Shown: piece after piece, positions 1 to 55,662 of the stretch
Position numbering within the stretch: the stretch's first letter is position 1
Layout of the letters: each line of letters opens with the position of its first letter
Virus record (IMG/VR): IMGVR_UViG_3300011430_000013
Location: 1 to 55,662 of that record
Length of the DNA stretch: 55,662 bases
Source: a virus
Reading direction: 5' to 3' (one strand)
The notes under the pieces: generated by a model
Database searches by the model: none
What the model was told of the DNA's origin: nothing
The model's input: only the letters and a program-made list of their open reading frames with translations
Program-made: the position numbers and the translations under genes

Positions 1-69
1 AATTTTAATTTATTTTTTTTTCGTTCATACCAGCACGAACTTAAATACGGAGCGATACACCCCCATTGC

Positions 70-141
70 TTTAACGGACGGGGCTATACGCTCGGTTTGT
101 TTTTCACAAACTGGCGTTATAGCCCATGTTACCAGTAGTGC
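70..141 (+). repeat. attC-like stem-loop a (left edge of the methyltransferase cassette)
   Basis: An imperfect stem pairs 81-91 (GGGCTATACGC) with 114-125 (GCGTTATAGCCC), leaving one unpaired base on the right arm. An inner helix pairs GTTTGT (95-100) with ACAAAC (106-111). Outside the stem lie TTTAAC (70-75) and GTTACC (128-133), placed like the R'' and R' core sites of an integron attC. The unpaired base and the split stem are attC hallmarks. No integron integrase is visible, so this is inferred from structure and from the complementarity with 975-988. Confidence 0.4.
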
Positions 142-165
142 GGTTAATTATAGATAAAATTTAAT

Positions 166-975
166 ATGGAAAACGAAACAACTTTTAATAATTTTTTGTG
201 CGGTGGCAAACTTACTCACGGTTCTCTTTTTAGTGGAATTGGAGGATTTGAATTAGGTGCAGAATGGGCTGAAATACCAACATTATGGAATTGCGAAATA
301 TTACCATACCAACAAAAGATACTTAAACAACATTATCCAAATACAAAACAATATGCAGACATCAAAGAATTGCGAAACCCCGAATACTGCGACATCATTA
401 GCGGTGGATTCCCTTGCCAAGACATTTCAAATAGTGGAACAAAACTTGGAATTAAAGGACACCGAAGCGGATTGTGGGGCGAAATGTTTAGAATTATTCG
501 GGAAGTTAGACCTAAATACGTCATCATTGAAAACAGCCCAGCACTCATTATTCGAGGATTTGAACGAGTGTTATGCGACCTTTCCCAAATCGGGTATAAT
601 GCAGAATGGCAATGTTTATCGGGCAAGCAGTTTGGAACAACCCATAAACGAGAAAGAATATACTGCATTGCCTACTCCGATGGCTTCGGACAACAAGCAT
701 TTTATGAACCGAGTAGATTCGGTATTAAGTCGAGTAAAAATTGGGAAGCAGATAGCACTTGTTTCAGTATGCCAAATGAATGGCTTGACAGACCAGGAAA
801 TAGTTTCACTATACGAAGGGGTAATGACGTTCCCAATAAATTACACCGAATTAAAGGGTGTGGGAATGCCGTGATGCCAGTTATTGCTTACTATCTATTT
901 TCTTGTATTAAAAAAAGGGAGGAAAAAAAATTATTAAAAGTTGAACCGAAATGTTCAATCGAAGCACTAATGTAG
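166..975 (+). CDS. dcm: DNA (cytosine-5) methyltransferase
   Basis: Transfers a methyl group from SAM to C5 of cytosine in DNA; in phages it usually protects against host restriction. Visible motifs in order: I FSGIGGFELG (about residues 22-31), IV GGFPCQDIS with catalytic Cys 84, VI ENS (122-124, usually ENV), VIII GTTHKRERIY (about 157-166) and the motif X-like GNAVMP near the C terminus. At 269 residues it is short, with a very small target-recognition stretch between motifs VIII and IX, as in compact phage enzymes. It is flanked by inverted 14-mers (128-141 and 975-988) that suggest a mobile cassette. The +2 frame also carries a 205-codon ORF (257-874) with recognisable motifs; see findings. 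Confidence 0.9.
   Translation: MENETTFNNFLCGGKLTHGSLFSGIGGFELGAEWAEIPTLWNCEILPYQQKILKQHYPNTKQYADIKELRNPEYCDIISGGFPCQDISNSGTKLGIKGHRSGLWGEMFRIIREVRPKYVIIENSPALIIRGFERVLCDLSQIGYNAEWQCLSGKQFGTTHKRERIYCIAYSDGFGQQAFYEPSRFGIKSSKNWEADSTCFSMPNEWLDRPGNSFTIRRGNDVPNKLHRIKGCGNAVMPVIAYYLFSCIKKREEKKLLKVEPKCSIEALM
257..874 (+). other. Overlapping open frame inside the methyltransferase gene
   Basis: A 205-codon ORF lies entirely within the methyltransferase gene in another frame. Its second half reads FPKSGIMQNG, then a Tyr, then LPTPMASD, a signature I recall from widespread phage proteins annotated beside or as DNA methyltransferases. The conserved IAYSDG segment of the methyltransferase and LPTPMASD use the same bases. 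It may be an overprinted gene, a relic, or a by-product of the methyltransferase coding. I list it because the frame is long and motif-bearing, not because expression is shown. Confidence 0.25.
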
Positions 976-1030
976 CATTACTGGTAACGTTTTGCCGCTT
1001 TATGCAGTGCGATTATTAAGCAGGAACATC
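975..1030 (+). repeat. attC-like site b, between the methyltransferase and ASCH genes
   Basis: GCATTACTGGTAAC (975-988) is the reverse complement of 128-141 in 13 of 14 positions, as expected for the two ends of one integron-type cassette. It is followed by a weak stem (CC-GCTT against AAGC-a-GG, about 995-1024). The next junction reads AGGAAC (1022-1027), complementary to GTTCCT at 1555-1560 after the ASCH gene. No clean GTT core follows the stem, so the site is degenerate or of a divergent type. Confidence 0.35.
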
Positions 1031-1073
1031 ACTATGAAAAACGAAAGAAAAAATTAAAATAAAATTTAGAGCG

Positions 1074-1538
1074 ATGGCAAATATTTTACCCGTAATAACA
1101 TTATACCAACCGTGGGCTACTTGGATAATGAGAGAATGGAAAACAATAGAAACAAGAACCCACAACCGTTTTGCATCTTTAATTCACAGGCACGTTTTGA
1201 TACACGCAGGGCAAAGAACTGACGATAGCGACCTGACTGTAAAAAATCCATACCTGACTAAAGAACAAATATGTTTCAATCCCGATGAAGTAATTAACGG
1301 GGCAATATTAGGGAGCGTTTATGTAGATGCTTGTGGCTGGCTTTGCGGAGATAATTACGAGAACAAAAGCGCATTGATTGAAACAACAAACAGGTATGGA
1401 TTATTTTTAAAAGATGCAAAACGGTTTGACGAACCATTATATGTGAAGGGTGAAATGGGAATATGGTATTACGATTTAGATGCAAAACAGAAAGTTAAAA
1501 AACCAGTTACAAATGCGGGTCAGGAAATTTTATTTTAA
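1074..1538 (+). CDS. ASCH/PUA-like domain protein
   Basis: 154 residues matching the ASCH fold pattern: an early LYQPWATWI, then KTIETRTHN (about residues 23-31), a HVLIHAG strand, GAILGSVYV in the middle and GIWYY near the end. ASCH domains are PUA-related RNA- or nucleotide-binding folds; in phages their role is unknown, though some hydrolyse modified nucleosides. It sits alone between two attC-like structures, downstream of the cytosine methyltransferase and in the same direction, like the single gene of an integron cassette. Confidence 0.75.
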   Translation: MANILPVITLYQPWATWIMREWKTIETRTHNRFASLIHRHVLIHAGQRTDDSDLTVKNPYLTKEQICFNPDEVINGAILGSVYVDACGWLCGDNYENKSALIETTNRYGLFLKDAKRFDEPLYVKGEMGIWYYDLDAKQKVKKPVTNAGQEILF

Positions 1539-1554
1539 TTTTTTCCTCCCGAAA

Positions 1555-1630
1555 GTTCCTATGAAAACGGAAACTAAGCATTGCATTAAAGCGGCTTGTT
1601 ATGCGGTCGTTTTAATGCCGCATAACGTTC
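1555..1630 (+). repeat. attC-like site c with competing hairpins
   Basis: GTTATGCGG (1598-1606) pairs perfectly with CCGCATAAC (1618-1626). A second helix, AAC-t-AAGC (1572-1579) with GCTT-GTT (1594-1600), shares its GTT with the first. A third option pairs GCATTAAA (1583-1590) with TTTTAATGC (1610-1618). The CATAACGTTCCG boundary resembles cassette boundaries I recall from Bacteroidota genomes. From about 1630 to 1890 I see no convincing gene, only AT-rich sequence. Confidence 0.35.
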
Positions 1631-1893
1631 CGAAGATTAAGGAAGTTAAAAAATAAAAAATTAGGAAGCACCATGTTTCACTTACCGATACACTTTATAG
1701 AAAGCACAACTGCCCGAAGTTCCGACAATGCTTTTTATTTTTTAATTTACTTTAATCTTTTTGTTATCAGTAGTTGCCTTCCAGTAAACTTCAATCGAAG
1801 CCGTAAACCTTTTTTTCTTAAAACTTTTTTGAGGGTGGCTTTTATTTTTTCTCCCTTATTATCAAACACTTACAAATTTATTTTCAAAAACAC

Positions 1894-1924
1894 TTGTATA
1901 TCTCATATACACGATGTATATTTG
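1894..1924 (+). promoter_or_regulatory. Bacteroidota-type promoter with palindromic operator
   Basis: The -7 element TATATTTG (1917-1924) fits TAnnTTTG, with TTG at 1894-1896 about 20 nt upstream. The spacer holds a perfect palindrome TGTATA-N5-TATACA (1895-1911), well placed for a repressor that blocks RNA polymerase. It drives the small-gene group starting at 1967. Confidence 0.7.
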
Positions 1925-1966
1925 CACCGTGATTGTAATTCAGCACCCACATAAACAAATAAAGAA

Positions 1967-2335
1967 ATGAAAACTTATTCAGCAAATGACCACGCAAAAC
2001 TTGACACAGCAGAAAGAAAAAACTCTTTCATTAAATTTATGGAGTTAGAATATGCTGGTTACATTGATTCAGATTCAAAAAGAATATCTGCTCACAACGA
2101 TGGAGATTTTGATTGGTTCGTTGGAGAATGGCTTAAATGGTTTAACACAGAGGAAACTCTGTGTTCTGTGGAAACAAAAGGCGGTTCAACATGGTATGTT
2201 GATTTTCAAAGAAGGAGAAACCTGTTCAATGTTCATCAGGACGAAAAATTCAGAGTGCAAAGAAAAACAATGGGCGAAGCACTTGAATATATTTTTAACG
2301 CATTGGGCGGTAAGGCACATTTAAAATTCGCATAA
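1967..2335 (+). CDS. Hypothetical protein, first gene of the recombinase operon
   Basis: 122 residues, not recognised. Mixed, soluble composition rich in Trp and acidic residues (FDWFVGEWLKWF near residues 43-54). It starts about 40 nt after the consensus promoter and is followed after one base by the next ORF, so it is the lead gene of a short operon of unknowns that precedes the recombinase. A regulatory role is possible but not shown by any motif. Confidence 0.65.
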   Translation: MKTYSANDHAKLDTAERKNSFIKFMELEYAGYIDSDSKRISAHNDGDFDWFVGEWLKWFNTEETLCSVETKGGSTWYVDFQRRRNLFNVHQDEKFRVQRKTMGEALEYIFNALGGKAHLKFA

Positions 2336-2336
2336 C

Positions 2337-2543
2337 ATGGAAACGAAAAAAGTAAAAGCGAAAACAATCAAAGTGGGTGATGTTCTTTTTTACGAACACA
2401 CCCACAAGGATAAAACCTATTCAGGCACTCATTCAATTACAAGGGTGAGCGATATTGATAGAACGACTGTCAATATGAATTATGCCGAAGGTGGTTTCGG
2501 ATTGTATCAGAAAAACATTTTTGTAAACAAAGTAATTCAATGA
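2337..2543 (+). CDS. Hypothetical small protein
   Basis: 68 residues, Lys-rich N terminus (METKKVKAKTIKVGDVLFY) followed by a likely beta-rich body. The KVGDVLFYEH start resembles small beta-barrel folds, but no family can be named. It begins one base after the preceding stop and overlaps the next start (ATGA), so the three small genes are translationally coupled. Confidence 0.6.
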   Translation: METKKVKAKTIKVGDVLFYEHTHKDKTYSGTHSITRVSDIDRTTVNMNYAEGGFGLYQKNIFVNKVIQ

Positions 2544-2719
2544 GAAAAAATTTAGACATATCACCCGAAGCGGTAAAAGCATTGACACTGGAAGCGGTTA
2601 ATCAGAATACGGTTTTTAAATTGTATGCTGAACAAATATTGGAAGATGCAGCTAAACCTTTTATGAATTTGAAAAATTCAAAGAGCGTTGGCAAAAAAAG
2701 TTTTAAGAAAAAAAGATGA
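2540..2719 (+). CDS. Hypothetical basic small protein
   Basis: 59 residues beginning MRKNLDISPEAVKALTLEA and ending in a run of Lys and Arg. The start overlaps the previous stop as ATGA. A predicted helix with a very basic tail would suit a nucleic-acid-binding accessory factor, which is only inference. It sits 81 nt before the recombinase. Confidence 0.55.
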   Translation: MRKNLDISPEAVKALTLEAVNQNTVFKLYAEQILEDAAKPFMNLKNSKSVGKKSFKKKR

Positions 2720-2800
2720 TTAGCACTACACTTCATTCGGAGACGGGGCAATTACTGATAACGATACAATAAACGAATCTGTATTGATAATCAAACAACA

Positions 2801-3691
2801 ATGACGCACAAAGAAAAGTTTTTATCGGTTCTTTCTGTTAGAGATTTGCAACCAAATACTGTTAATACTTATACGACTATTTTTGATTCTTTCATGCGAT
2901 ATTGCATTTCTTTGAAATTAATTCCCGAAGATGTTTCAAGAGAGCAACTTATTTTTTATGTTTCAAAAATTAATTCTGATTCAATGAAGTGTCAGGCAAT
3001 AGGAATGCTCCATAATTTTTATGAGTTCGCTTTAATGCAGGGGGTTAAGTTATACAATTTCCCATATCCGCATAAAAAACGCGAACTACCGGATTATTTA
3101 ACCCCACAAGAGCTTAAATTGCTTTTTGACAATGTTTCAAATATTAAACAGCGAACAATTCTAAAACTTCAATATGCTTGCGGACTTCGTGTGCATGAGG
3201 TGTGTAAGATAAAGCGAAGTGATTTTATAAAAAAATGGGATGGCAATAATGAAAGATTTGTTTACGATTTAAAGATAATAGGAAAAGGCGGACATTATGG
3301 AATTATACCCGTACCAGAAGAAACAATTAATGAGATTTTTTCTTATTGGAAATGGTTAAAAGAAAGGCATCCTGAATATTTATTTAAAGGGCAGTTTCGG
3401 TCATCGTATTCAACAGCAACAGTTCAGCTAATTATAAGAAAAACATTGAGAAGTCTTGGAATAATAAAACGTGGTTCATCGCACCTGCTTAGAACAAGCC
3501 GGGCGGTTCACCTTCTTAATGCCGGAATAGACATTGCGTTTATTCAACGGCTTCTCCGACATCGTAGCATAAAAACGACACAGCAATATTTGGGATTCAA
3601 GACCGATGATATGCGGGTAGTGTTCAGAAATGCCGACCTGTTTTTACAAAAAGAATTTGAAATAAATCACAAACAATTAAAACAAGCATGA
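2801..3691 (+). CDS. Tyrosine recombinase / phage integrase
   Basis: 296 residues with an N-terminal core-binding domain (about 1-90) and a C-terminal catalytic domain. The full catalytic set is visible: Arg 130 in ACGLR, Lys 162 in the GKGG hairpin, HLLR (228-231), His 254 in RHRS and nucleophile Tyr 263 in QQYLGF. The HLLR-TSRAVHLL box differs from the commoner HxLRHSFATHL. It lacks the extra segment typical of integron IntI enzymes, so it looks like a XerC/D-like or prophage integrase. It probably integrates the element or resolves multimers; no att site could be identified. Confidence 0.88.
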   Translation: MTHKEKFLSVLSVRDLQPNTVNTYTTIFDSFMRYCISLKLIPEDVSREQLIFYVSKINSDSMKCQAIGMLHNFYEFALMQGVKLYNFPYPHKKRELPDYLTPQELKLLFDNVSNIKQRTILKLQYACGLRVHEVCKIKRSDFIKKWDGNNERFVYDLKIIGKGGHYGIIPVPEETINEIFSYWKWLKERHPEYLFKGQFRSSYSTATVQLIIRKTLRSLGIIKRGSSHLLRTSRAVHLLNAGIDIAFIQRLLRHRSIKTTQQYLGFKTDDMRVVFRNADLFLQKEFEINHKQLKQA

Positions 3692-3870
3692 CAGAAAAAG
3701 AAAAAATTATCTTCAACGACATCGAGGCAAAAGCGGAGTACAGAAAGCAGTTCCACCGCCTGCTGCCTACATCCGATATTGACAAACGATTTACCGTATC
3801 TGACCTCTATCGGATGGCATTAAAAAAGTATTTGCCTGAACTTAAAAAGTTAAAGGAATGGAGAGTTTAA
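3688..3870 (+). CDS. Hypothetical small protein after the recombinase
   Basis: 60 residues, mostly helical and charged (MTEKEKIIFNDIEAKAEYRK at the start, LPELKKLKEWRV at the end). The start overlaps the recombinase stop (ATGA), so it is co-translated with it. Small genes in this position are often directionality or accessory factors, but no motif supports that here. Two terminators follow. Confidence 0.6.
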   Translation: MTEKEKIIFNDIEAKAEYRKQFHRLLPTSDIDKRFTVSDLYRMALKKYLPELKKLKEWRV

Positions 3871-3909
3871 GTATCTTTACAAAACGGTTTTAGTTTTTAT
3901 TTTTTATTC

Positions 3910-3952
3910 CCGCAGGTCGGTTTCGGGTTAGTTGCTGACTTGCGGTTTTTTT
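3910..3952 (+). terminator. Rho-independent terminator after the recombinase operon
   Basis: CCGCAGGTC (3910-3918) pairs with GACTTGCGG (3937-3945), followed by seven T (3946-3952). It ends the 1967-3870 operon. Confidence 0.8.
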
Positions 3953-3993
3953 ATTACCTTTGTCTTATTAAGCACGAATCACTTTTCAAGAAG

Positions 3994-4023
3994 CCGCCAT
4001 TATTCCTCAAGTGGCGGTTTTTT
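3994..4023 (+). terminator. Second terminator
   Basis: CCGCCA (3994-3999) pairs with TGGCGG (4012-4017), followed by six T. Tandem terminators insulate the recombinase operon from the gene at 4040. Confidence 0.75.
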
Positions 4024-4039
4024 ATTATCTTTACCATCC

Positions 4040-4969
4040 TTGAAAATCTACATCACCTCCGAAGATAGCGGATATGTCAGTACCGCAGCCCTGCAAGCGG
4101 ATGTTCATGGGGTGTATCACAAAGCAACATGGTACAGCTTACAGGATGCTAACGGTAAGTTAAATCAAATAAATCTTACCGCTTATTATAACCGATGTAA
4201 AGCGTATGTAGCAACCGGCAAGAAGCTGATGATAGGCATTACTGCCGGGACAACTTCCTCCGCTTGCCTTTATCCGAGTGTTAATAAGTTACACTTTAAA
4301 GAGTACCGGGATGGCACACAAATCATGGACGAGTTCTGGCTTCCAAATGTCATGGATGTGGATTACTCAAACAAATGGCTAAACTTCCTCAACCTGTTTT
4401 TCGCATGGATTAAATCTACGGATATTTGGAAGGATGTGGATATGCTAAAGCTCACAGGGATTAACCGCGATAGCCAAGAGATAAGGCTTACCACCCAAAC
4501 ACCCTTTATCATCAAAACACCGCTTGCCACCGATGCCGATGCTATATGGACTTCGGTAGGCTATAATAAACAAGTAATCATTAACCTTTGGAAAAACATT
4601 GTTGATAAGGTAAAGTTACAGGGAAAGGATTTTACAATGGCGTTAATTACCAACAAGGCTTTCCCGCTTGAAAGTTTTCCCTTTCAGAACACTACTCTAA
4701 CGCTTAGGGATTACGTTGTTTTAAAGGGAGGCTATGTTCAGAGTAACGCCCTGACAGAAACCGCAGGCACGCCCGCAATAGTAACGCAGTGTCCTAAGTT
4801 CGGTTTTCAGGTGCATCGCCAGAAATATGATAAGATAATCGTTACCGATGAAGTTTTTGAAAACGTATTAAGAAATGGCATGAACAAAGGAGCGAAGTTT
4901 GTGGAGATATGGGATAGAAATGCGGTGAATCATAAGGAGGTGGTGGAAAAGATTAATGCGTTAAATTAA
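4040..4969 (+). CDS. Putative TIM-barrel glycoside-hydrolase-like protein
   Basis: About 309 residues if translation starts at the TTG at 4040. The frame stays open back to an ATG at 3932, but that start lies inside two terminators and gives a nonsense-like N terminus. Alternating strands and helices, with stretches such as KKLMIGITAG, DVDMLKLTG and VEIWDRNAVN, read like a (beta/alpha)8 hydrolase; the exact family is not recognised. It converges on the end of the late operon (9-nt overlap) and could be a wall- or glycan-degrading enzyme. No promoter was found between it and the terminators. Confidence 0.45.
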   Translation: MKIYITSEDSGYVSTAALQADVHGVYHKATWYSLQDANGKLNQINLTAYYNRCKAYVATGKKLMIGITAGTTSSACLYPSVNKLHFKEYRDGTQIMDEFWLPNVMDVDYSNKWLNFLNLFFAWIKSTDIWKDVDMLKLTGINRDSQEIRLTTQTPFIIKTPLATDADAIWTSVGYNKQVIINLWKNIVDKVKLQGKDFTMALITNKAFPLESFPFQNTTLTLRDYVVLKGGYVQSNALTETAGTPAIVTQCPKFGFQVHRQKYDKIIVTDEVFENVLRNGMNKGAKFVEIWDRNAVNHKEVVEKINALN

Positions 4970-5392
4970 GCCCAATCCTACTATGCTGCCAATTATCAAC
5001 AGCCGCCAATACCATGCTAATTTAATTTTGTGACAGAATATAAACGCCACTAATCCATAAATTATTATTTCAAATATTTCTACTTTGTGAGGATTACCAA
5101 TCAGTTCATCAAATAAATCATTTACCGTTATAGATAGCAGCCCCACAGTCAGCGAGTGGTCAATAATATTGTAGGTGTTTAAGAAAAGATATTGAAGAAT
5201 TATCAGCAGCGAAATCAGGTAGCCGATGTACCAAAACTTATCCCCGCTTAATGGAACGCATTCACAAACAGGCAGCAGCCGGTAAAGGTTGGTGTGGATA
5301 AGAATAATGACTAACGCTGTGCGTACGCCATATCGGTTAGTGAGGTCTTGATGGCGGATGAGAACCCGTTTTAAGGTCTGCCGCAACGTCAT
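4961..5392 (-). CDS. Small multi-pass membrane protein
   Basis: About 143 residues with three or four hydrophobic segments (for example around FWYIGYLISLLIILQYLFL and WYWRLLIIGSIVGLGLI). Last gene of the late operon, so a lysis or membrane role is possible, but no family was recognised. An alternative start at 5431 adds 13 residues and enlarges the overlap with the preceding gene. Confidence 0.5.
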   Translation of the reverse strand: MTLRQTLKRVLIRHQDLTNRYGVRTALVIILIHTNLYRLLPVCECVPLSGDKFWYIGYLISLLIILQYLFLNTYNIIDHSLTVGLLSITVNDLFDELIGNPHKVEIFEIIIYGLVAFIFCHKIKLAWYWRLLIIGSIVGLGLI

Positions 5393-5573
5393 CAGCCTTG
5401 TCGTCAAATTCGCTTTGTTGAATCTCGTCATTGGCGTTCATTTCCGCTTCCTCCTCACCGAACTCAACTTTTACTTTGTAGCAACCTTCGGATTCTATCA
5501 GCTTTCGTTTAAAGGTTGGGGTGAAGGTATAATACGCGGTTTCTTCTTCCGTGATTACTTTGTAATATGCCAT
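5337..5573 (-). CDS. Hypothetical acidic small protein
   Basis: 78 residues with a strand-rich N terminus (MAYYKVITEEETAYYTF) and an acidic middle (GEEEAEMNANDE). The start abuts the stop of the PAS-domain gene. Not recognised. The last part overlaps the membrane-protein gene in another frame. Confidence 0.5.
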   Translation of the reverse strand: MAYYKVITEEETAYYTFTPTFKRKLIESEGCYKVKVEFGEEEAEMNANDEIQQSEFDDKADDVAADLKTGSHPPSRPH

Positions 5574-6248
5574 TTATAGTTTTTTTAAGGTGCAGGTGTA
5601 GCCTGTTGTTTTTCCGTTTGGTTTTCCGATAAATCTTACTTTGAAGTCAGGGGAGTTTGTTACCCGTAATTCAATATCAAAGATGCTGTTGCTTAATACT
5701 TTTGCTATTACTTGTTGGTACGCCCGAAGTTGGTCATCCTGATGAAAAATATTAAAGTAGTTTGTTTCGGTAATTTCTTCTATTTTCTTGCCCGACCATT
5801 CTAATACCGTTTCATTAGCAGAGAGCAAATGTCCGTTTGAATCCAATTCAAGAATGCCGAAATTAGTATGGTCAAATATTACCTTTTGCCCCGCCCGTAA
5901 TTTATTAACGCTACGGTCAATATTCAGTACAGTGTCTTTTAGGCTTTTGCCGCCATTGCTTGTCAGCTCGTTTTTTATCTCCGTTTGCCCCAATAGAATC
6001 TGGTCAAGAACATCATTCTTTGCTACCATCTGTTTTTCAAGCCATGCGATTCTTTTCATAAACGGTATTCTAACGTATATCCATTTTAAAGGCACTAAAA
6101 CTTTGTGCCTTACCTTGCGAAAGGTTAATGCAAGTGCGGTTATCCCAGCTATCAACTCTGCCGTGATTCTGATTGCCTCTGGTAATTCTGCAAACCATTT
6201 AATGTTGATTGAGATTAGGTGGGCTGCCCCGTATAGTTCCTGTACCAT
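5574..6248 (-). CDS. PAS-domain membrane protein
   Basis: 224 residues. An N-terminal hydrophobic segment (about 25-45, ELIAGITALALTF) is followed by a basic stretch, a likely coiled coil (about 65-115) and a C-terminal PAS fold (about 125-224). The PAS part shows GILELDSNGHLLSANETVLEW, then EEITETNYFNIFHQDD, as in the PAS core. PAS domains sense small ligands or redox state and normally feed a kinase, but no kinase or output domain follows. In a phage lysis-like region this could let envelope state affect a membrane function; that is inference. Confidence 0.7.
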   Translation of the reverse strand: MVQELYGAAHLISINIKWFAELPEAIRITAELIAGITALALTFRKVRHKVLVPLKWIYVRIPFMKRIAWLEKQMVAKNDVLDQILLGQTEIKNELTSNGGKSLKDTVLNIDRSVNKLRAGQKVIFDHTNFGILELDSNGHLLSANETVLEWSGKKIEEITETNYFNIFHQDDQLRAYQQVIAKVLSNSIFDIELRVTNSPDFKVRFIGKPNGKTTGYTCTLKKL

Positions 6249-6396
6249 GTTCGTTTGAGGTTTGGTTGGATGAACTTGGGGTTAAAAGTTCTAATAATTC
6301 GAGCAGCACAATATATGAGGCACAGTAGTCCTCGGTGGTAACTATAATAGGATTCTCGATTGGGGTATCGGGGCTGACTCGTTCTATTAATAGCAT
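6199..6396 (-). CDS. Hypothetical small protein
   Basis: 65 residues, not recognised. It overlaps the start of the PAS gene by 50 nt. A second ORF in another frame (6215-6403) covers the same DNA; this frame has the more protein-like composition. Either could be spurious. Confidence 0.3.
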   Translation of the reverse strand: MLLIERVSPDTPIENPIIVTTEDYCASYIVLLELLELLTPSSSNQTSNEHGTGTIRGSPPNLNQH

Positions 6397-6454
6397 AAGG
6401 CAAATGTATATTAAAAGTTAAACGAAAAATACCATAAGTAATAAAGTTGTGAAC

Positions 6455-6670
6455 CTACTTTTTACTTTCATTGTCTTTTCTCTCCTCCTCTTTTCCTTCT
6501 AATCTTCCGAGGTCTTTTGCTTCGGCTATGCGTACCGTTAAGCCCGAATTTATAAGTTGATGCACTTGTGATATTTTGTTCCGGTTTTTTAAAGACACAA
6601 TTAGTCCCGCTACCGCTGCTATGGTCGGGGCTGCGGATACTATCAATGCCAGCTGTACTGATTCGCTCAT
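6455..6670 (-). CDS. Holin-like small membrane protein
   Basis: 71 residues: a short N terminus, one hydrophobic helix (about 7-26, LALIVSAAPTIAAVAGLIV) and a long charged tail ending in EEERKDNESKK. Size, topology and position near the end of the late operon suit a holin or holin-like factor, but there is no family-specific motif. It lies just downstream of the beta-barrel protein gene. Confidence 0.5.
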   Translation of the reverse strand: MSESVQLALIVSAAPTIAAVAGLIVSLKNRNKISQVHQLINSGLTVRIAEAKDLGRLEGKEEERKDNESKK

Positions 6671-6676
6671 ATTGGA

Positions 6677-7135
6677 TTAAAAAATGATTGCCGTTCCAAC
6701 ACTTGTAGAAATTGTTTCCACATCGCCCCAACTCCTTCTTATGCCGTTTAACTTTAATGTGAACATATCGCTTAACCGTAACGAGTAGCCTACACCCATT
6801 CCTAAAAAATGCCTGTGATGGTCGTCCGAAAACTTGCTTGCAGGCTCGCTTTCGTCAAAATCCACGCCCACATCCAAGCAAAAATAAAACCTGCTGTCAT
6901 CGGTTGGCTTTATAACCAACGCCTCGCTTCGGATGCCGATTTGGAAGTAGTCAAATTCTGAATTGGTCGAAGCCCATCCGCCCCATTTTATTAAAGTGCC
7001 TGTTAAATAGCTTGCCTCAAACTGAAACTGATTGATGTCTAATACAGGATTTGTCGGTTCATATGCCGTAGCAATTCCTAACTGCCCCTTGCATGTTGCG
7101 GCAATGAGCATAAATAGTATGATTAATTTTTTCAT
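6677..7135 (-). CDS. Secreted beta-barrel-like outer membrane protein
   Basis: 152 residues. A signal peptide (MKKLIILFMLIAATCKG) precedes a body of alternating aromatic strands (for example FYFCLDVGVDF, LGMGVGYSLRL, TLKLNGI), typical of small outer-membrane barrels or porin-like folds. The start overlaps the lipoprotein stop (ATGA). In a phage late region it may alter the host surface or assist lysis; the function is unknown. Confidence 0.6.
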   Translation of the reverse strand: MKKLIILFMLIAATCKGQLGIATAYEPTNPVLDINQFQFEASYLTGTLIKWGGWASTNSEFDYFQIGIRSEALVIKPTDDSRFYFCLDVGVDFDESEPASKFSDDHHRHFLGMGVGYSLRLSDMFTLKLNGIRRSWGDVETISTSVGTAIIF

Positions 7136-7353
7136 TTTAATTTGTTTTTTGGTTTTATAAGAAATGTTACCGTGTCGCCCGGTGAATAAAGTTCTTTTGA
7201 ATCCAGCACCACTGACGTATGTTCAAGTGAATGTTCGTACCATGTTCCGTTTTTTGTTGATTTCATTTTTACTGTATCAATGACATAGTTGTCGCGAATA
7301 TGTACTGAACACGAGCTAAAGATAATTGATAATATAATGCACAAGAGTTTCAT
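7132..7353 (-). CDS. Small lipoprotein
   Basis: 73 residues when started at the second Met (7353). That start gives a textbook lipoprotein signal, MKLLCIILSIIFSSCS, with lipid-anchored Cys at about residue 15. The longer reading from 7398 buries the signal and overlaps the tail spike gene. It could act as a spanin-like or surface-exclusion lipoprotein, but nothing in the mature part decides this. Confidence 0.6.
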   Translation of the reverse strand: MKLLCIILSIIFSSCSVHIRDNYVIDTVKMKSTKNGTWYEHSLEHTSVVLDSKELYSPGDTVTFLIKPKNKLK

Positions 7354-7361
7354 TTGGCATA

Positions 7362-8876
7362 TTAAAACATTGTGAAATCGAAGGTAGAATATTGCCACAC
7401 CTTCGGGTTTTGATTATAAGCATCGCCCGCCCATTTAATAGTATTTGTAAATAACGCCTTGATGTTATCTTCAACTGTTGGGATGTTGTTTGCAGAATAA
7501 CTGATGATTGACAAGCCCCTTTCTAATCTCCACCGGCAGCCGTTGCCATTTGTATTAATAAATATTTTCCCGGTATGCTCCCATTTATTAACATCCTGCA
7601 CAAACATTTCGGCAGCTACTCCTGAACCGGACGCGTCAATAAGAATCATTCCGCTTAGTGCGCCTACATCGTGGTTAGGAGAAATCAATTTAAATATTCC
7701 GGCATTTAGATTAACCTTAGCAAAACAACCGCCAGTGGTAAAGCCTTGCGTAAACTCAAAGTGCGGCTCAATTACATCTAATTGTTTAACAGTGTTGTTA
7801 CCAAAATTATCTATGTCGAATACTCTGAATACTTTGGCGTTGCCCTCCACTTCGGGTTTATAGGTGACACAACCAAAACTATGATAGATGCCAAAACAAA
7901 TATTCATGTTAAAACCATTAGATGCGTGAATGCGTGGTTTATGGCACTCGGTATCGTTACTCTGCGCCTGTGATGGGTTGATGCCGTTAATACTTTCTGC
8001 ATCCCTCATAATTCCGTTTACGCAGTTATTGATACTCCAATTTCTTATATCCCCATTTTGCGTGGTGCGGAAATAACCTGCTGTTTGGAAGTTGCTTACT
8101 TGGAAGTTTTCAAAAAGGGAGTTGGAATTGGCAGCAGGCTCAAACCCTGTTCCTGTTCCATTGCCGATTATTTCAATATCCCTTATAGTGTATTTTGTGT
8201 TTTGTTGCTGTTGTGATTCGGTAAGGTTAGCAGGGCGTGGGCGGGTAATCCCTCCGCAAATTATCTTAGCCCTACCACCATACCATGTAAGTGAGTTGAA
8301 TTGTTTGGGTAGGATTAAAACAGTAGTACCGCAGTTATATGTTCCTGATGAATAAATAGGAAGCCCATCAGTACAGGCGGAAGTTAAACACGCTTGCATT
8401 GCCACTGCCCAATTTCCTGTGTAGAATTGGTCAGGAGTATAGTAATTAAACTTTTGCGCTCCTCCGCCTCCCGATTCTCCTTTGTCACCTTTTGGTATTC
8501 CAAAGTTTAAGACAGGATTTAGCGGTGTGCCTGTTTGAGTTACGGTTGCTTGGCTTCCGGCAGGTAGTGTTTGGGCGGTTGGTGTTCCGAATACCGGGGT
8601 TTGCCCATTCGCCCCAACAACCTTTCCTACATTTTGTGTAGTGGTATCTGTATAGGTAATAATAAGATTTCCGCTACCATCAATGGCACACGATTGTACT
8701 GATTTATTTGCAATGCCAAAGAAGTTTTTTTGTTCTGTCCATACACTATTTGCCCAAGAATACACTTTGCTTGTGCTTAAATCAATCATTACGTCCGGTT
8801 TTCTGTAACCTGCTGGTGGTGCGTTTACCGGAACTCCTGTGTTGGTAAAGAATCTTCCTACTATGCTGTATGCCAT
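7362..8876 (-). CDS. Tail spike / tail fibre with collagen-like linker and beta-helix
   Basis: 504 residues. The N-terminal attachment region (about 1-120) is followed by a collagen-like linker (GIPKGDKGESGGGG, 126-139) and a long Asn/Gly/Thr-rich right-handed beta-helix of the pectate-lyase-like type. Such proteins bind and often cut host surface glycans. It lies downstream of a second beta-helix protein (9173-10582), so the virion may carry two receptor-binding specificities. Assigned from architecture; the substrate is unknown. Confidence 0.75.
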   Translation of the reverse strand: MAYSIVGRFFTNTGVPVNAPPAGYRKPDVMIDLSTSKVYSWANSVWTEQKNFFGIANKSVQSCAIDGSGNLIITYTDTTTQNVGKVVGANGQTPVFGTPTAQTLPAGSQATVTQTGTPLNPVLNFGIPKGDKGESGGGGAQKFNYYTPDQFYTGNWAVAMQACLTSACTDGLPIYSSGTYNCGTTVLILPKQFNSLTWYGGRAKIICGGITRPRPANLTESQQQQNTKYTIRDIEIIGNGTGTGFEPAANSNSLFENFQVSNFQTAGYFRTTQNGDIRNWSINNCVNGIMRDAESINGINPSQAQSNDTECHKPRIHASNGFNMNICFGIYHSFGCVTYKPEVEGNAKVFRVFDIDNFGNNTVKQLDVIEPHFEFTQGFTTGGCFAKVNLNAGIFKLISPNHDVGALSGMILIDASGSGVAAEMFVQDVNKWEHTGKIFINTNGNGCRWRLERGLSIISYSANNIPTVEDNIKALFTNTIKWAGDAYNQNPKVWQYSTFDFTMF

Positions 8877-8933
8877 GTTATTATATTTGGGCGTTAATAA
8901 GGGTTGGGAAAAGAAGAAGGAGGAGGTGTTTTT

Positions 8934-9176
8934 TCATGTGTCCATTGGTTTTCTTATTATTCTTTCAAAGGCAATAGATTGTATGTTATCAGAAAAAGTT
9001 ATTTCTTGACTCCCATTGTTGGTATGGTGGTAGGTGATTCCGCCATACTGGTATGTGTCCGGGAAATTATATCCGGAATAAACCCTAATTTCTGTTAATC
9101 CTTTTTGGCGAACCAACGGAGCTATACTGCCATAGATTAGCCTAATGTTTCCTTTGTGTTTTTCGTTTATTGTCAT
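8934..9176 (-). CDS. Hypothetical small protein between the two tail spikes
   Basis: 80 residues starting at MTINEKHKGN, whose ATG overlaps the upstream spike stop (ATGA); a longer start at 9221 is less likely. Strand-rich (RLIYGSIAPL, EIRVYSGYNF). Probably a small virion or fibre-associated protein. Not recognised. Confidence 0.5.
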   Translation of the reverse strand: MTINEKHKGNIRLIYGSIAPLVRQKGLTEIRVYSGYNFPDTYQYGGITYHHTNNGSQEITFSDNIQSIAFERIIRKPMDT

Positions 9177-10582
9177 AACTTTGGAATTATCGAACAAAAG
9201 TCCGGTATTTGGTCTGACCACATGGCCGCATCTGCTTGTAAATCTAATGCGTCTTGCGGGCTGTTGTTTAGGGCGCAGCGAGTAAAGTCTGGTCGTACAT
9301 ACGCCTTGCTTATAGCCGCCCCAATTAACCCAAACTGCTGAAAAGCCTGAGCGTATCGGTAGTTTTGAAGATTAACATACACTTCTCCGGCTATGCTTTC
9401 GGCATTCCAGATGATTCGGTTTTCGGTGGCGTAGAGTCCCTGCTTGTGGTTAAATAAGTCATTAATCTGAAACATTCCTTCTCTCGCTTTTATCTTTACA
9501 ATAGAATCCGTGTAGCTTTGTTCTGCATGCAGCCCATTAATCACAAATCCTTTTACTACCGTTGAATTGAGGTCATCGTAGTAGATTCCGGCAATAGGCT
9601 GGTCGGCTTGTGTGCCCGATTCCGGCCCCTCAGTAGTACATCCATTCACATTAATATCGGAAACGCCCTGAAGGAATAATCCGTAATCAGACTCTAACGC
9701 GTTGAATATTTCAATGTTATAAAGGTCGCAGTCGTTAGAGGCTGAGTTGCTCAGGGTTGCGCCTGTCCACAAGGCAGAACCCGCAGCGTCTAATCCGCAG
9801 TGTAGCCATGCGTTGTAGGTGGTAGCGTTGGTTAGCTGACAGTCTTCCATTGAAGCAAATAAGCAGAACATTAAATCAACATTTATATCACATCCCGCCA
9901 TCTCGCAATCAGTAAAGGTTACATGCTTCGCTCCGCCTATTTGAACCCCTGTTTGTCCATTACCTTTTGCTCCCCCTATTCCATTAATGTAGAAGTGAAG
10001 AAAGGATAGTTGCCTTGCTATGTAAAGGTCAGCATCGGTCTGGTCTGCCGGTACGGATTCAAAGATGTTAGTAGTGTTTGAGGTGGTTATTTCGCAGCCA
10101 TGTCCCTGATGGATAAATCGTTTACTTGATTTTGTTGTTGTAGTAGGTAGTATTATAGGCTTGTTAATTACATACTTTCTCATGCCATAAAGTCCGTAAT
10201 CAATTTGATTCTGTTTTGCGCTATTCATTAATTGAAATTCGGCCTCACAAGAAAACGCCCAATCAACAAGGTCGGTATCTTCTGTAACATTCGCATTTGG
10301 GGCATCTGCCTGCGCTTCCGCAAGCGATTTTCCATAGGATGCAAAGGTCTGCGCTGTGCCGTCTCCTAAAGAGTAAACCGGGTCGGCTGCTGGTGCTACC
10401 GTTTCGGGGGTTAGCCATTCGTTCCCAACTACTACTACTCCGGCATTGAAGTAGGTCTTCATCGCTCCAAGCGTCTGCTTCTTAGAAGCAAATGTTCCAG
10501 CGGACTCTTCTGAGTACCGGATAAGGTCAGCGTCTTTTATCGCTCCGCCAGTGCTTTCGTTTGAGGTTGTTTCGTCAGCCAT
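9173..10582 (-). CDS. Beta-helix tail spike / tail fibre
   Basis: 469 residues. The N-terminal region contains ADLIRYSEESAGTFASK and a linker. The central part (about 130-400) is a repetitive Asn/Gly/Cys strand pattern (FTDCEMAGCDINV, INVNGCTTEG), as in pectate-lyase-like helices. Likely a receptor-binding or depolymerase protein on the tail tip. It is probably coupled to the small gene that follows and lies just after the tail-protein extension frame. Confidence 0.7.
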   Translation of the reverse strand: MADETTSNESTGGAIKDADLIRYSEESAGTFASKKQTLGAMKTYFNAGVVVVGNEWLTPETVAPAADPVYSLGDGTAQTFASYGKSLAEAQADAPNANVTEDTDLVDWAFSCEAEFQLMNSAKQNQIDYGLYGMRKYVINKPIILPTTTTKSSKRFIHQGHGCEITTSNTTNIFESVPADQTDADLYIARQLSFLHFYINGIGGAKGNGQTGVQIGGAKHVTFTDCEMAGCDINVDLMFCLFASMEDCQLTNATTYNAWLHCGLDAAGSALWTGATLSNSASNDCDLYNIEIFNALESDYGLFLQGVSDINVNGCTTEGPESGTQADQPIAGIYYDDLNSTVVKGFVINGLHAEQSYTDSIVKIKAREGMFQINDLFNHKQGLYATENRIIWNAESIAGEVYVNLQNYRYAQAFQQFGLIGAAISKAYVRPDFTRCALNNSPQDALDLQADAAMWSDQIPDFCSIIPKL

Positions 10583-10584
10583 AG

Positions 10585-11052
10585 TTATTCTCTTAATTCA
10601 AGACCGCCATCCTCGCGGAGTTCGTAAAAGCTGTCCTCCCGAAGCTCGATATTGGTTTGTTCATCTCCACAATTTGATTCTACAAAATTTGTACTCCAAG
10701 CTCCCGTCCCATCTTCCAATCCCTCGATAAGGTCTAAGCAGCAATCGTCTTGGCATAAATTAGTTATCGCTATATCAAAGAAGAAGGTTGCTGGTTGTTG
10801 GGTAACGCTTACCCCCATCGAATTGTTGCATCCGTGAACTATTAGCGCATCCTTTAGCGGCTCTGAATCCGCCACAAGGTCGGTTAATCGCAGATTTCCT
10901 ATGTCTAATTCCTCGCCTGTTATACATCTTGTCATTAAAGATATAACTCCATCCGCAGATAAGAATATAGTTACAGTATAATCACAGAATGTGCCACAAG
11001 TGGCTGGTGTCGGTATTGCCTGTTGGGGGTCTGAACTATGCCAGCCCCCTAA
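10585..11052 (-). CDS. In-frame Ig-like extension following the stop of the upstream tail gene
   Basis: The frame is open from directly after the UAA of the upstream gene (11055-11053) to 10585, about 155 codons, in the same frame as that gene. The first ATG is at 10935, but homology begins earlier: TCGTFCDYTVTIFLSADG (starting near 11000) matches TSFCDYTTTTFLFADGT in the neighbouring 314-residue tail protein, and the similarity runs on past PLKDALIVHGCN / PLKSALIGLGCN. So the ATG lies inside the domain. Either the stop is read through to append this domain, or an old fusion was split. Confidence 0.6.
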   Translation of the reverse strand, partial: LGGWHSSDPQQAIPTPATCGTFCDYTVTIFLSADGVISLMTRCITGEELDIGNLRLTDLVADSEPLKDALIVHGCNNSMGVSVTQQPATFFFDIAITNLCQDDCCLDLIEGLEDGTGAWSTNFVESNCGDEQTNIELREDSFYELREDGGLELRE

Positions 11053-11610
11053 TTAAGCGGAGATTGCGAAGCACCTGTCGAATATCCCAGCGGGAGTATT
11101 GAAAGGGCAAGGCAAGTCTCCTGTCCACTTCGCTTGCGCGTTGTAGGTTACATAGCTCTTCAGGTCGTTGGCAACCGGCACTTTAGGCGTGAACGTGGCT
11201 ACCGCCCCGCTAAACCATACCTTTGTTTCGGTCCGCCACCCTATCTGCCACTCGGACTGGCTTCTTAAAGCCGTGTAGAAATCACAGTTGTCCTCGATGT
11301 TCGGGTCAAGCCAGTTCAGAATGTGAACCGTTCCTCCATTAATTGTTTCGAGGTCTCCGAAGCCTACCAGTTCCTCTGTGGTTCCTCCGTCATAGTCGCC
11401 CTGCGTGTCTTTGATGATGATTACATCGCCAGCGTTGATGTATACACCCCACTCGGCAGAGGAGGACTGGTTGACGAATGCCACCGTTGACCGATAAAGG
11501 AATACTGAGCGAATCCTGCCAAGTTCCGGGTCAATACACGGGGCGCAGGTGTAGAGAGGCATTGTTTCGGCAGTGCCGCAGCCCTCTGTTGGATAATAGA
11601 TTGTTGACAT
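11053..11610 (-). CDS. Virion protein, candidate major tail or tail-terminator protein
   Basis: 185 residues, strand-rich, ending FDRCFAISA before a UAA. It lies after the neck genes and before the tail spikes, as expected for a tail tube or tail completion component. No family motif was recognised. The next 155 codons are open in the same frame and encode a domain found fused at the C terminus of the protein at 11798-12742, suggesting a minor extended form. Confidence 0.5.
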   Translation of the reverse strand: MSTIYYPTEGCGTAETMPLYTCAPCIDPELGRIRSVFLYRSTVAFVNQSSSAEWGVYINAGDVIIIKDTQGDYDGGTTEELVGFGDLETINGGTVHILNWLDPNIEDNCDFYTALRSQSEWQIGWRTETKVWFSGAVATFTPKVPVANDLKSYVTYNAQAKWTGDLPCPFNTPAGIFDRCFAISA

Positions 11611-11611
11611 G

Positions 11612-11797
11612 TTATTTACGTTTAATATTAAATTCGTATGATTTTTTCCCTAACTCGGTTAGCTGGTATTTTCCCTCTTTTATTTCAACCACTCTTTGTT
11701 TAATTAATTCTTGTGCTGCTTTGTAATTTAGCAAAGTAGATTCTACCGGCTGATTGTTGCTGATGTGAACTAACTCTTCTCTTAGTTTTGATTCCAT
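11612..11797 (-). CDS. Hypothetical small winged-helix-like protein
   Basis: 61 residues: two helices then KEGKYQLTELGKKSYEF, a pattern like the wing of a small winged-helix domain. It sits between two tail proteins with one-base gaps on both sides. Function unknown. Confidence 0.5.
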   Translation of the reverse strand: MESKLREELVHISNNQPVESTLLNYKAAQELIKQRVVEIKEGKYQLTELGKKSYEFNIKRK

Positions 11798-12742
11798 TTA
11801 TGTGCAGTTTGATATAGTGAATGACGCAGCCCAATCCGGCCCGCCATCTTCTGTTCCAAGCAATTCATAAAAGCTACAATCAGTATTACAAACTCTTAAC
11901 ATGGTAACCTCATAAAAGAATGTTCCGGGTTGCGGAACAACAGTTATTACCATAGTATCGTTACATCCAAGTCCTATTAATGCACTTTTGAGTGGTTGGG
12001 GGTCTATTACAAGGTCGGATAATATTAATGGAACTATGGCATATATAGGGTAAGGGTCTGCTCCTACTATTGCTGTTATAGTTCCATCGGCAAATAAGAA
12101 TGTTGTCGTGGTATAATCACAAAAGCTGGTACAGGCGTCTTCCTGAATAGGTGGGCACTCCTCGCACAGCTCAATACAGGATTTATTGTAAACGGTTGCA
12201 ATAGTGTAGTTTACCTGAAAGAGGATGGATTCTGGCGGTAGGGAGTAGGAGATGTTTTGAAACTCCCGTGCCCATACCGTCTGAGAATTATTCTCAACAT
12301 TGCTTATCGAAATTGCCACATCGCTCAGCCCTAATCTTGACTGGTTGAATGCCTTAGTCGTAGTTGTTGGGAAGCCACCGGCAATTACCGAAGCAAGCCA
12401 CTCTTGCGTCATCTGTAATCGCTTGCGGTCTGCCCAGCAGAACAGTGCCATGTTAGCGGTTTCACGTGAAAAGAGTTGGCCGTCTCCAAAATCCAGCTGT
12501 TCAACTCCCTCGTAGTTTAGCCCCTCACATTTGTGGTAAATCGTTATCGAGTACCTGTCGTCAACCGCGTTAAATTCTCCGTTCCCTGAGTTATCAACAT
12601 ATGCTGGAATCTGGGTGCTGTCTTCATCCGTTCTCGGCATTTGTTTACTAATCCCTTTTAGCGAAATAATAACCTTCGAGGCGTTGAGCTTATCCTCAAT
12701 CCCGGTGTTTATCAGCCCTACTATGGAGTCTAAAAATGGCAT
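11798..12742 (-). CDS. Tail protein with C-terminal Ig-like domain
   Basis: 314 residues. The N-terminal 200 or so residues are a phage structural domain (early GLINTGIEDKLNASKVIISL). After a Cys-rich linker (CIELCEECPP) comes a strand-rich Ig-like domain (about 205-314) with CNDTM and GTFFYEVTM. That domain is repeated in the frame at 10585-11052. It follows the HK97-gp10-like gene, so it is likely a tail completion or tube protein. Confidence 0.55.
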   Translation of the reverse strand: MPFLDSIVGLINTGIEDKLNASKVIISLKGISKQMPRTDEDSTQIPAYVDNSGNGEFNAVDDRYSITIYHKCEGLNYEGVEQLDFGDGQLFSRETANMALFCWADRKRLQMTQEWLASVIAGGFPTTTTKAFNQSRLGLSDVAISISNVENNSQTVWAREFQNISYSLPPESILFQVNYTIATVYNKSCIELCEECPPIQEDACTSFCDYTTTTFLFADGTITAIVGADPYPIYAIVPLILSDLVIDPQPLKSALIGLGCNDTMVITVVPQPGTFFYEVTMLRVCNTDCSFYELLGTEDGGPDWAASFTISNCT

Positions 12743-13224
12743 TATATTTTCTGTATCTGCCGGTTAATGAAGTCTTCGGCAATTATTCTGACGTTGGTTT
12801 TTTCTTGCTGGGTTAGTCCGAATATTTTCTTCTTGTATCTCTCTTCGTTCCACTGGCTCTTTTTGAAGTTGATGCTGTTTTTAAATCCTATTCCGTAGCC
12901 TGTCTGGGTTTTTTCGGGTTCGGGATTGTTTACTCCAAGCGTAAAGTCATTTTCCATTTGATGAGTAAGAGATAAGATAACTTTTGGGTCTGCTGTCCGG
13001 TTGTACTTTTTTACTCTCCGCTTTATGTAGGCTGGCGAGTACGTTCCTATCTGGGTGCTTGCCGTGTCTTTTCCTTGCTCATGAATCCTCGCCCGCATGG
13101 TTCCGGCTGTACTTATAGCAATTTCCCTTTCCATCGCGTCTAAATTAGGCTCAGTAGATATCGCATATAGCTTTTTCAGCAGCCTTTCGGCTACGCTTTT
13201 TATATTTGTTGTGATTTTTATCAC
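12742..13224 (-). CDS. Head-tail joining / tail completion protein (HK97 gp10 or gpS-like)
   Basis: 160 residues. MIKITTNIKSVAERLLKKL and the central YSPAYIKRRVKKYNR with a following HQMENDF are typical of phage virion morphogenesis proteins that join head and tail. Its place after the capsid region fits. It overlaps the next gene by one base. Confidence 0.6.
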   Translation of the reverse strand: MIKITTNIKSVAERLLKKLYAISTEPNLDAMEREIAISTAGTMRARIHEQGKDTASTQIGTYSPAYIKRRVKKYNRTADPKVILSLTHQMENDFTLGVNNPEPEKTQTGYGIGFKNSINFKKSQWNEERYKKKIFGLTQQEKTNVRIIAEDFINRQIQKI

Positions 13225-13287
13225 CTTCCTCTTGTGCCTCTGCCTCTTGGCTTAGAGCAGCTTCCGCATTTATTCATTTTATTAATT

Positions 13288-14412
13288 TTATAATGTTGAT
13301 TCCATTAATTTAAGTTCTCCGGCACACTCTAAGCAGCAATCTGAGCAGTCTAAGTTTATTGTTTCGACCGCCAAGTCTAATGCCCCTTTGATAAATGTTG
13401 TGGTTCCGTTGTTATCGGTTCTTTGTCCTCCCATGTAGTCTAATTCCCAAAGCGATTTCAGCTTTTCGGCTTTTTTAATGTCAATGGTTGTGTAGCGGTT
13501 TAGCCTGTCAGTGTTTAGCTGCTCGTTCATGGTTTCGATACCAAGCAGATACCAGAAAGCCGTAGCGAATACGTCTTTATTAGCGCATACTAACCTATCC
13601 CACGTGCAGCGGGAACCGAGTATAGATGATACCCCATAAGTATTATCGGTGTAGGTTATAGTAGCTCCGTAATAGGTGTTTGGATTGGCTACGACCGTAA
13701 TGTTGGCCGGCTTGAATTTCATCTCGCAGCAGCCACAGATTGAGGTTAGGTAACTCGGCAGTATCAGTTCTTTTACGGCTAACGCAGCGTCAAATCGTAC
13801 TCCGATAAAGTACTTCTGCGAGTTGTTTACTAACGAGAAATCCGCATCGGTTTTGTCGGTAATGAAGTTAATGTTTGAGTCTATCTTTGTCCAGCCGTTG
13901 GTTAAGAATATGGTGGTCGCTAATGAAATGGTTTTACTTTTCAGCAGGTGGCCGCTCGCAATGTCAAACACTATCACCGTAGCAGTTACGGCAGCTCCGG
14001 GGACAGCGGTTGTAAACACATACAAATGTTGTAAGTATAGTTCTTGTAATAATGAATCCACAAAGTCATCATCTGGCGAGCAGTCTAATTCTACTACAAA
14101 CCCGTATGCCTTTGTGGTGTCTAATGCCTGGTCTAAAGTATCGTCAACTTTTACTCCTAAGTTAAGGCTGTTCTGGATGCTGGATAAGTCCCACTTTTTT
14201 GAGAACTTGTTCTTTACATCTAAAGCAAATCTCCTGATTGCTCTGGTCTGAATGTCATCCCACGCACCTTCGAAGGTTATCTGCTCACTATCGGCTATTC
14301 CCTGTAATCCCTTGAAGGATATTCCGGGAAGCTGGTTAATGTACAGCCCGCTTGGTGGAGTGGTTGTATTTCCACACCAATCAACTCCGATATAGTTTCG
14401 TAGACATTCCAT
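13288..14412 (-). CDS. Virion structural protein downstream of the capsid gene
   Basis: 374 residues from the Met at 14412 (MECLRNYIGVDWCG); an upstream Met at 14433 is possible. It has Cys clusters (ICGCCEMKF, and CSDCCLECAG near the end). The region after the capsid gene usually holds head completion or tail proteins; no family recognised. The terminal cysteines could bind metal or crosslink. Confidence 0.5.
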   Translation of the reverse strand: MECLRNYIGVDWCGNTTTPPSGLYINQLPGISFKGLQGIADSEQITFEGAWDDIQTRAIRRFALDVKNKFSKKWDLSSIQNSLNLGVKVDDTLDQALDTTKAYGFVVELDCSPDDDFVDSLLQELYLQHLYVFTTAVPGAAVTATVIVFDIASGHLLKSKTISLATTIFLTNGWTKIDSNINFITDKTDADFSLVNNSQKYFIGVRFDAALAVKELILPSYLTSICGCCEMKFKPANITVVANPNTYYGATITYTDNTYGVSSILGSRCTWDRLVCANKDVFATAFWYLLGIETMNEQLNTDRLNRYTTIDIKKAEKLKSLWELDYMGGQRTDNNGTTTFIKGALDLAVETINLDCSDCCLECAGELKLMESTL

Positions 14413-14475
14413 AACTTTAATAAATACCCGCACCCCTTTTTAGAGGCACGGTATATTTACAGCAGGTTAAATAAA

Positions 14476-15594
14476 TTAGGTGTTGGTAATAGTATAACGA
14501 AGTGAACCGCGTACTCCGGCAAGGATGTCTGCTCCATCGTACTGGTCGGCAGGAGGCGCAAACAAGTCGTAGTGCTTGCTGATGTACACCGCTACCCCTC
14601 TGTTAAAGGTTGCTGTTCCTCCGGCATAGCCGTTGGTCAGCGTGGTGGGGCAGTTGATGAACTTCACATGGATGTCGAAGCGCACGTTGCTCATTCCTTG
14701 CGGTGACCAGCACTGAACACGCGGGTCGGCAAAGGTGGCAAAGAACGACTCTCCCCTGTCTCCGGCAAACGAGCCTACGTTGCGCAGGTCTTCAAGCAGG
14801 TGAACAGCGGACTCTTCAAACACACCAATCTGGTTGGTTCCCCACTGTGAGGAAGCGTAGATGTCGTGGAAGAACTGGTACGACATGAGGTTGTTTAGGT
14901 TGATGCCGGACTGGTTAGCCGATACTGCGGCCGCCTGACGCATCAACTCGAAGTTAAGCCAGTTGCCCGAACCTACAATGGTGGGCATCTGTCCGCAAAA
15001 CTCGTTGGTGATAACATCCGCCATCACCTGAGCTGCCCCTGTTGCGAGGTTGTTCTGGGTTCCGTCCAGCGGAACGTTGATGGTGGAAGTGGTGGCCAAT
15101 CCAGTTCTCCGGTTGATACCGAAGGCGCTCGCCATAGTGGTCAATAATTGCTTGTCAATCGCTTGGTACAGGCCGTTCATGTTGGTAAGAATACCGTCCA
15201 TCACGTCCGCCATCACTTGTGTTGGAGGCGTTCCGAAGGTTACCATGTTGCTTGCATCGGTGCAGTACTGGCGGATAGTTGCATCGTCAAAGTACAATCC
15301 GATTTGCGCGATTTGGCTGATGGTCTGCGAGGTCTCTTTCCATGCAGGCGTCAGGTCAATGTCGCAGCTTTCGGTGGTGTTGACGTAGTTCTCATTGCCG
15401 CGCACCCGGTACTTAATGTTGACTGTGCGGTTATGCCCCTGCTGAAAGCCTTGTGTCTGGATAACGGTAGGGCGGTCAGGCTGGGATAAGAGATACTGAA
15501 GAAATCCTGGAGGGGTTACTTTTTTGCCCGCGTAACCGTTGCGGGTTATTTGTTCAAGATGAACAAGTATAGCAGGACAGAATCCTAATGCCAT
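14476..15594 (-). CDS. Putative major capsid protein
   Basis: 372 residues, the expected size, directly after a scaffold-like gene and before neck genes. The sequence is Gln/Asn/Gly-rich with long N-terminal segments and a late FDIHVKFINCP strand. I assign it by position, size and composition. A 148-nt hairpin-rich leader precedes it, which may raise or tune its translation. Confidence 0.65.
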   Translation of the reverse strand: MALGFCPAILVHLEQITRNGYAGKKVTPPGFLQYLLSQPDRPTVIQTQGFQQGHNRTVNIKYRVRGNENYVNTTESCDIDLTPAWKETSQTISQIAQIGLYFDDATIRQYCTDASNMVTFGTPPTQVMADVMDGILTNMNGLYQAIDKQLLTTMASAFGINRRTGLATTSTINVPLDGTQNNLATGAAQVMADVITNEFCGQMPTIVGSGNWLNFELMRQAAAVSANQSGINLNNLMSYQFFHDIYASSQWGTNQIGVFEESAVHLLEDLRNVGSFAGDRGESFFATFADPRVQCWSPQGMSNVRFDIHVKFINCPTTLTNGYAGGTATFNRGVAVYISKHYDLFAPPADQYDGADILAGVRGSLRYTITNT

Positions 15595-15742
15595 TTTATG
15601 TATGTTTTTTTAGTTAGACTGAACCCCTTTCCGCTTTGGAATGGGTGAAAATATCCGCCATGTGTGGCGCAATTATTTCAGCCTTATGGACTGACTCTTT
15701 ACTATTTCCCTTGCGGGACAATTATTTCCTGAAAATTCAGGA
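15595..15742 (-). promoter_or_regulatory. Hairpin-rich leader before the capsid gene
   Basis: No ORF. On the minus strand it can form four hairpins in series: TCCTGAA/TTCAGGA (15727-15742, directly after the scaffold stop), TCCC/GGGA with a GCAA tetraloop (15707-15718), CGCC/GGCG (15656-15669) and a CCC/GGG plus TTCC/GGAA stem (about 15625-15645). It could be an RNA-processing site or mRNA stabiliser that separates capsid from scaffold output. No promoter match was seen. Confidence 0.45.
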
Positions 15743-16657
15743 CTATACTTTTAATGTGCCGTTCTCGTTCATTATTCCGATGTCCCTCAATGACTGCTGG
15801 GCTTCGTTTAATGCTTTTGGGAGTGGCTGGTATTGGTTATTGGGGTTTAATGCCGGCTGTGACTGCGGATTCGCAGTGGTAATCTTTGTCGGCTCATTCG
15901 TCTTTATTAATTTTTTGTCAGTTACTAATTTAGCAGCATAATCGTCAAAACTTACTTTCTGATTTTCACGTGTAAAGTCAAGGCTTTCGTCAATCGCCTG
16001 AACAAGTTTTAGCTGTCCGTCAGGAGCAAGAATTACTTTTGCGTTGTCAGCCTGCAGCTGGCGGGTGAGATTTATCATTGCAAGTTCCATCGCATCTGCC
16101 TTGTCGTATTGGTCACTGTAATTATAGCCGGAAAACTTTCCACGAATGTTCCAATTCAATTCTTTGTTTGCGCTATCCTTTAAAATATTAGATTTTTCGT
16201 TTTTGAACTGCTCCTTTAAGGTAAGTATACTGTTATTCAGTTCATCAATTTTGTCGGTTAAATGTTTTTTGTCGCCAACCTGCGCGGTTGCCTTTTTCTC
16301 ATGCAGGTTTTTTACTGCCTTTACAAGTAGCTGTATTTTTTCGTAAGTGTTTTTTTCGTTTTTAATAGCGTTTGACAAATCCACATCATCAGCTATCCCA
16401 TACTCGGTTAAGTACTTTTCGTGAATCTCGGTGTCAATCGGGGCGAGACTTTCTTGGCGGAAGTGCGCTTTCAATACCGGGCTTTGTTTTGCCACATCCA
16501 GCGTCATCAGCTTTTCGTTCATGTCCTTTACCTGCTTATCATCAAGATTTATTTTGGTGAGTTCCGGGTTTCCGAGAACTTCTTTCATCTCTGCCGAAGG
16601 TTCTACTCCGGCTTTCTTGAACTGGTTGCTGATAAAGTCTGCTGCTGTGATTGGCAT
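15743..16657 (-). CDS. Putative capsid scaffolding protein
   Basis: 304 residues, highly charged and helical, with a predicted coiled coil (about 95-170, KAVKNLHEKKATAQVGDK and following) and a Pro/Gln/Asn-rich linker near the C terminus. Its place directly before the capsid gene is the usual one for a scaffold that guides shell assembly. A metal-dependent or protease function is not visible. Confidence 0.6.
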   Translation of the reverse strand: MPITAADFISNQFKKAGVEPSAEMKEVLGNPELTKINLDDKQVKDMNEKLMTLDVAKQSPVLKAHFRQESLAPIDTEIHEKYLTEYGIADDVDLSNAIKNEKNTYEKIQLLVKAVKNLHEKKATAQVGDKKHLTDKIDELNNSILTLKEQFKNEKSNILKDSANKELNWNIRGKFSGYNYSDQYDKADAMELAMINLTRQLQADNAKVILAPDGQLKLVQAIDESLDFTRENQKVSFDDYAAKLVTDKKLIKTNEPTKITTANPQSQPALNPNNQYQPLPKALNEAQQSLRDIGIMNENGTLKV

Positions 16658-16658
16658 A

Positions 16659-16844
16659 TTAGGGTTTTAATTTGGTGACGATTTTGTTTAACTCTTCTTT
16701 GGAAACATTTATTCTGGGCTTGATAACAAGTTTTTTCTCTTCCGGTTTTCCGTAGTACTGCTGACGCACAAACGGCTCCGATGCTTTGGGAACTACTGTC
16801 ATAAATTTATTCCCCAACCACACTTCAATTTCTTCTTGCTGCAT
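16659..16844 (-). CDS. Hypothetical small protein
   Basis: 61 residues (MQQEEIEVWLGNKFMTVVP at the start). One-base gap to the scaffold gene downstream. Basic C terminus. Probably part of the head module; function unknown. Confidence 0.5.
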   Translation of the reverse strand: MQQEEIEVWLGNKFMTVVPKASEPFVRQQYYGKPEEKKLVIKPRINVSKEELNKIVTKLKP

Positions 16845-16905
16845 TTGGCAATAGTAATAAATATTTAATTAACAATAGATAGTTGAAAATAATTTTATTA
16901 ACAAT

Positions 16906-17826
16906 TTAGTTTTCATATTTTTCTCTTAATGCTTTCGGAACAAGTGCGCTGCTTACCGGGTAGAACTGGTGGTTACAATTATACCCCCCGCGCCTAATGA
17001 AAAGATTATCTGCCGAAGTTCCTTCAATCATTCCATGTGGCAAATCGTATCGTTTATAAATCGCTACCTGATGCCCGCAAATTTGCCCGTCAACTAATTT
17101 AGCGAACTGCGAACGGTGAACGTAGGGCTGGCAGGTCTCTTTTGAACGAATCATTTCCTTGCACCACTCCCGCGAGGTTTCCATCAGCGAACCCACGTAC
17201 TGAAACCACTCTAACCCTAAATCCGCTGTGGCGATTTGATTGTAGGAAGCATTGTATTGATTAATCGAATCGGTTGTGATTTGCTTAGCGTACTTTACTA
17301 AAGCCCCGTCTCCGGCTCTCGTATCAGTAATGTACTGCCGCATCTGCTCTACGTAGTCCTCAAATCTTCCGCCTGATGTTATGTTTACCCGAAGTATCTC
17401 TCTTATTTTTTGGGTTACGTTTTCGCCTATCCCCGCTTCGGTAAGCGATGCCATTGTTTCATCAATGGTCTGCTTTTTTATTTCCCGGAATACCGGAGTG
17501 GGCTTGAATTTTTTGTTGATTGCTGAAAAGTACTGTCCGTTGATTTCTTCAACCGTGTCGTAGGCAGCAATAAACTCATCCAGTTTTTTCAGGTACGGCT
17601 TGCTGATAATGATTGCGTCAAGTTCTCTTTTTATCTGAGCTATTAGCCGGACATTTTTTACTGATGGTTTTATTCTGCCGTTGGCAATGTCAAGCTCTTT
17701 GCTTAGCTCAATAATTCTGGCAAATACCTGCTTCTGGGTTGCGGGTAAACTCTCGTTAAACTTGACCGTTGCCTTGTCAATCGAAGAAAGGATGTTTTTT
17801 ATTAACTGGTCTGGGCTGGTTGCCAT
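16906..17826 (-). CDS. Phage head morphogenesis protein (Mu gpF-like)
   Basis: 306 residues. Helical N terminus, then an internal motif region (SGGRFEDYVEQMRQYITDT) and a C-terminal segment with CKEM, CQPY and RRGGYNCNHQFYPVS, as in minor head proteins of the Mu F / SPP1 gp7 type. Starts one base inside the portal stop, the usual portal-then-minor-head order. Likely a minor capsid protein needed for head assembly. Confidence 0.7.
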   Translation of the reverse strand: MATSPDQLIKNILSSIDKATVKFNESLPATQKQVFARIIELSKELDIANGRIKPSVKNVRLIAQIKRELDAIIISKPYLKKLDEFIAAYDTVEEINGQYFSAINKKFKPTPVFREIKKQTIDETMASLTEAGIGENVTQKIREILRVNITSGGRFEDYVEQMRQYITDTRAGDGALVKYAKQITTDSINQYNASYNQIATADLGLEWFQYVGSLMETSREWCKEMIRSKETCQPYVHRSQFAKLVDGQICGHQVAIYKRYDLPHGMIEGTSADNLFIRRGGYNCNHQFYPVSSALVPKALREKYEN

Positions 17827-19616
17827 TATTCAACGGGGTCATTTGCCGGAGGTATTACTTCTTCTTCTGTCTCTGTCGGCTGCATGGATTCTATTAACTC
17901 TTCGGCATATCTTCGAAGTATTTCAATCTGTTGTTTTTTAGGCAGCGTGTCAAACTTCGCATTCTCTTCCATCGCCCGCTCGATAAATGAATGTATGTTG
18001 GCGTGAATTATAGAATCTGTTTTTTTGACTAATCCGAAAGCATCTCTTGAATTAACTACATCTTCCGGTTGCCCGGCAAACGGGTCAAGGGCAAGTTTCA
18101 TCGAAACTATCTTGCTTATCTTTTCGTCTGTGCTGAATCTTTTGGCAGCAAACTCTATCTCGGCAGCGTTTATTATTGCAGCGTCCATCTTAGCCTCTTT
18201 CATTGACCGTATTCCGTCTAACATAAATTCGTCTCCAAGCAGGTCAAACTTCTGCGGGACGTTGATTACCGGGAGCATCAATAGCCTTTTGGAATCGTCT
18301 TTTACAGAGGTTTTATAACGATAATCATTAATACAGAAAACAATGTTATCCAAAAGTTCTACCCCATCCTCTGCCACCCCATGAACGAAGTTGTTAAGTT
18401 CTTCTTTGTCAACCTCTTTCGCTAATCCGCTTTGATTTAGTGGTGTTGAGGCAAGAAACTCCATGTTGATTGAGGCGTATGCCTGAAAGAAGTGTCCTTC
18501 GATTCGCTCGCGCTGAATAGATACTATGCTTGTATCTTTGGTGATAAATCCGGCTGGTGGTGATGGCAGGTTGGTTTCTCCGGCAGGTGGTTTTCCAAGT
18601 ACAAGATTTTCGTAAGGATTAAAAGGATAAATACCTTTTCCTCCACACATCCCGCAGGTTTCTTTGGAGGGCTTTGTCCCGGCCGCCTTACTCTTGTTTA
18701 TCATTTCATACCCCGTCCCCCCACACCGCTTACAATCGTGAGGCTGGTACGCCCAAAGGGTAGAGTGAACATGCTGCACTACCTCTGCCTGCATATCAGA
18801 ATACTCACGTGTTGCCTCGTCCAAAAATGGAATCATGCCCATTATCTTGCTTTCATAGAGCGTCTGGTAGAGTGTTTCATTAAAGACTATTCCCTTCATA
18901 TCATACACCGGCACATACCCCAACCCGTGTTTGTAGTTAAACGCCTCCCGGTACTGGTGGTCAAAACTGACTTGGTCGAAAGTCTGAATGTTTGTGTCAG
19001 TCACCACATAGTACCGGCAGCCGTTTGTATATTCTGTTCCGCTTTGCACGTACCTGATTTTCTCTATGCTTTTTAAAACATAGTATTTTTTGTACTCGTA
19101 ATCAATAACATTTTCAGAGTTGTAAATAAATGGGTATGGTTTCAGGTACTCGTTGTCTTTAGCCTCTAAATTTATCGGCATCACAAATACCTTAGCGTTG
19201 GTATCTACTAACTGCTGCTTTAGCCCGATTTGAAAGTACCAGTTGGTAATGGAAGTATATTTTGGAAAGTTAAGGATAAGATAATCAAATAAGGTATCCC
19301 CTTCTCTTACTGTTGATACGCTGCTGTCCTCCCCAAACTTTATAGACCAGTCTTGTGACTTACGTATCTTCATCAGCGAGTTATATACTTTCGTAAAACA
19401 GCTTTTAGTTACAGGTACGTAAATCTCTTCCCGGTATTTCTGAATCTTTTCGGACTCGGATGGCCTGCGCTTGGTAAGCAAGTCTCCCGGCTTTTCCCCG
19501 TTGGCGTGTACTTTTATAGCGTGGTACTTCTTAACGCTCTGGTCGTAGAAAGGATGGTAGTACTTTAGCTTGTCCGGCTGGATGTACTTGTTAAACTGGG
19601 CAATGGTAAATTCCAT
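17826..19616 (-). CDS. Portal protein with inserted DnaJ-type zinc motif
   Basis: 596 residues with the helical, mixed composition of portal proteins and a typical C-terminal half (INMEFLASTPLNQSG, then NFVHGVAEDGVELLDN). Portals form the ring through which DNA enters and leaves the head. Unusual here: two CxxCxGxG repeats, CKRCGGTG (295-302) and CGMCGGKG (321-328), about 26 residues apart, like the zinc-binding part of DnaJ. It is followed by the minor head gene, which supports the assignment. Confidence 0.7.
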   Translation of the reverse strand: MEFTIAQFNKYIQPDKLKYYHPFYDQSVKKYHAIKVHANGEKPGDLLTKRRPSESEKIQKYREEIYVPVTKSCFTKVYNSLMKIRKSQDWSIKFGEDSSVSTVREGDTLFDYLILNFPKYTSITNWYFQIGLKQQLVDTNAKVFVMPINLEAKDNEYLKPYPFIYNSENVIDYEYKKYYVLKSIEKIRYVQSGTEYTNGCRYYVVTDTNIQTFDQVSFDHQYREAFNYKHGLGYVPVYDMKGIVFNETLYQTLYESKIMGMIPFLDEATREYSDMQAEVVQHVHSTLWAYQPHDCKRCGGTGYEMINKSKAAGTKPSKETCGMCGGKGIYPFNPYENLVLGKPPAGETNLPSPPAGFITKDTSIVSIQRERIEGHFFQAYASINMEFLASTPLNQSGLAKEVDKEELNNFVHGVAEDGVELLDNIVFCINDYRYKTSVKDDSKRLLMLPVINVPQKFDLLGDEFMLDGIRSMKEAKMDAAIINAAEIEFAAKRFSTDEKISKIVSMKLALDPFAGQPEDVVNSRDAFGLVKKTDSIIHANIHSFIERAMEENAKFDTLPKKQQIEILRRYAEELIESMQPTETEEEVIPPANDPVE

Positions 19617-20506
19617 TATATGTGACTCCTTTCTTTGAGGTATTTTGATTTAGAAACATTTTCAAATGTGGGCACTCCCCGGTAGTAGGCGTAGTGCTTT
19701 ACTAAGTTGTCGGCTATCTTTTTTATGCGCTGTCCGATGTGCTTTCCGCCCAGCGATATTCCGTAGTAGTTTTGCAAGATGTACTGGTCGTTCTTCTGAC
19801 GGTGTAGCGGTTCCCAATAGGTAGGGTAGTACGGTATCGCGTGTGGCATCATGTTTAGTTTTAGCATCGCAAGACAGAAGGCAGGCTCGTCCGGCTTGCC
19901 CCCAGCAAACTGCTTGCATATCATTTTTTCATCATCATAGAATTGTCGTGCGGTGTTAAATAATTCACTCGTCTGCTCAGACTGTTTAAAGTAAATCCAC
20001 TCGCTGCTTAAATCTATCCACTTTTCTATCCCGAAGTTTTCTTTCATCAGTGCCATATCCACCCAGTCACTGTGGCCTGCGCTGATTGGGCTGCTTCCCC
20101 TGTTTGCCATCGTGAAGTTAATGTTTGCATACTCCTCAAATACTTGAGAAGGTTTTTTGTAGGGTGACCATACCATGTCTACATCGAGAAATAATGTTTC
20201 CTGAAACGGGCTTAACTTGTCAAGATAGAGCTTAGGTTTAACATAGCAGTGGTCTGTTCCGAACATGGAATAGTTGTAAGGACATTTAATTTTAATATCA
20301 AACAAGAACTTTTGCGCCTCGTCCAACTCAACTATTGAGCTTTCATTGTGAATCAGTGCAATCTTTAGTTCCGGCTCCATCTTTTTCAGTCCCACCGCAA
20401 GATTGACCGCAAAGCGTCCGTAGATGTGGTGCCCAAGTGCCATTAGTACAATGCCTCTTCCTGATTTATCGGGGCGGTTGGCGGTGTTTATTTCGATTAT
20501 TTCCAT
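19616..20506 (-). CDS. Glycosyltransferase (GT-A fold, GT8-like)
   Basis: 296 residues. Early GIVLMALGHHIYG, then ETLFLDVDMVW (about residues 103-113) with the DxD metal and sugar-nucleotide motif, then GSSPISAGHSDW and KPDEPAFCLAML. This arrangement fits GT8-type or related GT-A enzymes. It is embedded between a tail gene and the portal gene rather than in the main glycosyltransferase cluster. It may decorate a virion protein or host glycan; the acceptor is unknown. Confidence 0.75.
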   Translation of the reverse strand: MEIIEINTANRPDKSGRGIVLMALGHHIYGRFAVNLAVGLKKMEPELKIALIHNESSIVELDEAQKFLFDIKIKCPYNYSMFGTDHCYVKPKLYLDKLSPFQETLFLDVDMVWSPYKKPSQVFEEYANINFTMANRGSSPISAGHSDWVDMALMKENFGIEKWIDLSSEWIYFKQSEQTSELFNTARQFYDDEKMICKQFAGGKPDEPAFCLAMLKLNMMPHAIPYYPTYWEPLHRQKNDQYILQNYYGISLGGKHIGQRIKKIADNLVKHYAYYRGVPTFENVSKSKYLKERSHI

Positions 20507-20510
20507 GTTT

Positions 20511-22460
20511 TTAGGTTGAACAATTTCGGTTAAATAAAACTTTCTCTATCCTCTTTTGAACTTCGATGGTTGATTGTGCTAAATTCCTTTTTCCTCTTTC
20601 CGCCCAGTTGGGTTCGTAGTCTTTAAAGATTACAAGGTACTCCACCCCGTCAATCTCGAATATGTCACACGGAATCATTCCGTTGCCCATTGTGTCGTGA
20701 CCGTACTCGTCCATGTAGTCAAACAGCATCTCGTAATGTTTTTCTACTGAAGCATAGATTCTCTTTTTTGTGCCGGTGCTGTAGGTATAATCCTCCCCCG
20801 AAATCGGGTAGGTTGGTGTCATGTACAGGGTTCGGAATCGCTGAATCAGCATAAAGATGTTGCCGTTATTACCAAAGTTGAATCCTAATGCAACCCCGTC
20901 CGCCCATGCTCTTATTCTCTTAGTACACGGATGTTGAGATGTGTAATTAATAATTGTATCTGATGTATATAAGAAAGGTATGGGGGGCGAACCCGGAGCA
21001 TCGCAATAATCCCTAAACTCAACCCGGTAACAAGAGTATGGCAATTCAACGGGGATGCCGCCAGAAAGAATAGCATCCAATGAAGTCACTCTCCATGTTA
21101 CCCAATCCTCGTCATAATTAATCGGATTTGAGGATGAGTTTTCATCATGCCAGTCAGTTGCGCCTGAGCCATCTTCGTAAACTAATCTCATTTCGTAATC
21201 TCTTCTTAACTGGCAAAGTTCAATGGCCGGTAAGATGCAGCCATCAAAATCGGATGATGGCGTAAACATTTCTCCGGCTGTTGTTAGTGCTGTAAAGTAG
21301 AAGTTGTAAATCCCGCTTTGGGTTATTGTTCCTAACTCTACTCCCCCGGCTTCTACCACTAATTCCCCTTCTGTCATGCTTACCTGAATGGTCATCTTGT
21401 AATAATTCCCGATTGTAAGCGTGTTGCCTGCATAGAAAGCATTTACCCAAGTTACCTCATGACAAAATCCATCCGTAGGATTGTATGACCATCCGCTTGC
21501 TGTTTGGGTGGCCGAAGCATCATCTACCGTACCGTCAAAACCACCTGTGGGAGAAAGCCTGAACAAGTCATCCGCTAAGTTTTGATTAGGGGAATTTATT
21601 GTCAGTACTCCATTTGCCGATGAGCTTGTTAAAGTAACTAACCCGAAAACCATTGTGAGCGTACCAGCGGTTCTTGCACTAATTGTTACCGCCCATAATA
21701 TATCTGCTCGCTGCCGTTCGATATTTAACAGTTGAGTAACAGATGATGTTCCTGCTGGGGTAGTGTGAGTAACCGCATTGGCAGCGTATGTCCAACTGGA
21801 GTCAAATGTCCATCCTGTCGCGCCACCCGTAAATGCACCATTAGCAATATATTCCGTAGTTGAAGTGTCAAACGTATAACAAGACGCGATTTCTTTTACA
21901 GAAGCATTGGTAATTACTAACTCGCCTGTGTCTGGTACTGAATAATCGTTGTTGCTTCCAAAGGCCACTATCCCTGTAGTGCCTGCTACCCCGTAAATAA
22001 TTTGCTCTCCGGTTGCATTTGCATCAATAGTCCCAGCCCTCCTGCCTCCTAAATAAACATCTACTCCATAGTTAGTCGAATTGCTTACTATGGTGATGGT
22101 TATCCTATAAGACTTCCCGGTTGTTATTGCAAGTCCTGATTGGCTTATTGATGGGGCTGCTCCTCCACCCGGTGGGGTTAGGGTGGCCTCTCCACCTGCT
22201 ATTACCCACCCAGCATCGCATGTCCAATCTACCCCACACAAAGTAGAAAAATCTCCGGCAGTCACTAATTCAGCTCCAAGTTCATCTGCATCACAAGCCA
22301 AGTTGTCCCCACAGCAGTACTGCTTTGCCTGAAAGTTGAGCGGGTCTTCGGGTTGCATCAAAACAGCGTAGCCAGACAAGTCCTTGTTAATGCAGGCTTG
22401 GTCATCAAACTTTGCGGAGTTGAATCGTATAGGTTGGTTGTCTATAAAAGTAATTGCCAT
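20511..22460 (-). CDS. Tail protein with carbohydrate-binding-like modules
   Basis: 649 residues. Repeated strand-rich modules (about 60-190, 200-290 and 300-410) contain phrases such as KSYRITITIV and LVITNASVKEI, typical of CBM4/9-like jelly-roll domains. The C terminus is a separate structural domain. Starts one base from the upstream tail gene stop. Likely a tail-tip or baseplate component that binds surface glycans. Confidence 0.6.
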   Translation of the reverse strand: MAITFIDNQPIRFNSAKFDDQACINKDLSGYAVLMQPEDPLNFQAKQYCCGDNLACDADELGAELVTAGDFSTLCGVDWTCDAGWVIAGGEATLTPPGGGAAPSISQSGLAITTGKSYRITITIVSNSTNYGVDVYLGGRRAGTIDANATGEQIIYGVAGTTGIVAFGSNNDYSVPDTGELVITNASVKEIASCYTFDTSTTEYIANGAFTGGATGWTFDSSWTYAANAVTHTTPAGTSSVTQLLNIERQRADILWAVTISARTAGTLTMVFGLVTLTSSSANGVLTINSPNQNLADDLFRLSPTGGFDGTVDDASATQTASGWSYNPTDGFCHEVTWVNAFYAGNTLTIGNYYKMTIQVSMTEGELVVEAGGVELGTITQSGIYNFYFTALTTAGEMFTPSSDFDGCILPAIELCQLRRDYEMRLVYEDGSGATDWHDENSSSNPINYDEDWVTWRVTSLDAILSGGIPVELPYSCYRVEFRDYCDAPGSPPIPFLYTSDTIINYTSQHPCTKRIRAWADGVALGFNFGNNGNIFMLIQRFRTLYMTPTYPISGEDYTYSTGTKKRIYASVEKHYEMLFDYMDEYGHDTMGNGMIPCDIFEIDGVEYLVIFKDYEPNWAERGKRNLAQSTIEVQKRIEKVLFNRNCST

Positions 22461-24433
22461 TATTTAAGCATTTCCTGAGTTCCAAGCAAGGTAACATTCG
22501 CCATGCTTGTGTTGTGATTGTATTTTAAGGTGTCAATCCATCCCGCCTGTACCTTGTTCCCGTTGTAGGTAATCGCTATCTTCTGAAAGACGTTGTCTTC
22601 GATTGCGTAGAAGTCAGCGTTGGGAATTGGGTACTCGAAGTCGGCTTTTACTATTGGGATTTCGTTCTGATTATTCAGAGTTATAACTTCGCCACCGGAA
22701 TCGGGTGCGCTTGTGCAGGCGAAGTAGGTTTCGTTGTTAGCACCCAAAACAACGATGTAGGCCGAACCCAATCCTATTACAGCGTCTATTGTAACATCAC
22801 ACGAAATATAATCTCCTGCAAGACAATAAAATGATGCCTGATGAGTTATAATTGTAGTTTGAGGAACAGTGGTAGTATTATTGACGATGTCTAATACTCC
22901 ACTTGCCTCTTGAAATATAGTGCCACTATTATATCGCTGGAATCCGTGTGAGATAGTTGCATACGATGAGGATGCCAATATTTGGAATTGGTGATAGAAT
23001 GTGTGAGTTCCTTCTGCCACGCAAGTATATCTTGAATTGGCTTGTGATACAGGTGTTCCTTGTGCCGTACCATTTCCATAATTATTAACAACTCCATTAC
23101 CATCGAAATTTGGAAAGTTAAAGTCATCATCAAATTGAAATGGGAAATAAGTTGTATAGCTAATGGCAATAATATTTATATTAGCTGTATGAGCTGCTCT
23201 AAACAAATTATTGACTGTCCCTGTAAAGTTTACAATGCTGTTCGGTATTTGGCTGTTCCACCTTTCTAACACTTCGTTATTCATTAACCTTGTGTTGTAG
23301 AAGTATGGAGGAGCGGAGGCGAATGGGTTTCCGGGTATAGCCGTGCTTGTATATCCGCTTCCGGAAACAGTTACATCTTCGCAGTCAACAAAGAATATTT
23401 CTTCGGCAAAGTTGGTTGTTGGCTGAATAAGCAAATCCTCTATCATGTTGCTCGAAATAACATAGCTGCTCATCAGGTCAAGACGGGCATCAATGTTGCA
23501 CTGCTCAAGTGTAGTGTAGTTTTCCGGTTTGTAGGTAAAGTATAAATTGCTCTCTACAAACGATACTCCATTTCCGGGAAGCGCATCCAGAATCTTATCC
23601 GAACCTACAGAGATAATCGCTACCAGTTTTGATGTGTCTATTTTAAACTTTACCCCGTTTACGTTTTCAAGTTTTCTAACGATGGTGTTTAAAAACAAGT
23701 CCTGATACTTTTCGATTCTCAGTACAGGTACATTTCCTGTAGTGTCTATGTAGAAAGTGACGTTTATTTTCTTTTTTACTTCCTGAAAAAACTTGTCAAA
23801 TGAGGCTTTGATGGCTCCGCCCGTTCCAAAGAATGCTATCTCCTGTCCGTACATAACGGAAAGTCCTTCAAACTCCCCGCCCAATCCAAATAGGTTAGAA
23901 TCAAAAGCCACTTCATCATCACTCATAAAGGCTATCATGTTCTTAAATACATCATAAACACGGTAGCCTGTTCGTGGGTCGGTTATTGCTGTCGGGCCAA
24001 CTGAATCGGGTTTAAACATCGTGATTGTATTCTCTGCCGCTGCATCAATCGTTTCTCCGTTCTTGCTTCGGGTAGTGTCTACTGTTATCTCAATAGATTT
24101 GTTTTTATTAATCCGGGCGTAGAAGTTGTTGTCCTGAACCGGGGCGGTGATGATGCAGTTGGAGTCTTTCTCTATCTCAAGAATAAAAATCTTCCCTATA
24201 AATATCCGTATGTCTTGTCCATCACAGTTATCCCATATTTCACAGGCTATCTCCGCGCAAAAACCGCTAGTGTCAATTACGCCTTGTATCAAATCAAATC
24301 CATCACCATGCCATTTTAGCTTCGCATCGTTGGTAATTAGAAATCCTCCAAGCTGTGAGTCCCGCTTAATGGTTGTCAGGATGTCGCCATCAGGTTCATC
24401 GTTTATAAAGGTGTTATTTAGGTAAAATTTCAA
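22460..24433 (-). CDS. Large tail protein (distal tail / tail-tip)
   Basis: 657 residues, beginning MKFYLNNTFINDEPDG. It follows the tape measure gene (4-nt overlap), the usual place of distal tail or baseplate hub proteins. Strand-rich, with a probable beta-sandwich insertion (about 395-600) that resembles TNF-like or C1q-like receptor-binding domains. No signature residue set was recognised. Confidence 0.55.
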   Translation of the reverse strand: MKFYLNNTFINDEPDGDILTTIKRDSQLGGFLITNDAKLKWHGDGFDLIQGVIDTSGFCAEIACEIWDNCDGQDIRIFIGKIFILEIEKDSNCIITAPVQDNNFYARINKNKSIEITVDTTRSKNGETIDAAAENTITMFKPDSVGPTAITDPRTGYRVYDVFKNMIAFMSDDEVAFDSNLFGLGGEFEGLSVMYGQEIAFFGTGGAIKASFDKFFQEVKKKINVTFYIDTTGNVPVLRIEKYQDLFLNTIVRKLENVNGVKFKIDTSKLVAIISVGSDKILDALPGNGVSFVESNLYFTYKPENYTTLEQCNIDARLDLMSSYVISSNMIEDLLIQPTTNFAEEIFFVDCEDVTVSGSGYTSTAIPGNPFASAPPYFYNTRLMNNEVLERWNSQIPNSIVNFTGTVNNLFRAAHTANINIIAISYTTYFPFQFDDDFNFPNFDGNGVVNNYGNGTAQGTPVSQANSRYTCVAEGTHTFYHQFQILASSSYATISHGFQRYNSGTIFQEASGVLDIVNNTTTVPQTTIITHQASFYCLAGDYISCDVTIDAVIGLGSAYIVVLGANNETYFACTSAPDSGGEVITLNNQNEIPIVKADFEYPIPNADFYAIEDNVFQKIAITYNGNKVQAGWIDTLKYNHNTSMANVTLLGTQEMLK

Positions 24434-26562
24434 TTTCTTAGCGGGGAGTTGTAACTGTATTCGCTCATGTATCTTGCTACGCTTCGCCCAATCCTATCGG
24501 CTTGTTCTGGTAGTATCTTTCGATTGGCTCTTGTTAGTTTTCCTGAATCCATAAACGCCTCTACCTTTCCAAAGTTGTGATTTATAGCAAAGGAGTTGAG
24601 GATTTCGGGATTGATTAGATTCTTCCTGATGGCTAAAAGTGTAGGCTCAAACTTGCGTGTTTCGGCTGCTGTCATTACCGATTCTCCCCTGCTTAACATC
24701 GCGGGAATGCTGTCGGATGTTTCTGTTCCATGTCCTTCTAATCCTATTACTCCTTTTTTAAATTTAGGAACTGGGGCGGATAGAATTGCGCTGGTTTGGA
24801 GTGCCCCGAAAGCTATTGCAAGTGCCGAAAGTATTCCGGGTGGAATAGTTGCAGCAAATAGCTTAACTGCATTTTCGGCTGTCTGTATTGCTACTCTTAT
24901 CAGAGAGGCTGTTCGGTCTGCGATGAATGCTTTGCGTTTTTCATCCGCTATCTTTTTGTTGAGTTCCTTTTCTGTTGCTTCTCTCTGTTTCGCTAACTCC
25001 TTTTGCTTTTGCGCATATAACCCATCCGATATGATTTTATTATTGTTTAGCTCTTCAAGTCTTTCCTCCTCTTCATCAAATGCCTCTAATCTTCGGTCTT
25101 TCTCTGCGTTTAATTGGTCTACATTAGATTCAAATCCTACTGCTAATGTGGTAAACAAATCAATAAACATTTCTTTGCCTTGTTCGGTAAAACTTTCCAG
25201 CGCAGCCAGCCCCTCTTTAGTAAATCCTATTTCTGCCCCTAAGATATTTTTAAATGCCAACTCACCTGCTTTACCAAACTCCTGAGTTTTTACTTTAATT
25301 AAATCAAGTTTGTCGGGTAGCTCATTAATCGGCTTCATTGATTCTTTAACCGAATCAATCATTTTTTGAATCGCATTAATAGAATCGGTTGGTATTACAT
25401 TTTCTGCCCTCTCCTCTTGTAATGCAGCATTAAGTTGGCGCTGTAAGATTAATCGGTTGTTAAGAATGTCTAATACTGTTTGTGTAGATTTATTGTAAGC
25501 ATCTGTACTCTTTACGTTATCCCGAAGGATGCGCTGATATTTTAAATCAATATCATTCTGCTTTAATTTAAGGGCTAATATTTCCGATTGCTTGCCCCCG
25601 GTTTCTTCCAATAACTTTATCTGCCGTTCCAAATCTTTTACTACTGCATTCCCCGCTAACCTTTTTTCCTGAGCAGCGGTTATGGCATCATCGAATTTAA
25701 GGTTCTTTTCTAATTGTTTATTGTACGCTTCCTGCGCTGCCTCCGCCCGCTCTGATGCGCGTGTTACAGCATAGTAAATGGTTACCAGTGTAGCTAATGC
25801 GGCAACTACTATCCCAATGGGGTTGGCCAGCATAATTGCCGTAAGTCTGGCTTGTGCGGTTGCTAATACATTTGTAGCCGTTGCCCCCGCTACCTGAGTT
25901 GTGTTGAGTGCAGTTTGGGCAGTAGCGGTTATTCCTAAAAGTATTCTAAGGCTTGTAAAAGCATCTTTTAATCCAAGAACCGATTGAAGTCCCTGAGTGA
26001 GAGCTAACGCTGCCTGAACTTTTAATAATGCCTTTTGAACATCCTCTGATTCTTCTCCAAACAATGCCATCGCCCCCTGTGCAGCAGCAAATCCACCAGC
26101 AATACCTGTACCTAATTGAAGAAATGCACCTAATTTTTGTTCAGGATTAAGGTTTCTTATTACCTTATTTAAATCATCCATCTTGTCCTGCAATTTTCCT
26201 GCTGAACGAGCTGCTTCAATAGCCTGTGGCGAAAATTCGCCCATTGTTTGAGCAAGCCGCGCTGCTTCAACCTTCGCTTCAGCTACCTGAGACCTTAATG
26301 ATTTAAAAGCGGTAGTGGTTTTTTCTGCCTCTTTAGATGGGCTTGGATTCTTTTTTCCTCCAGGCAAACTATCCGAAAGTTTCGTTGCCTCCTCTGCCGC
26401 CTTCTTTGATTCAACCGCTAACTTAGCCGATTGGTCAGCAAGTTTCTTGAACTCCTCAGCATCCTTAGCCGTAATCTGTCCAAGTTTTACCAATAGGTCA
26501 ATGGTAGGCTTCATGGCCTCCGCATTTGACGACACATTAACAACTATATTTTCTACTGCCAT
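24430..26562 (-). CDS. Tape measure protein
   Basis: 710 residues. Ala/Lys/Glu-rich helical N terminus (about 1-140), hydrophobic segments (about 151-168 and 243-266), coiled-coil middle (about 280-550) and the C-terminal motif GHGTETSDSIPAMLSRGESV, which is typical of phage tape measure proteins. It sets tail length; at about 0.15 nm per residue this suggests a tail near 100 nm. It lies upstream of the portal and capsid genes, an unusual order. Confidence 0.85.
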   Translation of the reverse strand: MAVENIVVNVSSNAEAMKPTIDLLVKLGQITAKDAEEFKKLADQSAKLAVESKKAAEEATKLSDSLPGGKKNPSPSKEAEKTTTAFKSLRSQVAEAKVEAARLAQTMGEFSPQAIEAARSAGKLQDKMDDLNKVIRNLNPEQKLGAFLQLGTGIAGGFAAAQGAMALFGEESEDVQKALLKVQAALALTQGLQSVLGLKDAFTSLRILLGITATAQTALNTTQVAGATATNVLATAQARLTAIMLANPIGIVVAALATLVTIYYAVTRASERAEAAQEAYNKQLEKNLKFDDAITAAQEKRLAGNAVVKDLERQIKLLEETGGKQSEILALKLKQNDIDLKYQRILRDNVKSTDAYNKSTQTVLDILNNRLILQRQLNAALQEERAENVIPTDSINAIQKMIDSVKESMKPINELPDKLDLIKVKTQEFGKAGELAFKNILGAEIGFTKEGLAALESFTEQGKEMFIDLFTTLAVGFESNVDQLNAEKDRRLEAFDEEEERLEELNNNKIISDGLYAQKQKELAKQREATEKELNKKIADEKRKAFIADRTASLIRVAIQTAENAVKLFAATIPPGILSALAIAFGALQTSAILSAPVPKFKKGVIGLEGHGTETSDSIPAMLSRGESVMTAAETRKFEPTLLAIRKNLINPEILNSFAINHNFGKVEAFMDSGKLTRANRKILPEQADRIGRSVARYMSEYSYNSPLRN

Positions 26563-26569
26563 TGGGTGA

Positions 26570-26944
26570 TTATGGTGTTAAGCCTAAATCTGTAAGCTGT
26601 TCTGAACTTAATTTGGTTTTAATCCACTTCTTTTTTAATGCTGATTGGTCAAGTTCATTCTGCGTGTAGAATGCTGTTTCGGTTATTACCGGCACTATCG
26701 GGTAGGTAATTTCTACTTTTATACCATTGGCATTGGTAACTACTTTAAGTTCTGACGGGAATACTCCTTTATCTCCCTGTAACTTTTTAAGAATGCCAAG
26801 CCATTGTTCTGCATCGGTTCTGTTTTTGAATTTCAGAAACGGCTGCTCAAATTCTCCGAATATAAGGTTAGAATAAACAATCCTGTATTTGGCATCCGCC
26901 TGCTCAATAACTCCTTCTAATGATACTTCGTAGTATGATGTCAT
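26570..26944 (-). CDS. Hypothetical tail-region protein
   Basis: 124 residues, strand-rich (SYYEVSLEGV, KYRIVYSNLIFGEF), 7 nt before the tape measure gene. Position suits a tail assembly component, but the frameshifting chaperone candidate is further upstream at 29570-30327. No family recognised. Confidence 0.5.
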   Translation of the reverse strand: MTSYYEVSLEGVIEQADAKYRIVYSNLIFGEFEQPFLKFKNRTDAEQWLGILKKLQGDKGVFPSELKVVTNANGIKVEITYPIVPVITETAFYTQNELDQSALKKKWIKTKLSSEQLTDLGLTP

Positions 26945-26948
26945 GTTT

Positions 26949-28631
26949 TTACATTGTTAGCCACAACCTCCAGTAACTTGCCCCTGAAAGCGGTGTGCCT
27001 GTGTTATAAAATGCGAGCTTTGTTCCATCAGCAAGGTAGCCGAGCGATATAAACGCCCACCGTGCCGCGCTGAAACCGCCACTGCCGGAGATGCTTGGTA
27101 TTCCCGCGATTTTTTCTATCCTTCGGCTTTGGCAGTCAAATCTTATAAATGGCCTTTGATAGGTGGATGCAACGGTTGAGTTTCCAACACAGAAATACAT
27201 ATATCTCCCGTCCTGTGTATGAGGGTTGTAGGCTACATGAAGGCAGTCAGTTGCTACAATAGTGTCCGATGTCGCGCCTCCTGCCCAATCAACTATTGTT
27301 AAAGCGTTTGTCCAGCTTCCTGTTGCCGCTCCCGCAATGTCGAATAAATCATAGGTAGTAGTCGCGCCCCTGAATAAAAAGATATTACTTGATTTAACAG
27401 CGTTGATTTCATCAGCTACCATTCCGAATGCGAACCAGCCAAATGCGCCTGTGGTCTGCGTTGTCGTCCCCTTTACCGCCCATGTGGTTGTGTCCCACTG
27501 GTTAGAGGTATTTACTGCGGTGTAGTTATTGGCGATGGTGTAATTATACATCGTTGTTGTGCCTCCGAAGAATCCGAGAATATTATCCGTCCAGTTTTCA
27601 ATTACATACTTTGCTGTTGCTGATGGTGTAACCGTCCAATTTGTCGTTCCTGATGAAATGGTGTAAACCGGGGATGCCCCTGCGGTGTGGCTGATTATCC
27701 TGCGCCTCTGTCCTACTGCTGTTGGCGTTCCGGTGTCCTCAACAATTCTTATTTGATAATTGCGGTACTGATTTACTAACACTGCCGCATCTCCGCCTGC
27801 CGCTTGTCCAGTTATCGTTGTCGCTGCGATTGCCGTTGCTGTCAGGCATTGCAAGGTAGTTCCGTTTATATCGCTGCCGTAAGTTGATGTTCCTAAATAT
27901 CCCTCTCCTGATTTTCTATCGTGTGGCACATATCCTTCGTCCGTTGCTACTAAGAAATTGCCAGTTGTCGGAACGGTTGCTATTAAGTTTGTAGTGCCTA
28001 ATGATGATAGTGATGCAGTTAAACAATCATATCTTCTCCACTGATTTGCCGCGATTGCACCTGTGCCTAAATATAAATAACTCCCTGAAAGAAATTCGTA
28101 TCGGTCATTGGCGTTTGGTGCGGTTGGTAGGGCGGACTCTAAAATGATTGTCGGTGTAGTGCTTGAGGTGTTGGCTACACATCTGCGCTCGGATATAACC
28201 CCTGTCACGATATTAATTATTCTAATAATAAATCCTTTGCCATCACCCCTGTCAGCTAATTGATTTTCGCCTACTGTTGCCGGTAGTGCGGTGCTTAATA
28301 CTACCTTAGTGGTTGTTCCGCCTGCTGCTAATACTCCTGATGGAGATAACGCGGGGCTGAATACTGCTGTGTTGCCAGCCCCGAATCCGCCCCCTGCTCC
28401 GAAAGTAGTGTTAATCTGCCCCCACGAATCGTGCATAATATTATACCCGTATTGTGCGGATGCCGTTCCATTAAGATATACTATCGGGTGGTTGTAGCCG
28501 TTATTGCGTAAATCCTCTGCTGACCAGTACCCGCTTCCTACTGCTGTTATTGCCGCCATTACCGGCTGTGATAATAGTTCCCATTCGTGGGTGTCGAGGA
28601 CTTCTATATGTTCATTTATTGATGCTGGCAT
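26949..28631 (-). CDS. Large Thr/Ala/Gly-rich virion protein
   Basis: 560 residues, very rich in Thr, Ala and Gly, with repeated strands (for example TTTKVVLSTAL and LATVPTTGNFLVATD), probably an extended beta structure. Likely a tail or decoration protein. Starts one base from the next gene. No named family. Confidence 0.5.
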   Translation of the reverse strand: MPASINEHIEVLDTHEWELLSQPVMAAITAVGSGYWSAEDLRNNGYNHPIVYLNGTASAQYGYNIMHDSWGQINTTFGAGGGFGAGNTAVFSPALSPSGVLAAGGTTTKVVLSTALPATVGENQLADRGDGKGFIIRIINIVTGVISERRCVANTSSTTPTIILESALPTAPNANDRYEFLSGSYLYLGTGAIAANQWRRYDCLTASLSSLGTTNLIATVPTTGNFLVATDEGYVPHDRKSGEGYLGTSTYGSDINGTTLQCLTATAIAATTITGQAAGGDAAVLVNQYRNYQIRIVEDTGTPTAVGQRRRIISHTAGASPVYTISSGTTNWTVTPSATAKYVIENWTDNILGFFGGTTTMYNYTIANNYTAVNTSNQWDTTTWAVKGTTTQTTGAFGWFAFGMVADEINAVKSSNIFLFRGATTTYDLFDIAGAATGSWTNALTIVDWAGGATSDTIVATDCLHVAYNPHTQDGRYMYFCVGNSTVASTYQRPFIRFDCQSRRIEKIAGIPSISGSGGFSAARWAFISLGYLADGTKLAFYNTGTPLSGASYWRLWLTM

Positions 28632-28910
28632 TTATCGTGTAATTAATTGGCTGTTTCTTGTGTTAATCATTATCTTGTTCTGAAAATAAATTGAAAAGGT
28701 CTGGTCAACTAATCCTGAACCTGCTGTGGTGAAGGCTACTGAGCCGCTTATTGGCAGCGTGCCGGCTGATGCGCCCGGTGTAATTTTTACCATCCCTATC
28801 TCATTTGTATAAGACGGGGTGTTGGCAACCTGAATTAGTTTTTTTAGCCCTATGATAATGCTATCAAGATGCTCTATTGTTTCCTGTTCTCGTGTGAATC
28901 CTTGTGACAT
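28632..28910 (-). CDS. Hypothetical virion-region protein
   Basis: 92 residues: a helix (TREQETIEHLDSIIIGLKKL) then a strand-rich half. Sits between two structural genes with small gaps, so it is probably part of the tail module. Not recognised. Confidence 0.5.
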   Translation of the reverse strand: MSQGFTREQETIEHLDSIIIGLKKLIQVANTPSYTNEIGMVKITPGASAGTLPISGSVAFTTAGSGLVDQTFSIYFQNKIMINTRNSQLITR

Positions 28911-28914
28911 GTTT

Positions 28915-29244
28915 TTAAGTTATTAGTACTCCAAATAAATTAAATGATAATCGGGTATTGCCAGCATAAACTCTTATTACGTCCGTTGCATCAAGCGTTA
29001 TTCCTACGGTGGCTATAAAGGTATCATTGGCAGGAATAGGCACATCGTAGTATAGGTATTGTTCGTTGGCATCTGCCGCCCCGTTTGGGGCTACTGATAC
29101 CCGGAAGGTGGTAGCAGAAGCATCCCTGTTGCACACCACTACACTGCTTATAACGCACTCTGTCGCTGCCGCAATGGTAAGTATATCCGTTAAGGTTGTT
29201 GCTGCTGGTGCGCTTTGTGCTAATACTCTTCTAAATTCTGCCAT
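28915..29244 (-). CDS. Phage structural / decoration-type protein
   Basis: 109 residues. The pattern VISSVVVCNRDASATTFRVSV, then YLYYDVPIPANDTF and LSFNLFGVLI at the end, matches a small beta-sandwich structural protein that I recall in many phages near tail genes. Likely on the virion surface. Confidence 0.6.
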   Translation of the reverse strand: MAEFRRVLAQSAPAATTLTDILTIAAATECVISSVVVCNRDASATTFRVSVAPNGAADANEQYLYYDVPIPANDTFIATVGITLDATDVIRVYAGNTRLSFNLFGVLIT

Positions 29245-29245
29245 C

Positions 29246-29569
29246 TTACATTCCTCCTAACATCATGTGTTTCCAATATTCCTCGTCTATGCTGGTTAGT
29301 TGTGATATTAACATTGCGTCTATCGCGGCTTTTAGTGCTGCGGCCGAGGCAGTTGCCGGAGCTATTATGCGGTTAAAGTCCAGATAGTAAACCCGCTCTC
29401 CCTCGTTTATCTCGTACCAGTGCCACTTGAATAATACTATATTCGGGTCGTTAGGGTCAATGTATGTCTCCACATACGCCTTTTTAACGTAAACAAACTG
29501 GCCTTCTACCGTTAGCTGAAGGTAAATGGGGCTGTAGTCTACTATGCTTGTTACGTTGCTTGTTGGCAT
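29246..29569 (-). CDS. Hypothetical virion-region protein
   Basis: 107 residues, aromatic and strand-rich (QFVYVKKAYVETYI, KWHWYEINEGE), with a helical C terminus. Its ATG follows directly on the TAG of the frameshifted extension at 29570. Probably structural. Confidence 0.5.
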   Translation of the reverse strand: MPTSNVTSIVDYSPIYLQLTVEGQFVYVKKAYVETYIDPNDPNIVLFKWHWYEINEGERVYYLDFNRIIAPATASAAALKAAIDAMLISQLTSIDEEYWKHMMLGGM

Positions 29570-29869
29570 CTACTCTTCCGACCAGGAGCCGGCTTTTGCA
29601 GGTTTTATATTTTTGGTTTTTTCAAGAAAGTCATTTACAAGAACAAAGTAGTCGTAGAGGGTATGGTATTTCGTGTCCGTGTTGTATCGTGCGCCTATTT
29701 CGTGCCGTTGAGTGAAGAAACTTCTTCGCGTGTTGCCGATTGCTTGCCAGAAGTGGCTTTCGATTGGTATTTTAGTATCTTCTCCAGTGTCGTTTGACAG
29801 GTTTGATAAATCTCTTTTGATAATTTTGGCAAGGGTATCAAACTGTCGAGCTGCTGATACAAAAAAAAA
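29570..29869 (-). CDS. -1 frame extension of the tail chaperone candidate
   Basis: This -1 frame opens right after a TGA that abuts the T9 run and stays open for 96 codons after the run (from GTA at 29860) to the TAG at 29572-29570, directly before the next ATG. Its translation is protein-like (RQFDTLAKIIKRDL, then ESHFWQAIGNTRRSFFTQRH and YHTLYDYFVLV). It also fills the otherwise empty 125-nt gap after the zero-frame stop. No good independent start exists. It is best explained as the C-terminal part of a -1 frameshift product of about 250 residues. Confidence 0.65.
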   Translation of the reverse strand, partial: FFFVSAARQFDTLAKIIKRDLSNLSNDTGEDTKIPIESHFWQAIGNTRRSFFTQRHEIGARYNTDTKYHTLYDYFVLVNDFLEKTKNIKPAKAGSWSEE

Positions 29870-30327
29870 TCATCAACATCCCCGTTTTTCTTCCATGTCG
29901 CTATCTTTTTCTGCGAGTATGTCTCGTTGTAGGTGTAGGGGCTTTCGTTCTCATCAAAGTAGGCTACTGCTGCCATTTTATAGATAAGATTCTTTGGCGG
30001 GATAACAAAGTTTACCCGCTCCTCTAAGAAGTTAAGCACCCGGCTTACTTCAAGTATCTGTATCGGGTTAGAATTACACAGCTTTTTAAACTCTTTGACA
30101 AACTCTTTTAAGGTAGTAACCTCTATCCTCATACTTATCTCTTCATACACCTGATACGCATCTAATCCACGTTCAGTAAACGTATCAAACATGTCATGCA
30201 GCTTGTAGTATGGCTTTCCCCCTGAATAAAACGCTACATCAACAATGTGCCCGGTCTGTAATTCCCACTTCTTGCGCTTGGTGAAGATTAGTTTAAGGAG
30301 ATGCTGTATGTATTTCCATTTTGTCAT
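29695..30327 (-). CDS. Candidate tail assembly chaperone, zero-frame product
   Basis: 210 residues, helical and Lys-rich (MTKWKYIQHLLKLIFTKRKK at the start). At codons 153-156 the gene reads GA-TTTTTTTTT-G, a nine-T slippery run (29861-29869 on the plus strand). A -1 shift there leads into the 96-codon frame at 29570. In many tailed phages the chaperone upstream of the tape measure makes a short and a frameshifted long form in this way. The gene lies in the tail module, about 3 kb before the tape measure; the role is by analogy. Confidence 0.55.
   Translation of the reverse strand: MTKWKYIQHLLKLIFTKRKKWELQTGHIVDVAFYSGGKPYYKLHDMFDTFTERGLDAYQVYEEISMRIEVTTLKEFVKEFKKLCNSNPIQILEVSRVLNFLEERVNFVIPPKNLIYKMAAVAYFDENESPYTYNETYSQKKIATWKKNGDVDDFFLYQQLDSLIPLPKLSKEIYQTCQTTLEKILKYQSKATSGKQSATREEVSSLNGTK
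29861..29869 (-). promoter_or_regulatory. Slippery T9 run for -1 frameshifting
   Basis: Nine T in a row on the coding strand, containing the heptamer T TTT TTT in the correct zero-frame phase (GAT TTT TTT TTG). It is directly preceded by a stop in the -1 frame. Ribosomal slippage by -1 or transcriptional insertion of one T would give the same product. Confidence 0.6.
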
Positions 30328-30524
30328 CAGTACTGTTTTATTGTTTCAATTAGCTTTTCATCTGTTGACTGTATTATCTTTGAGTTCTTTCGCCCTAACC
30401 AGAAAAGGTTGTTTTGATAGTAGTGGTATAGCTTGTACAGCCCCTTTCGATATATTTTTCCTTTCATTGCGCAGTTGCAGTACCCGTGCCATGCCCAGCC
30501 TAAGTTGATGATTTGCTCGTGCAT
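30327..30524 (-). CDS. Hypothetical small protein
   Basis: 65 residues, aromatic and Cys-containing N terminus (GWAWHGYCNCAMKG). Ends in TGATG, overlapping the chaperone candidate start. Not recognised; a competing frame (30358-30621) is less likely because a better ORF covers 30533-30694. Confidence 0.5.
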   Translation of the reverse strand: MHEQIINLGWAWHGYCNCAMKGKIYRKGLYKLYHYYQNNLFWLGRKNSKIIQSTDEKLIETIKQY

Positions 30525-30532
30525 TCACGTTT

Positions 30533-30694
30533 TTAGATTGTTTCTGTTGGATTGGGGTCGGGTTTTGGCGGTTCGTTGGGTAAGAAGTTTGTAAGTTTAA
30601 TTCCATCCACATTAACCCCAATTGATTTTAAATAATTAACACAGGCGATTGCCTTTGATTTTGTGTCCTGAAATTCTTTTGTTTCTTCTGTCAT
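30533..30694 (-). CDS. Hypothetical small protein with Pro-rich tail
   Basis: 53 residues (MTEETKEFQDTKSKAIACV at the start, PPKPDPNPTE near the end). The start overlaps the stop of the membrane protein gene (ATGA). The context supports it as a real small gene; function unknown. Confidence 0.55.
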   Translation of the reverse strand: MTEETKEFQDTKSKAIACVNYLKSIGVNVDGIKLTNFLPNEPPKPDPNPTETI

Positions 30695-30999
30695 TTAATA
30701 TTTGTTCTATAATATTCAATACAACTATTTATTAATGTATTTAATGCGCTTAACCCAAATACATAAATGATATACACTAAGGCGTTATGAAGATTAAGTT
30801 CGTAGTTGTACCAATAGATGTAAGTTGAGTGGACGCTCGCCATGCATGTGGGACAATCGTATAGCGGTTTTTTAATATACTCCGGTAAATTGTGGCACAA
30901 ATTGTCTACCCATGCGTTGACTTCGCCCTCCTGTGTGCTGAGGTGAAAGCCGATAATGAATAGAGAATTAAAGATGAGTAACAGAATTAATTCGCTCAT
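30691..30999 (-). CDS. Membrane protein with conserved DCPTCMASVH motif
   Basis: 102 residues. Two or three hydrophobic segments: N-terminal (ELILLLIFNSLFIIGF) and C-terminal (ALVYIIYVFGLSALNTLI). Between them lies LYDCPTCMASVHSTYIYW, a Cys-x-x-Cys motif I recall from small DUF1360-like phage and bacterial membrane proteins. Possibly virion-associated or envelope-targeted; function unknown. Confidence 0.6.
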   Translation of the reverse strand: MSELILLLIFNSLFIIGFHLSTQEGEVNAWVDNLCHNLPEYIKKPLYDCPTCMASVHSTYIYWYNYELNLHNALVYIIYVFGLSALNTLINSCIEYYRTNIK

Positions 31000-31124
31000 G
31001 CTTTTGATTTATAAATCCGCTTGCGCTTTTTCTTTTTGGCTTTTGCCTCTGTTTTCATTGGTTCGTAGTTGTAAAGCCATGAATGAAATTTGTCGGGCTT
31101 TGTACTGGTGATGACATGATTCAT
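30996..31124 (-). CDS. Hypothetical basic small protein
   Basis: 42 residues with a Lys/Arg-rich tail (AKKKKRKRIYKSKA). Start and stop both overlap the neighbouring genes as ATGA, a strong sign of coupled genes in this operon. Confidence 0.5.
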   Translation of the reverse strand: MNHVITSTKPDKFHSWLYNYEPMKTEAKAKKKKRKRIYKSKA

Positions 31125-31795
31125 GCTATCTCAGTTGTGTAGTTAAGGTTAAGTGTCAGGCAGTCGTAAATTGCGTAGCCAATGGTGAATGTTACAGTCT
31201 GGTTATTAACATTGTTTATAAATACGGTGATTGCCCCGAAGTCAGGGGTGAAGAATCCTTCTGGAAAGTTGGCTACTCTTATGGTGAAGGAGCCATCTGC
31301 TTCGGTAGTTACTGTTTGTGAGTACTTGTTCCCGTGAAGGTCGGTGAATATTAGCGTATAGTCGGTGGCCGCTTGTAGGTCTAAATCTATTACATAATTT
31401 CCGTAACAAGAAATGAGGTCGTAAGGATAACAACTTGCACAGCCAGTGGTTTCGGCTACGACCTCGTACCATGCTGCGCTGGCAAGGTAAATGGTGTCTG
31501 CCCCGTCTCGGTAGTAAACATCAACCTGCTTACCTAAGAAAAGCGCAATGTCAATGTCACGGGTTATTTGAAGTATTGGGTTTTGATTCGATGCGATGAA
31601 TCCGCTGCCCCCGGTGTTTATGCAGGTTAGCAGTTCGTTGAGGAATGTATTTAAGCTCATCCCTGTCCAGTCCTGTGAATTGGTGCATAACGTGTAGACT
31701 ACCCCGTAAATATCAGTAGTCTCAATGTAAAGTGTCTGTACTCCTGTCGGTAAGGTTACGCCCGTAAAGTCTAATTCCGCAATGATTTGCGCCAT
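31121..31795 (-). CDS. Virion structural protein, strand-rich
   Basis: 224 residues with an Ig-like or tail-tube-like strand pattern (TDYTLIFTDLHGNKYSQTV, then TVFINNVNNQTVTFTIGY). First structural gene after the terminases, separated from them by 93 nt that can form hairpins (TCCCG/CGGGA at about 31828-31841). May be a tail tube protein, given the tail genes that follow; not decided by any motif. Confidence 0.5.
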   Translation of the reverse strand: MAQIIAELDFTGVTLPTGVQTLYIETTDIYGVVYTLCTNSQDWTGMSLNTFLNELLTCINTGGSGFIASNQNPILQITRDIDIALFLGKQVDVYYRDGADTIYLASAAWYEVVAETTGCASCYPYDLISCYGNYVIDLDLQAATDYTLIFTDLHGNKYSQTVTTEADGSFTIRVANFPEGFFTPDFGAITVFINNVNNQTVTFTIGYAIYDCLTLNLNYTTEIA

Positions 31796-31888
31796 AGGTG
31801 AAATTGGTAAGGTTTACGCTATTTCCCGGTGGCGGGACAGAAAAGTGTATTTCCGAAAAAAACGGACGTTGCGAATATATAAACTATT

Positions 31889-33106
31889 TCAATACTTTAA
31901 AAAGGTTTTGTGAAAAGTATTTAACAAATATCTTACACAATCAAGTAGGTGTGTTTGGTGCTTGTCTTTTGTCTTGTCAATGTCGCCTTCGGAATCTACC
32001 TCGCAGTATATCATGTCTTCGATTAAGTATTCACAAGAGGGGTCAATATTTATTTCTCCGTTCTGCAAGATGGAGTTCATAAGTACTCTTGTATCTTGCG
32101 CTGCCGGATTAACTGCGGGTTGTTTCATCTGCGTGTCTACCAAATTTAATTCTTTTTTTATTACCGAGTAGTAGTTAATGTTTCCTCTCGTTAGTGCGCT
32201 GCGGTTGTGCCCGGTTGCGTCACCTGTGATTATAAACACTGAATCAGGATAGGCTACTTTTATTCTTTGACATAGCTCATAAATATCAGATTGTTCAAGC
32301 CTAAATTCTTTGATGATGTTTACTTTTCCTGTTTCTGTTGACTGCGCGGCAATGCAGGTTATCGGGTCAACGTTAAAATCGAACGCTAACTGTAAATACT
32401 CCTGTGGATTGTACTCGCACTCTTTGATGTGCTTTTCTTTTGAGAATGCATAGGCAAAAGGATTAAGTGAAAGGTCAACGTCATCCGCCATGAACTCGCA
32501 CCTAAATGTCATGCTGTCTAATTGATGCTTGACTGTTTCTATTTCCGCATGGTCTATAAATGGATTGTCGTAGGTGGTGAATTTAAACGCTGCCCAATCA
32601 TCATACTTTGTGCAGGTTCGGAATAGCTCTTTAAAGTAGGTCTTGCCGAATTTAGGTGTAGATAAAAACCATGCCGTCCCTTTGTAGTCGGTTAGTGTTG
32701 CTCTGATGGTCTGCTCCCACGCCTCTTTAAACTTGTTTGCCTTCTCGCACTCGTCAACTATTACAAGGTGGTACTTTCTCCCCCTGCCTGAATCGGGGTT
32801 GTCCATTGACCAGATGTCAAGCGTTCCGTTGGTTATCGTTGTTATCTGTTTTACCTGTTCGTCCTTTGACCTGATGACTTCAAAAAGGGTGTTCTTGAGC
32901 ATGTTCCATGTCTCGTAAACATCTTTGTAGGTCGGGGCGTAGTAGGCTACATATTTGCCGTCTAAAAGCGCATTTACTGCAAGGTCTGTGGCGATTTCAG
33001 TCTTCCCCCACCGTCTTCCGCATTTAAGAACGTTAAACCGCTTCTGCCCCTGTATTACTTTCTCCTGATTCGGATGGAGGGTTTTCAGGTTTATCGTTAG
33101 CTCCAC
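31889..33106 (-). CDS. terL: Terminase large subunit
   Basis: 405 residues. Packaging motor and nuclease. The ATPase half has Walker A CGRRWGKT (29-36) and Walker B LVIVDE (114-119), with the C-motif-like FLST (147-150). The nuclease half has AFDFNVDP with Asp 243, GDATG with Asp 296, and LLDCVRY near the C terminus. The start overlaps the small terminase gene by 74 nt. It anchors the late operon and fixes its direction. Confidence 0.92.
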   Translation of the reverse strand: MELTINLKTLHPNQEKVIQGQKRFNVLKCGRRWGKTEIATDLAVNALLDGKYVAYYAPTYKDVYETWNMLKNTLFEVIRSKDEQVKQITTITNGTLDIWSMDNPDSGRGRKYHLVIVDECEKANKFKEAWEQTIRATLTDYKGTAWFLSTPKFGKTYFKELFRTCTKYDDWAAFKFTTYDNPFIDHAEIETVKHQLDSMTFRCEFMADDVDLSLNPFAYAFSKEKHIKECEYNPQEYLQLAFDFNVDPITCIAAQSTETGKVNIIKEFRLEQSDIYELCQRIKVAYPDSVFIITGDATGHNRSALTRGNINYYSVIKKELNLVDTQMKQPAVNPAAQDTRVLMNSILQNGEINIDPSCEYLIEDMIYCEVDSEGDIDKTKDKHQTHLLDCVRYLLNTFHKTFLKY

Positions 33107-33353
33107 GTATTATGCGAATAATGGTGTCGTTCTCGGTTTCGTTGATGATGTGTTCGGATGGTTTGCCGTATTTATAACCAAAGTAAAGCTGAGCGTGTTG
33201 AATGTTTCCTTTAAGGGCTTCTTTTTTAACTGCTTTCCATATTTCCTGTTCTTCCTCTTTAGTAATACACTGCTCTAACGTTTTAGCAAGGCCAAGTATT
33301 TCAGCCTTTGTTCGCCTACCTGCTCCGGGTCTTGCTCCGCCTGTTCCTGCCAT
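33033..33353 (-). CDS. terS: Terminase small subunit
   Basis: 106 residues. Opens with GGARPGAGRRTKAEILGLA, the common start of phage small terminases, followed by helices (TKEEEQEIWKAVKKEALKG) and GYKYGKPSEHI. It recognises phage DNA and hands it to the large subunit. It overlaps the large-subunit start in another frame. Confidence 0.85.
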   Translation of the reverse strand: MAGTGGARPGAGRRTKAEILGLAKTLEQCITKEEEQEIWKAVKKEALKGNIQHAQLYFGYKYGKPSEHIINETENDTIIRIIRGANDKPENPPSESGESNTGAEAV

Positions 33354-33395
33354 TGATTTTTATTGAAGATTCAATATCAATTAGTTACAAATCAA

Positions 33396-33710
33396 CTATT
33401 CGCATTTCATTACTTTACTTTCGATTGTCCAGTGAAGTCCCCCGTCAACTGAGGTTTTTTTGTAGTAAACCTGGCCTTGTTCGATTTCGTTGTATTCTCC
33501 GTTGCAGTACTTTGTCTGGCTTTCGATGTAGGTTTGGGTGGGCTGTCCTGATGCTGCCGGGTCAATGGTTGTGGTCAGGGTGCAGGTTTTGCAGATTGGC
33601 TCGTTTTCTTCTTTTGAGCAGCCCATTAAAAAACAGATGAAGCAAATCAGAAGTATCTGGGTTATTAGCCGGATTTTCTTTTCAACTGATTCTCCGTAGA
33701 TTCTGCTCAT
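33396..33710 (-). CDS. Putative lipoprotein
   Basis: 104 residues. After about 15 charged residues, a hydrophobic stretch ends in a lipobox (LICFICFLMGC); the mature part has CKTC and further Cys. A Met inside the N-terminal part could be the true start. A lipoprotein in this position may alter the host envelope or exclude other phages; inference only. Confidence 0.55.
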   Translation of the reverse strand: MSRIYGESVEKKIRLITQILLICFICFLMGCSKEENEPICKTCTLTTTIDPAASGQPTQTYIESQTKYCNGEYNEIEQGQVYYKKTSVDGGLHWTIESKVMKCE

Positions 33711-33890
33711 TTAATTTAGGTAAACTTCAATTTCGTAAATTACCAAAGGGTGCGTTTTTATTTTCTTGCTTTTGTTTATTAACATAAACATTTGACGCAC
33801 TCCTTCAATCCTGCCTTTTTCTACTGGCGGTGGCTGAAAGTTTGCCGGGTCGTACCCACTAAAATTTATTCCTTCTAAATCTTCAAACAT
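33711..33890 (-). CDS. Hypothetical small protein
   Basis: 59 residues (MFEDLEGINFSGYDPANFQ). Its TAA directly precedes the ATG of the lipoprotein gene. Soluble and helical at the end (VRQMFMLINKSKK). Not recognised. Confidence 0.5.
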   Translation of the reverse strand: MFEDLEGINFSGYDPANFQPPPVEKGRIEGVRQMFMLINKSKKIKTHPLVIYEIEVYLN

Positions 33891-33905
33891 AATTGCAAAT
33901 ATAGT

Positions 33906-34103
33906 TTATTTTTTAATCCGTTCAGCAGTTAGCCCTTTTATTTCTTTACCCTCTTTATCAACATTTAACTTGTTCTTGGATTTGAAAGCGAAGTCGCCTC
34001 TTAGGTAGTTTTTTATTTCTTTCTGCTGCTGCTTTCTTATTGCTTTGTATTCTTCAAAGCTCATTCCTTCGGGGCGGGCGGTTAGGATAGGTGTTAGTTC
34101 CAT
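33906..34103 (-). CDS. Hypothetical basic small protein
   Basis: 65 residues, helical, Lys/Gln-rich (SFEEYKAIRKQQQKEIKNYL). Overlaps the DUF551-like gene by one base. No family recognised. Confidence 0.5.
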   Translation of the reverse strand: MELTPILTARPEGMSFEEYKAIRKQQQKEIKNYLRGDFAFKSKNKLNVDKEGKEIKGLTAERIKK

Positions 34104-34423
34104 TATTGATTTATTTCTAACATATTAAAGTTAGTCCATGTTTTTAAGTGTCCTAAAACATCTTTCGGTAATGGCGGTAGCGGCATCCAATATAAAACAT
34201 CTTCCGCAAAATATAGTTTTTCTTCGGCTTCAAATCTTCTGTTTTCTGTGATAAATATATTTGAACGATGGGTATGTTCTGTTTCATAGTTTTCCATGAA
34301 TATCGCCCGACATCTCCCGGTGTTAGATTTTAAATAAATATTTTTGTATTCTAATATTATTAAAACCTCTTGTAGATTTTTTGGGTTTTGTTCTTTAGTT
34401 GAAATCCATCCGTTTGTATTCAT
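34103..34423 (-). CDS. DUF551-like protein
   Basis: 106 residues. GWISTKEQNPKNLQEVLIIL at the start and AEDVLYWMPLPPLP near the end are the two conserved parts of DUF551 proteins, common in phages and of unknown function. It overlaps the glycosyltransferase upstream by 4 nt (ATGA). Confidence 0.7.
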   Translation of the reverse strand: MNTNGWISTKEQNPKNLQEVLIILEYKNIYLKSNTGRCRAIFMENYETEHTHRSNIFITENRRFEAEEKLYFAEDVLYWMPLPPLPKDVLGHLKTWTNFNMLEINQ

Positions 34424-34983
34424 AGTGTCGCTCGTGTTATTTTTTTATCGAAAATATATGTGTGAAGTATCTTGTCAATGTGGTGTTCAGTTTCGGCTAT
34501 CTTCCATGCCTGCTCGCAGAAGATGGTGTCTTCGCCAAAATTACTGATTCCAAAATCAAGATGCTTGAATTTTTCTGTTTTAAATGCACAGCAGGAGAAT
34601 GGTTTTCTTTTCGTAATTCCATTGGCGTTAAATTCTTCGTTCTCGTTTTGCAGTGAGAAGTTGATAGTTGATTCGCCCCACTCTTCAATAATAGCGGTTT
34701 GGTCGAAGGTGATTATGTCTACATCTGATTCTGCGGCTTTTAATAGCTCTTCAATATAATCCTCGCTGCACTTATCATCATCGTCTAAGAATGCAAAATA
34801 CTTCCCGTTCGCTAACCTCATGGCTCCCGTTCGCTTTTCTCCGATGGTTCTTTTTTTGTTGTCCATAAAAACAATTATTTCAGCTTCAGGGTAGTTGTAA
34901 GATTGTGTTAATAACTTGTCAACAAGTTTTTGAAGCGTAGTAAAGCGTTCTGGGATTGAGCAGATTAGTATTGAGAGCGTCAT
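34420..34983 (-). CDS. Family 2 glycosyltransferase
   Basis: 187 residues. GT-A fold: LSILICSIPERFTTL at the start, then FAFLDDDDKCSEDYIEELL with the DxD-type metal site and FGEDTIFCEQAWK, which carries the ED base motif. Transfers a sugar from a nucleotide donor. One of several such enzymes in the 34-41 kb island. Lacks membrane segments, so likely cytoplasmic. Confidence 0.8.
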   Translation of the reverse strand: MTLSILICSIPERFTTLQKLVDKLLTQSYNYPEAEIIVFMDNKKRTIGEKRTGAMRLANGKYFAFLDDDDKCSEDYIEELLKAAESDVDIITFDQTAIIEEWGESTINFSLQNENEEFNANGITKRKPFSCCAFKTEKFKHLDFGISNFGEDTIFCEQAWKIAETEHHIDKILHTYIFDKKITRATL

Positions 34984-35129
34984 TTTATTTTAAATTGAAT
35001 GCAGTAATAAAGCCACCCAATATTAAGATAACAGAAATATTTATCATAATAAAAAGATATGAACGGTAAAAGATTTAGGTTTTTCCAATCCCCGTCTTCT
35101 CTTGGCTTGTATAAATTATATACCTTCAT
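34980..35129 (-). CDS. Hypothetical small aromatic protein
   Basis: 49 residues, Tyr/Phe-rich with a hydrophobic second half (YYDKYFCYLNIGWLYYCI). Both ends overlap neighbours as ATGA. Possibly a single-span membrane peptide. Not recognised. Confidence 0.45.
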   Translation of the reverse strand: MKVYNLYKPREDGDWKNLNLLPFISFYYDKYFCYLNIGWLYYCIQFKIK

Positions 35130-35686
35130 TTTATTACTACTAAAACATCATCATAACGGTTTTTGATGTGCCTGCGGTCTATTGTCTCTATTGTTTTTTC
35201 TGAATCTATATATTTATAAAACGGAACCACTTCTTGTATATCTTCAATAATATAGATACCATCTTTATTTAAATAAGGTTTGAAGTTTCGGTAAAGTAGC
35301 ATTTGTTGGTCAAAGCTGTGGTTCGCATCCTCAATTATCACATCAAATTTAATGCCTAAAAAAAACTTTTCTATCGTTGCCTGGTCTTCTGCATCTCCGA
35401 TAAATATTTTGTGCGTTCCTTCGGCTATTATCGGGCGTAAATCGTACCGGCCTCCTATTGGGGTTTCGTCACAATCTATCCCGTAAACATTCGCTTGTTC
35501 TGAAAAGTATCGCTCCCACATTCTCATTGATGCCCCTTCAAGCAGCCCAATTTCTAAAATGTTTTTCGCGGTTGCCCTGTAGGGGCGCAGGATTTCTTCA
35601 TACACTTCAATATAGCTGTGAATTGACCCTTTGTCAGATTCGTGTCCCTCGGCTTTAAGCTGGTTGTAGATTTCCTGTAAAGTCAT
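35126..35686 (-). CDS. SAM-dependent methyltransferase
   Basis: 186 residues. Class I Rossmann pattern: motif I LEIGLLEGASMRMW (about 44-57), acidic VYGIDCDE at the end of strand 2, FDVIIEDANHSFDQ (motif IV region) and GIYIIEDIQE. The arrangement resembles macrolide/cephalosporin-type and sugar O-methyltransferases with a metal-binding D/H set. In this island it probably methylates a sugar residue; that substrate is inferred. Confidence 0.75.
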   Translation of the reverse strand: MTLQEIYNQLKAEGHESDKGSIHSYIEVYEEILRPYRATAKNILEIGLLEGASMRMWERYFSEQANVYGIDCDETPIGGRYDLRPIIAEGTHKIFIGDAEDQATIEKFFLGIKFDVIIEDANHSFDQQMLLYRNFKPYLNKDGIYIIEDIQEVVPFYKYIDSEKTIETIDRRHIKNRYDDVLVVIK

Positions 35687-35979
35687 TTATTAAAATGATT
35701 TTTATTGACATAAAAACATCGGTGTGGCCCTCGTGCATCATAAGCGCTTCCGTAAAAACAATCCCAACCCGCTTGTTTAAATTCTTTAATTACATCATCC
35801 ATTATACCTTCAAAGGCATAGGCTGGAGTTATTATGATGGCATGATAGTTTTCATTTTTAACAAATATTTCTTCATGCCAATCTTGCTTTAATAATTTTT
35901 CATTAAAGTATTCTATTGGAGTGTTCAGTCTGGGGTTGCTATTAATCTCGACTGGTTTTATAGGATGTATTTGGTTCAT
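35683..35979 (-). CDS. Hypothetical protein in the glycan island
   Basis: 98 residues, with YHAIIITPAYAFEGIMDDVI and RCFYVNKNHFNK. No recognised family. It overlaps both neighbours by 4 nt, so it belongs to the same transcript. Confidence 0.5.
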   Translation of the reverse strand: MNQIHPIKPVEINSNPRLNTPIEYFNEKLLKQDWHEEIFVKNENYHAIIITPAYAFEGIMDDVIKEFKQAGWDCFYGSAYDARGPHRCFYVNKNHFNK

Positions 35980-36815
35980 ATCGGATAAAGTTTACCTTCT
36001 ATTTCTACTGTTTGGGTGTTTGCCGGGAAGCCTAAGTTTTCCGGGTGCCCGATTGATACTATTCTTCCTTTGCTCAGCCAGCTTGCAACTGCCCCTGTTG
36101 AGCTTCGGTTCTTGATGTAGTGGGCGCATTTTGAGAATAGCCATACCATTAACACAGGTTGCAGCCCTCTTTCATATCCTGATACATTTGAGAATCTTTC
36201 AGGGTTATCTTTCGCTCCGTACGGGGCTTGGATAAATTCTTCAACTACAAACGCCTGCGGATATTTATTTAACAGCGGGTCAAGTATTCCCTGCTCTTCG
36301 GCTGTACACATTATTCGCATATCATCCGTTAATACTTCATCAATGAATGGGAAGTAGGTTTCTATCGATATTCGCGGCCTGCCGTCAAGATAAATATCTG
36401 TGCCCCTCCATGTTATTCCGATTGTTTTTGTAAAGTCAATTTTGTATTTGTCAACAATCGCCCGCCCTCTTTGATTCGTTGCTTCGTTAAATTTTAAATG
36501 CCTTTGATAGTATTCTCTTATAACGCTTAGCGGCTGCGCCATAAAGCCTACCGGAGTGGGGTCTGCCCAGTTTTCCCATGTCCATGTTTCTTCCCGTTTT
36601 TTATTTCCGAATGGCTGCTCAAAAAACCAGTCATAGGCGTTAGGAATTTTCTGAAATTTAGCATCATCGTTGTAAGATTGTACCGATAATCCTTTCGGCC
36701 AGTTGATGTATGCCGTGTGGCCGGTTTGCTCGGCTGCCCACATTTGCCAATAGTGGCAGTACAGCCACGTGGTGAGGGTGCTGTGTATATCGTTTTTCTC
36801 TAAGAATATATTCAT
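35976..36815 (-). CDS. Fucosyltransferase-like glycosyltransferase
   Basis: 279 residues. The central KTIGITWRGTDIY (about 150-162) resembles the GDP-fucose binding motif of GT11/GT23/NodZ-like enzymes, and the C-terminal KNRSSTGAVASWLSKGR resembles the donor-binding end. Likely adds fucose or a similar deoxy-sugar; donor and acceptor not determinable here. Confidence 0.6.
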   Translation of the reverse strand: MNIFLEKNDIHSTLTTWLYCHYWQMWAAEQTGHTAYINWPKGLSVQSYNDDAKFQKIPNAYDWFFEQPFGNKKREETWTWENWADPTPVGFMAQPLSVIREYYQRHLKFNEATNQRGRAIVDKYKIDFTKTIGITWRGTDIYLDGRPRISIETYFPFIDEVLTDDMRIMCTAEEQGILDPLLNKYPQAFVVEEFIQAPYGAKDNPERFSNVSGYERGLQPVLMVWLFSKCAHYIKNRSSTGAVASWLSKGRIVSIGHPENLGFPANTQTVEIEGKLYPI

Positions 36816-37096
36816 TTTTCTTTAAACACTTTTACTGGTTCATCATGATTTCCTCCCATTGGTTCACATTTATATCTTAAATTTATTCTTTTACAATTTA
36901 TGCAGTATTGAATGTATTGCCATCTTTCAACTGAAAATGGTGAAACACGATAAACAAAATATTTTGCTGCCCCGCAATTCCAGCACTCCTCTAATGAATC
37001 GTTTTGGTTGAGACTTTTTTCTTTTTCTAATTCAAAGCATGTCTCTAATTCCTGTTCAGAGATTTCTTTTGATAATAAAAGTTCGCGTATTTTCAT
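36812..37096 (-). CDS. Zinc-ribbon small protein
   Basis: 94 residues. Two CxxC knuckles, CWNCG and CINCK, about 29 residues apart, predict a zinc ribbon. The N terminus is helical and acidic. Function unknown; it is coupled to both neighbouring transferase genes by 4-nt overlaps. Confidence 0.55.
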   Translation of the reverse strand: MKIRELLLSKEISEQELETCFELEKEKSLNQNDSLEECWNCGAAKYFVYRVSPFSVERWQYIQYCINCKRINLRYKCEPMGGNHDEPVKVFKEK

Positions 37097-37782
37097 ATCG
37101 GTGTAAGTATTTCGCCATCGTGCTTAATTTCCGGATAAACAAATCCGGTTTCTTGATTGATTGTTTTCCAGCTACCGTGAAAACCGAATGGGCTGCTGTG
37201 GTGATAGTGTGGATTCGGATTGCCTCCCTGACCGAAGTGTGACGCTGTTTTCAGGTCTGCAAACTTAAATCCTTCCGCCTCTAACTGATGACGGTGGGTG
37301 ATTGCTATCTCGCCATCCTCGTACATCCTTATGTTTTTTTGAAGGTTGTGCGCCTGTTCGTTCGTGCCATCCCACTGGGGATATTTTTCGGAAACAGATT
37401 GCATGATTGATTTGCTGCGAAACGAAAATCCACCTACTCCCATAACGTCATACTGATTAAACAGTGCTCCAATGTAGTCGTACTGCTCCCATTTTTTGTT
37501 CCATGCCTGCGGGTTGAGTATCCACCCGTCTCGTTGAACTATCAGTATGTGTTTGGTGTCTACATACTCGTGAATTTTTTTTAGCATGAATACCGAGTAA
37601 TGAATAAGTGTTTTTACTTCCTTTATTTCTACTTTATGAGGATAGTCGGTGGAGAAGTGTGTAAGAAGTTTTATGTCTGCGAAGTCACAGAGTGCCTTGC
37701 ACCGTTCTACTACTTTTATGGCGCGGTCAATGTTGAGGCAGTCAACAATTAACAGGGTGGTGGTGTTTAAATTTGGTTTCAT
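37093..37782 (-). CDS. DUF5672-like glycosyltransferase
   Basis: About 229 residues from MKPNLNTTTLL, whose ATG overlaps the upstream stop (ATGA); longer starts at 37797 and 37860 run into that gene. HYSVFMLKKIHEY, ILIVQRDGWILNPQAW, YDYIGA and VGGFSFRS match DUF5672, a GT-A-like family found in phage and polysaccharide clusters. Likely transfers a sugar. Confidence 0.75.
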   Translation of the reverse strand: MKPNLNTTTLLIVDCLNIDRAIKVVERCKALCDFADIKLLTHFSTDYPHKVEIKEVKTLIHYSVFMLKKIHEYVDTKHILIVQRDGWILNPQAWNKKWEQYDYIGALFNQYDVMGVGGFSFRSKSIMQSVSEKYPQWDGTNEQAHNLQKNIRMYEDGEIAITHRHQLEAEGFKFADLKTASHFGQGGNPNPHYHHSSPFGFHGSWKTINQETGFVYPEIKHDGEILTPI

Positions 37783-38519
37783 CTTTTTTGTTTCCATCCG
37801 AGCGACCTCTTGCGGTTTATTTCTTTGATGCGGTCGCGGTAGTAGTCCCGGTAGTCCCACGCCATTCCCTGTGACAAAAATATTGCTTCTTTGTTGAGCG
37901 GTGTCGCTTCGCTAACGTAGTGAATCCATCCCTCCGGGTCAGTGTAGTTGAATCCGTGTTTGTGCATGATTAGGCTGAGGATGGTTTGGTCGTGGCGGGT
38001 TCCAAATATTCGCGGGTCGTCTCCTAATTGGTTGTCTTCGTTCTTCCAGCTTCCTTTGAAAAGATGAATGTTCTCAAAGTACTCTTTAAAGATTGTTTGC
38101 CCTGCCGGGTGGTCGAAGTTTAGCCCTACAATACATGCCATCGCGTGAGGTATGGAGTACGCCTCTTCGCGGGTGTAGCCGAACGCTTTTAGCTGCTCAT
38201 CACTTGACCAGTTACCAGTGCTCCATCCGTTTCTAAGAACAAAGTAGCCGTCTTGTTTTATCTTGTCAAATATCGGGGTAGGGTTGTGCTGTGCCCACAC
38301 TGCGGCATCGCACCACACTACCATCTTGTGCAGTCCCTCGTCTTTAATATCTTTAAAGGCGTAGGGCTTAAACGCGTAAGGTATTTGGTTATGTTCGGGG
38401 CATCCCTTTGGATAGGTGTTTTCCCATACCCGGTGGCGCAGTCCGTACTTGGAGATGGACTCAACCAGCCTCTTTTGCCCTTTTGGATGCCAAAACTTTA
38501 CCGCTACGTTTATGAACAT
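37779..38519 (-). CDS. Glycosyltransferase-like protein
   Basis: 246 residues. MVVWCDAAVWAQHNP (about 66-80) holds a DxxxW acidic motif; FVLRNGWSTGN and GTRHDQTILSLIMHKHGF follow, as in GT8/GT-A-like transferases with a late HDQ motif. Part of the transferase island; exact family uncertain. Confidence 0.6.
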   Translation of the reverse strand: MFINVAVKFWHPKGQKRLVESISKYGLRHRVWENTYPKGCPEHNQIPYAFKPYAFKDIKDEGLHKMVVWCDAAVWAQHNPTPIFDKIKQDGYFVLRNGWSTGNWSSDEQLKAFGYTREEAYSIPHAMACIVGLNFDHPAGQTIFKEYFENIHLFKGSWKNEDNQLGDDPRIFGTRHDQTILSLIMHKHGFNYTDPEGWIHYVSEATPLNKEAIFLSQGMAWDYRDYYRDRIKEINRKRSLGWKQKR

Positions 38520-39094
38520 TTTCCTATTAGTAGATTTTCATCATTAAACAAAATCTCTTTATATCCCGCAGCTAAGTTAAGTATTTCTTCTTTCCTTCCA
38601 TCATGCTCGATGCACCATAGTTTACAGTTTTGAAACTCGCTGAACATCTTTAAGAATAGCTCTGCGCTGGTTGCTTCGGTGTCTATGTTAATGAAGTCGA
38701 AAATGTCTCCGTACTTTTCTTTTAGTGCAGCAAAGTGAATGCCGTAAACTTGGGTAGGCTTGAACGGCACATGACTCCACTTTGCTACATGGTCGGTGTT
38801 GGTAGTTGATAGAAAATCCCCGTTGGATTCGTAGAATGTCTGCCATCCTGCGGTAATTCCTACCACCGCATTTACTATCTCGGTATTTAGTCCTTCCATG
38901 TTTTTTATCAGTGCCGGGATAAGATGTGCCGAGGGCTCTACCATCACGCCTTTCCATCCATTTAAGAGTAGCTGGTAGGAGTTGGACATTACCTTGCCAT
39001 CCGCACTACCGATATCCAGCAGCGTTCCTGTGCTTATGTTTTGTTCCTGAAAGTAGTTCAAGATGGAGTGTTCTTCGGTTTTTTGCGAGTACAT
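38510..39094 (-). CDS. FkbM-family methyltransferase
   Basis: 194 residues. TLLDIGSADGKVMSNSYQLL (motif I, about 24-43), GVMVEPSA, then FDFINIDTEATSAELFLKM and LWCIEHDGR, the arrangement of FkbM methyltransferases that O-methylate sugars or polyketides. Probably modifies a sugar made by its neighbours. Overlaps the next gene by 10 nt. Confidence 0.8.
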   Translation of the reverse strand: MYSQKTEEHSILNYFQEQNISTGTLLDIGSADGKVMSNSYQLLLNGWKGVMVEPSAHLIPALIKNMEGLNTEIVNAVVGITAGWQTFYESNGDFLSTTNTDHVAKWSHVPFKPTQVYGIHFAALKEKYGDIFDFINIDTEATSAELFLKMFSEFQNCKLWCIEHDGRKEEILNLAAGYKEILFNDENLLIGKCS

Positions 39095-39101
39095 CTTTCT
39101 A

Positions 39102-39464
39102 TTAATTATTGCGGTGTTTCATGTAGGCGTATGGCCGGGCATCATAGCCCTGTATGCCATATTTCTTTTTTAGTGATTCATATTTTATAAACTCTTCTCT
39201 TGTCATAAAATCTAATATGGGAAAAAATAATTCAGTTAATTCCTTGCCTAATATTTTTCCCGATTTTTCCTTAACTTTACTAATCTCTTTATATGGTGTT
39301 GTAGATTTTCCATCAATTAATTTTTCTCCAAACATTACTTCTTTTACCGTTACTCCAAGTACTTTCATGTTCAAGTCTGATGGCCTGCCAATTAGATAAT
39401 AGAATCTATAAAACTCTTTTTCTAAATTCCAAATTTCCTGACACTGCTCTTCCGTCCACTTCAT
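39102..39464 (-). CDS. Hypothetical protein
   Basis: 120 residues, helical and charged (MKWTEEQCQEIWNLEKEFYR at the start). Not recognised. It overlaps the membrane-anchored protein upstream by 4 nt. Confidence 0.5.
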   Translation of the reverse strand: MKWTEEQCQEIWNLEKEFYRFYYLIGRPSDLNMKVLGVTVKEVMFGEKLIDGKSTTPYKEISKVKEKSGKILGKELTELFFPILDFMTREEFIKYESLKKKYGIQGYDARPYAYMKHRNN

Positions 39465-39880
39465 TTGTTTTTATTGTCTTTCATTGATTCATACATTATT
39501 CGGGCAATCTTTTCAATCGTCCGGTTTAATCCTCTTGGGGTCAAATATATTTTCTCTTGTGAAGTAACATAGGTTCTTATAAGGTCTTCTGTTTTTCTAT
39601 CGCTTTCGGCTTTTGTTCTATTATTCTCTACCTGAAATAAAACATCCTTTGCAAGTTTTAAGGCTTCAATTTGCTTTATGTTATTATATTTTCTAATGTA
39701 GTTGGCTAATCTTATTATGCTTTTTATATCAGATGTTTCAAACAAATAGTGGTCTTCTATTGTTTCTGCTTGTGCTGGCGTCATGGCACTTTTCTCTTTT
39801 AAATGTTTTCTATAACTAACGGCTAAATAGGTTAAATATACAATCAGAATTAATATAAATATTGCTATATTATAATTCAT
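39461..39880 (-). CDS. Membrane-anchored helical protein
   Basis: 139 residues. One N-terminal transmembrane helix (IAIFILILIVYLTYLAV, about 5-21), then a long charged helical domain. Possibly a membrane tether for glycan enzymes. No family recognised. Confidence 0.5.
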   Translation of the reverse strand: MNYNIAIFILILIVYLTYLAVSYRKHLKEKSAMTPAQAETIEDHYLFETSDIKSIIRLANYIRKYNNIKQIEALKLAKDVLFQVENNRTKAESDRKTEDLIRTYVTSQEKIYLTPRGLNRTIEKIARIMYESMKDNKNK

Positions 39881-40425
39881 TTATTTCTACGATACTGATA
39901 AAAATACATTGGCTGGTCTATAAAATACTCGGTTTTCAGCAGCCCTGATTCTGCCATTCTTTTTGCAAAGTCGGCATCTTCTCCAAAGGATGTTTCGGGG
40001 AATTTTACCTGTCTTGCCAGCTCAACTTTCATCGGGTTGAGGTGGTTGGGTGGGCGGAAGTAGATGCCTTTTTGCTCGGTGTATTTTAGTCCAAGTTTAT
40101 GAATGAATGTCTCCGGCTTTTTGCCCTCTGAGGTTATGATTCCTTTAAAGGTTACTACGTCCACCCCTTTGTTTATTCCTTCGTGCACTCGTTCTACGTA
40201 GTCTGAGCTTACTAAGTCATCATCGTCTATGAATGCACAGTATTCGGTCTCACATTTGTCAAGCAAGTGGTTTCTCTTGTGGCCGATGGTTTCTTCGCCC
40301 CTGTCTTCAAGGATGAATATCTTAGTATCTATCTGCTTGCACTGCCCACCGATAACGTCTATCAGCCGGTCCAGAAAGTGCTTGCGGCTTGTCAGGGTTG
40401 GGATGAGGATGGTTAGCTTACACAA
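39877..40425 (-). CDS. Family 2 glycosyltransferase
   Basis: 182 residues. LTILIPTLTSRKHFLDRL start, FILEDRGEETIGHKRN, CAFIDDDDLVSSDYVERV (acidic metal site) and FGEDADFAKRMAES. It shares the IGxKR, IDDDD and FGED layout with the enzyme at 34420, so the two are likely paralogues. Confidence 0.8.
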   Translation of the reverse strand: MCKLTILIPTLTSRKHFLDRLIDVIGGQCKQIDTKIFILEDRGEETIGHKRNHLLDKCETEYCAFIDDDDLVSSDYVERVHEGINKGVDVVTFKGIITSEGKKPETFIHKLGLKYTEQKGIYFRPPNHLNPMKVELARQVKFPETSFGEDADFAKRMAESGLLKTEYFIDQPMYFYQYRRNK

Positions 40426-41101
40426 AATCTTTTGCCTTTCTTTGCTCGTAAATCTTTTTTCCTAAATCCCATGCTGATTGGGAGTTTTCGCGGTTGTAGG
40501 TGTGGTCTTTCGGGTTTTTGCCGTTGATGAAGTGCCGGTGTTCAAACTTTAAATCAGAGTAAATCAGCCAGCCGTTTTTCTTACAAACATCGTGCAGCTC
40601 GTTGTCGGCAAACATGGAGAAGTAGCGCGGGTTGTAGATGTGTCCGAGTTTCTCGTAAATGCCTCTGCTTATTATTGGTAGTGTCATGCAGCCGGACTGG
40701 TTGCCGTTGATGCAGTCGTCTATCATTATTGCGAAGTTTTCTGCCGGTTCGTTAAGGTGCGTTGTAACTAATCCGCTTAATCTGCCTGAAGTGTTTTTTA
40801 TTTCAACATCCCAATCTTTCGGGCATCCAAAATCATCGCTAACCACTATTAAACAATCTCCTGTTGATAACTTGGCTGCGTTGTTTACCGCGTCTATCAT
40901 GCTGCGATTTTCATTGATTAAAAGTTTTATGCCGGTTTCTTTGAACTGGCTTTTGTAGCAGTCTATCTGCGCATCGTCTTTGTCAATGCTTAGTATGTAC
41001 TCGTACTGGTTCTGGTCGGAGGCATTGCCCATCCATTCTACAAAGGCTTTGTATGCCATTTGGCAGCGTTCGCGGCTCGGATGTATCAAGGTGTAGCGCA
41101 T
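40418..41101 (-). CDS. Glycosyltransferase (GT-A, family 2-like)
   Basis: 227 residues. YEYILSIDKDDAQ and CLIVVSDDFGCPKDWD (about 104-119) carry two acidic motifs of GT-A enzymes; the late FADNELHDVCKKNGW resembles the catalytic ED region. Second gene of the late operon from its promoter side. Confidence 0.7.
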   Translation of the reverse strand: MRYTLIHPSRERCQMAYKAFVEWMGNASDQNQYEYILSIDKDDAQIDCYKSQFKETGIKLLINENRSMIDAVNNAAKLSTGDCLIVVSDDFGCPKDWDVEIKNTSGRLSGLVTTHLNEPAENFAIMIDDCINGNQSGCMTLPIISRGIYEKLGHIYNPRYFSMFADNELHDVCKKNGWLIYSDLKFEHRHFINGKNPKDHTYNRENSQSAWDLGKKIYEQRKAKDFV

Positions 41102-41102
41102 T

Positions 41103-41309
41103 TTACTGAACTCTTACAAGTATTGTGTGCCCGTTTTCGGTGTAGGTGCGGAATTTCCAGTTGAGTTTGCGGGTTTGCGCCTGCCGCTTTGCGCAGTTTA
41201 AGGCTACGCTTGAGGTAATTGTATCAAGTACTCTCCTTTCGCCCAACTCCATATTGTAAAAATGGTGTATGGGTTTCCGGCCTCTATTTTCCGGGATGAC
41301 TATTTCCAT
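41103..41309 (-). CDS. Hypothetical basic small protein, first gene of the late operon
   Basis: 68 residues, with ENRGRKPIHHFYNM at the start and a basic middle (CAKRQAQTRKLNWKF). Could bind DNA, but no HTH is clear. It begins 8 nt after the likely promoter element at 41317, so the leader is very short. Confidence 0.5.
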   Translation of the reverse strand: MEIVIPENRGRKPIHHFYNMELGERRVLDTITSSVALNCAKRQAQTRKLNWKFRTYTENGHTILVRVQ

Positions 41310-41316
41310 GATGGCG

Positions 41317-41324
41317 CAAAGATA
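41317..41324 (-). promoter_or_regulatory. -7 element, probable late promoter
   Basis: TATCTTTG on the minus strand fits TAnnTTTG. The region 19 nt upstream lacks a good TTTG, so activity may depend on a phage-encoded activator. It precedes the whole late operon. Confidence 0.5.
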
Positions 41325-41423
41325 TAAATAAATATTTAATTAAATGATAAAAAAATAAATAAAAATAATTGCCTTGATTTTCAAACACTTGCTATATTAT
41401 TGCAATATTTCTTTTATTATTAC

Positions 41424-41453
41424 TTGTACATATTAAAATAAGCATTATGTTTG
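41424..41453 (+). promoter_or_regulatory. Bacteroidota-type promoter
   Basis: TTG (41424-41426), 19 nt, then TATGTTTG (41446-41453). It drives the gene at 41515, divergent from the late operon. Confidence 0.65.
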
Positions 41454-41514
41454 CACCGTATTTATAAACAATCATTCACTAATTAATCAAACAATTTAAA
41501 AACGTATCAATAAA

Positions 41515-41709
41515 ATGAACACAAATTTTGAAAACATTTCCGCGCTTCGTAAAGCTGCATCAGGTAAACAGTTATTTGTTAAATGCGGGCAGTTGCCTGT
41601 ATTGATTAAAAAGTCAGCAATTAACCGCGCTTTACTTGGGCAAAAGTTTTACGCCTCTGCCTTTGCTACTGACCGCGCACTGTATATTAATTCTATTCAA
41701 TTATATTAA
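41515..41709 (+). CDS. Hypothetical small protein
   Basis: 64 residues (ENISALRKAASGKQLFVKC). A good promoter ends about 60 nt upstream. Compact and mostly hydrophobic-basic, not recognised. First gene of the accessory island. Confidence 0.55.
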   Translation: MNTNFENISALRKAASGKQLFVKCGQLPVLIKKSAINRALLGQKFYASAFATDRALYINSIQLY

Positions 41710-41775
41710 TATGAAAGTTGAAATTAACACTTTCTCTATGAATAGGGGGATATCACCTTTAAACACTTAGAAAAA

Positions 41776-41964
41776 ATGAAGAATGAAAAAGAGAAAAACG
41801 ACAAAAAAATTGAAAATCCCGAATTAAAAAAACAATGTGTAACTATACATGGGGATTCGGGGCATTATTATTTATCCAAAGGGATAAGCCATATTAACGG
41901 TATTCCTGTTATACAAACGACATCGCCAGACGAAGTTCCCCCCTTGGAACAGATGGAGGATTAA
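41776..41964 (+). CDS. Hypothetical small protein
   Basis: 62 residues with a Lys-rich start and an acidic end. The final 56 nt overlap the end of the ClpP-like gene on the other strand. It may be co-transcribed with 41515. Weak evidence beyond the open frame. Confidence 0.4.
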   Translation: MKNEKEKNDKKIENPELKKQCVTIHGDSGHYYLSKGISHINGIPVIQTTSPDEVPPLEQMED

Positions 41965-42472
41965 TATCATCTATTATTCCCTTTTGCAAAGCAAACTTTA
42001 CGTCCTTGCTTTCACCTTGATTAAACAAAGTATTAATTTCTTCTGCTGTTAATTTTGTTCTATTAACAAAGGTATCTACTGTTCTACTTTCCATCCCCTC
42101 AAGCATACTAAGGTTTTCTTTTATTAGTGCCTTCCCAACGGGGGCATTAAAGCTAAGAGTATAGCCATGAAATAAAAAAGCAGCGTTTGGGGCTGCGTAC
42201 CTCTTTCCGCCTGCTATAAAAATAATATTGGCAATAGAATCAATAGTTCCAATATTGTGCATTGTTACAGTAAGTTTACTTTGCAGCGAAATCAGAAAAT
42301 TATACAAAGTAAATCCAGCATCCACATCACCACCTTTTGACGAAATAAAATAATATAATTCTGTTGGATTATATTTACTAATTACATCAGTAGTAAATTG
42401 GATGAATTTATTAACCTTTACTAAATCAATACCATCATAAAAATTAATGTAAACTGTTTTTTGATTTTCCAT
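41909..42472 (-). CDS. ClpP/SppA-like serine protease
   Basis: 187 residues. YYFISSKGGDVDAGFTLYNFL matches the ClpP crotonase-fold start (normally INSPGG). GTIDSIANIIFIAGGKRYA places a likely catalytic Ser 79, and AFLFHGY a His 102. The third residue is unclear. The fold belongs to ClpP-type peptidases, which need an AAA+ unfoldase. It is the last gene of a minus-strand group with an AAA ATPase; the ATPase is SMC-like rather than an unfoldase, so the pairing is unusual. Confidence 0.7.
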   Translation of the reverse strand: MENQKTVYINFYDGIDLVKVNKFIQFTTDVISKYNPTELYYFISSKGGDVDAGFTLYNFLISLQSKLTVTMHNIGTIDSIANIIFIAGGKRYAAPNAAFLFHGYTLSFNAPVGKALIKENLSMLEGMESRTVDTFVNRTKLTAEEINTLFNQGESKDVKFALQKGIIDDINPPSVPRGELRLAMSFV

Positions 42473-42560
42473 TAATAAAAAAATTATTTATATTGAGGGA
42501 ATGGATAATGGCTGCATTATAATCAATAATGATATTTAATTTATTAAAAAGAAAAGGTCT

Positions 42561-43115
42561 TCATTGAGTATTAAAATAGTTCTGAATGCCTACACAGTTC
42601 ATTATTAGCGTTGTTCCAATCATACTTCCATCGCCATCTAAGTTTAGTTTATCGAAATAACCAATTATAATGTAAAGATATTGCGCATCAGTTAGTTCAG
42701 CTAATACAATAGGATGTATGCTTTTTCTTGGAGCTGAAGAATAAAGAGTTTCAAAGTCTGCACTAAATTTATGATGAGAAATAATATTTGATAAAGCCTG
42801 GACTGTTCCATCGACTTTTTCATCAAGTTTGTTATCCATAAATAACGCAACTAAATTTTGTGGAGTAAGTTGAGTGTAGTATTCACGAGTACTTTCTGTT
42901 CTAACAAAAGCTAATCTATTTGAATCTGTAAATAAAAGCCCGTTTACGCTTGGCGGTTGGGCTTGCTGTGTTTCTTGTTGAAATTTTTCCTTTATCTCAA
43001 AAAAGTCCAATATTGGAATTTCGCATTCTAAGCAACAAGATTTCGGAAGTTCTTTAACTTCGGTTTCTATAAAATAATTTTTGTCTTTTAAGAATTTTAT
43101 TAAATCACTGAACAT
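42561..43115 (-). CDS. Hypothetical protein between AAA ATPase and protease
   Basis: 184 residues from MFSDLIKFLKDKNYF; that ATG follows the ATPase stop by one base (TAATATG), while an upstream Met at 43136 would overlap it. A CCLECE motif near residue 27 may bind metal. Late segments (PIVLAELTDAQYLYIIIGYF) are hydrophobic but not clearly transmembrane. Probably functions with the ATPase; no family recognised. Confidence 0.6.
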   Translation of the reverse strand: MFSDLIKFLKDKNYFIETEVKELPKSCCLECEIPILDFFEIKEKFQQETQQAQPPSVNGLLFTDSNRLAFVRTESTREYYTQLTPQNLVALFMDNKLDEKVDGTVQALSNIISHHKFSADFETLYSSAPRKSIHPIVLAELTDAQYLYIIIGYFDKLNLDGDGSMIGTTLIMNCVGIQNYFNTQ

Positions 43116-43116
43116 A

Positions 43117-44448
43117 TTAATTATTAATAAGGTCACGCATTGGTTCAGCTAATTTCTTATAAATAGGATTTTTATCATTCGTTACATCTATAAAAGTTGT
43201 AAATCCACCTTCCGATTTATCGCCAAAATAAAAACGAGTTTTGTTGCTTACTAATGTATTTGCCTTACTGAACTTGGAAAGGGCTTGAATCAGATATGGC
43301 GAATGTGAACTAATTACAACAGGTATTCCACTTGCGCATAAACTCACAATGATTTTAGCGTATTCAATTTCCCATTGTGGGTGCAAGTGAACCTCTGGTT
43401 CATCTATAATTAATAGCGAGTTTTGATTAACGTATGTAGGATTTAGTAATAATTGGAGTAATCCTAATGATTTTACTCCAGTAGCTATGTTAAAAGCCCG
43501 GACAATAGCTCCATTGTTTTTTATAAAAACTATTCCACCCTCATCACTTTTAAATTTCATTTCTCCAGAAATAACAGATTTAATCATTTTAAATATTTCC
43601 GCAAAGACATCACTACTAACAGGAGGTGAAATTTTAACTTTTTGAGAAATGTCAGAATAGTGCAATGGTAAATCCCCTCGCTGATTTCCCGTTGGGGAAA
43701 ATGCTAAACTATTAGTAATAAATTCTGCCAACTGTACAATCGTTGGCGTTTCAATTATTGTTGCATCTTTTAAATAGAACGGATTGTCAACCTTAAATGA
43801 TGAAGTTAAGTTTTTTTCTACTACAAGTTTAAGAATAGACGTTACCCCTTCTTCAATATTAATACTAAGTTCATTGTCTGTTAAAAGTGAATTAATTTGA
43901 CTTTGAAATATTCTTTGAATGATGTTTCTGTCAAAATATGTTTTATATTTTGCTTCATCCGTTGGAATATCCTCTAAAGTCTGAATAATTTTTTTTTCGT
44001 ATATGTTGATATTTAAAATTGCATCTTCAAACCTCTTTTTCGTGGAATCAGGTGCGTTTACTTTGGTTGATTCTAAATCCTCCTTTACTTTGACAATATA
44101 TTCCCTAACCTCGTTTGCAAGTTCGGCATTAACTGATTGCACTCTGCCAATGTAAAGATTTACTAATTTTTGAACTAAAATATTCGTATTAAATTTTTGA
44201 GCCTTATCTTGAGTGAATGGAATAACAGACCTATGGGACGAATTAATATTATTTAAATTGTTCGTTGACTGGGAATACTTCTCGATATTCATAAAAGTAT
44301 CGGCATTATTTATTGTTTTAATAATCGAATAAATACCTTTGCTTATAAAAGATTTCCCTGTATCATTGGTTCCGGTTATAACAGTTAGTCCATTAACTTC
44401 AATAGAAGCCTCTTTAACAATGCCGAAATTTTTAAAAATGAATTTCAT
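43117..44448 (-). CDS. AAA (OLD/SMC-like) ATPase
   Basis: 443 residues. Walker A GTNDTGKS (26-33), a coiled-coil middle (about 110-250), Walker B LLIIDEPEVHLHP (about 354-366) and SSHSPYLI (about 389-396) with the switch His. This is the AAA_15/AAA_21 layout used in many antiphage systems, without a fused TOPRIM nuclease. Own promoter at 44480-44510. With its two downstream genes it forms a compact accessory operon. Confidence 0.8.
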   Translation of the reverse strand: MKFIFKNFGIVKEASIEVNGLTVITGTNDTGKSFISKGIYSIIKTINNADTFMNIEKYSQSTNNLNNINSSHRSVIPFTQDKAQKFNTNILVQKLVNLYIGRVQSVNAELANEVREYIVKVKEDLESTKVNAPDSTKKRFEDAILNINIYEKKIIQTLEDIPTDEAKYKTYFDRNIIQRIFQSQINSLLTDNELSINIEEGVTSILKLVVEKNLTSSFKVDNPFYLKDATIIETPTIVQLAEFITNSLAFSPTGNQRGDLPLHYSDISQKVKISPPVSSDVFAEIFKMIKSVISGEMKFKSDEGGIVFIKNNGAIVRAFNIATGVKSLGLLQLLLNPTYVNQNSLLIIDEPEVHLHPQWEIEYAKIIVSLCASGIPVVISSHSPYLIQALSKFSKANTLVSNKTRFYFGDKSEGGFTTFIDVTNDKNPIYKKLAEPMRDLINN

Positions 44449-44479
44449 AGTTAATTATTGCTGAAAAAATAAAAGTTTA

Positions 44480-44510
44480 CAAAAGTAGCAATAAAAAAAT
44501 CTCCAACAAT
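44480..44510 (-). promoter_or_regulatory. Promoter of the AAA ATPase operon
   Basis: On the minus strand ATTG (44510-44507), 19 nt, then TACTTTTG (44487-44480), matching TTTG-N19-TAnnTTTG closely. Confidence 0.65.
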
Positions 44511-44542
44511 TTGACTATCAGACTAATTTTTTTTCATGTTTA

Positions 44543-44573
44543 GTTGCAAGTTTGAAACTTATTACTATCTTTG
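44543..44573 (+). promoter_or_regulatory. Promoter with palindromic operator
   Basis: GTTG (44543-44546), 19 nt, TATCTTTG (44566-44573). The spacer contains the palindrome AAGTTTGAAACTT (44548-44560), which recurs at 44774-44786. Confidence 0.65.
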
Positions 44574-44578
44574 CACCC

Positions 44579-44749
44579 ATGAAAGACCCATTTATAGGCT
44601 TGTTAACAATAAAAAATTATGCTGATAAATTCAGCGTTACCACTTCTTATATATATAAATTGATAAAACTAAAAAGGGTACAACCAGTAATAATAGACGG
44701 AGTAAAATTTATTGACACCATAAAATTTCCACGCATACCAACCAAATAA
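44579..44749 (+). CDS. Small excisionase/MerR-type HTH protein
   Basis: 56 residues from MKDPFIGLL, six nt after the promoter element (near-leaderless). LTIKNYADKFSVTTSYIYKL followed by a short hydrophobic wing (VQPVIIDGVKFID) is the layout of small winged HTH/excisionase proteins. It likely binds the palindromes in its own promoter and before the transposase gene. Confidence 0.6.
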   Translation: MKDPFIGLLTIKNYADKFSVTTSYIYKLIKLKRVQPVIIDGVKFIDTIKFPRIPTK

Positions 44750-44773
44750 TATTTTTTTTACCGAAACTGTTTC

Positions 44774-44786
44774 AAGTTTCAAACTT
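44774..44786 (+). repeat. Second copy of the 13-bp palindrome
   Basis: AAGTTTCAAACTT, the same palindrome as at 44548-44560 with the centre base complemented. It lies just before the transposase start. A GAAAC-T-GTTTC palindrome (44763-44773) adjoins it. Confidence 0.6.
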
Positions 44787-44795
44787 CTAACCACT

Positions 44796-45668
44796 ATGGA
44801 AAACACAAAATTTACTTACAAAGAATTTAAAAGAATCTATCCGACTGATACAGCATGTTTGCATAAAATATTCATGCTTCGATATGGACATTTAACCCAT
44901 TGTCCTAAATGCAAAGAACCCGCAGCATGGCGCAGAATTACAACAAGACGTTGTTATCAATGCAGACATTGTTACGAGCAATTCTACCCAACAGCTGGAA
45001 CAGTATTTCACAATGTACGCAGACCTTTAACCGAATACTTTTACATTATGTTTTTATTTACAACCACTCGTCATGGTGTGGCAGCAAAAGAAATTGAAAG
45101 GCAATTAGGTTTGCATTATAAAACCGCTTTCAGAATGTGTCATGTAATCCGCAGGTTAATGGATAAAATAGGAACGGATAAATTAAAAGGATTTGTTGAG
45201 GCGGATGAAACCTATTTTACGCATGGTAAAAGGGATGGCGAAAGGGGTAAAACACCCGATACACAAACACCCGTATTTGGAATGATAGAAAGAATGGGAA
45301 ATGTAAAAGCGTTTGCATTGGATGAAGTAAAAAAGCGGGTAATCTTTCCGTTAATTGAACAGCACATTGACAAGTTAGCAAAATTAAGCACGGATGAATT
45401 TGCGCTTTATACTAATGTTGAAAAGGAGTTAGGCATTAAGCATGGAGCAGTAAAACACGCAATGGGACAATATAGAGCGGGCGACATAACCACAAATACT
45501 ATTGAGGGGTTTTTCGGGCAATTAAAAAGAATGGTTTACGGTGCGCATATTCACATCAGCAAAAAGTATTTACAGGTATATGTTTCTGAATGTGTATTCA
45601 GATACAACAATAGAAAAAATCAAAATGGAATGTTTGAGGCTATTCTAAAGAATCTCCCTTTAGCTTAA
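44796..45668 (+). CDS. IS1595-family (ISXO2-like) transposase
   Basis: 290 residues, full length. N-terminal zinc ribbon (CPKC near 36, CYQCRHC near 53), an HTH-like stretch (GVAAKEIERQLGLHYKTAF), then the DDE-type core: VEADETYF (Asp), DEFALYTN (Asp) and TNTIEGFFGQLKR. No terminal inverted repeats were found, and its end overlaps the next gene by 29 nt, so it may be a domesticated or stranded transposase rather than a mobile IS. Confidence 0.85.
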   Translation: MENTKFTYKEFKRIYPTDTACLHKIFMLRYGHLTHCPKCKEPAAWRRITTRRCYQCRHCYEQFYPTAGTVFHNVRRPLTEYFYIMFLFTTTRHGVAAKEIERQLGLHYKTAFRMCHVIRRLMDKIGTDKLKGFVEADETYFTHGKRDGERGKTPDTQTPVFGMIERMGNVKAFALDEVKKRVIFPLIEQHIDKLAKLSTDEFALYTNVEKELGIKHGAVKHAMGQYRAGDITTNTIEGFFGQLKRMVYGAHIHISKKYLQVYVSECVFRYNNRKNQNGMFEAILKNLPLA

Positions 45669-45852
45669 GCATTTCACCAAGCAATTTATCAAAGTCCTCT
45701 TTGCCTTTCGGGTTGTAATCCTCGTCTTTCATCTTCTTAAAAAATTCCTCTCGATATACTTTTTTCTTTGAACCCCTCCCACCCTTCTTTTTATAAATAA
45801 GATTATCGGGTAAATTAGGTTTGCGTTTTGGTTTCGCTTTTTTCTTTCTCAT
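45640..45852 (-). CDS. Very basic small protein
   Basis: 70 residues from the Met at 45852 (MRKKKAKPKRKPNLPDNL), Lys-rich and soluble. A TACTTTG element lies 8-14 nt upstream of the start. The longer frame from 45906 crosses that promoter. Could be nucleic-acid-binding; not recognised. Confidence 0.5.
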   Translation of the reverse strand: MRKKKAKPKRKPNLPDNLIYKKKGGRGSKKKVYREEFFKKMKDEDYNPKGKEDFDKLLGEMLKLKGDSLE

Positions 45853-45893
45853 TTCAATGCAAAGTACGTAACAACTATTTTTATAAACAAGTG

Positions 45894-45923
45894 TTTGTAC
45901 GTCCATCTAAATAATTATATTTG
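45894..45923 (+). promoter_or_regulatory. Promoter for the gene at 45952
   Basis: TTTG (45894-45897), 18 nt, TATATTTG (45916-45923). The -33 region carries GTACGT (45897-45902), also present at 45864 and 46764. Confidence 0.65.
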
Positions 45924-45951
45924 TTCCTGTATTTAATTCAAAATTGTTTCA

Positions 45952-46530
45952 ATGAAAAAAGTATCTGATGATTGGATTGATAGCGAACTAATAAGGCTAT
46001 CACAAAAAGACGCTGTAATAAAATGTGAACGGTTTATGTTCCGGCTAACAGCAGAAGCCATAATAGAAGATTCGTTTCGTGTCAGTAATGAGGCTGCGCC
46101 AAACCCACCCGGTTATTTTTATGTAAAAAAGAAAATAATTGATTTAGTAAATAAAGAAAAAATGGGAACAGATGGTGCAATAACTCACCTGCAATTATTG
46201 AACAATGATAAATTCAATAAAAAAATACAAGACGCAACCATTGAAGATGTTTATAATATTGCTGCGCCAAATTACCCGTTAATGGATTATAAACAGTCTT
46301 TCGTTAACGCTGTATTTAATGCTCAAAGCTCATTGTATTGGACAATCAAATACACATTAAAAACAATAAAACTTACTTGTGTTTCATTAAGTGTAATTGA
46401 TGGAACTGCCATACTATTTTACATTAATCAATTCAATGAAATAAACAGCATGAAAGTAATTAAGAAGCAAATAACCGATGTGGAACTATTTGTACCTACT
46501 AAGAAGATAGGTAATAAGGTCATCAGTTAA
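45952..46530 (+). CDS. Hypothetical protein
   Basis: 192 residues, soluble with a hydrophobic C-terminal region (KLTCVSLSVIDGTAILFYI). Own promoter. Converges on the next minus-strand gene with a 45-nt overlap. No family recognised; accessory island. Confidence 0.6.
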   Translation: MKKVSDDWIDSELIRLSQKDAVIKCERFMFRLTAEAIIEDSFRVSNEAAPNPPGYFYVKKKIIDLVNKEKMGTDGAITHLQLLNNDKFNKKIQDATIEDVYNIAAPNYPLMDYKQSFVNAVFNAQSSLYWTIKYTLKTIKLTCVSLSVIDGTAILFYINQFNEINSMKVIKKQITDVELFVPTKKIGNKVIS

Positions 46531-46683
46531 ATGTTTGTTTTGCTCAAACCAATTATAAAAAAACAAATCCGGCTTATCCGTTGGAGTTAAAGAATTAAAT
46601 AATAAAATGCTTGAACATTTCTCTTTAGAATTTAGCAACGTAAGCAAGCCCTTTTTGATTCTCTTTTTTTCTTTTGTATTCAT
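46486..46683 (-). CDS. Hypothetical small protein
   Basis: 65 residues from MNTKEKKRIKKGLLTLL. A -7 element (46784-46791) sits about 100 nt upstream. Aromatic C terminus (DLFFYNWFEQNKH). Unknown function. Confidence 0.5.
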   Translation of the reverse strand: MNTKEKKRIKKGLLTLLNSKEKCSSILLFNSLTPTDKPDLFFYNWFEQNKHLTDDLITYLLSRYK

Positions 46684-46783
46684 ATTTAAACCCATTTATA
46701 ATTTTCATTTCAAATCTTTTTTTGCGGGTTTAAATTCTGTTAAGTTTTATCTTTCAAGTGTTCGTACGTGACAATCACCTTCA

Positions 46784-46791
46784 CAAAGATA
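46784..46791 (-). promoter_or_regulatory. -7 element for the gene at 46683
   Basis: TATCTTTG on the minus strand. The -33 match is poor. GTACGT at 46764-46769 lies just downstream of the expected start site, where a repressor could bind. The rest of 46696-46889 is AT-rich with no gene seen. Confidence 0.4.
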
Positions 46792-46889
46792 TAATTTAGA
46801 GGGACAAACCCGAATATTCAAACTAAGCAAACAAGCTACAAAAATAGTAAAAAATAAATTTAACAATCTAACTATAAATAAATAATAAT

Positions 46890-47261
46890 ATGAAAACAAA
46901 AATAAATTTAAGTATTGACCGGGCGCAGGAGCTTGCCAATATGCTACACACTAACATTTTTGAGGGCGTTAATGCAGCCGATGAAATTGTGTTTCGCTGT
47001 AATTGCATGACAATAAAACAGGCATCTGAAAAGGTTAAATTCGCTTTTGGGGATGGTGCGTATTTTATTAAAGTGGTGCAAGTGCCGGTTAAAAAAGTTA
47101 GTCAGGATGACCGCAACCACGAAGCGCAGCAATTAATTTATGAAGTATTAGAACATATTTCAGCCGGGCGAATGAATATAGACCTGATGAAACAGAAACT
47201 AATTCAGGCAGCCAAAAATTTACCCTGCAAACTTCATTCAGGTTTATCTAAATATAATTAA
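46890..47261 (+). CDS. Hypothetical protein
   Basis: 123 residues, begins MKTKINLSIDRAQELANML. Mostly helical with a central strand pair (YFIKVVQVPVKKV). First of a group of plus-strand small genes with similar spacing. Not recognised. Confidence 0.55.
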   Translation: MKTKINLSIDRAQELANMLHTNIFEGVNAADEIVFRCNCMTIKQASEKVKFAFGDGAYFIKVVQVPVKKVSQDDRNHEAQQLIYEVLEHISAGRMNIDLMKQKLIQAAKNLPCKLHSGLSKYN

Positions 47262-47332
47262 TCCAATAACTCAAAGAACACAATTCAAAAATACAAATTA
47301 ATAATTAAATAACAAAGCTATGACACAAAAAA

Positions 47333-47575
47333 ATGAAAACAGAAAAAATTGAAAAAAATTACATTTTGGCTTATAAGTGCCGTAAAATGTCAAGGGTTCC
47401 TAAGTCGTTTCCTTATGCCGGGGCGGTTCAGGTACTCGATGCGTGGACAACTAATAGCTCATACGAAAAAATGACGGGCTTTATCAAAGACGCTTTAGAA
47501 CTTGGAGCCACTCATATATTCTGGATTCCTGCCGGAGCTACACAGGGAACACTTGTACCAATTTCAAAATCTTAA
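47333..47575 (+). CDS. Hypothetical small protein
   Basis: 80 residues with a Lys-rich N terminus and a compact second half (ALELGATHIFWIPAGATQG). Not recognised. Confidence 0.5.
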   Translation: MKTEKIEKNYILAYKCRKMSRVPKSFPYAGAVQVLDAWTTNSSYEKMTGFIKDALELGATHIFWIPAGATQGTLVPISKS

Positions 47576-47587
47576 TTCACTCAACGA

Positions 47588-47731
47588 ATGAAAAGACTAA
47601 GACTTTTAAAATTATACAACATGGAGGACTGGCAAACCGGCAGATGTTCTTTTAAGCAATACTCCCGGTCTTTTACAATCCGATACTATCTTAGAAAACT
47701 GAAAAGATTAAGAATTAAAATAATATGGTAA
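47588..47731 (+). CDS. Hypothetical very basic small protein
   Basis: 47 residues, Arg/Lys/Leu-rich (MKRLRLLKLYNMEDWQ at the start, LRKLKRLRIKIIW at the end). Starts 13 nt after the previous stop. Could be a nucleic-acid- or membrane-binding peptide. Confidence 0.4.
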   Translation: MKRLRLLKLYNMEDWQTGRCSFKQYSRSFTIRYYLRKLKRLRIKIIW

Positions 47732-47747
47732 ACATAAAATTAAAAAT

Positions 47748-48047
47748 ATGGAAAAACTAAAATTAAATGATAGTGGGTTTGAATCCGAAAAGTATCGAAG
47801 TTTCCTTGTTACTGACGATGATAATTTAACGTTGCGGGCGCAAGTTTATGGCAACACTTTAGAAGAATCAAAAGCTAATGCCGAACGCCTTGTTAAGTGC
47901 TGGAATATGCACGATGATTTAGTAAGGGCAACTAAACTGCTTTTGGGGGCGTTAATGCTATTAACTGATAACGGGGATGACCTTACAGCGGAAGGGCTTA
48001 TAAATGTTGAGGAAATAAAAAAAATATTAAAACAAGATAACGAATAA
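47748..48047 (+). CDS. Hypothetical protein
   Basis: 99 residues. TLEESKANAERLVKCWNMHDDLV resembles the common small phage proteins with an AxRLVxCWN pattern found in early regions; function unknown. Confidence 0.55.
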   Translation: MEKLKLNDSGFESEKYRSFLVTDDDNLTLRAQVYGNTLEESKANAERLVKCWNMHDDLVRATKLLLGALMLLTDNGDDLTAEGLINVEEIKKILKQDNE

Positions 48048-48061
48048 CTAAAATTAAAACT

Positions 48062-48391
48062 ATGAAAAAAACATTTTGGATTTCTTTTGCAACTGATGAA
48101 ACAGGAAATTTAGGCTGCTGTATTGTGGATGCGAAAAATGAAACGGATGCTATTAAAAAAACGTGGAAGCTGAAAATTAATCCGGGCGGTCAGGCGATGC
48201 TTACCGAATACGCATTGAATGAAAGCGCTAAAATTGAAATAGCTAAGTGGGGGAAAAATAAACTTATCAGCCCCGAAGATTTAATGAATGACGGGTACAA
48301 AAAGCTGAAAGATTTGGATTTAGATTTGCAGGATAAAATTACAAACCTTACCCGCGTTTCAGGGGTGTGTGAAAAACATAACAAAAAATGA
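48062..48391 (+). CDS. Hypothetical protein
   Basis: 109 residues. Strand-rich N terminus (KTFWISFATDETGNLGCCIV), helical C terminus. It overlaps the next start as ATGA. Not recognised. Confidence 0.55.
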   Translation: MKKTFWISFATDETGNLGCCIVDAKNETDAIKKTWKLKINPGGQAMLTEYALNESAKIEIAKWGKNKLISPEDLMNDGYKKLKDLDLDLQDKITNLTRVSGVCEKHNKK

Positions 48392-48519
48392 AAAACTTCT
48401 CTGAATCTTTACTTTGCTTGGCTCTGTTCCGGGCTGATAATTGGTACGAAAAATATTGTTGCATTGCATTTTGGGGAACGGTTATTTCGTTGTTTACATT
48501 TATAATATTTGAATTATGA
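48388..48519 (+). CDS. Small single-span membrane protein
   Basis: 43 residues with one hydrophobic C-terminal helix (CCIAFWGTVISLFTFIIF). Both ends overlap neighbours as ATGA, supporting a real gene. Confidence 0.5.
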   Translation: MKNFSESLLCLALFRADNWYEKYCCIAFWGTVISLFTFIIFEL

Positions 48520-48701
48520 AATCAATTTTTTATTCGTGTGTGCATCCAAAAATCCGGGAGCAACTACTTTGGTTAGATGTTTCGCCATACCATTGCGGGG
48601 GCGCGGCTATGCCTGCCTCTTGGTGGCTCGCTTACTTTGGAAAAGAGGTGGAAACATTTACGTGTTCGGTTTGGCTGGATGCGGATGTTTCAAGTAACTA
48701 A
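48516..48701 (+). CDS. Hypothetical small protein
   Basis: 61 residues, Cys/Trp-rich (SCVHPKIREQLLWLDVSPYH). The ATG overlaps the previous stop. A shifted frame (48509-48697) exists but lacks this coupling. Last gene of the plus-strand group, meeting the minus-strand early operon. Confidence 0.5.
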   Translation: MKSIFYSCVHPKIREQLLWLDVSPYHCGGAAMPASWWLAYFGKEVETFTCSVWLDADVSSN

Positions 48702-49126
48702 ACTTCTTTTATTATTATGCCGTCAATAGCTTCCATTAATTTCTTTTTTATTCTGTAAACAGGGAGCGTTCGGGTAAATTTACTCTTTACGTCCTCAACT
48801 ACATATTCGTCCGGTTCAGGAATATCATTTGCGCCCATGCTTAAAGTTGTATAAACAAAATCGGCAATGTATTTACAAATTACAAAACCATTTACTGATA
48901 AAATAAATTCCTTTTGGCATTGCAGGTTTGTTATTAGTCCGGCTTTTTCCATCATGGTTAATTCTAAATACCTGGCTGCCTCTTTTTTGCTGTCAAACTT
49001 TCGCCCGTGTGCCTCAACTACCTTGTTCCGGTACTTGTTCGGCTTTTCTGTTACCACTGTCCGGCTGTGGCTTAGTTCTTTTTCCTGATGCGCCCGAAGT
49101 TCGGCTGATGTCCATTTAACGCCCAT
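48698..49126 (-). CDS. DUF1064-family phage protein (predicted PD-(D/E)xK nuclease)
   Basis: 142 residues. KYRNKVVEAHGRKFDSKKEAARYLEL, then ADFVY and YVVEDVKSKFTR, match DUF1064. The DF...VEDVKS set resembles the metal site of PD-(D/E)xK nucleases, with E in KKEAARYLEL. Such proteins occur in phage replication or recombination regions, possibly as Holliday-junction or repair nucleases. End of the early operon. Confidence 0.75.
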   Translation of the reverse strand: MGVKWTSAELRAHQEKELSHSRTVVTEKPNKYRNKVVEAHGRKFDSKKEAARYLELTMMEKAGLITNLQCQKEFILSVNGFVICKYIADFVYTTLSMGANDIPEPDEYVVEDVKSKFTRTLPVYRIKKKLMEAIDGIIIKEV

Positions 49127-49127
49127 G

Positions 49128-49310
49128 TTACCTCTCGATTTCTTTTACTTTTAGTTTATTTTCCCACAAATCTAAATATTCAACCATTAACACGCCTTTG
49201 TCGGTTATCGCTATTTGTTCAATTTTAGAATAACAGTAATTGTGTTCCGCAAATAGCTGATTAAGTTCTTTAATTTGGTGGTCGGTTAAAACTTGGAATG
49301 TGCCTGTCAT
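49128..49310 (-). CDS. Hypothetical small protein
   Basis: 60 residues, MTGTFQVLTDHQIKELNQLF then strands (QIAITDKGVLMVEYL). Coupled to the HNH-like gene upstream (4-nt overlap). Not recognised. Confidence 0.5.
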   Translation of the reverse strand: MTGTFQVLTDHQIKELNQLFAEHNYCYSKIEQIAITDKGVLMVEYLDLWENKLKVKEIER

Positions 49311-49774
49311 TTTAACCAGCCCTTCTCTCTTGCCCTTATTGGTTTATCGTGGATGTAGTTGTGTCCCGCGCGGCTGACCGCCATCCATGTGCTGACATCT
49401 AAAAAATGTGCTGACCGTTTACTGCCCGCAAAAGTATGGTGTACTTCTACGCTGGGGTTGCCAAAAATGGCGCACTTCGGATTCTCTTTCAGGAATTTTG
49501 CCCGCAGCTTTAGGTATTCCCGGTTCTGTATTTCACGCTTTTTTGACATTTTTCGGATTGGCTTGGCTTTATTAGGTCGCTTATAGGCTCGTTTCGCGGG
49601 TTGGGTGGTATCGGAATACCTTTTAACCTCTTTTAGTAAGTCCTGTGCCTTCTTTGCAAGCCTTTTGGGGTACTTCCCCGCTTTTAGGTCAGCCTCTAAA
49701 TTGGCTTTTTGCCTATCCCACCACTTCTTTATGCCTTTTTCCCGGCTCTTTCTCATGCTTTCGGTTAGGTTCAT
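49307..49774 (-). CDS. HNH endonuclease-like protein
   Basis: 155 residues from MNLTESMRKS; that ATG follows the upstream stop by one base. Basic helical N-terminal half, then LRAKFLKENPKCAIFG, VEVHHTFAGSK and SRAGHNYIHDKP, which fit an HNH fold with the H-H and N-H residues but only one of the usual Cys pairs. Phage HNH proteins often aid packaging or homing; with this position, a recombination or early role (NinG-like) is possible. Confidence 0.6.
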   Translation of the reverse strand: MNLTESMRKSREKGIKKWWDRQKANLEADLKAGKYPKRLAKKAQDLLKEVKRYSDTTQPAKRAYKRPNKAKPIRKMSKKREIQNREYLKLRAKFLKENPKCAIFGNPSVEVHHTFAGSKRSAHFLDVSTWMAVSRAGHNYIHDKPIRAREKGWLK

Positions 49775-49775
49775 G

Positions 49776-50069
49776 TTATGCGGTTTTGGCGGGGTGTAAA
49801 TGTTTGATTTTGAAATTATTAACAATTTCTGTCAGCCCCGTGTGCGATTTGCCCGTTCGGGTGTAGTCTTGATATTCAAACTCTAATTCTATCTTTTCTC
49901 TCACTTTGCAGATTTTGCAAAAAATTGTTTTGTGTGATAGGTCGGTTTCAATGGTGCTGCTGTCCGGCAATGGCTTTTTCTTGCCGTTCATCCTTGTGCG
50001 GGGGTTGTTCTGTATTACATCCTCTTTGTGGAATACGCTTTTCTGAAAGGGGTGCTTGCTTCGTGCCAT
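49776..50069 (-). CDS. Hypothetical protein with CxxC motif
   Basis: 97 residues with a basic start and FCKICKVREK in the middle. Only one CxxC, so zinc binding is uncertain. Not recognised. Confidence 0.5.
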   Translation of the reverse strand: MARSKHPFQKSVFHKEDVIQNNPRTRMNGKKKPLPDSSTIETDLSHKTIFCKICKVREKIELEFEYQDYTRTGKSHTGLTEIVNNFKIKHLHPAKTA

Positions 50070-50215
50070 TATTTTTTCTTTTTTCTCTTTATCCGGTTTT
50101 TCCTGTATGATATGCCAATTCTTTCATACATAGCCCTTTTTTGTTGCTCCTGATACTCAACCATTTTGACAAGTTCGGGGTTTAGTCCTGCGGGTAGTGG
50201 GAATAGTTCTCTCAT
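50069..50215 (-). CDS. Hypothetical small basic protein
   Basis: 48 residues, MRELFPLPAGLNPELVKMV start and a Lys/Arg tail. Abuts both neighbours. A recurrent type in phage early regions but not named. Confidence 0.45.
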   Translation of the reverse strand: MRELFPLPAGLNPELVKMVEYQEQQKRAMYERIGISYRKNRIKRKKKK

Positions 50216-50216
50216 T

Positions 50217-50426
50217 TCATTGCTCCATTACTTGTTTAATTGTGGCGGTGAAAGTGAAATTTGATACGTCCCATTTCTCTAAATTGGGGTCTTTGTTGAG
50301 GGAACGTAGGGCGGTGCGCTGATAAAACCTGTCCTGATAATCCTCTGCGCTGCGGGCAATCGTTTCTGTTGTCAGCACTTCTTTGGTTTTTTTGTGGGTT
50401 ATACGCACCGAAAATAATGCAATCAT
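50217..50426 (-). CDS. Hypothetical small protein
   Basis: 69 residues, strand-rich start (MIALFSVRITHKKTKEVLTT) and central helix. Not recognised. Four-nt gap to the replication-type gene upstream. Confidence 0.5.
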   Translation of the reverse strand: MIALFSVRITHKKTKEVLTTETIARSAEDYQDRFYQRTALRSLNKDPNLEKWDVSNFTFTATIKQVMEQ

Positions 50427-50430
50427 CTAT

Positions 50431-51171
50431 TCAGGCTGTTAGTAAGTTCAATAGTTCATTTTTTATTTTTTCCTCCCCTGAATCTACTCCATATTTTATT
50501 TTTTCTAATTGCGCAATCCACGATAATTTATATTCTTTTTTCAATGTAGGAATGGATTTTATAAACACATTGTAATCTGCTTTACTTAATACGGGGTCGA
50601 AATTTTCAGCAGCTTTTATTTGTTCGGGAAATATCGAGGGGGTGCGCCATCCTTTTACTATTTCACCGTATGTTTTATGTAAAATGCCTTTTACGATTTC
50701 TTTTACCTGTTCCGGTTCTGCTCGTTTTTCGTCTGAGGGTATAGCTATATGGTTAGACTTGTGAATGGATTCTCGGTATGCGCTTTTTTCCTGTTCAAAT
50801 AATGATACCGCTTTAAATAATATTGCGGGGGTGATGGTAAAGCTGCTGCCATAAACTTTGAGTTCTTCAAGGTGTGAATTTAATAAAAAGAATTTGAAAA
50901 ACAAAATTATATCATCCCTTTTCCAGTCCTGTTTATTTTCAAGTATGTTTTGAGAAAATATAACGGGAGTGTTCACCAAATCGGATTGCGGGTAGTTGGC
51001 TTTAATAAAGTTCAGCGTTTGCAGGGCTATCCACTTTTGCAGGGGCTTTTCAAATCCGCGTCTTTTTAAAGACAGGAAGTTGATGCCTTTCTTTTGCAGG
51101 GATTCGGAAACGCTGCTAACCGATTTTCTCGGCAATCTGCTGCTCGATACTTTTTGAATCTCCGTTCCCAT
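50431..51171 (-). CDS. Possible replication protein
   Basis: 246 residues, Lys/Ser-rich start, helical middle (DWKRDDIILFFKFFLLN) and charged C terminus. It overlaps the upstream gene by 56 nt. I infer a replication role from position only; no helicase, primase or AAA motif is visible. Confidence 0.45.
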   Translation of the reverse strand: MGTEIQKVSSSRLPRKSVSSVSESLQKKGINFLSLKRRGFEKPLQKWIALQTLNFIKANYPQSDLVNTPVIFSQNILENKQDWKRDDIILFFKFFLLNSHLEELKVYGSSFTITPAILFKAVSLFEQEKSAYRESIHKSNHIAIPSDEKRAEPEQVKEIVKGILHKTYGEIVKGWRTPSIFPEQIKAAENFDPVLSKADYNVFIKSIPTLKKEYKLSWIAQLEKIKYGVDSGEEKIKNELLNLLTA

Positions 51172-51511
51172 TTTTGTTAAACTGTTTTGAGTTTTTATTC
51201 CATGTTGCTAACCTTCGGCTGATGTCGAATACTTTTTGCATTTCAAATTTCATCTTTTTACCGTTAGGGCTATGTTCTGACCAATAATTTACGAACTCAA
51301 TTAGCATTTCGTCTGAATACTCATGCCTGAATAACGATACATCGGATATGAATTTGGCTTTGCGGTTTTCAATATTGTCTTTTCGGGTTTCGATAAACGA
51401 ATGAGCATAGGCTATAATCCTCTGTTCTAATAAGTTCCGGTATTCGTTAGTAACATTCTCAAAGGTCTGTTGCACGTCATCGGCAATTTCTTTTGCGGTC
51501 AGCTTATCCAT
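51116..51511 (-). CDS. Bacteroidota phage replication-region protein
   Basis: 131 residues. Helical, with FVNYWSEHSPNGKKMKFEMQ followed by KVFDISRRLATWNKN, a conserved stretch I recall from Bacteroidota prophage replication regions. Likely helps load or position replication proteins. Its overlap with the next gene suggests joint expression. Confidence 0.5.
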   Translation of the reverse strand: MDKLTAKEIADDVQQTFENVTNEYRNLLEQRIIAYAHSFIETRKDNIENRKAKFISDVSLFRHEYSDEMLIEFVNYWSEHSPNGKKMKFEMQKVFDISRRLATWNKNSKQFNKNGNGDSKSIEQQIAEKIG

Positions 51512-51538
51512 TTGGAGGTTATGGTTAGGAGATTCATT

Positions 51539-51850
51539 TTATTCTTGCATCCATTCTTCAAATGTAAATTTATAATGGATTGTAAAGTTAAGTTTTGCGG
51601 GCAACACTATGTTGTGGTCTTCCTTTTGATAGCGGGCAAACATAGTATATAGGGCTTGCGCTTTTTTAATTAGTTCGTCCTCATTCCACGAATCAACCTG
51701 AATAACAATTCCGCTCAATTCTTTAATGTAGGCACATAGGTAAAAAACATATTCATCTTTTTTCTCAATAAACTCCTCGTCTTTTATTACATTCAGAATT
51801 ACGTCCGTTGTACCCGCATTGGCAAATTTTTTAACGTCCTCTTGTGTCAT
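51539..51850 (-). CDS. Hypothetical protein
   Basis: 103 residues, acidic, helical (TTDVILNVIKDEEFIEKKDE). Not recognised. Confidence 0.5.
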   Translation of the reverse strand: MTQEDVKKFANAGTTDVILNVIKDEEFIEKKDEYVFYLCAYIKELSGIVIQVDSWNEDELIKKAQALYTMFARYQKEDHNIVLPAKLNFTIHYKFTFEEWMQE

Positions 51851-51890
51851 TTATTGTATTTCTCATAATGGGCAGTTGCTTGACGTTAGT

Positions 51891-52142
51891 TTATTCTTCA
51901 TCTGCTTCGCTTTCCAATTCGTTCCATTGTTCACCACAAATCTCCTCTACGTCCGTCCACTGTTGTAGATTCTGAATAAACAATCCTCCTATTTCTTCAC
52001 GATTTTTCCAAAGATAGTCGTCAAGGCTTGTCCCGTTTTCTTTTGCTTCGGCAGCATCCTCTTTATTTTGCTCTAAAAAATCGCCAATAATTTCTTTTAC
52101 GTGGGTGTCGAAATCTTCATCGGTGGTGTGAATAGTTCTCAT
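51891..52142 (-). CDS. Hypothetical acidic protein
   Basis: 83 residues, strongly acidic (Glu/Asp clusters, ESEADEE end). The acidic, helical type is seen in DNA-mimic or inhibitor proteins, but nothing specific supports that here. Confidence 0.5.
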   Translation of the reverse strand: MRTIHTTDEDFDTHVKEIIGDFLEQNKEDAAEAKENGTSLDDYLWKNREEIGGLFIQNLQQWTDVEEICGEQWNELESEADEE

Positions 52143-52146
52143 AGTT

Positions 52147-52308
52147 TTATTTTTTTACAAGTTTAAGTAAGTGAATTTCAAGATAGTTGTTGAGAGAGGG
52201 GCAAGTAGATTTTTCAGCAAGCTCCTGCAATTTCTTTTTTAAGAATTTGTTTTTTGCCTGCGGGCGCACTACTATTAGCCCTGTATTATCTCTTTTGGTT
52301 TTGTTCAT
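52147..52308 (-). CDS. Small DNA-binding-type protein
   Basis: 53 residues from MNKTKRDNTGLIVVRPQAKN. The longer frame from 52383 crosses the promoter. A basic strand followed by helices (FLKKKLQELAEKSTCP) resembles small ribbon-helix-helix proteins. It could regulate the divergent RNA gene at 52447 and this operon. Confidence 0.5.
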   Translation of the reverse strand: MNKTKRDNTGLIVVRPQAKNKFLKKKLQELAEKSTCPSLNNYLEIHLLKLVKK

Positions 52309-52326
52309 TGTATAATAATTATTGTG

Positions 52327-52357
52327 CAAATGTATAACCATTTTTTGATTTGCCAAA
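52327..52357 (-). promoter_or_regulatory. Consensus promoter for the early operon
   Basis: On the minus strand TTTG (52357-52354), exactly 19 nt, TACATTTG (52334-52327). It drives the gene at 52308. Divergent from the RNA promoter at 52411-52441. Confidence 0.75.
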
Positions 52358-52410
52358 TTATTTCTTAAAATAGTTATTAACACCCCCTGTTAAAAATATT
52401 TTCTTACAAA

Positions 52411-52441
52411 TTTGTTTATTTCATTTATTTGCTTAATTTTG
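52411..52441 (+). promoter_or_regulatory. Exact consensus promoter for the noncoding RNA
   Basis: TTTG (52411-52414), exactly 19 nt, TAATTTTG (52434-52441), a perfect TTTG-N19-TAnnTTTG. Transcription should begin near 52446. No ORF follows on this strand. Confidence 0.8.
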
Positions 52442-52446
52442 CACCA

Positions 52447-52975
52447 CCTAAAATAACCAAACCCAAAAGTTCAATGCTGTCCATTGAATACACAAAGATA
52501 GTACTCCCGTCCGCTTCTTCGCAGACAAACGAGCCCGTCAATTATTGGACAGCAATAAATTGGCGGGTTTTCGCTTTTTTAGCGGTGTAATTAAATCTGT
52601 TTCGCACACGGGCAACCGCCATCTTGGATGCCTAAATGAAAGTTAAGGTTGACCTATCATAGTCAGACATGAAGCGATAATGCACTAATAAATGGCTTGT
52701 GCTAAACCCATTCAAAGTTCTGATGACAGCAAACCGGAAAATGTCCTGCTCTGTTCCAACATAACAACAGGCGACTGATACCTAAAGAGGGTTTGAATCC
52801 GGTGATGCTCACGTAAAAAACAGTAATCAGGGGCGTGGAATGATAATATACCAGTGCTGTTAAAGATGATTAACAATAACAGCAAGCTTCTATTCAGGGC
52901 ATTAAACCCCTCTATCAGGAGAAGATGTTGATATTACACAGCAAACAAAAAAACATCAAAAAAAGTACCCCCTAT
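52447..52975 (+). ncRNA. Large structured noncoding RNA candidate
   Basis: About 530 nt without a gene on either strand, starting at a perfect promoter. Helices found by eye: 52470-52476/52482-52488 (loop CTGTC); 52509-52514/52521-52526; 52534-52543/52558-52567 (terminator-like, T run after it, loop GGACAGC); 52582-52586/52615-52619; 52682-52685/52699-52702; ACCGGA/TCCGGT 52733-52738/52798-52803 enclosing two further hairpins; 52810-52813/52834-52837; GCTGTTA/TAACAGC 52856-52862/52877-52883; CTTCT/AGAAG 52887-52891/52920-52924. I cannot assign it to ROOL, GOLLD or another known family. A short form could end at about 52580. The 3' end is uncertain. Confidence 0.6.
52534..52580 (+). terminator. 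Internal terminator-like hairpin
   Basis: CCCGTCAATT (52534-52543) pairs with AATTGGCGGG (52558-52567), followed by TTTT and then TTTTTT at 52575-52580. It could end a short RNA of about 135 nt or act as a switchable attenuator, because its loop pairs with the loop of the hairpin at 52470. Confidence 0.5.
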
Positions 52976-52987
52976 TCCTGTAATAGC

Positions 52988-53149
52988 TTAGATGGTGTTG
53001 TTTTTTAAAATCTTTTCAATGTGGCTTAGGCAGGATTCCGCTGGCTTGCCCATAGCCTCATAACAACTAATTATACCAAGTATAGCCCGCCACATTTCAG
53101 TCCCTTCTATGCCATTAGCCATTGTTTTTTTAAGTGTTTCGTAGTCCAT
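52988..53149 (-). CDS. Hypothetical small protein
   Basis: 53 residues, MDYETLKKTMANGIEGTEMW start, soluble and helical. It sits between the RNA region and the DnaA-like gene and is read towards the RNA. Not recognised. Confidence 0.5.
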   Translation of the reverse strand: MDYETLKKTMANGIEGTEMWRAILGIISCYEAMGKPAESCLSHIEKILKNNTI

Positions 53150-53205
53150 CTTTAAATTATTTTAATGTTCCGTTTTTTAATTTCTGCTTTTTCCTGTAAT
53201 TGTAG

Positions 53206-53622
53206 TTAGCAAACAATACCGCTTCGGGGTGAATCTTTTAATATTTTTTGCAGCCTTGCAATTTCTGAATAATGATATTGTATTTTCTTTTCTATGTCGT
53301 TGGGCTGAACGGTTGCATTTATTAATACCCGGAATTTGTTAAAATCTTGCCTTAGCCCGGCAGCTAAAGCCCCCCTTGTGTAGTTTTTCATAAGATTCAT
53401 AATAGAGGCATGGTCTCGGTTAAGCATAAAACCCACTTGCGCATAAGAAAACCCTTTAGCGCGGAAATAACACGACATTAACGCCCGCTGATAAACAATA
53501 TCTGTTTCCCTGCATTCGGATAAAACCCTGTTTATATTTAACCAAACAGAATATGCTTCAAAAAACTCTACGCACAAATGAAGCTCATCCAATAATTCGG
53601 TTTCCGGGATAGCGGTTCTCAT
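53206..53622 (-). CDS. DnaA C-terminal-domain-like protein
   Basis: 138 residues. RALMSCYFRAKGFSYAQVGFML then NRDHASIMNLMKN match the DNA-binding helix-turn-helix of DnaA domain IV (normally GRDHTTV). There is no AAA+ part, so it is a stand-alone DnaA-like DNA binder. It lies within 1 kb of the noncoding region that could hold an origin. Confidence 0.65.
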   Translation of the reverse strand: MRTAIPETELLDELHLCVEFFEAYSVWLNINRVLSECRETDIVYQRALMSCYFRAKGFSYAQVGFMLNRDHASIMNLMKNYTRGALAAGLRQDFNKFRVLINATVQPNDIEKKIQYHYSEIARLQKILKDSPRSGIVC

Positions 53623-53632
53623 GGTTTATGGT

Positions 53633-53893
53633 TTATATTTTATCCAATATGTTTAACTTAGCAGTGAAGTAATCCCATTCCTCATTTAGTGCCTCAAACG
53701 AAAATTCATAATTAAAAAGTTCGCACATCTTCCGAAGCTGATTTCTGTTTACTGTATGCGTAATCTTTTTGTCAATGTCTTTACCGCTTTCCAGAGTATT
53801 AAACATTTGCCCACATTCAAATCCATTTGTGAACGATTCTGATTCATCATCAAACGGCATTAGGGATTGGTAATCGTCTTTATATCTTTTCAT
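53633..53893 (-). CDS. Hypothetical protein
   Basis: 86 residues (MKRYKDDYQSLMPFDDESES). Helical second half. Coupled to the small ORF upstream by ATGA. Not recognised. Confidence 0.5.
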   Translation of the reverse strand: MKRYKDDYQSLMPFDDESESFTNGFECGQMFNTLESGKDIDKKITHTVNRNQLRKMCELFNYEFSFEALNEEWDYFTAKLNILDKI

Positions 53894-53982
53894 TTATATT
53901 TTACATTCGTTACTTTCATATCATCATCCACCTCAATGTACTCCCAACCTTGTTCGTGTTTTATGGGATAGAGTTTTTTCAT
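53890..53982 (-). CDS. Very small hypothetical protein
   Basis: 30 residues (MKKLYPIKHEQGWEYIEVDD). The stop overlaps the next start as ATGA, the only support beyond the open frame. Confidence 0.35.
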   Translation of the reverse strand: MKKLYPIKHEQGWEYIEVDDDMKVTNVKYK

Positions 53983-54021
53983 TTTGTTATAAGATTTGGG
54001 TGTTCGTAAATATTTATAAAC

Positions 54022-54273
54022 TTAATCCCTTCCCCATCGTTCTCTGTTATCTGCCTCTTGCACATCGTCATCAGCAAAGGACACAACAGTACATTTTGCG
54101 GGTATAAATGCGTCGACATCATCAGCATAACCCCATTTTTCTCCATTATCGTTATACATCCACGTGTGTTCACCTATTCCCTCGCTAACCCATTGTTCAT
54201 CTCGGTCTTTAAAGCCAACATATACAGTATTATGACAATCATGCGTAGCGATAAATTTAGTTTCTTTGCTCAT
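54022..54273 (-). CDS. Hypothetical protein
   Basis: 83 residues, strand-rich and Trp/Asp-rich (CHNTVYVGFKDRDEQW). Not recognised. Early operon. Confidence 0.5.
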   Translation of the reverse strand: MSKETKFIATHDCHNTVYVGFKDRDEQWVSEGIGEHTWMYNDNGEKWGYADDVDAFIPAKCTVVSFADDDVQEADNRERWGRD

Positions 54274-54292
54274 GTGTTTTGGGGGTTAAGAA

Positions 54293-54508
54293 TTATCCAT
54301 TATCGTTATGTGAGGCGTGAAAATTTAGCGCAGCAATAATTCCCTTTTTTGTTGGGGTTATTTCAATGGTGGTTATTTCTTTATCCCAGCCATCATCCCA
54401 AACACCTTCTGCATTTTTTTTTCTTGATTCTGCATCTTTTAATGAGCTTGTAAAATAAAATCCCGCACTTGATTCATTGACCTTGAAAGCCACTTTATAT
54501 ATTTTCAT
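54293..54508 (-). CDS. Hypothetical protein
   Basis: 71 residues (MKIYKVAFKVNESSAGFYFT), small mixed fold. Overlaps the upstream gene by 4 nt (ATGA). Unknown. Confidence 0.5.
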   Translation of the reverse strand: MKIYKVAFKVNESSAGFYFTSSLKDAESRKKNAEGVWDDGWDKEITTIEITPTKKGIIAALNFHASHNDNG

Positions 54509-54888
54509 AGTTTTTTAAGTATCACAAATTTCGATTCAGGCTTGAAGATTATTCCGTTTGCCTGTAAGAGCGTTCTAAAACTTTCTTCTTTGGTTTCAAC
54601 GCAGTTATGAAGGTGTCCCCTGAATAAAATGTAATCCTGATATTCGCCATTATCCCACTTTTCCACAAACTCCTCCACATCAAAATCAATGTCGGATTGT
54701 GTGCAAGTGCCGAGAAACTCATAATCTTCTTTTGGTATTTCAATAAAGCCGTGTCCCTCATTTGATTTTTCAAGCCGATATGATATGACGGTTTTATTAT
54801 TAATAAGATTTTTACATAAATGACTGTAAGAATTTTCAGGCACTTCCACAACTATTATCGTCCCTGATGCGGTTTGGATGGAGGTCAT
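54505..54888 (-). CDS. Hypothetical protein
   Basis: 127 residues from MTSIQTASGTIIVVEVPENS; this ATG overlaps the previous stop (ATGA), while the upstream Met at 54939 lies inside that gene. Strand-rich start, DFDVEEFVEKW helix in the middle. I recall similar short proteins in Bacteroidota phages, function unknown. Confidence 0.55.
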   Translation of the reverse strand: MTSIQTASGTIIVVEVPENSYSHLCKNLINNKTVISYRLEKSNEGHGFIEIPKEDYEFLGTCTQSDIDFDVEEFVEKWDNGEYQDYILFRGHLHNCVETKEESFRTLLQANGIIFKPESKFVILKKL

Positions 54889-55247
54889 GGCTTTTTTCTT
54901 TCGTTGTATAATTTTATAAATTCTGTAACAGCAATCCATGTTGCCCCAATTTTAGTGTCGGCAGTATAAAATCCTCGTTTGTTGATTTCGTTTACGTTAT
55001 TTTCCTTCTCCCATTCATCAATAGAGCAAGAGCATCCACGAATACTCATCAGGTAAGTAGCTTCAATCTTTTCCACCACAGGCATAAGAAAATCCCAAGA
55101 GCAATCATATTTACAATACTCCGAAACAGGAGTGTCCTGCTCAAATAGGAATCTTATTGTAGGCACTATTCCGTTTTTATAATATACTTCAAAATCCATA
55201 AATTTTGCAATCAGTATATTCCCATTAATCGTTTCTTCTCTGGTCAT
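54885..55247 (-). CDS. Hypothetical protein
   Basis: 120 residues. EYCKYDCSWDFLMPVVEKIEA and later IAVTEFIKLYNE match a recurring small protein type in Bacteroidota phage early regions (DWNxLMxVVEKIE-like). Unknown function. Confidence 0.55.
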   Translation of the reverse strand: MTREETINGNILIAKFMDFEVYYKNGIVPTIRFLFEQDTPVSEYCKYDCSWDFLMPVVEKIEATYLMSIRGCSCSIDEWEKENNVNEINKRGFYTADTKIGATWIAVTEFIKLYNERKKP

Positions 55248-55287
55248 CTTATTTTATTGTTAATGTAATTGGTGTATTCTTCGGGGG

Positions 55288-55494
55288 TTATCCGTTTTTA
55301 TTAAACACATTTCCGTGTCCTGCGCTGCAATAAAAAACTCTTGATTTATCTGTCCTTCTGTCAAATTGAGCCTGATTAATAATAAATGGATTCCCGCAAT
55401 TACAGCAGTAATATGTATGGTGGTTGAATGGTTTTAAATTTGAAACAGTTCGCTTCAATTCTTTCAACTCTATTTCTAATTCACGTTTGGTCAT
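55288..55494 (-). CDS. Zinc-ribbon small protein with coiled coil
   Basis: 68 residues. N-terminal coiled coil (MTKRELEIELKELKRTVSNL), then CCNCG and FYCSAGH, a CxxC...CxxxH-type zinc ribbon. A common phage early-region protein type; role unknown. Confidence 0.6.
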   Translation of the reverse strand: MTKRELEIELKELKRTVSNLKPFNHHTYYCCNCGNPFIINQAQFDRRTDKSRVFYCSAGHGNVFNKNG

Positions 55495-55513
55495 TGTTAA
55501 TTGAGTTAGGGGG

Positions 55514-55662
55514 TTATCGTATTTGGTAATAATGGTTGGGTTTATTGTAGCGTTCCATCACCTTTTCGTCCGTCTTTATCAGGTAGCCTTTATGGTATAG
55601 GTTAGTGCAGCTTCTTCTTACGCTTGATTCATGGAACTTTAGCGCATCTGCCGCTTGCAGGG
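55514..55662 (-). CDS. HTH-type protein, cut by the window edge
   Basis: Only the C-terminal 48 residues are present. LQAADALKFHESSVRRSCTN followed by LYHKGYLIKTDE and YYQIR is a winged helix-turn-helix pattern of the kind that reads A-x-x-L...S-V-R-R...L-x-x-x-G-x-L. Its start lies beyond 55662. Probably regulatory. Confidence 0.55.
   Translation of the reverse strand, partial: LQAADALKFHESSVRRSCTNLYHKGYLIKTDEKVMERYNKPNHYYQIR

Follow-up and report, generated by a model that had tools for sequence, protein, structure and literature searches.

Is a phage gene that ends in UAA, with an intact protein domain encoded behind the stop codon in the same reading frame, a programmed means of decorating some copies of a virion protein, or a fused gene that was recently split? 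This question is raised by a locus on the minus strand of one IMG/VR virus record, whose 55,662 bases were all analysed and are called the window here. In phages, virion proteins acquire accessory domains through either direct fusion or frameshifting, and the frameshift-made domains are well documented (PMC5009743, PMC6316719, PMC6669499); our search of open-licence papers yielded no case of such a domain reached through in-frame stop readthrough. If the stop were passed on purpose, the locus would represent a third route beside fusion and frameshifting, a new means of controlling how many subunits are decorated and how many are not, as well as an unusual instance of recoding, acting on the tightest stop signal of bacteria. 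If the stop is a nonsense mutation, it would mark the fresh loss of an accessory domain, in keeping with the idea that phages can do without such domains.

A conserved domain in frame behind a UAA stop codon

The 185-codon ORF (11610 to 11053, minus strand) ends with UAA, after which the same frame remains open for 155 codons, to position 10588, until a second in-frame TAA at 10587-10585 closes it (Table 1). A preliminary description of this DNA had reported the layout, with about 155 open codons and the strand unstated, and it is confirmed here. The end of the open stretch is separated by 2 nt from the next gene, whose ATG is at 10582. The domain that it encodes aligned without gaps over 110 residues, at 44% identity, with residues 204-313 of the 314-aa ORF (tblastn within the record, E 1.1e-27), the sole other copy of the domain in the record. 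Similarity to this paralog starts 18 codons past the UAA and 21 codons ahead of ATG 10935, in good agreement with the earlier estimate of about 20.

Because the gapless 44% identity is accompanied by differences at many synonymous positions, the domain appears, judging from the two copies, to have been translated in its current frame over the long term. The codon usage of the linker and the domain is likewise in frame and similar to that of the rest of the genome, and the downstream coding frame is in phase and, as judged from the paralog, has been under selection. The two stretches lie in one frame, homology runs across the ATG, and the downstream domain shows no sign of decay, with no further stop or frame break across the 155 codons. 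Two smaller features were also observed: the repeats IELREDSFYELREDGGLELRE (10588-10665, minus strand), which terminate the split-off domain, are absent from the paralogous copy, and the two genes that carry the domain are separated by a small 61-aa ORF (11612-11797, minus strand), which starts with an ATG immediately behind the stop of the 314-aa ORF.

Table 1. Coordinates of the UAA stop codon, the sequence behind it and the paralogous domain copy
Feature	Coordinates	Strand	Basis
185-aa ORF, virion module, a few genes past the probable major capsid gene	11053..11610	-	ORF and translation
In-frame UAA stop, next base U	11053..11055	-	Sequence
Hairpin GGGGGCUGG-CAUAGU-UCAG-A-CCCCC, 9 bp, starting 3 nt past UAA	11025..11049	-	RNA folding
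155 open in-frame codons behind the stop: 18-codon linker, domain, LRED-repeat tail	10588..11052	-	Reading frame
Conserved domain, 110 residues, 44% identical to the paralogous domain, probable beta-sandwich	10669..10998	-	Alignment and model
116-aa ORF expected from conventional gene calling, from ATG 10935-10933, poor start context, predicted to lack the first beta strand	10585..10935	-	ORF list, start score, model
C-terminal tail with three ELRE(D) repeats	10588..10665	-	Sequence
314-aa virion-module ORF, same domain fused in frame at the C-terminus	11798..12742	-	ORF list and alignment
Paralogous domain copy, residues 204-313 of the 314-aa ORF	11804..12133	-	Alignment

Four tests indicated that ATG 10935 is probably not the natural start of the domain, a conclusion that the preliminary description had drawn from upstream similarity and that now has broader support. 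Conservation extends ahead of the ATG, with identity to the paralog at 13/21 codons before it versus 35/89 after it. The 39 codons following the UAA contain no ATG, GTG or TTG, leaving ATG 10935 as the only start codon. The window has four sites at which a single stop separates two in-frame stretches of 100 codons or more, and at the other three the start-less runs are far shorter (4, 9 and 19 codons). The sequence just ahead of this ATG (20 nt) scored at the 61st percentile of internal ATGs and at the 4th percentile of real starts. Finally, the first two strands of the modelled domain span residues 8-16 and 21-28, and the Met encoded by the ATG is residue 26, inside strand 2; therefore, a protein that began at this position would lack strand 1 of the model and keep little of strand 2.

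Identity of the domain and its genomic neighbourhood

The genes upstream in transcription order encode a portal protein (PHROG 7376, E 2.6e-13), a head-morphogenesis-like protein and, assigned by position only, a probable major capsid protein. The 185-aa ORF lies just upstream of a gene for a beta-helix protein, and this neighbourhood suggests that a connector or tail role for the 185-aa protein is likely. Within the same module, the portal (17826-19616, minus strand) contains a DnaJ-like zinc-finger insertion, CKRCGGTGY...CGMCGGKG (Pfam PF00684, E 1.2e-4, below the curated cut-off), a motif shared with the portals of Polaribacter phage P12002L and the related contig L007. A 296-aa ORF (19616-20506, minus strand) that reads as glycosyltransferase-type separates the portal from the large ORFs upstream.

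Searches with the 185-aa ORF, the 314-aa ORF and the domain gave no Pfam or NCBIfam match and no significant PHROG match, and a PDB sequence search with the domain was empty. The AF2 model of the domain had a pLDDT of 80 and a pTM of 0.71, with most of the core above 90, and in a VIA structure comparison its matches were mostly Ig domains, including all those at the top, each under Z 8 (best Z 5.8, rmsd 3.4 over 96 residues). Among weak viral matches in BFVD, the best relevant one was a major tail protein (E 0.065, probability 0.82). A first, poorer model had matched the capsid protein of mycobacteriophage Bxb1 in its C-terminal domain (Z 7.2), a match that was gone with the better model. The model of the whole 341 residues was poor outside the domain (pLDDT 20-30), so that no fold was assigned to the N-terminal half. 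From the model, an Ig-like fold is plausible, and the domain is fused to the end of the 314-aa ORF, not far from the genes for the portal and the probable capsid protein, which points to a putative C-terminal attachment to a virion protein. The earlier designation as a tail protein with an Ig-like domain is tentative, the fold being backed by a weak structural signal and the designation finding no match in Pfam, PHROG or NCBIfam.

The locus resembles the phage Ig-like accessory domains of lambda gpV, T3 gp10, Lactobacillus A2 and Listeria PSA (PMC5009743) in having a duplicated C-terminal domain on adjacent virion-module proteins and a weak Ig-like signal, but differs in having no sequence match to a known family, two helices between strands, and a stop in place of a frameshift. 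Similarly, SPP1 gp17.1/gp17.1* (PMC6316719), a major tail protein with a C-terminal FN3 extension, has an accessory beta domain just behind the stop of a virion protein, and its two forms share an N-terminus, as would the 185-aa protein and a hypothetical longer form here. In gp17.1*, however, the domain is reached by a +1 frameshift at CCC-UAA, whereas here it lies in the same frame and both other frames are closed.

Decoding of the stop codon and the hairpin behind it

In the +1 frame, a UAG follows a single open codon (AAU UAG), and in the -1 frame it follows six (UUA AUU AGG GGG CUG GCA UAG), so that a single frameshift cannot reach the domain, which is in frame 0. Reassignment of UAA under an alternative code was also rejected, given that TAA ends 26 of the 44 gene ORFs. 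With frameshifting closed and UAA not reassigned, a ribosome would therefore reach the domain only by in-frame readthrough or bypass. The two-way choice posed in the preliminary description, between readthrough and a recently split gene, holds with frameshifting excluded.

Of these two routes, readthrough is disfavoured by three observations. UAA is the usual stop codon of this genome, and a tRNA gene search of the window found none, hence no phage suppressor tRNA. In addition, the stop context is UAAU, inferred to be the most efficient termination signal in bacteria, with UAA inferred to be the codon least read through (PMC5289835). The readthrough raised earlier is hypothetical. For bypass, which requires matched codons, no matched landing codon was found: the take-off codon is GCU, and the in-frame Ala codons ahead of the domain are GCA and GCC only. 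Although T4 gene 60 (PMC5009743) similarly has a stop directly after the last sense codon and a hairpin behind it, its bypass relies on matched GGA codons, spans 50 nt and involves a signal in the nascent peptide.

The RNA directly behind the stop is predicted to fold into a hairpin that was not mentioned in the preliminary description and that is the best sequence evidence for recoding. When 28-nt windows were compared, this hairpin was the strongest among 43 minus-strand stops (-15.0 versus -7.5 kcal/mol for the next) and fell within the strongest 0.12% of positions on the minus strand of the genome. Its strength was matched by 0.7% of codon shuffles of the linker and by 2.5% of synonymous recodings; over longer stretches around it, the z-score was only -0.9 to -1.2. 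The loop AUAGUU could pair with AACUAU about 60 nt downstream, a possible pseudoknot that may equally reflect chance. An intrinsic terminator was considered and rejected, as the hairpin has no U-tract and a terminator scan called none on the minus strand; a search for known RNA families gave no match. The hairpin was noticed after the fact, and as evidence for recoding it is suggestive.

A proposed recent split of a fused gene and the competing explanations

We favour the explanation that a fused gene was recently split, or appears so through an assembly error, and consider the chances of its being right and wrong evenly balanced; this and the ratings below are judgements rather than computed posteriors. 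The 185-aa ORF and the downstream domain would be two halves of one ancestral gene of about 341 residues, built like its 314-aa neighbour as a virion protein with a C-terminal accessory domain. The UAA at the joint would be very recent, either a nonsense mutation truly present in the phage that was sampled or a consensus error, and virions of the split variant would bear the 185-aa protein without the domain. Ancestral fusion, recent stop and accessory nature of the domain are what we infer, the fusion from the paralog only, because no relative with an intact fusion was found. This explanation is supported by the conservation of the domain and of the 21 codons ahead of the ATG, the common use of UAA as a stop, the U that follows it, the lack of a suppressor tRNA gene and the in-frame codon usage, as well as by the occurrence of private substitutions in this assembly. 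It explains all but the hairpin and the tidy position of the stop, and new biology is unnecessary.

Comparison with related phages, proposed in the preliminary description, was carried as far as the searches but yielded no sequence spanning the stop site in phage, viral or genome collections. For the 185-aa ORF, the 314-aa ORF and the domain, DNA and protein searches of phages found no relatives, nor did searches of genome contigs. Viral contigs contained none by protein, by two-copy profile or by the degenerate motif PLKxALxxxGCN, whose four matches were stop-interrupted and unrelated, and plasmids contained none, with one chance-level match at E 0.05. Searches via the portal, capsid and terminase showed that several further IMG/VR samples contain fragments of the same phage, with identities of at least 99.96%; these fragments cover only 13,765-43,106 and thus end 2 kb short of the site. 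A relative of about 70% identity (contigs L007 and L012) was present in another sample, its contigs leaving the region downstream of the probable capsid gene uncovered.

The same-phage contigs nevertheless provided an estimate of how often this assembly departs from its siblings. Private substitutions, at which the window alone differs from two or three agreeing same-phage contigs, numbered two in 29,342 shared bases (19296 and 36517, both missense), a rate of about 7 per 100 kb. As 4.7% of the possible substitutions in the genes of the window are nonsense, about 0.18 private nonsense changes are expected across 55.7 kb; therefore, one such event is unremarkable, though its position in the linker is somewhat lucky. 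A recent nonsense mutation, offered earlier as the alternative, or an assembly error is at least as likely as readthrough. Against a recent split, a random nonsense change in the gene falls in the short linker with a chance of about 1 in 10 or less, and the unusually strong hairpin directly behind the stop is left unexplained.

The hairpin and the position of the stop are what programmed recoding would account for, an explanation that we regard as tentative and on the improbable side. With help from the hairpin, some ribosomes would continue in frame past the UAA, either reading through it or, in a sub-case, briefly bypassing part of the linker. The 185-aa protein would then be mixed with a longer, domain-bearing form, a result that SPP1 obtains by frameshifting. 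The stop lies exactly at the domain joint with the domain in frame, 155 codons follow without further stop or frame break, and the post-stop hairpin, the strongest among 43 and in the top 0.1% of windows, could extend into a pseudoknot through its loop. Moreover, minor extended forms often carry such phage domains (PMC5009743, PMC6316719, PMC6669499). Nevertheless, recoding would here use the stop context inferred to leak least (PMC5289835), the window has no tRNA gene, no natural in-frame hop over a stop is known (PMC5009743), the hairpin was spotted after the fact, and no relative was found to supply covariation or other comparative support. The closest parallels, MuLV gag-pol and plant-virus readthrough (PMC5009743), share an in-frame downstream ORF and an RNA structure 3' of the stop, but MuLV combines UAG with a pseudoknot in a eukaryotic host, whereas this locus has UAA-U and a stem 3 nt away in a bacterial system. 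We also consider it rather doubtful that, in a dsDNA phage, some copies of a virion protein gain an accessory domain through in-frame, hairpin-driven passage of UAA, whether by readthrough or a stop hop. A further point against recoding is that, with the stop in the A site, a ribosome would partly melt a stem only 3 nt behind it.

We judge it unlikely that the domain is a separate gene, translated after the UAA from ATG 10935 or from a non-AUG codon such as an AUA in the linker, with the hairpin marking the end of the upstream gene. An in-frame ATG is present, the domain ORF abuts the next gene in an operon-like manner, and UAAU plus a hairpin resembles a tidy gene end. However, the ATG scores like an internal Met codon rather than a real start, a protein initiated there would be missing strand 1 and the greater part of strand 2 in the model, the 21 codons ahead of it are at least as conserved as the remainder, and non-AUG initiation has no positive evidence.

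Least probable, and in our view very unlikely, is that copying or recombination placed the domain, in frame by chance, after the native stop of what was already a complete 185-aa gene, and that it is not yet expressed or is decaying: accessory domains are said to move from one phage gene to another by non-homologous recombination, in or out of frame (as stated in the part of PMC5009743 that cites Fraser et al.), and a second copy lies 0.8 kb upstream, but the copies are only 44% identical and show no decay, which implies an old copy or an origin elsewhere, and the codon usage of the linker is in frame.
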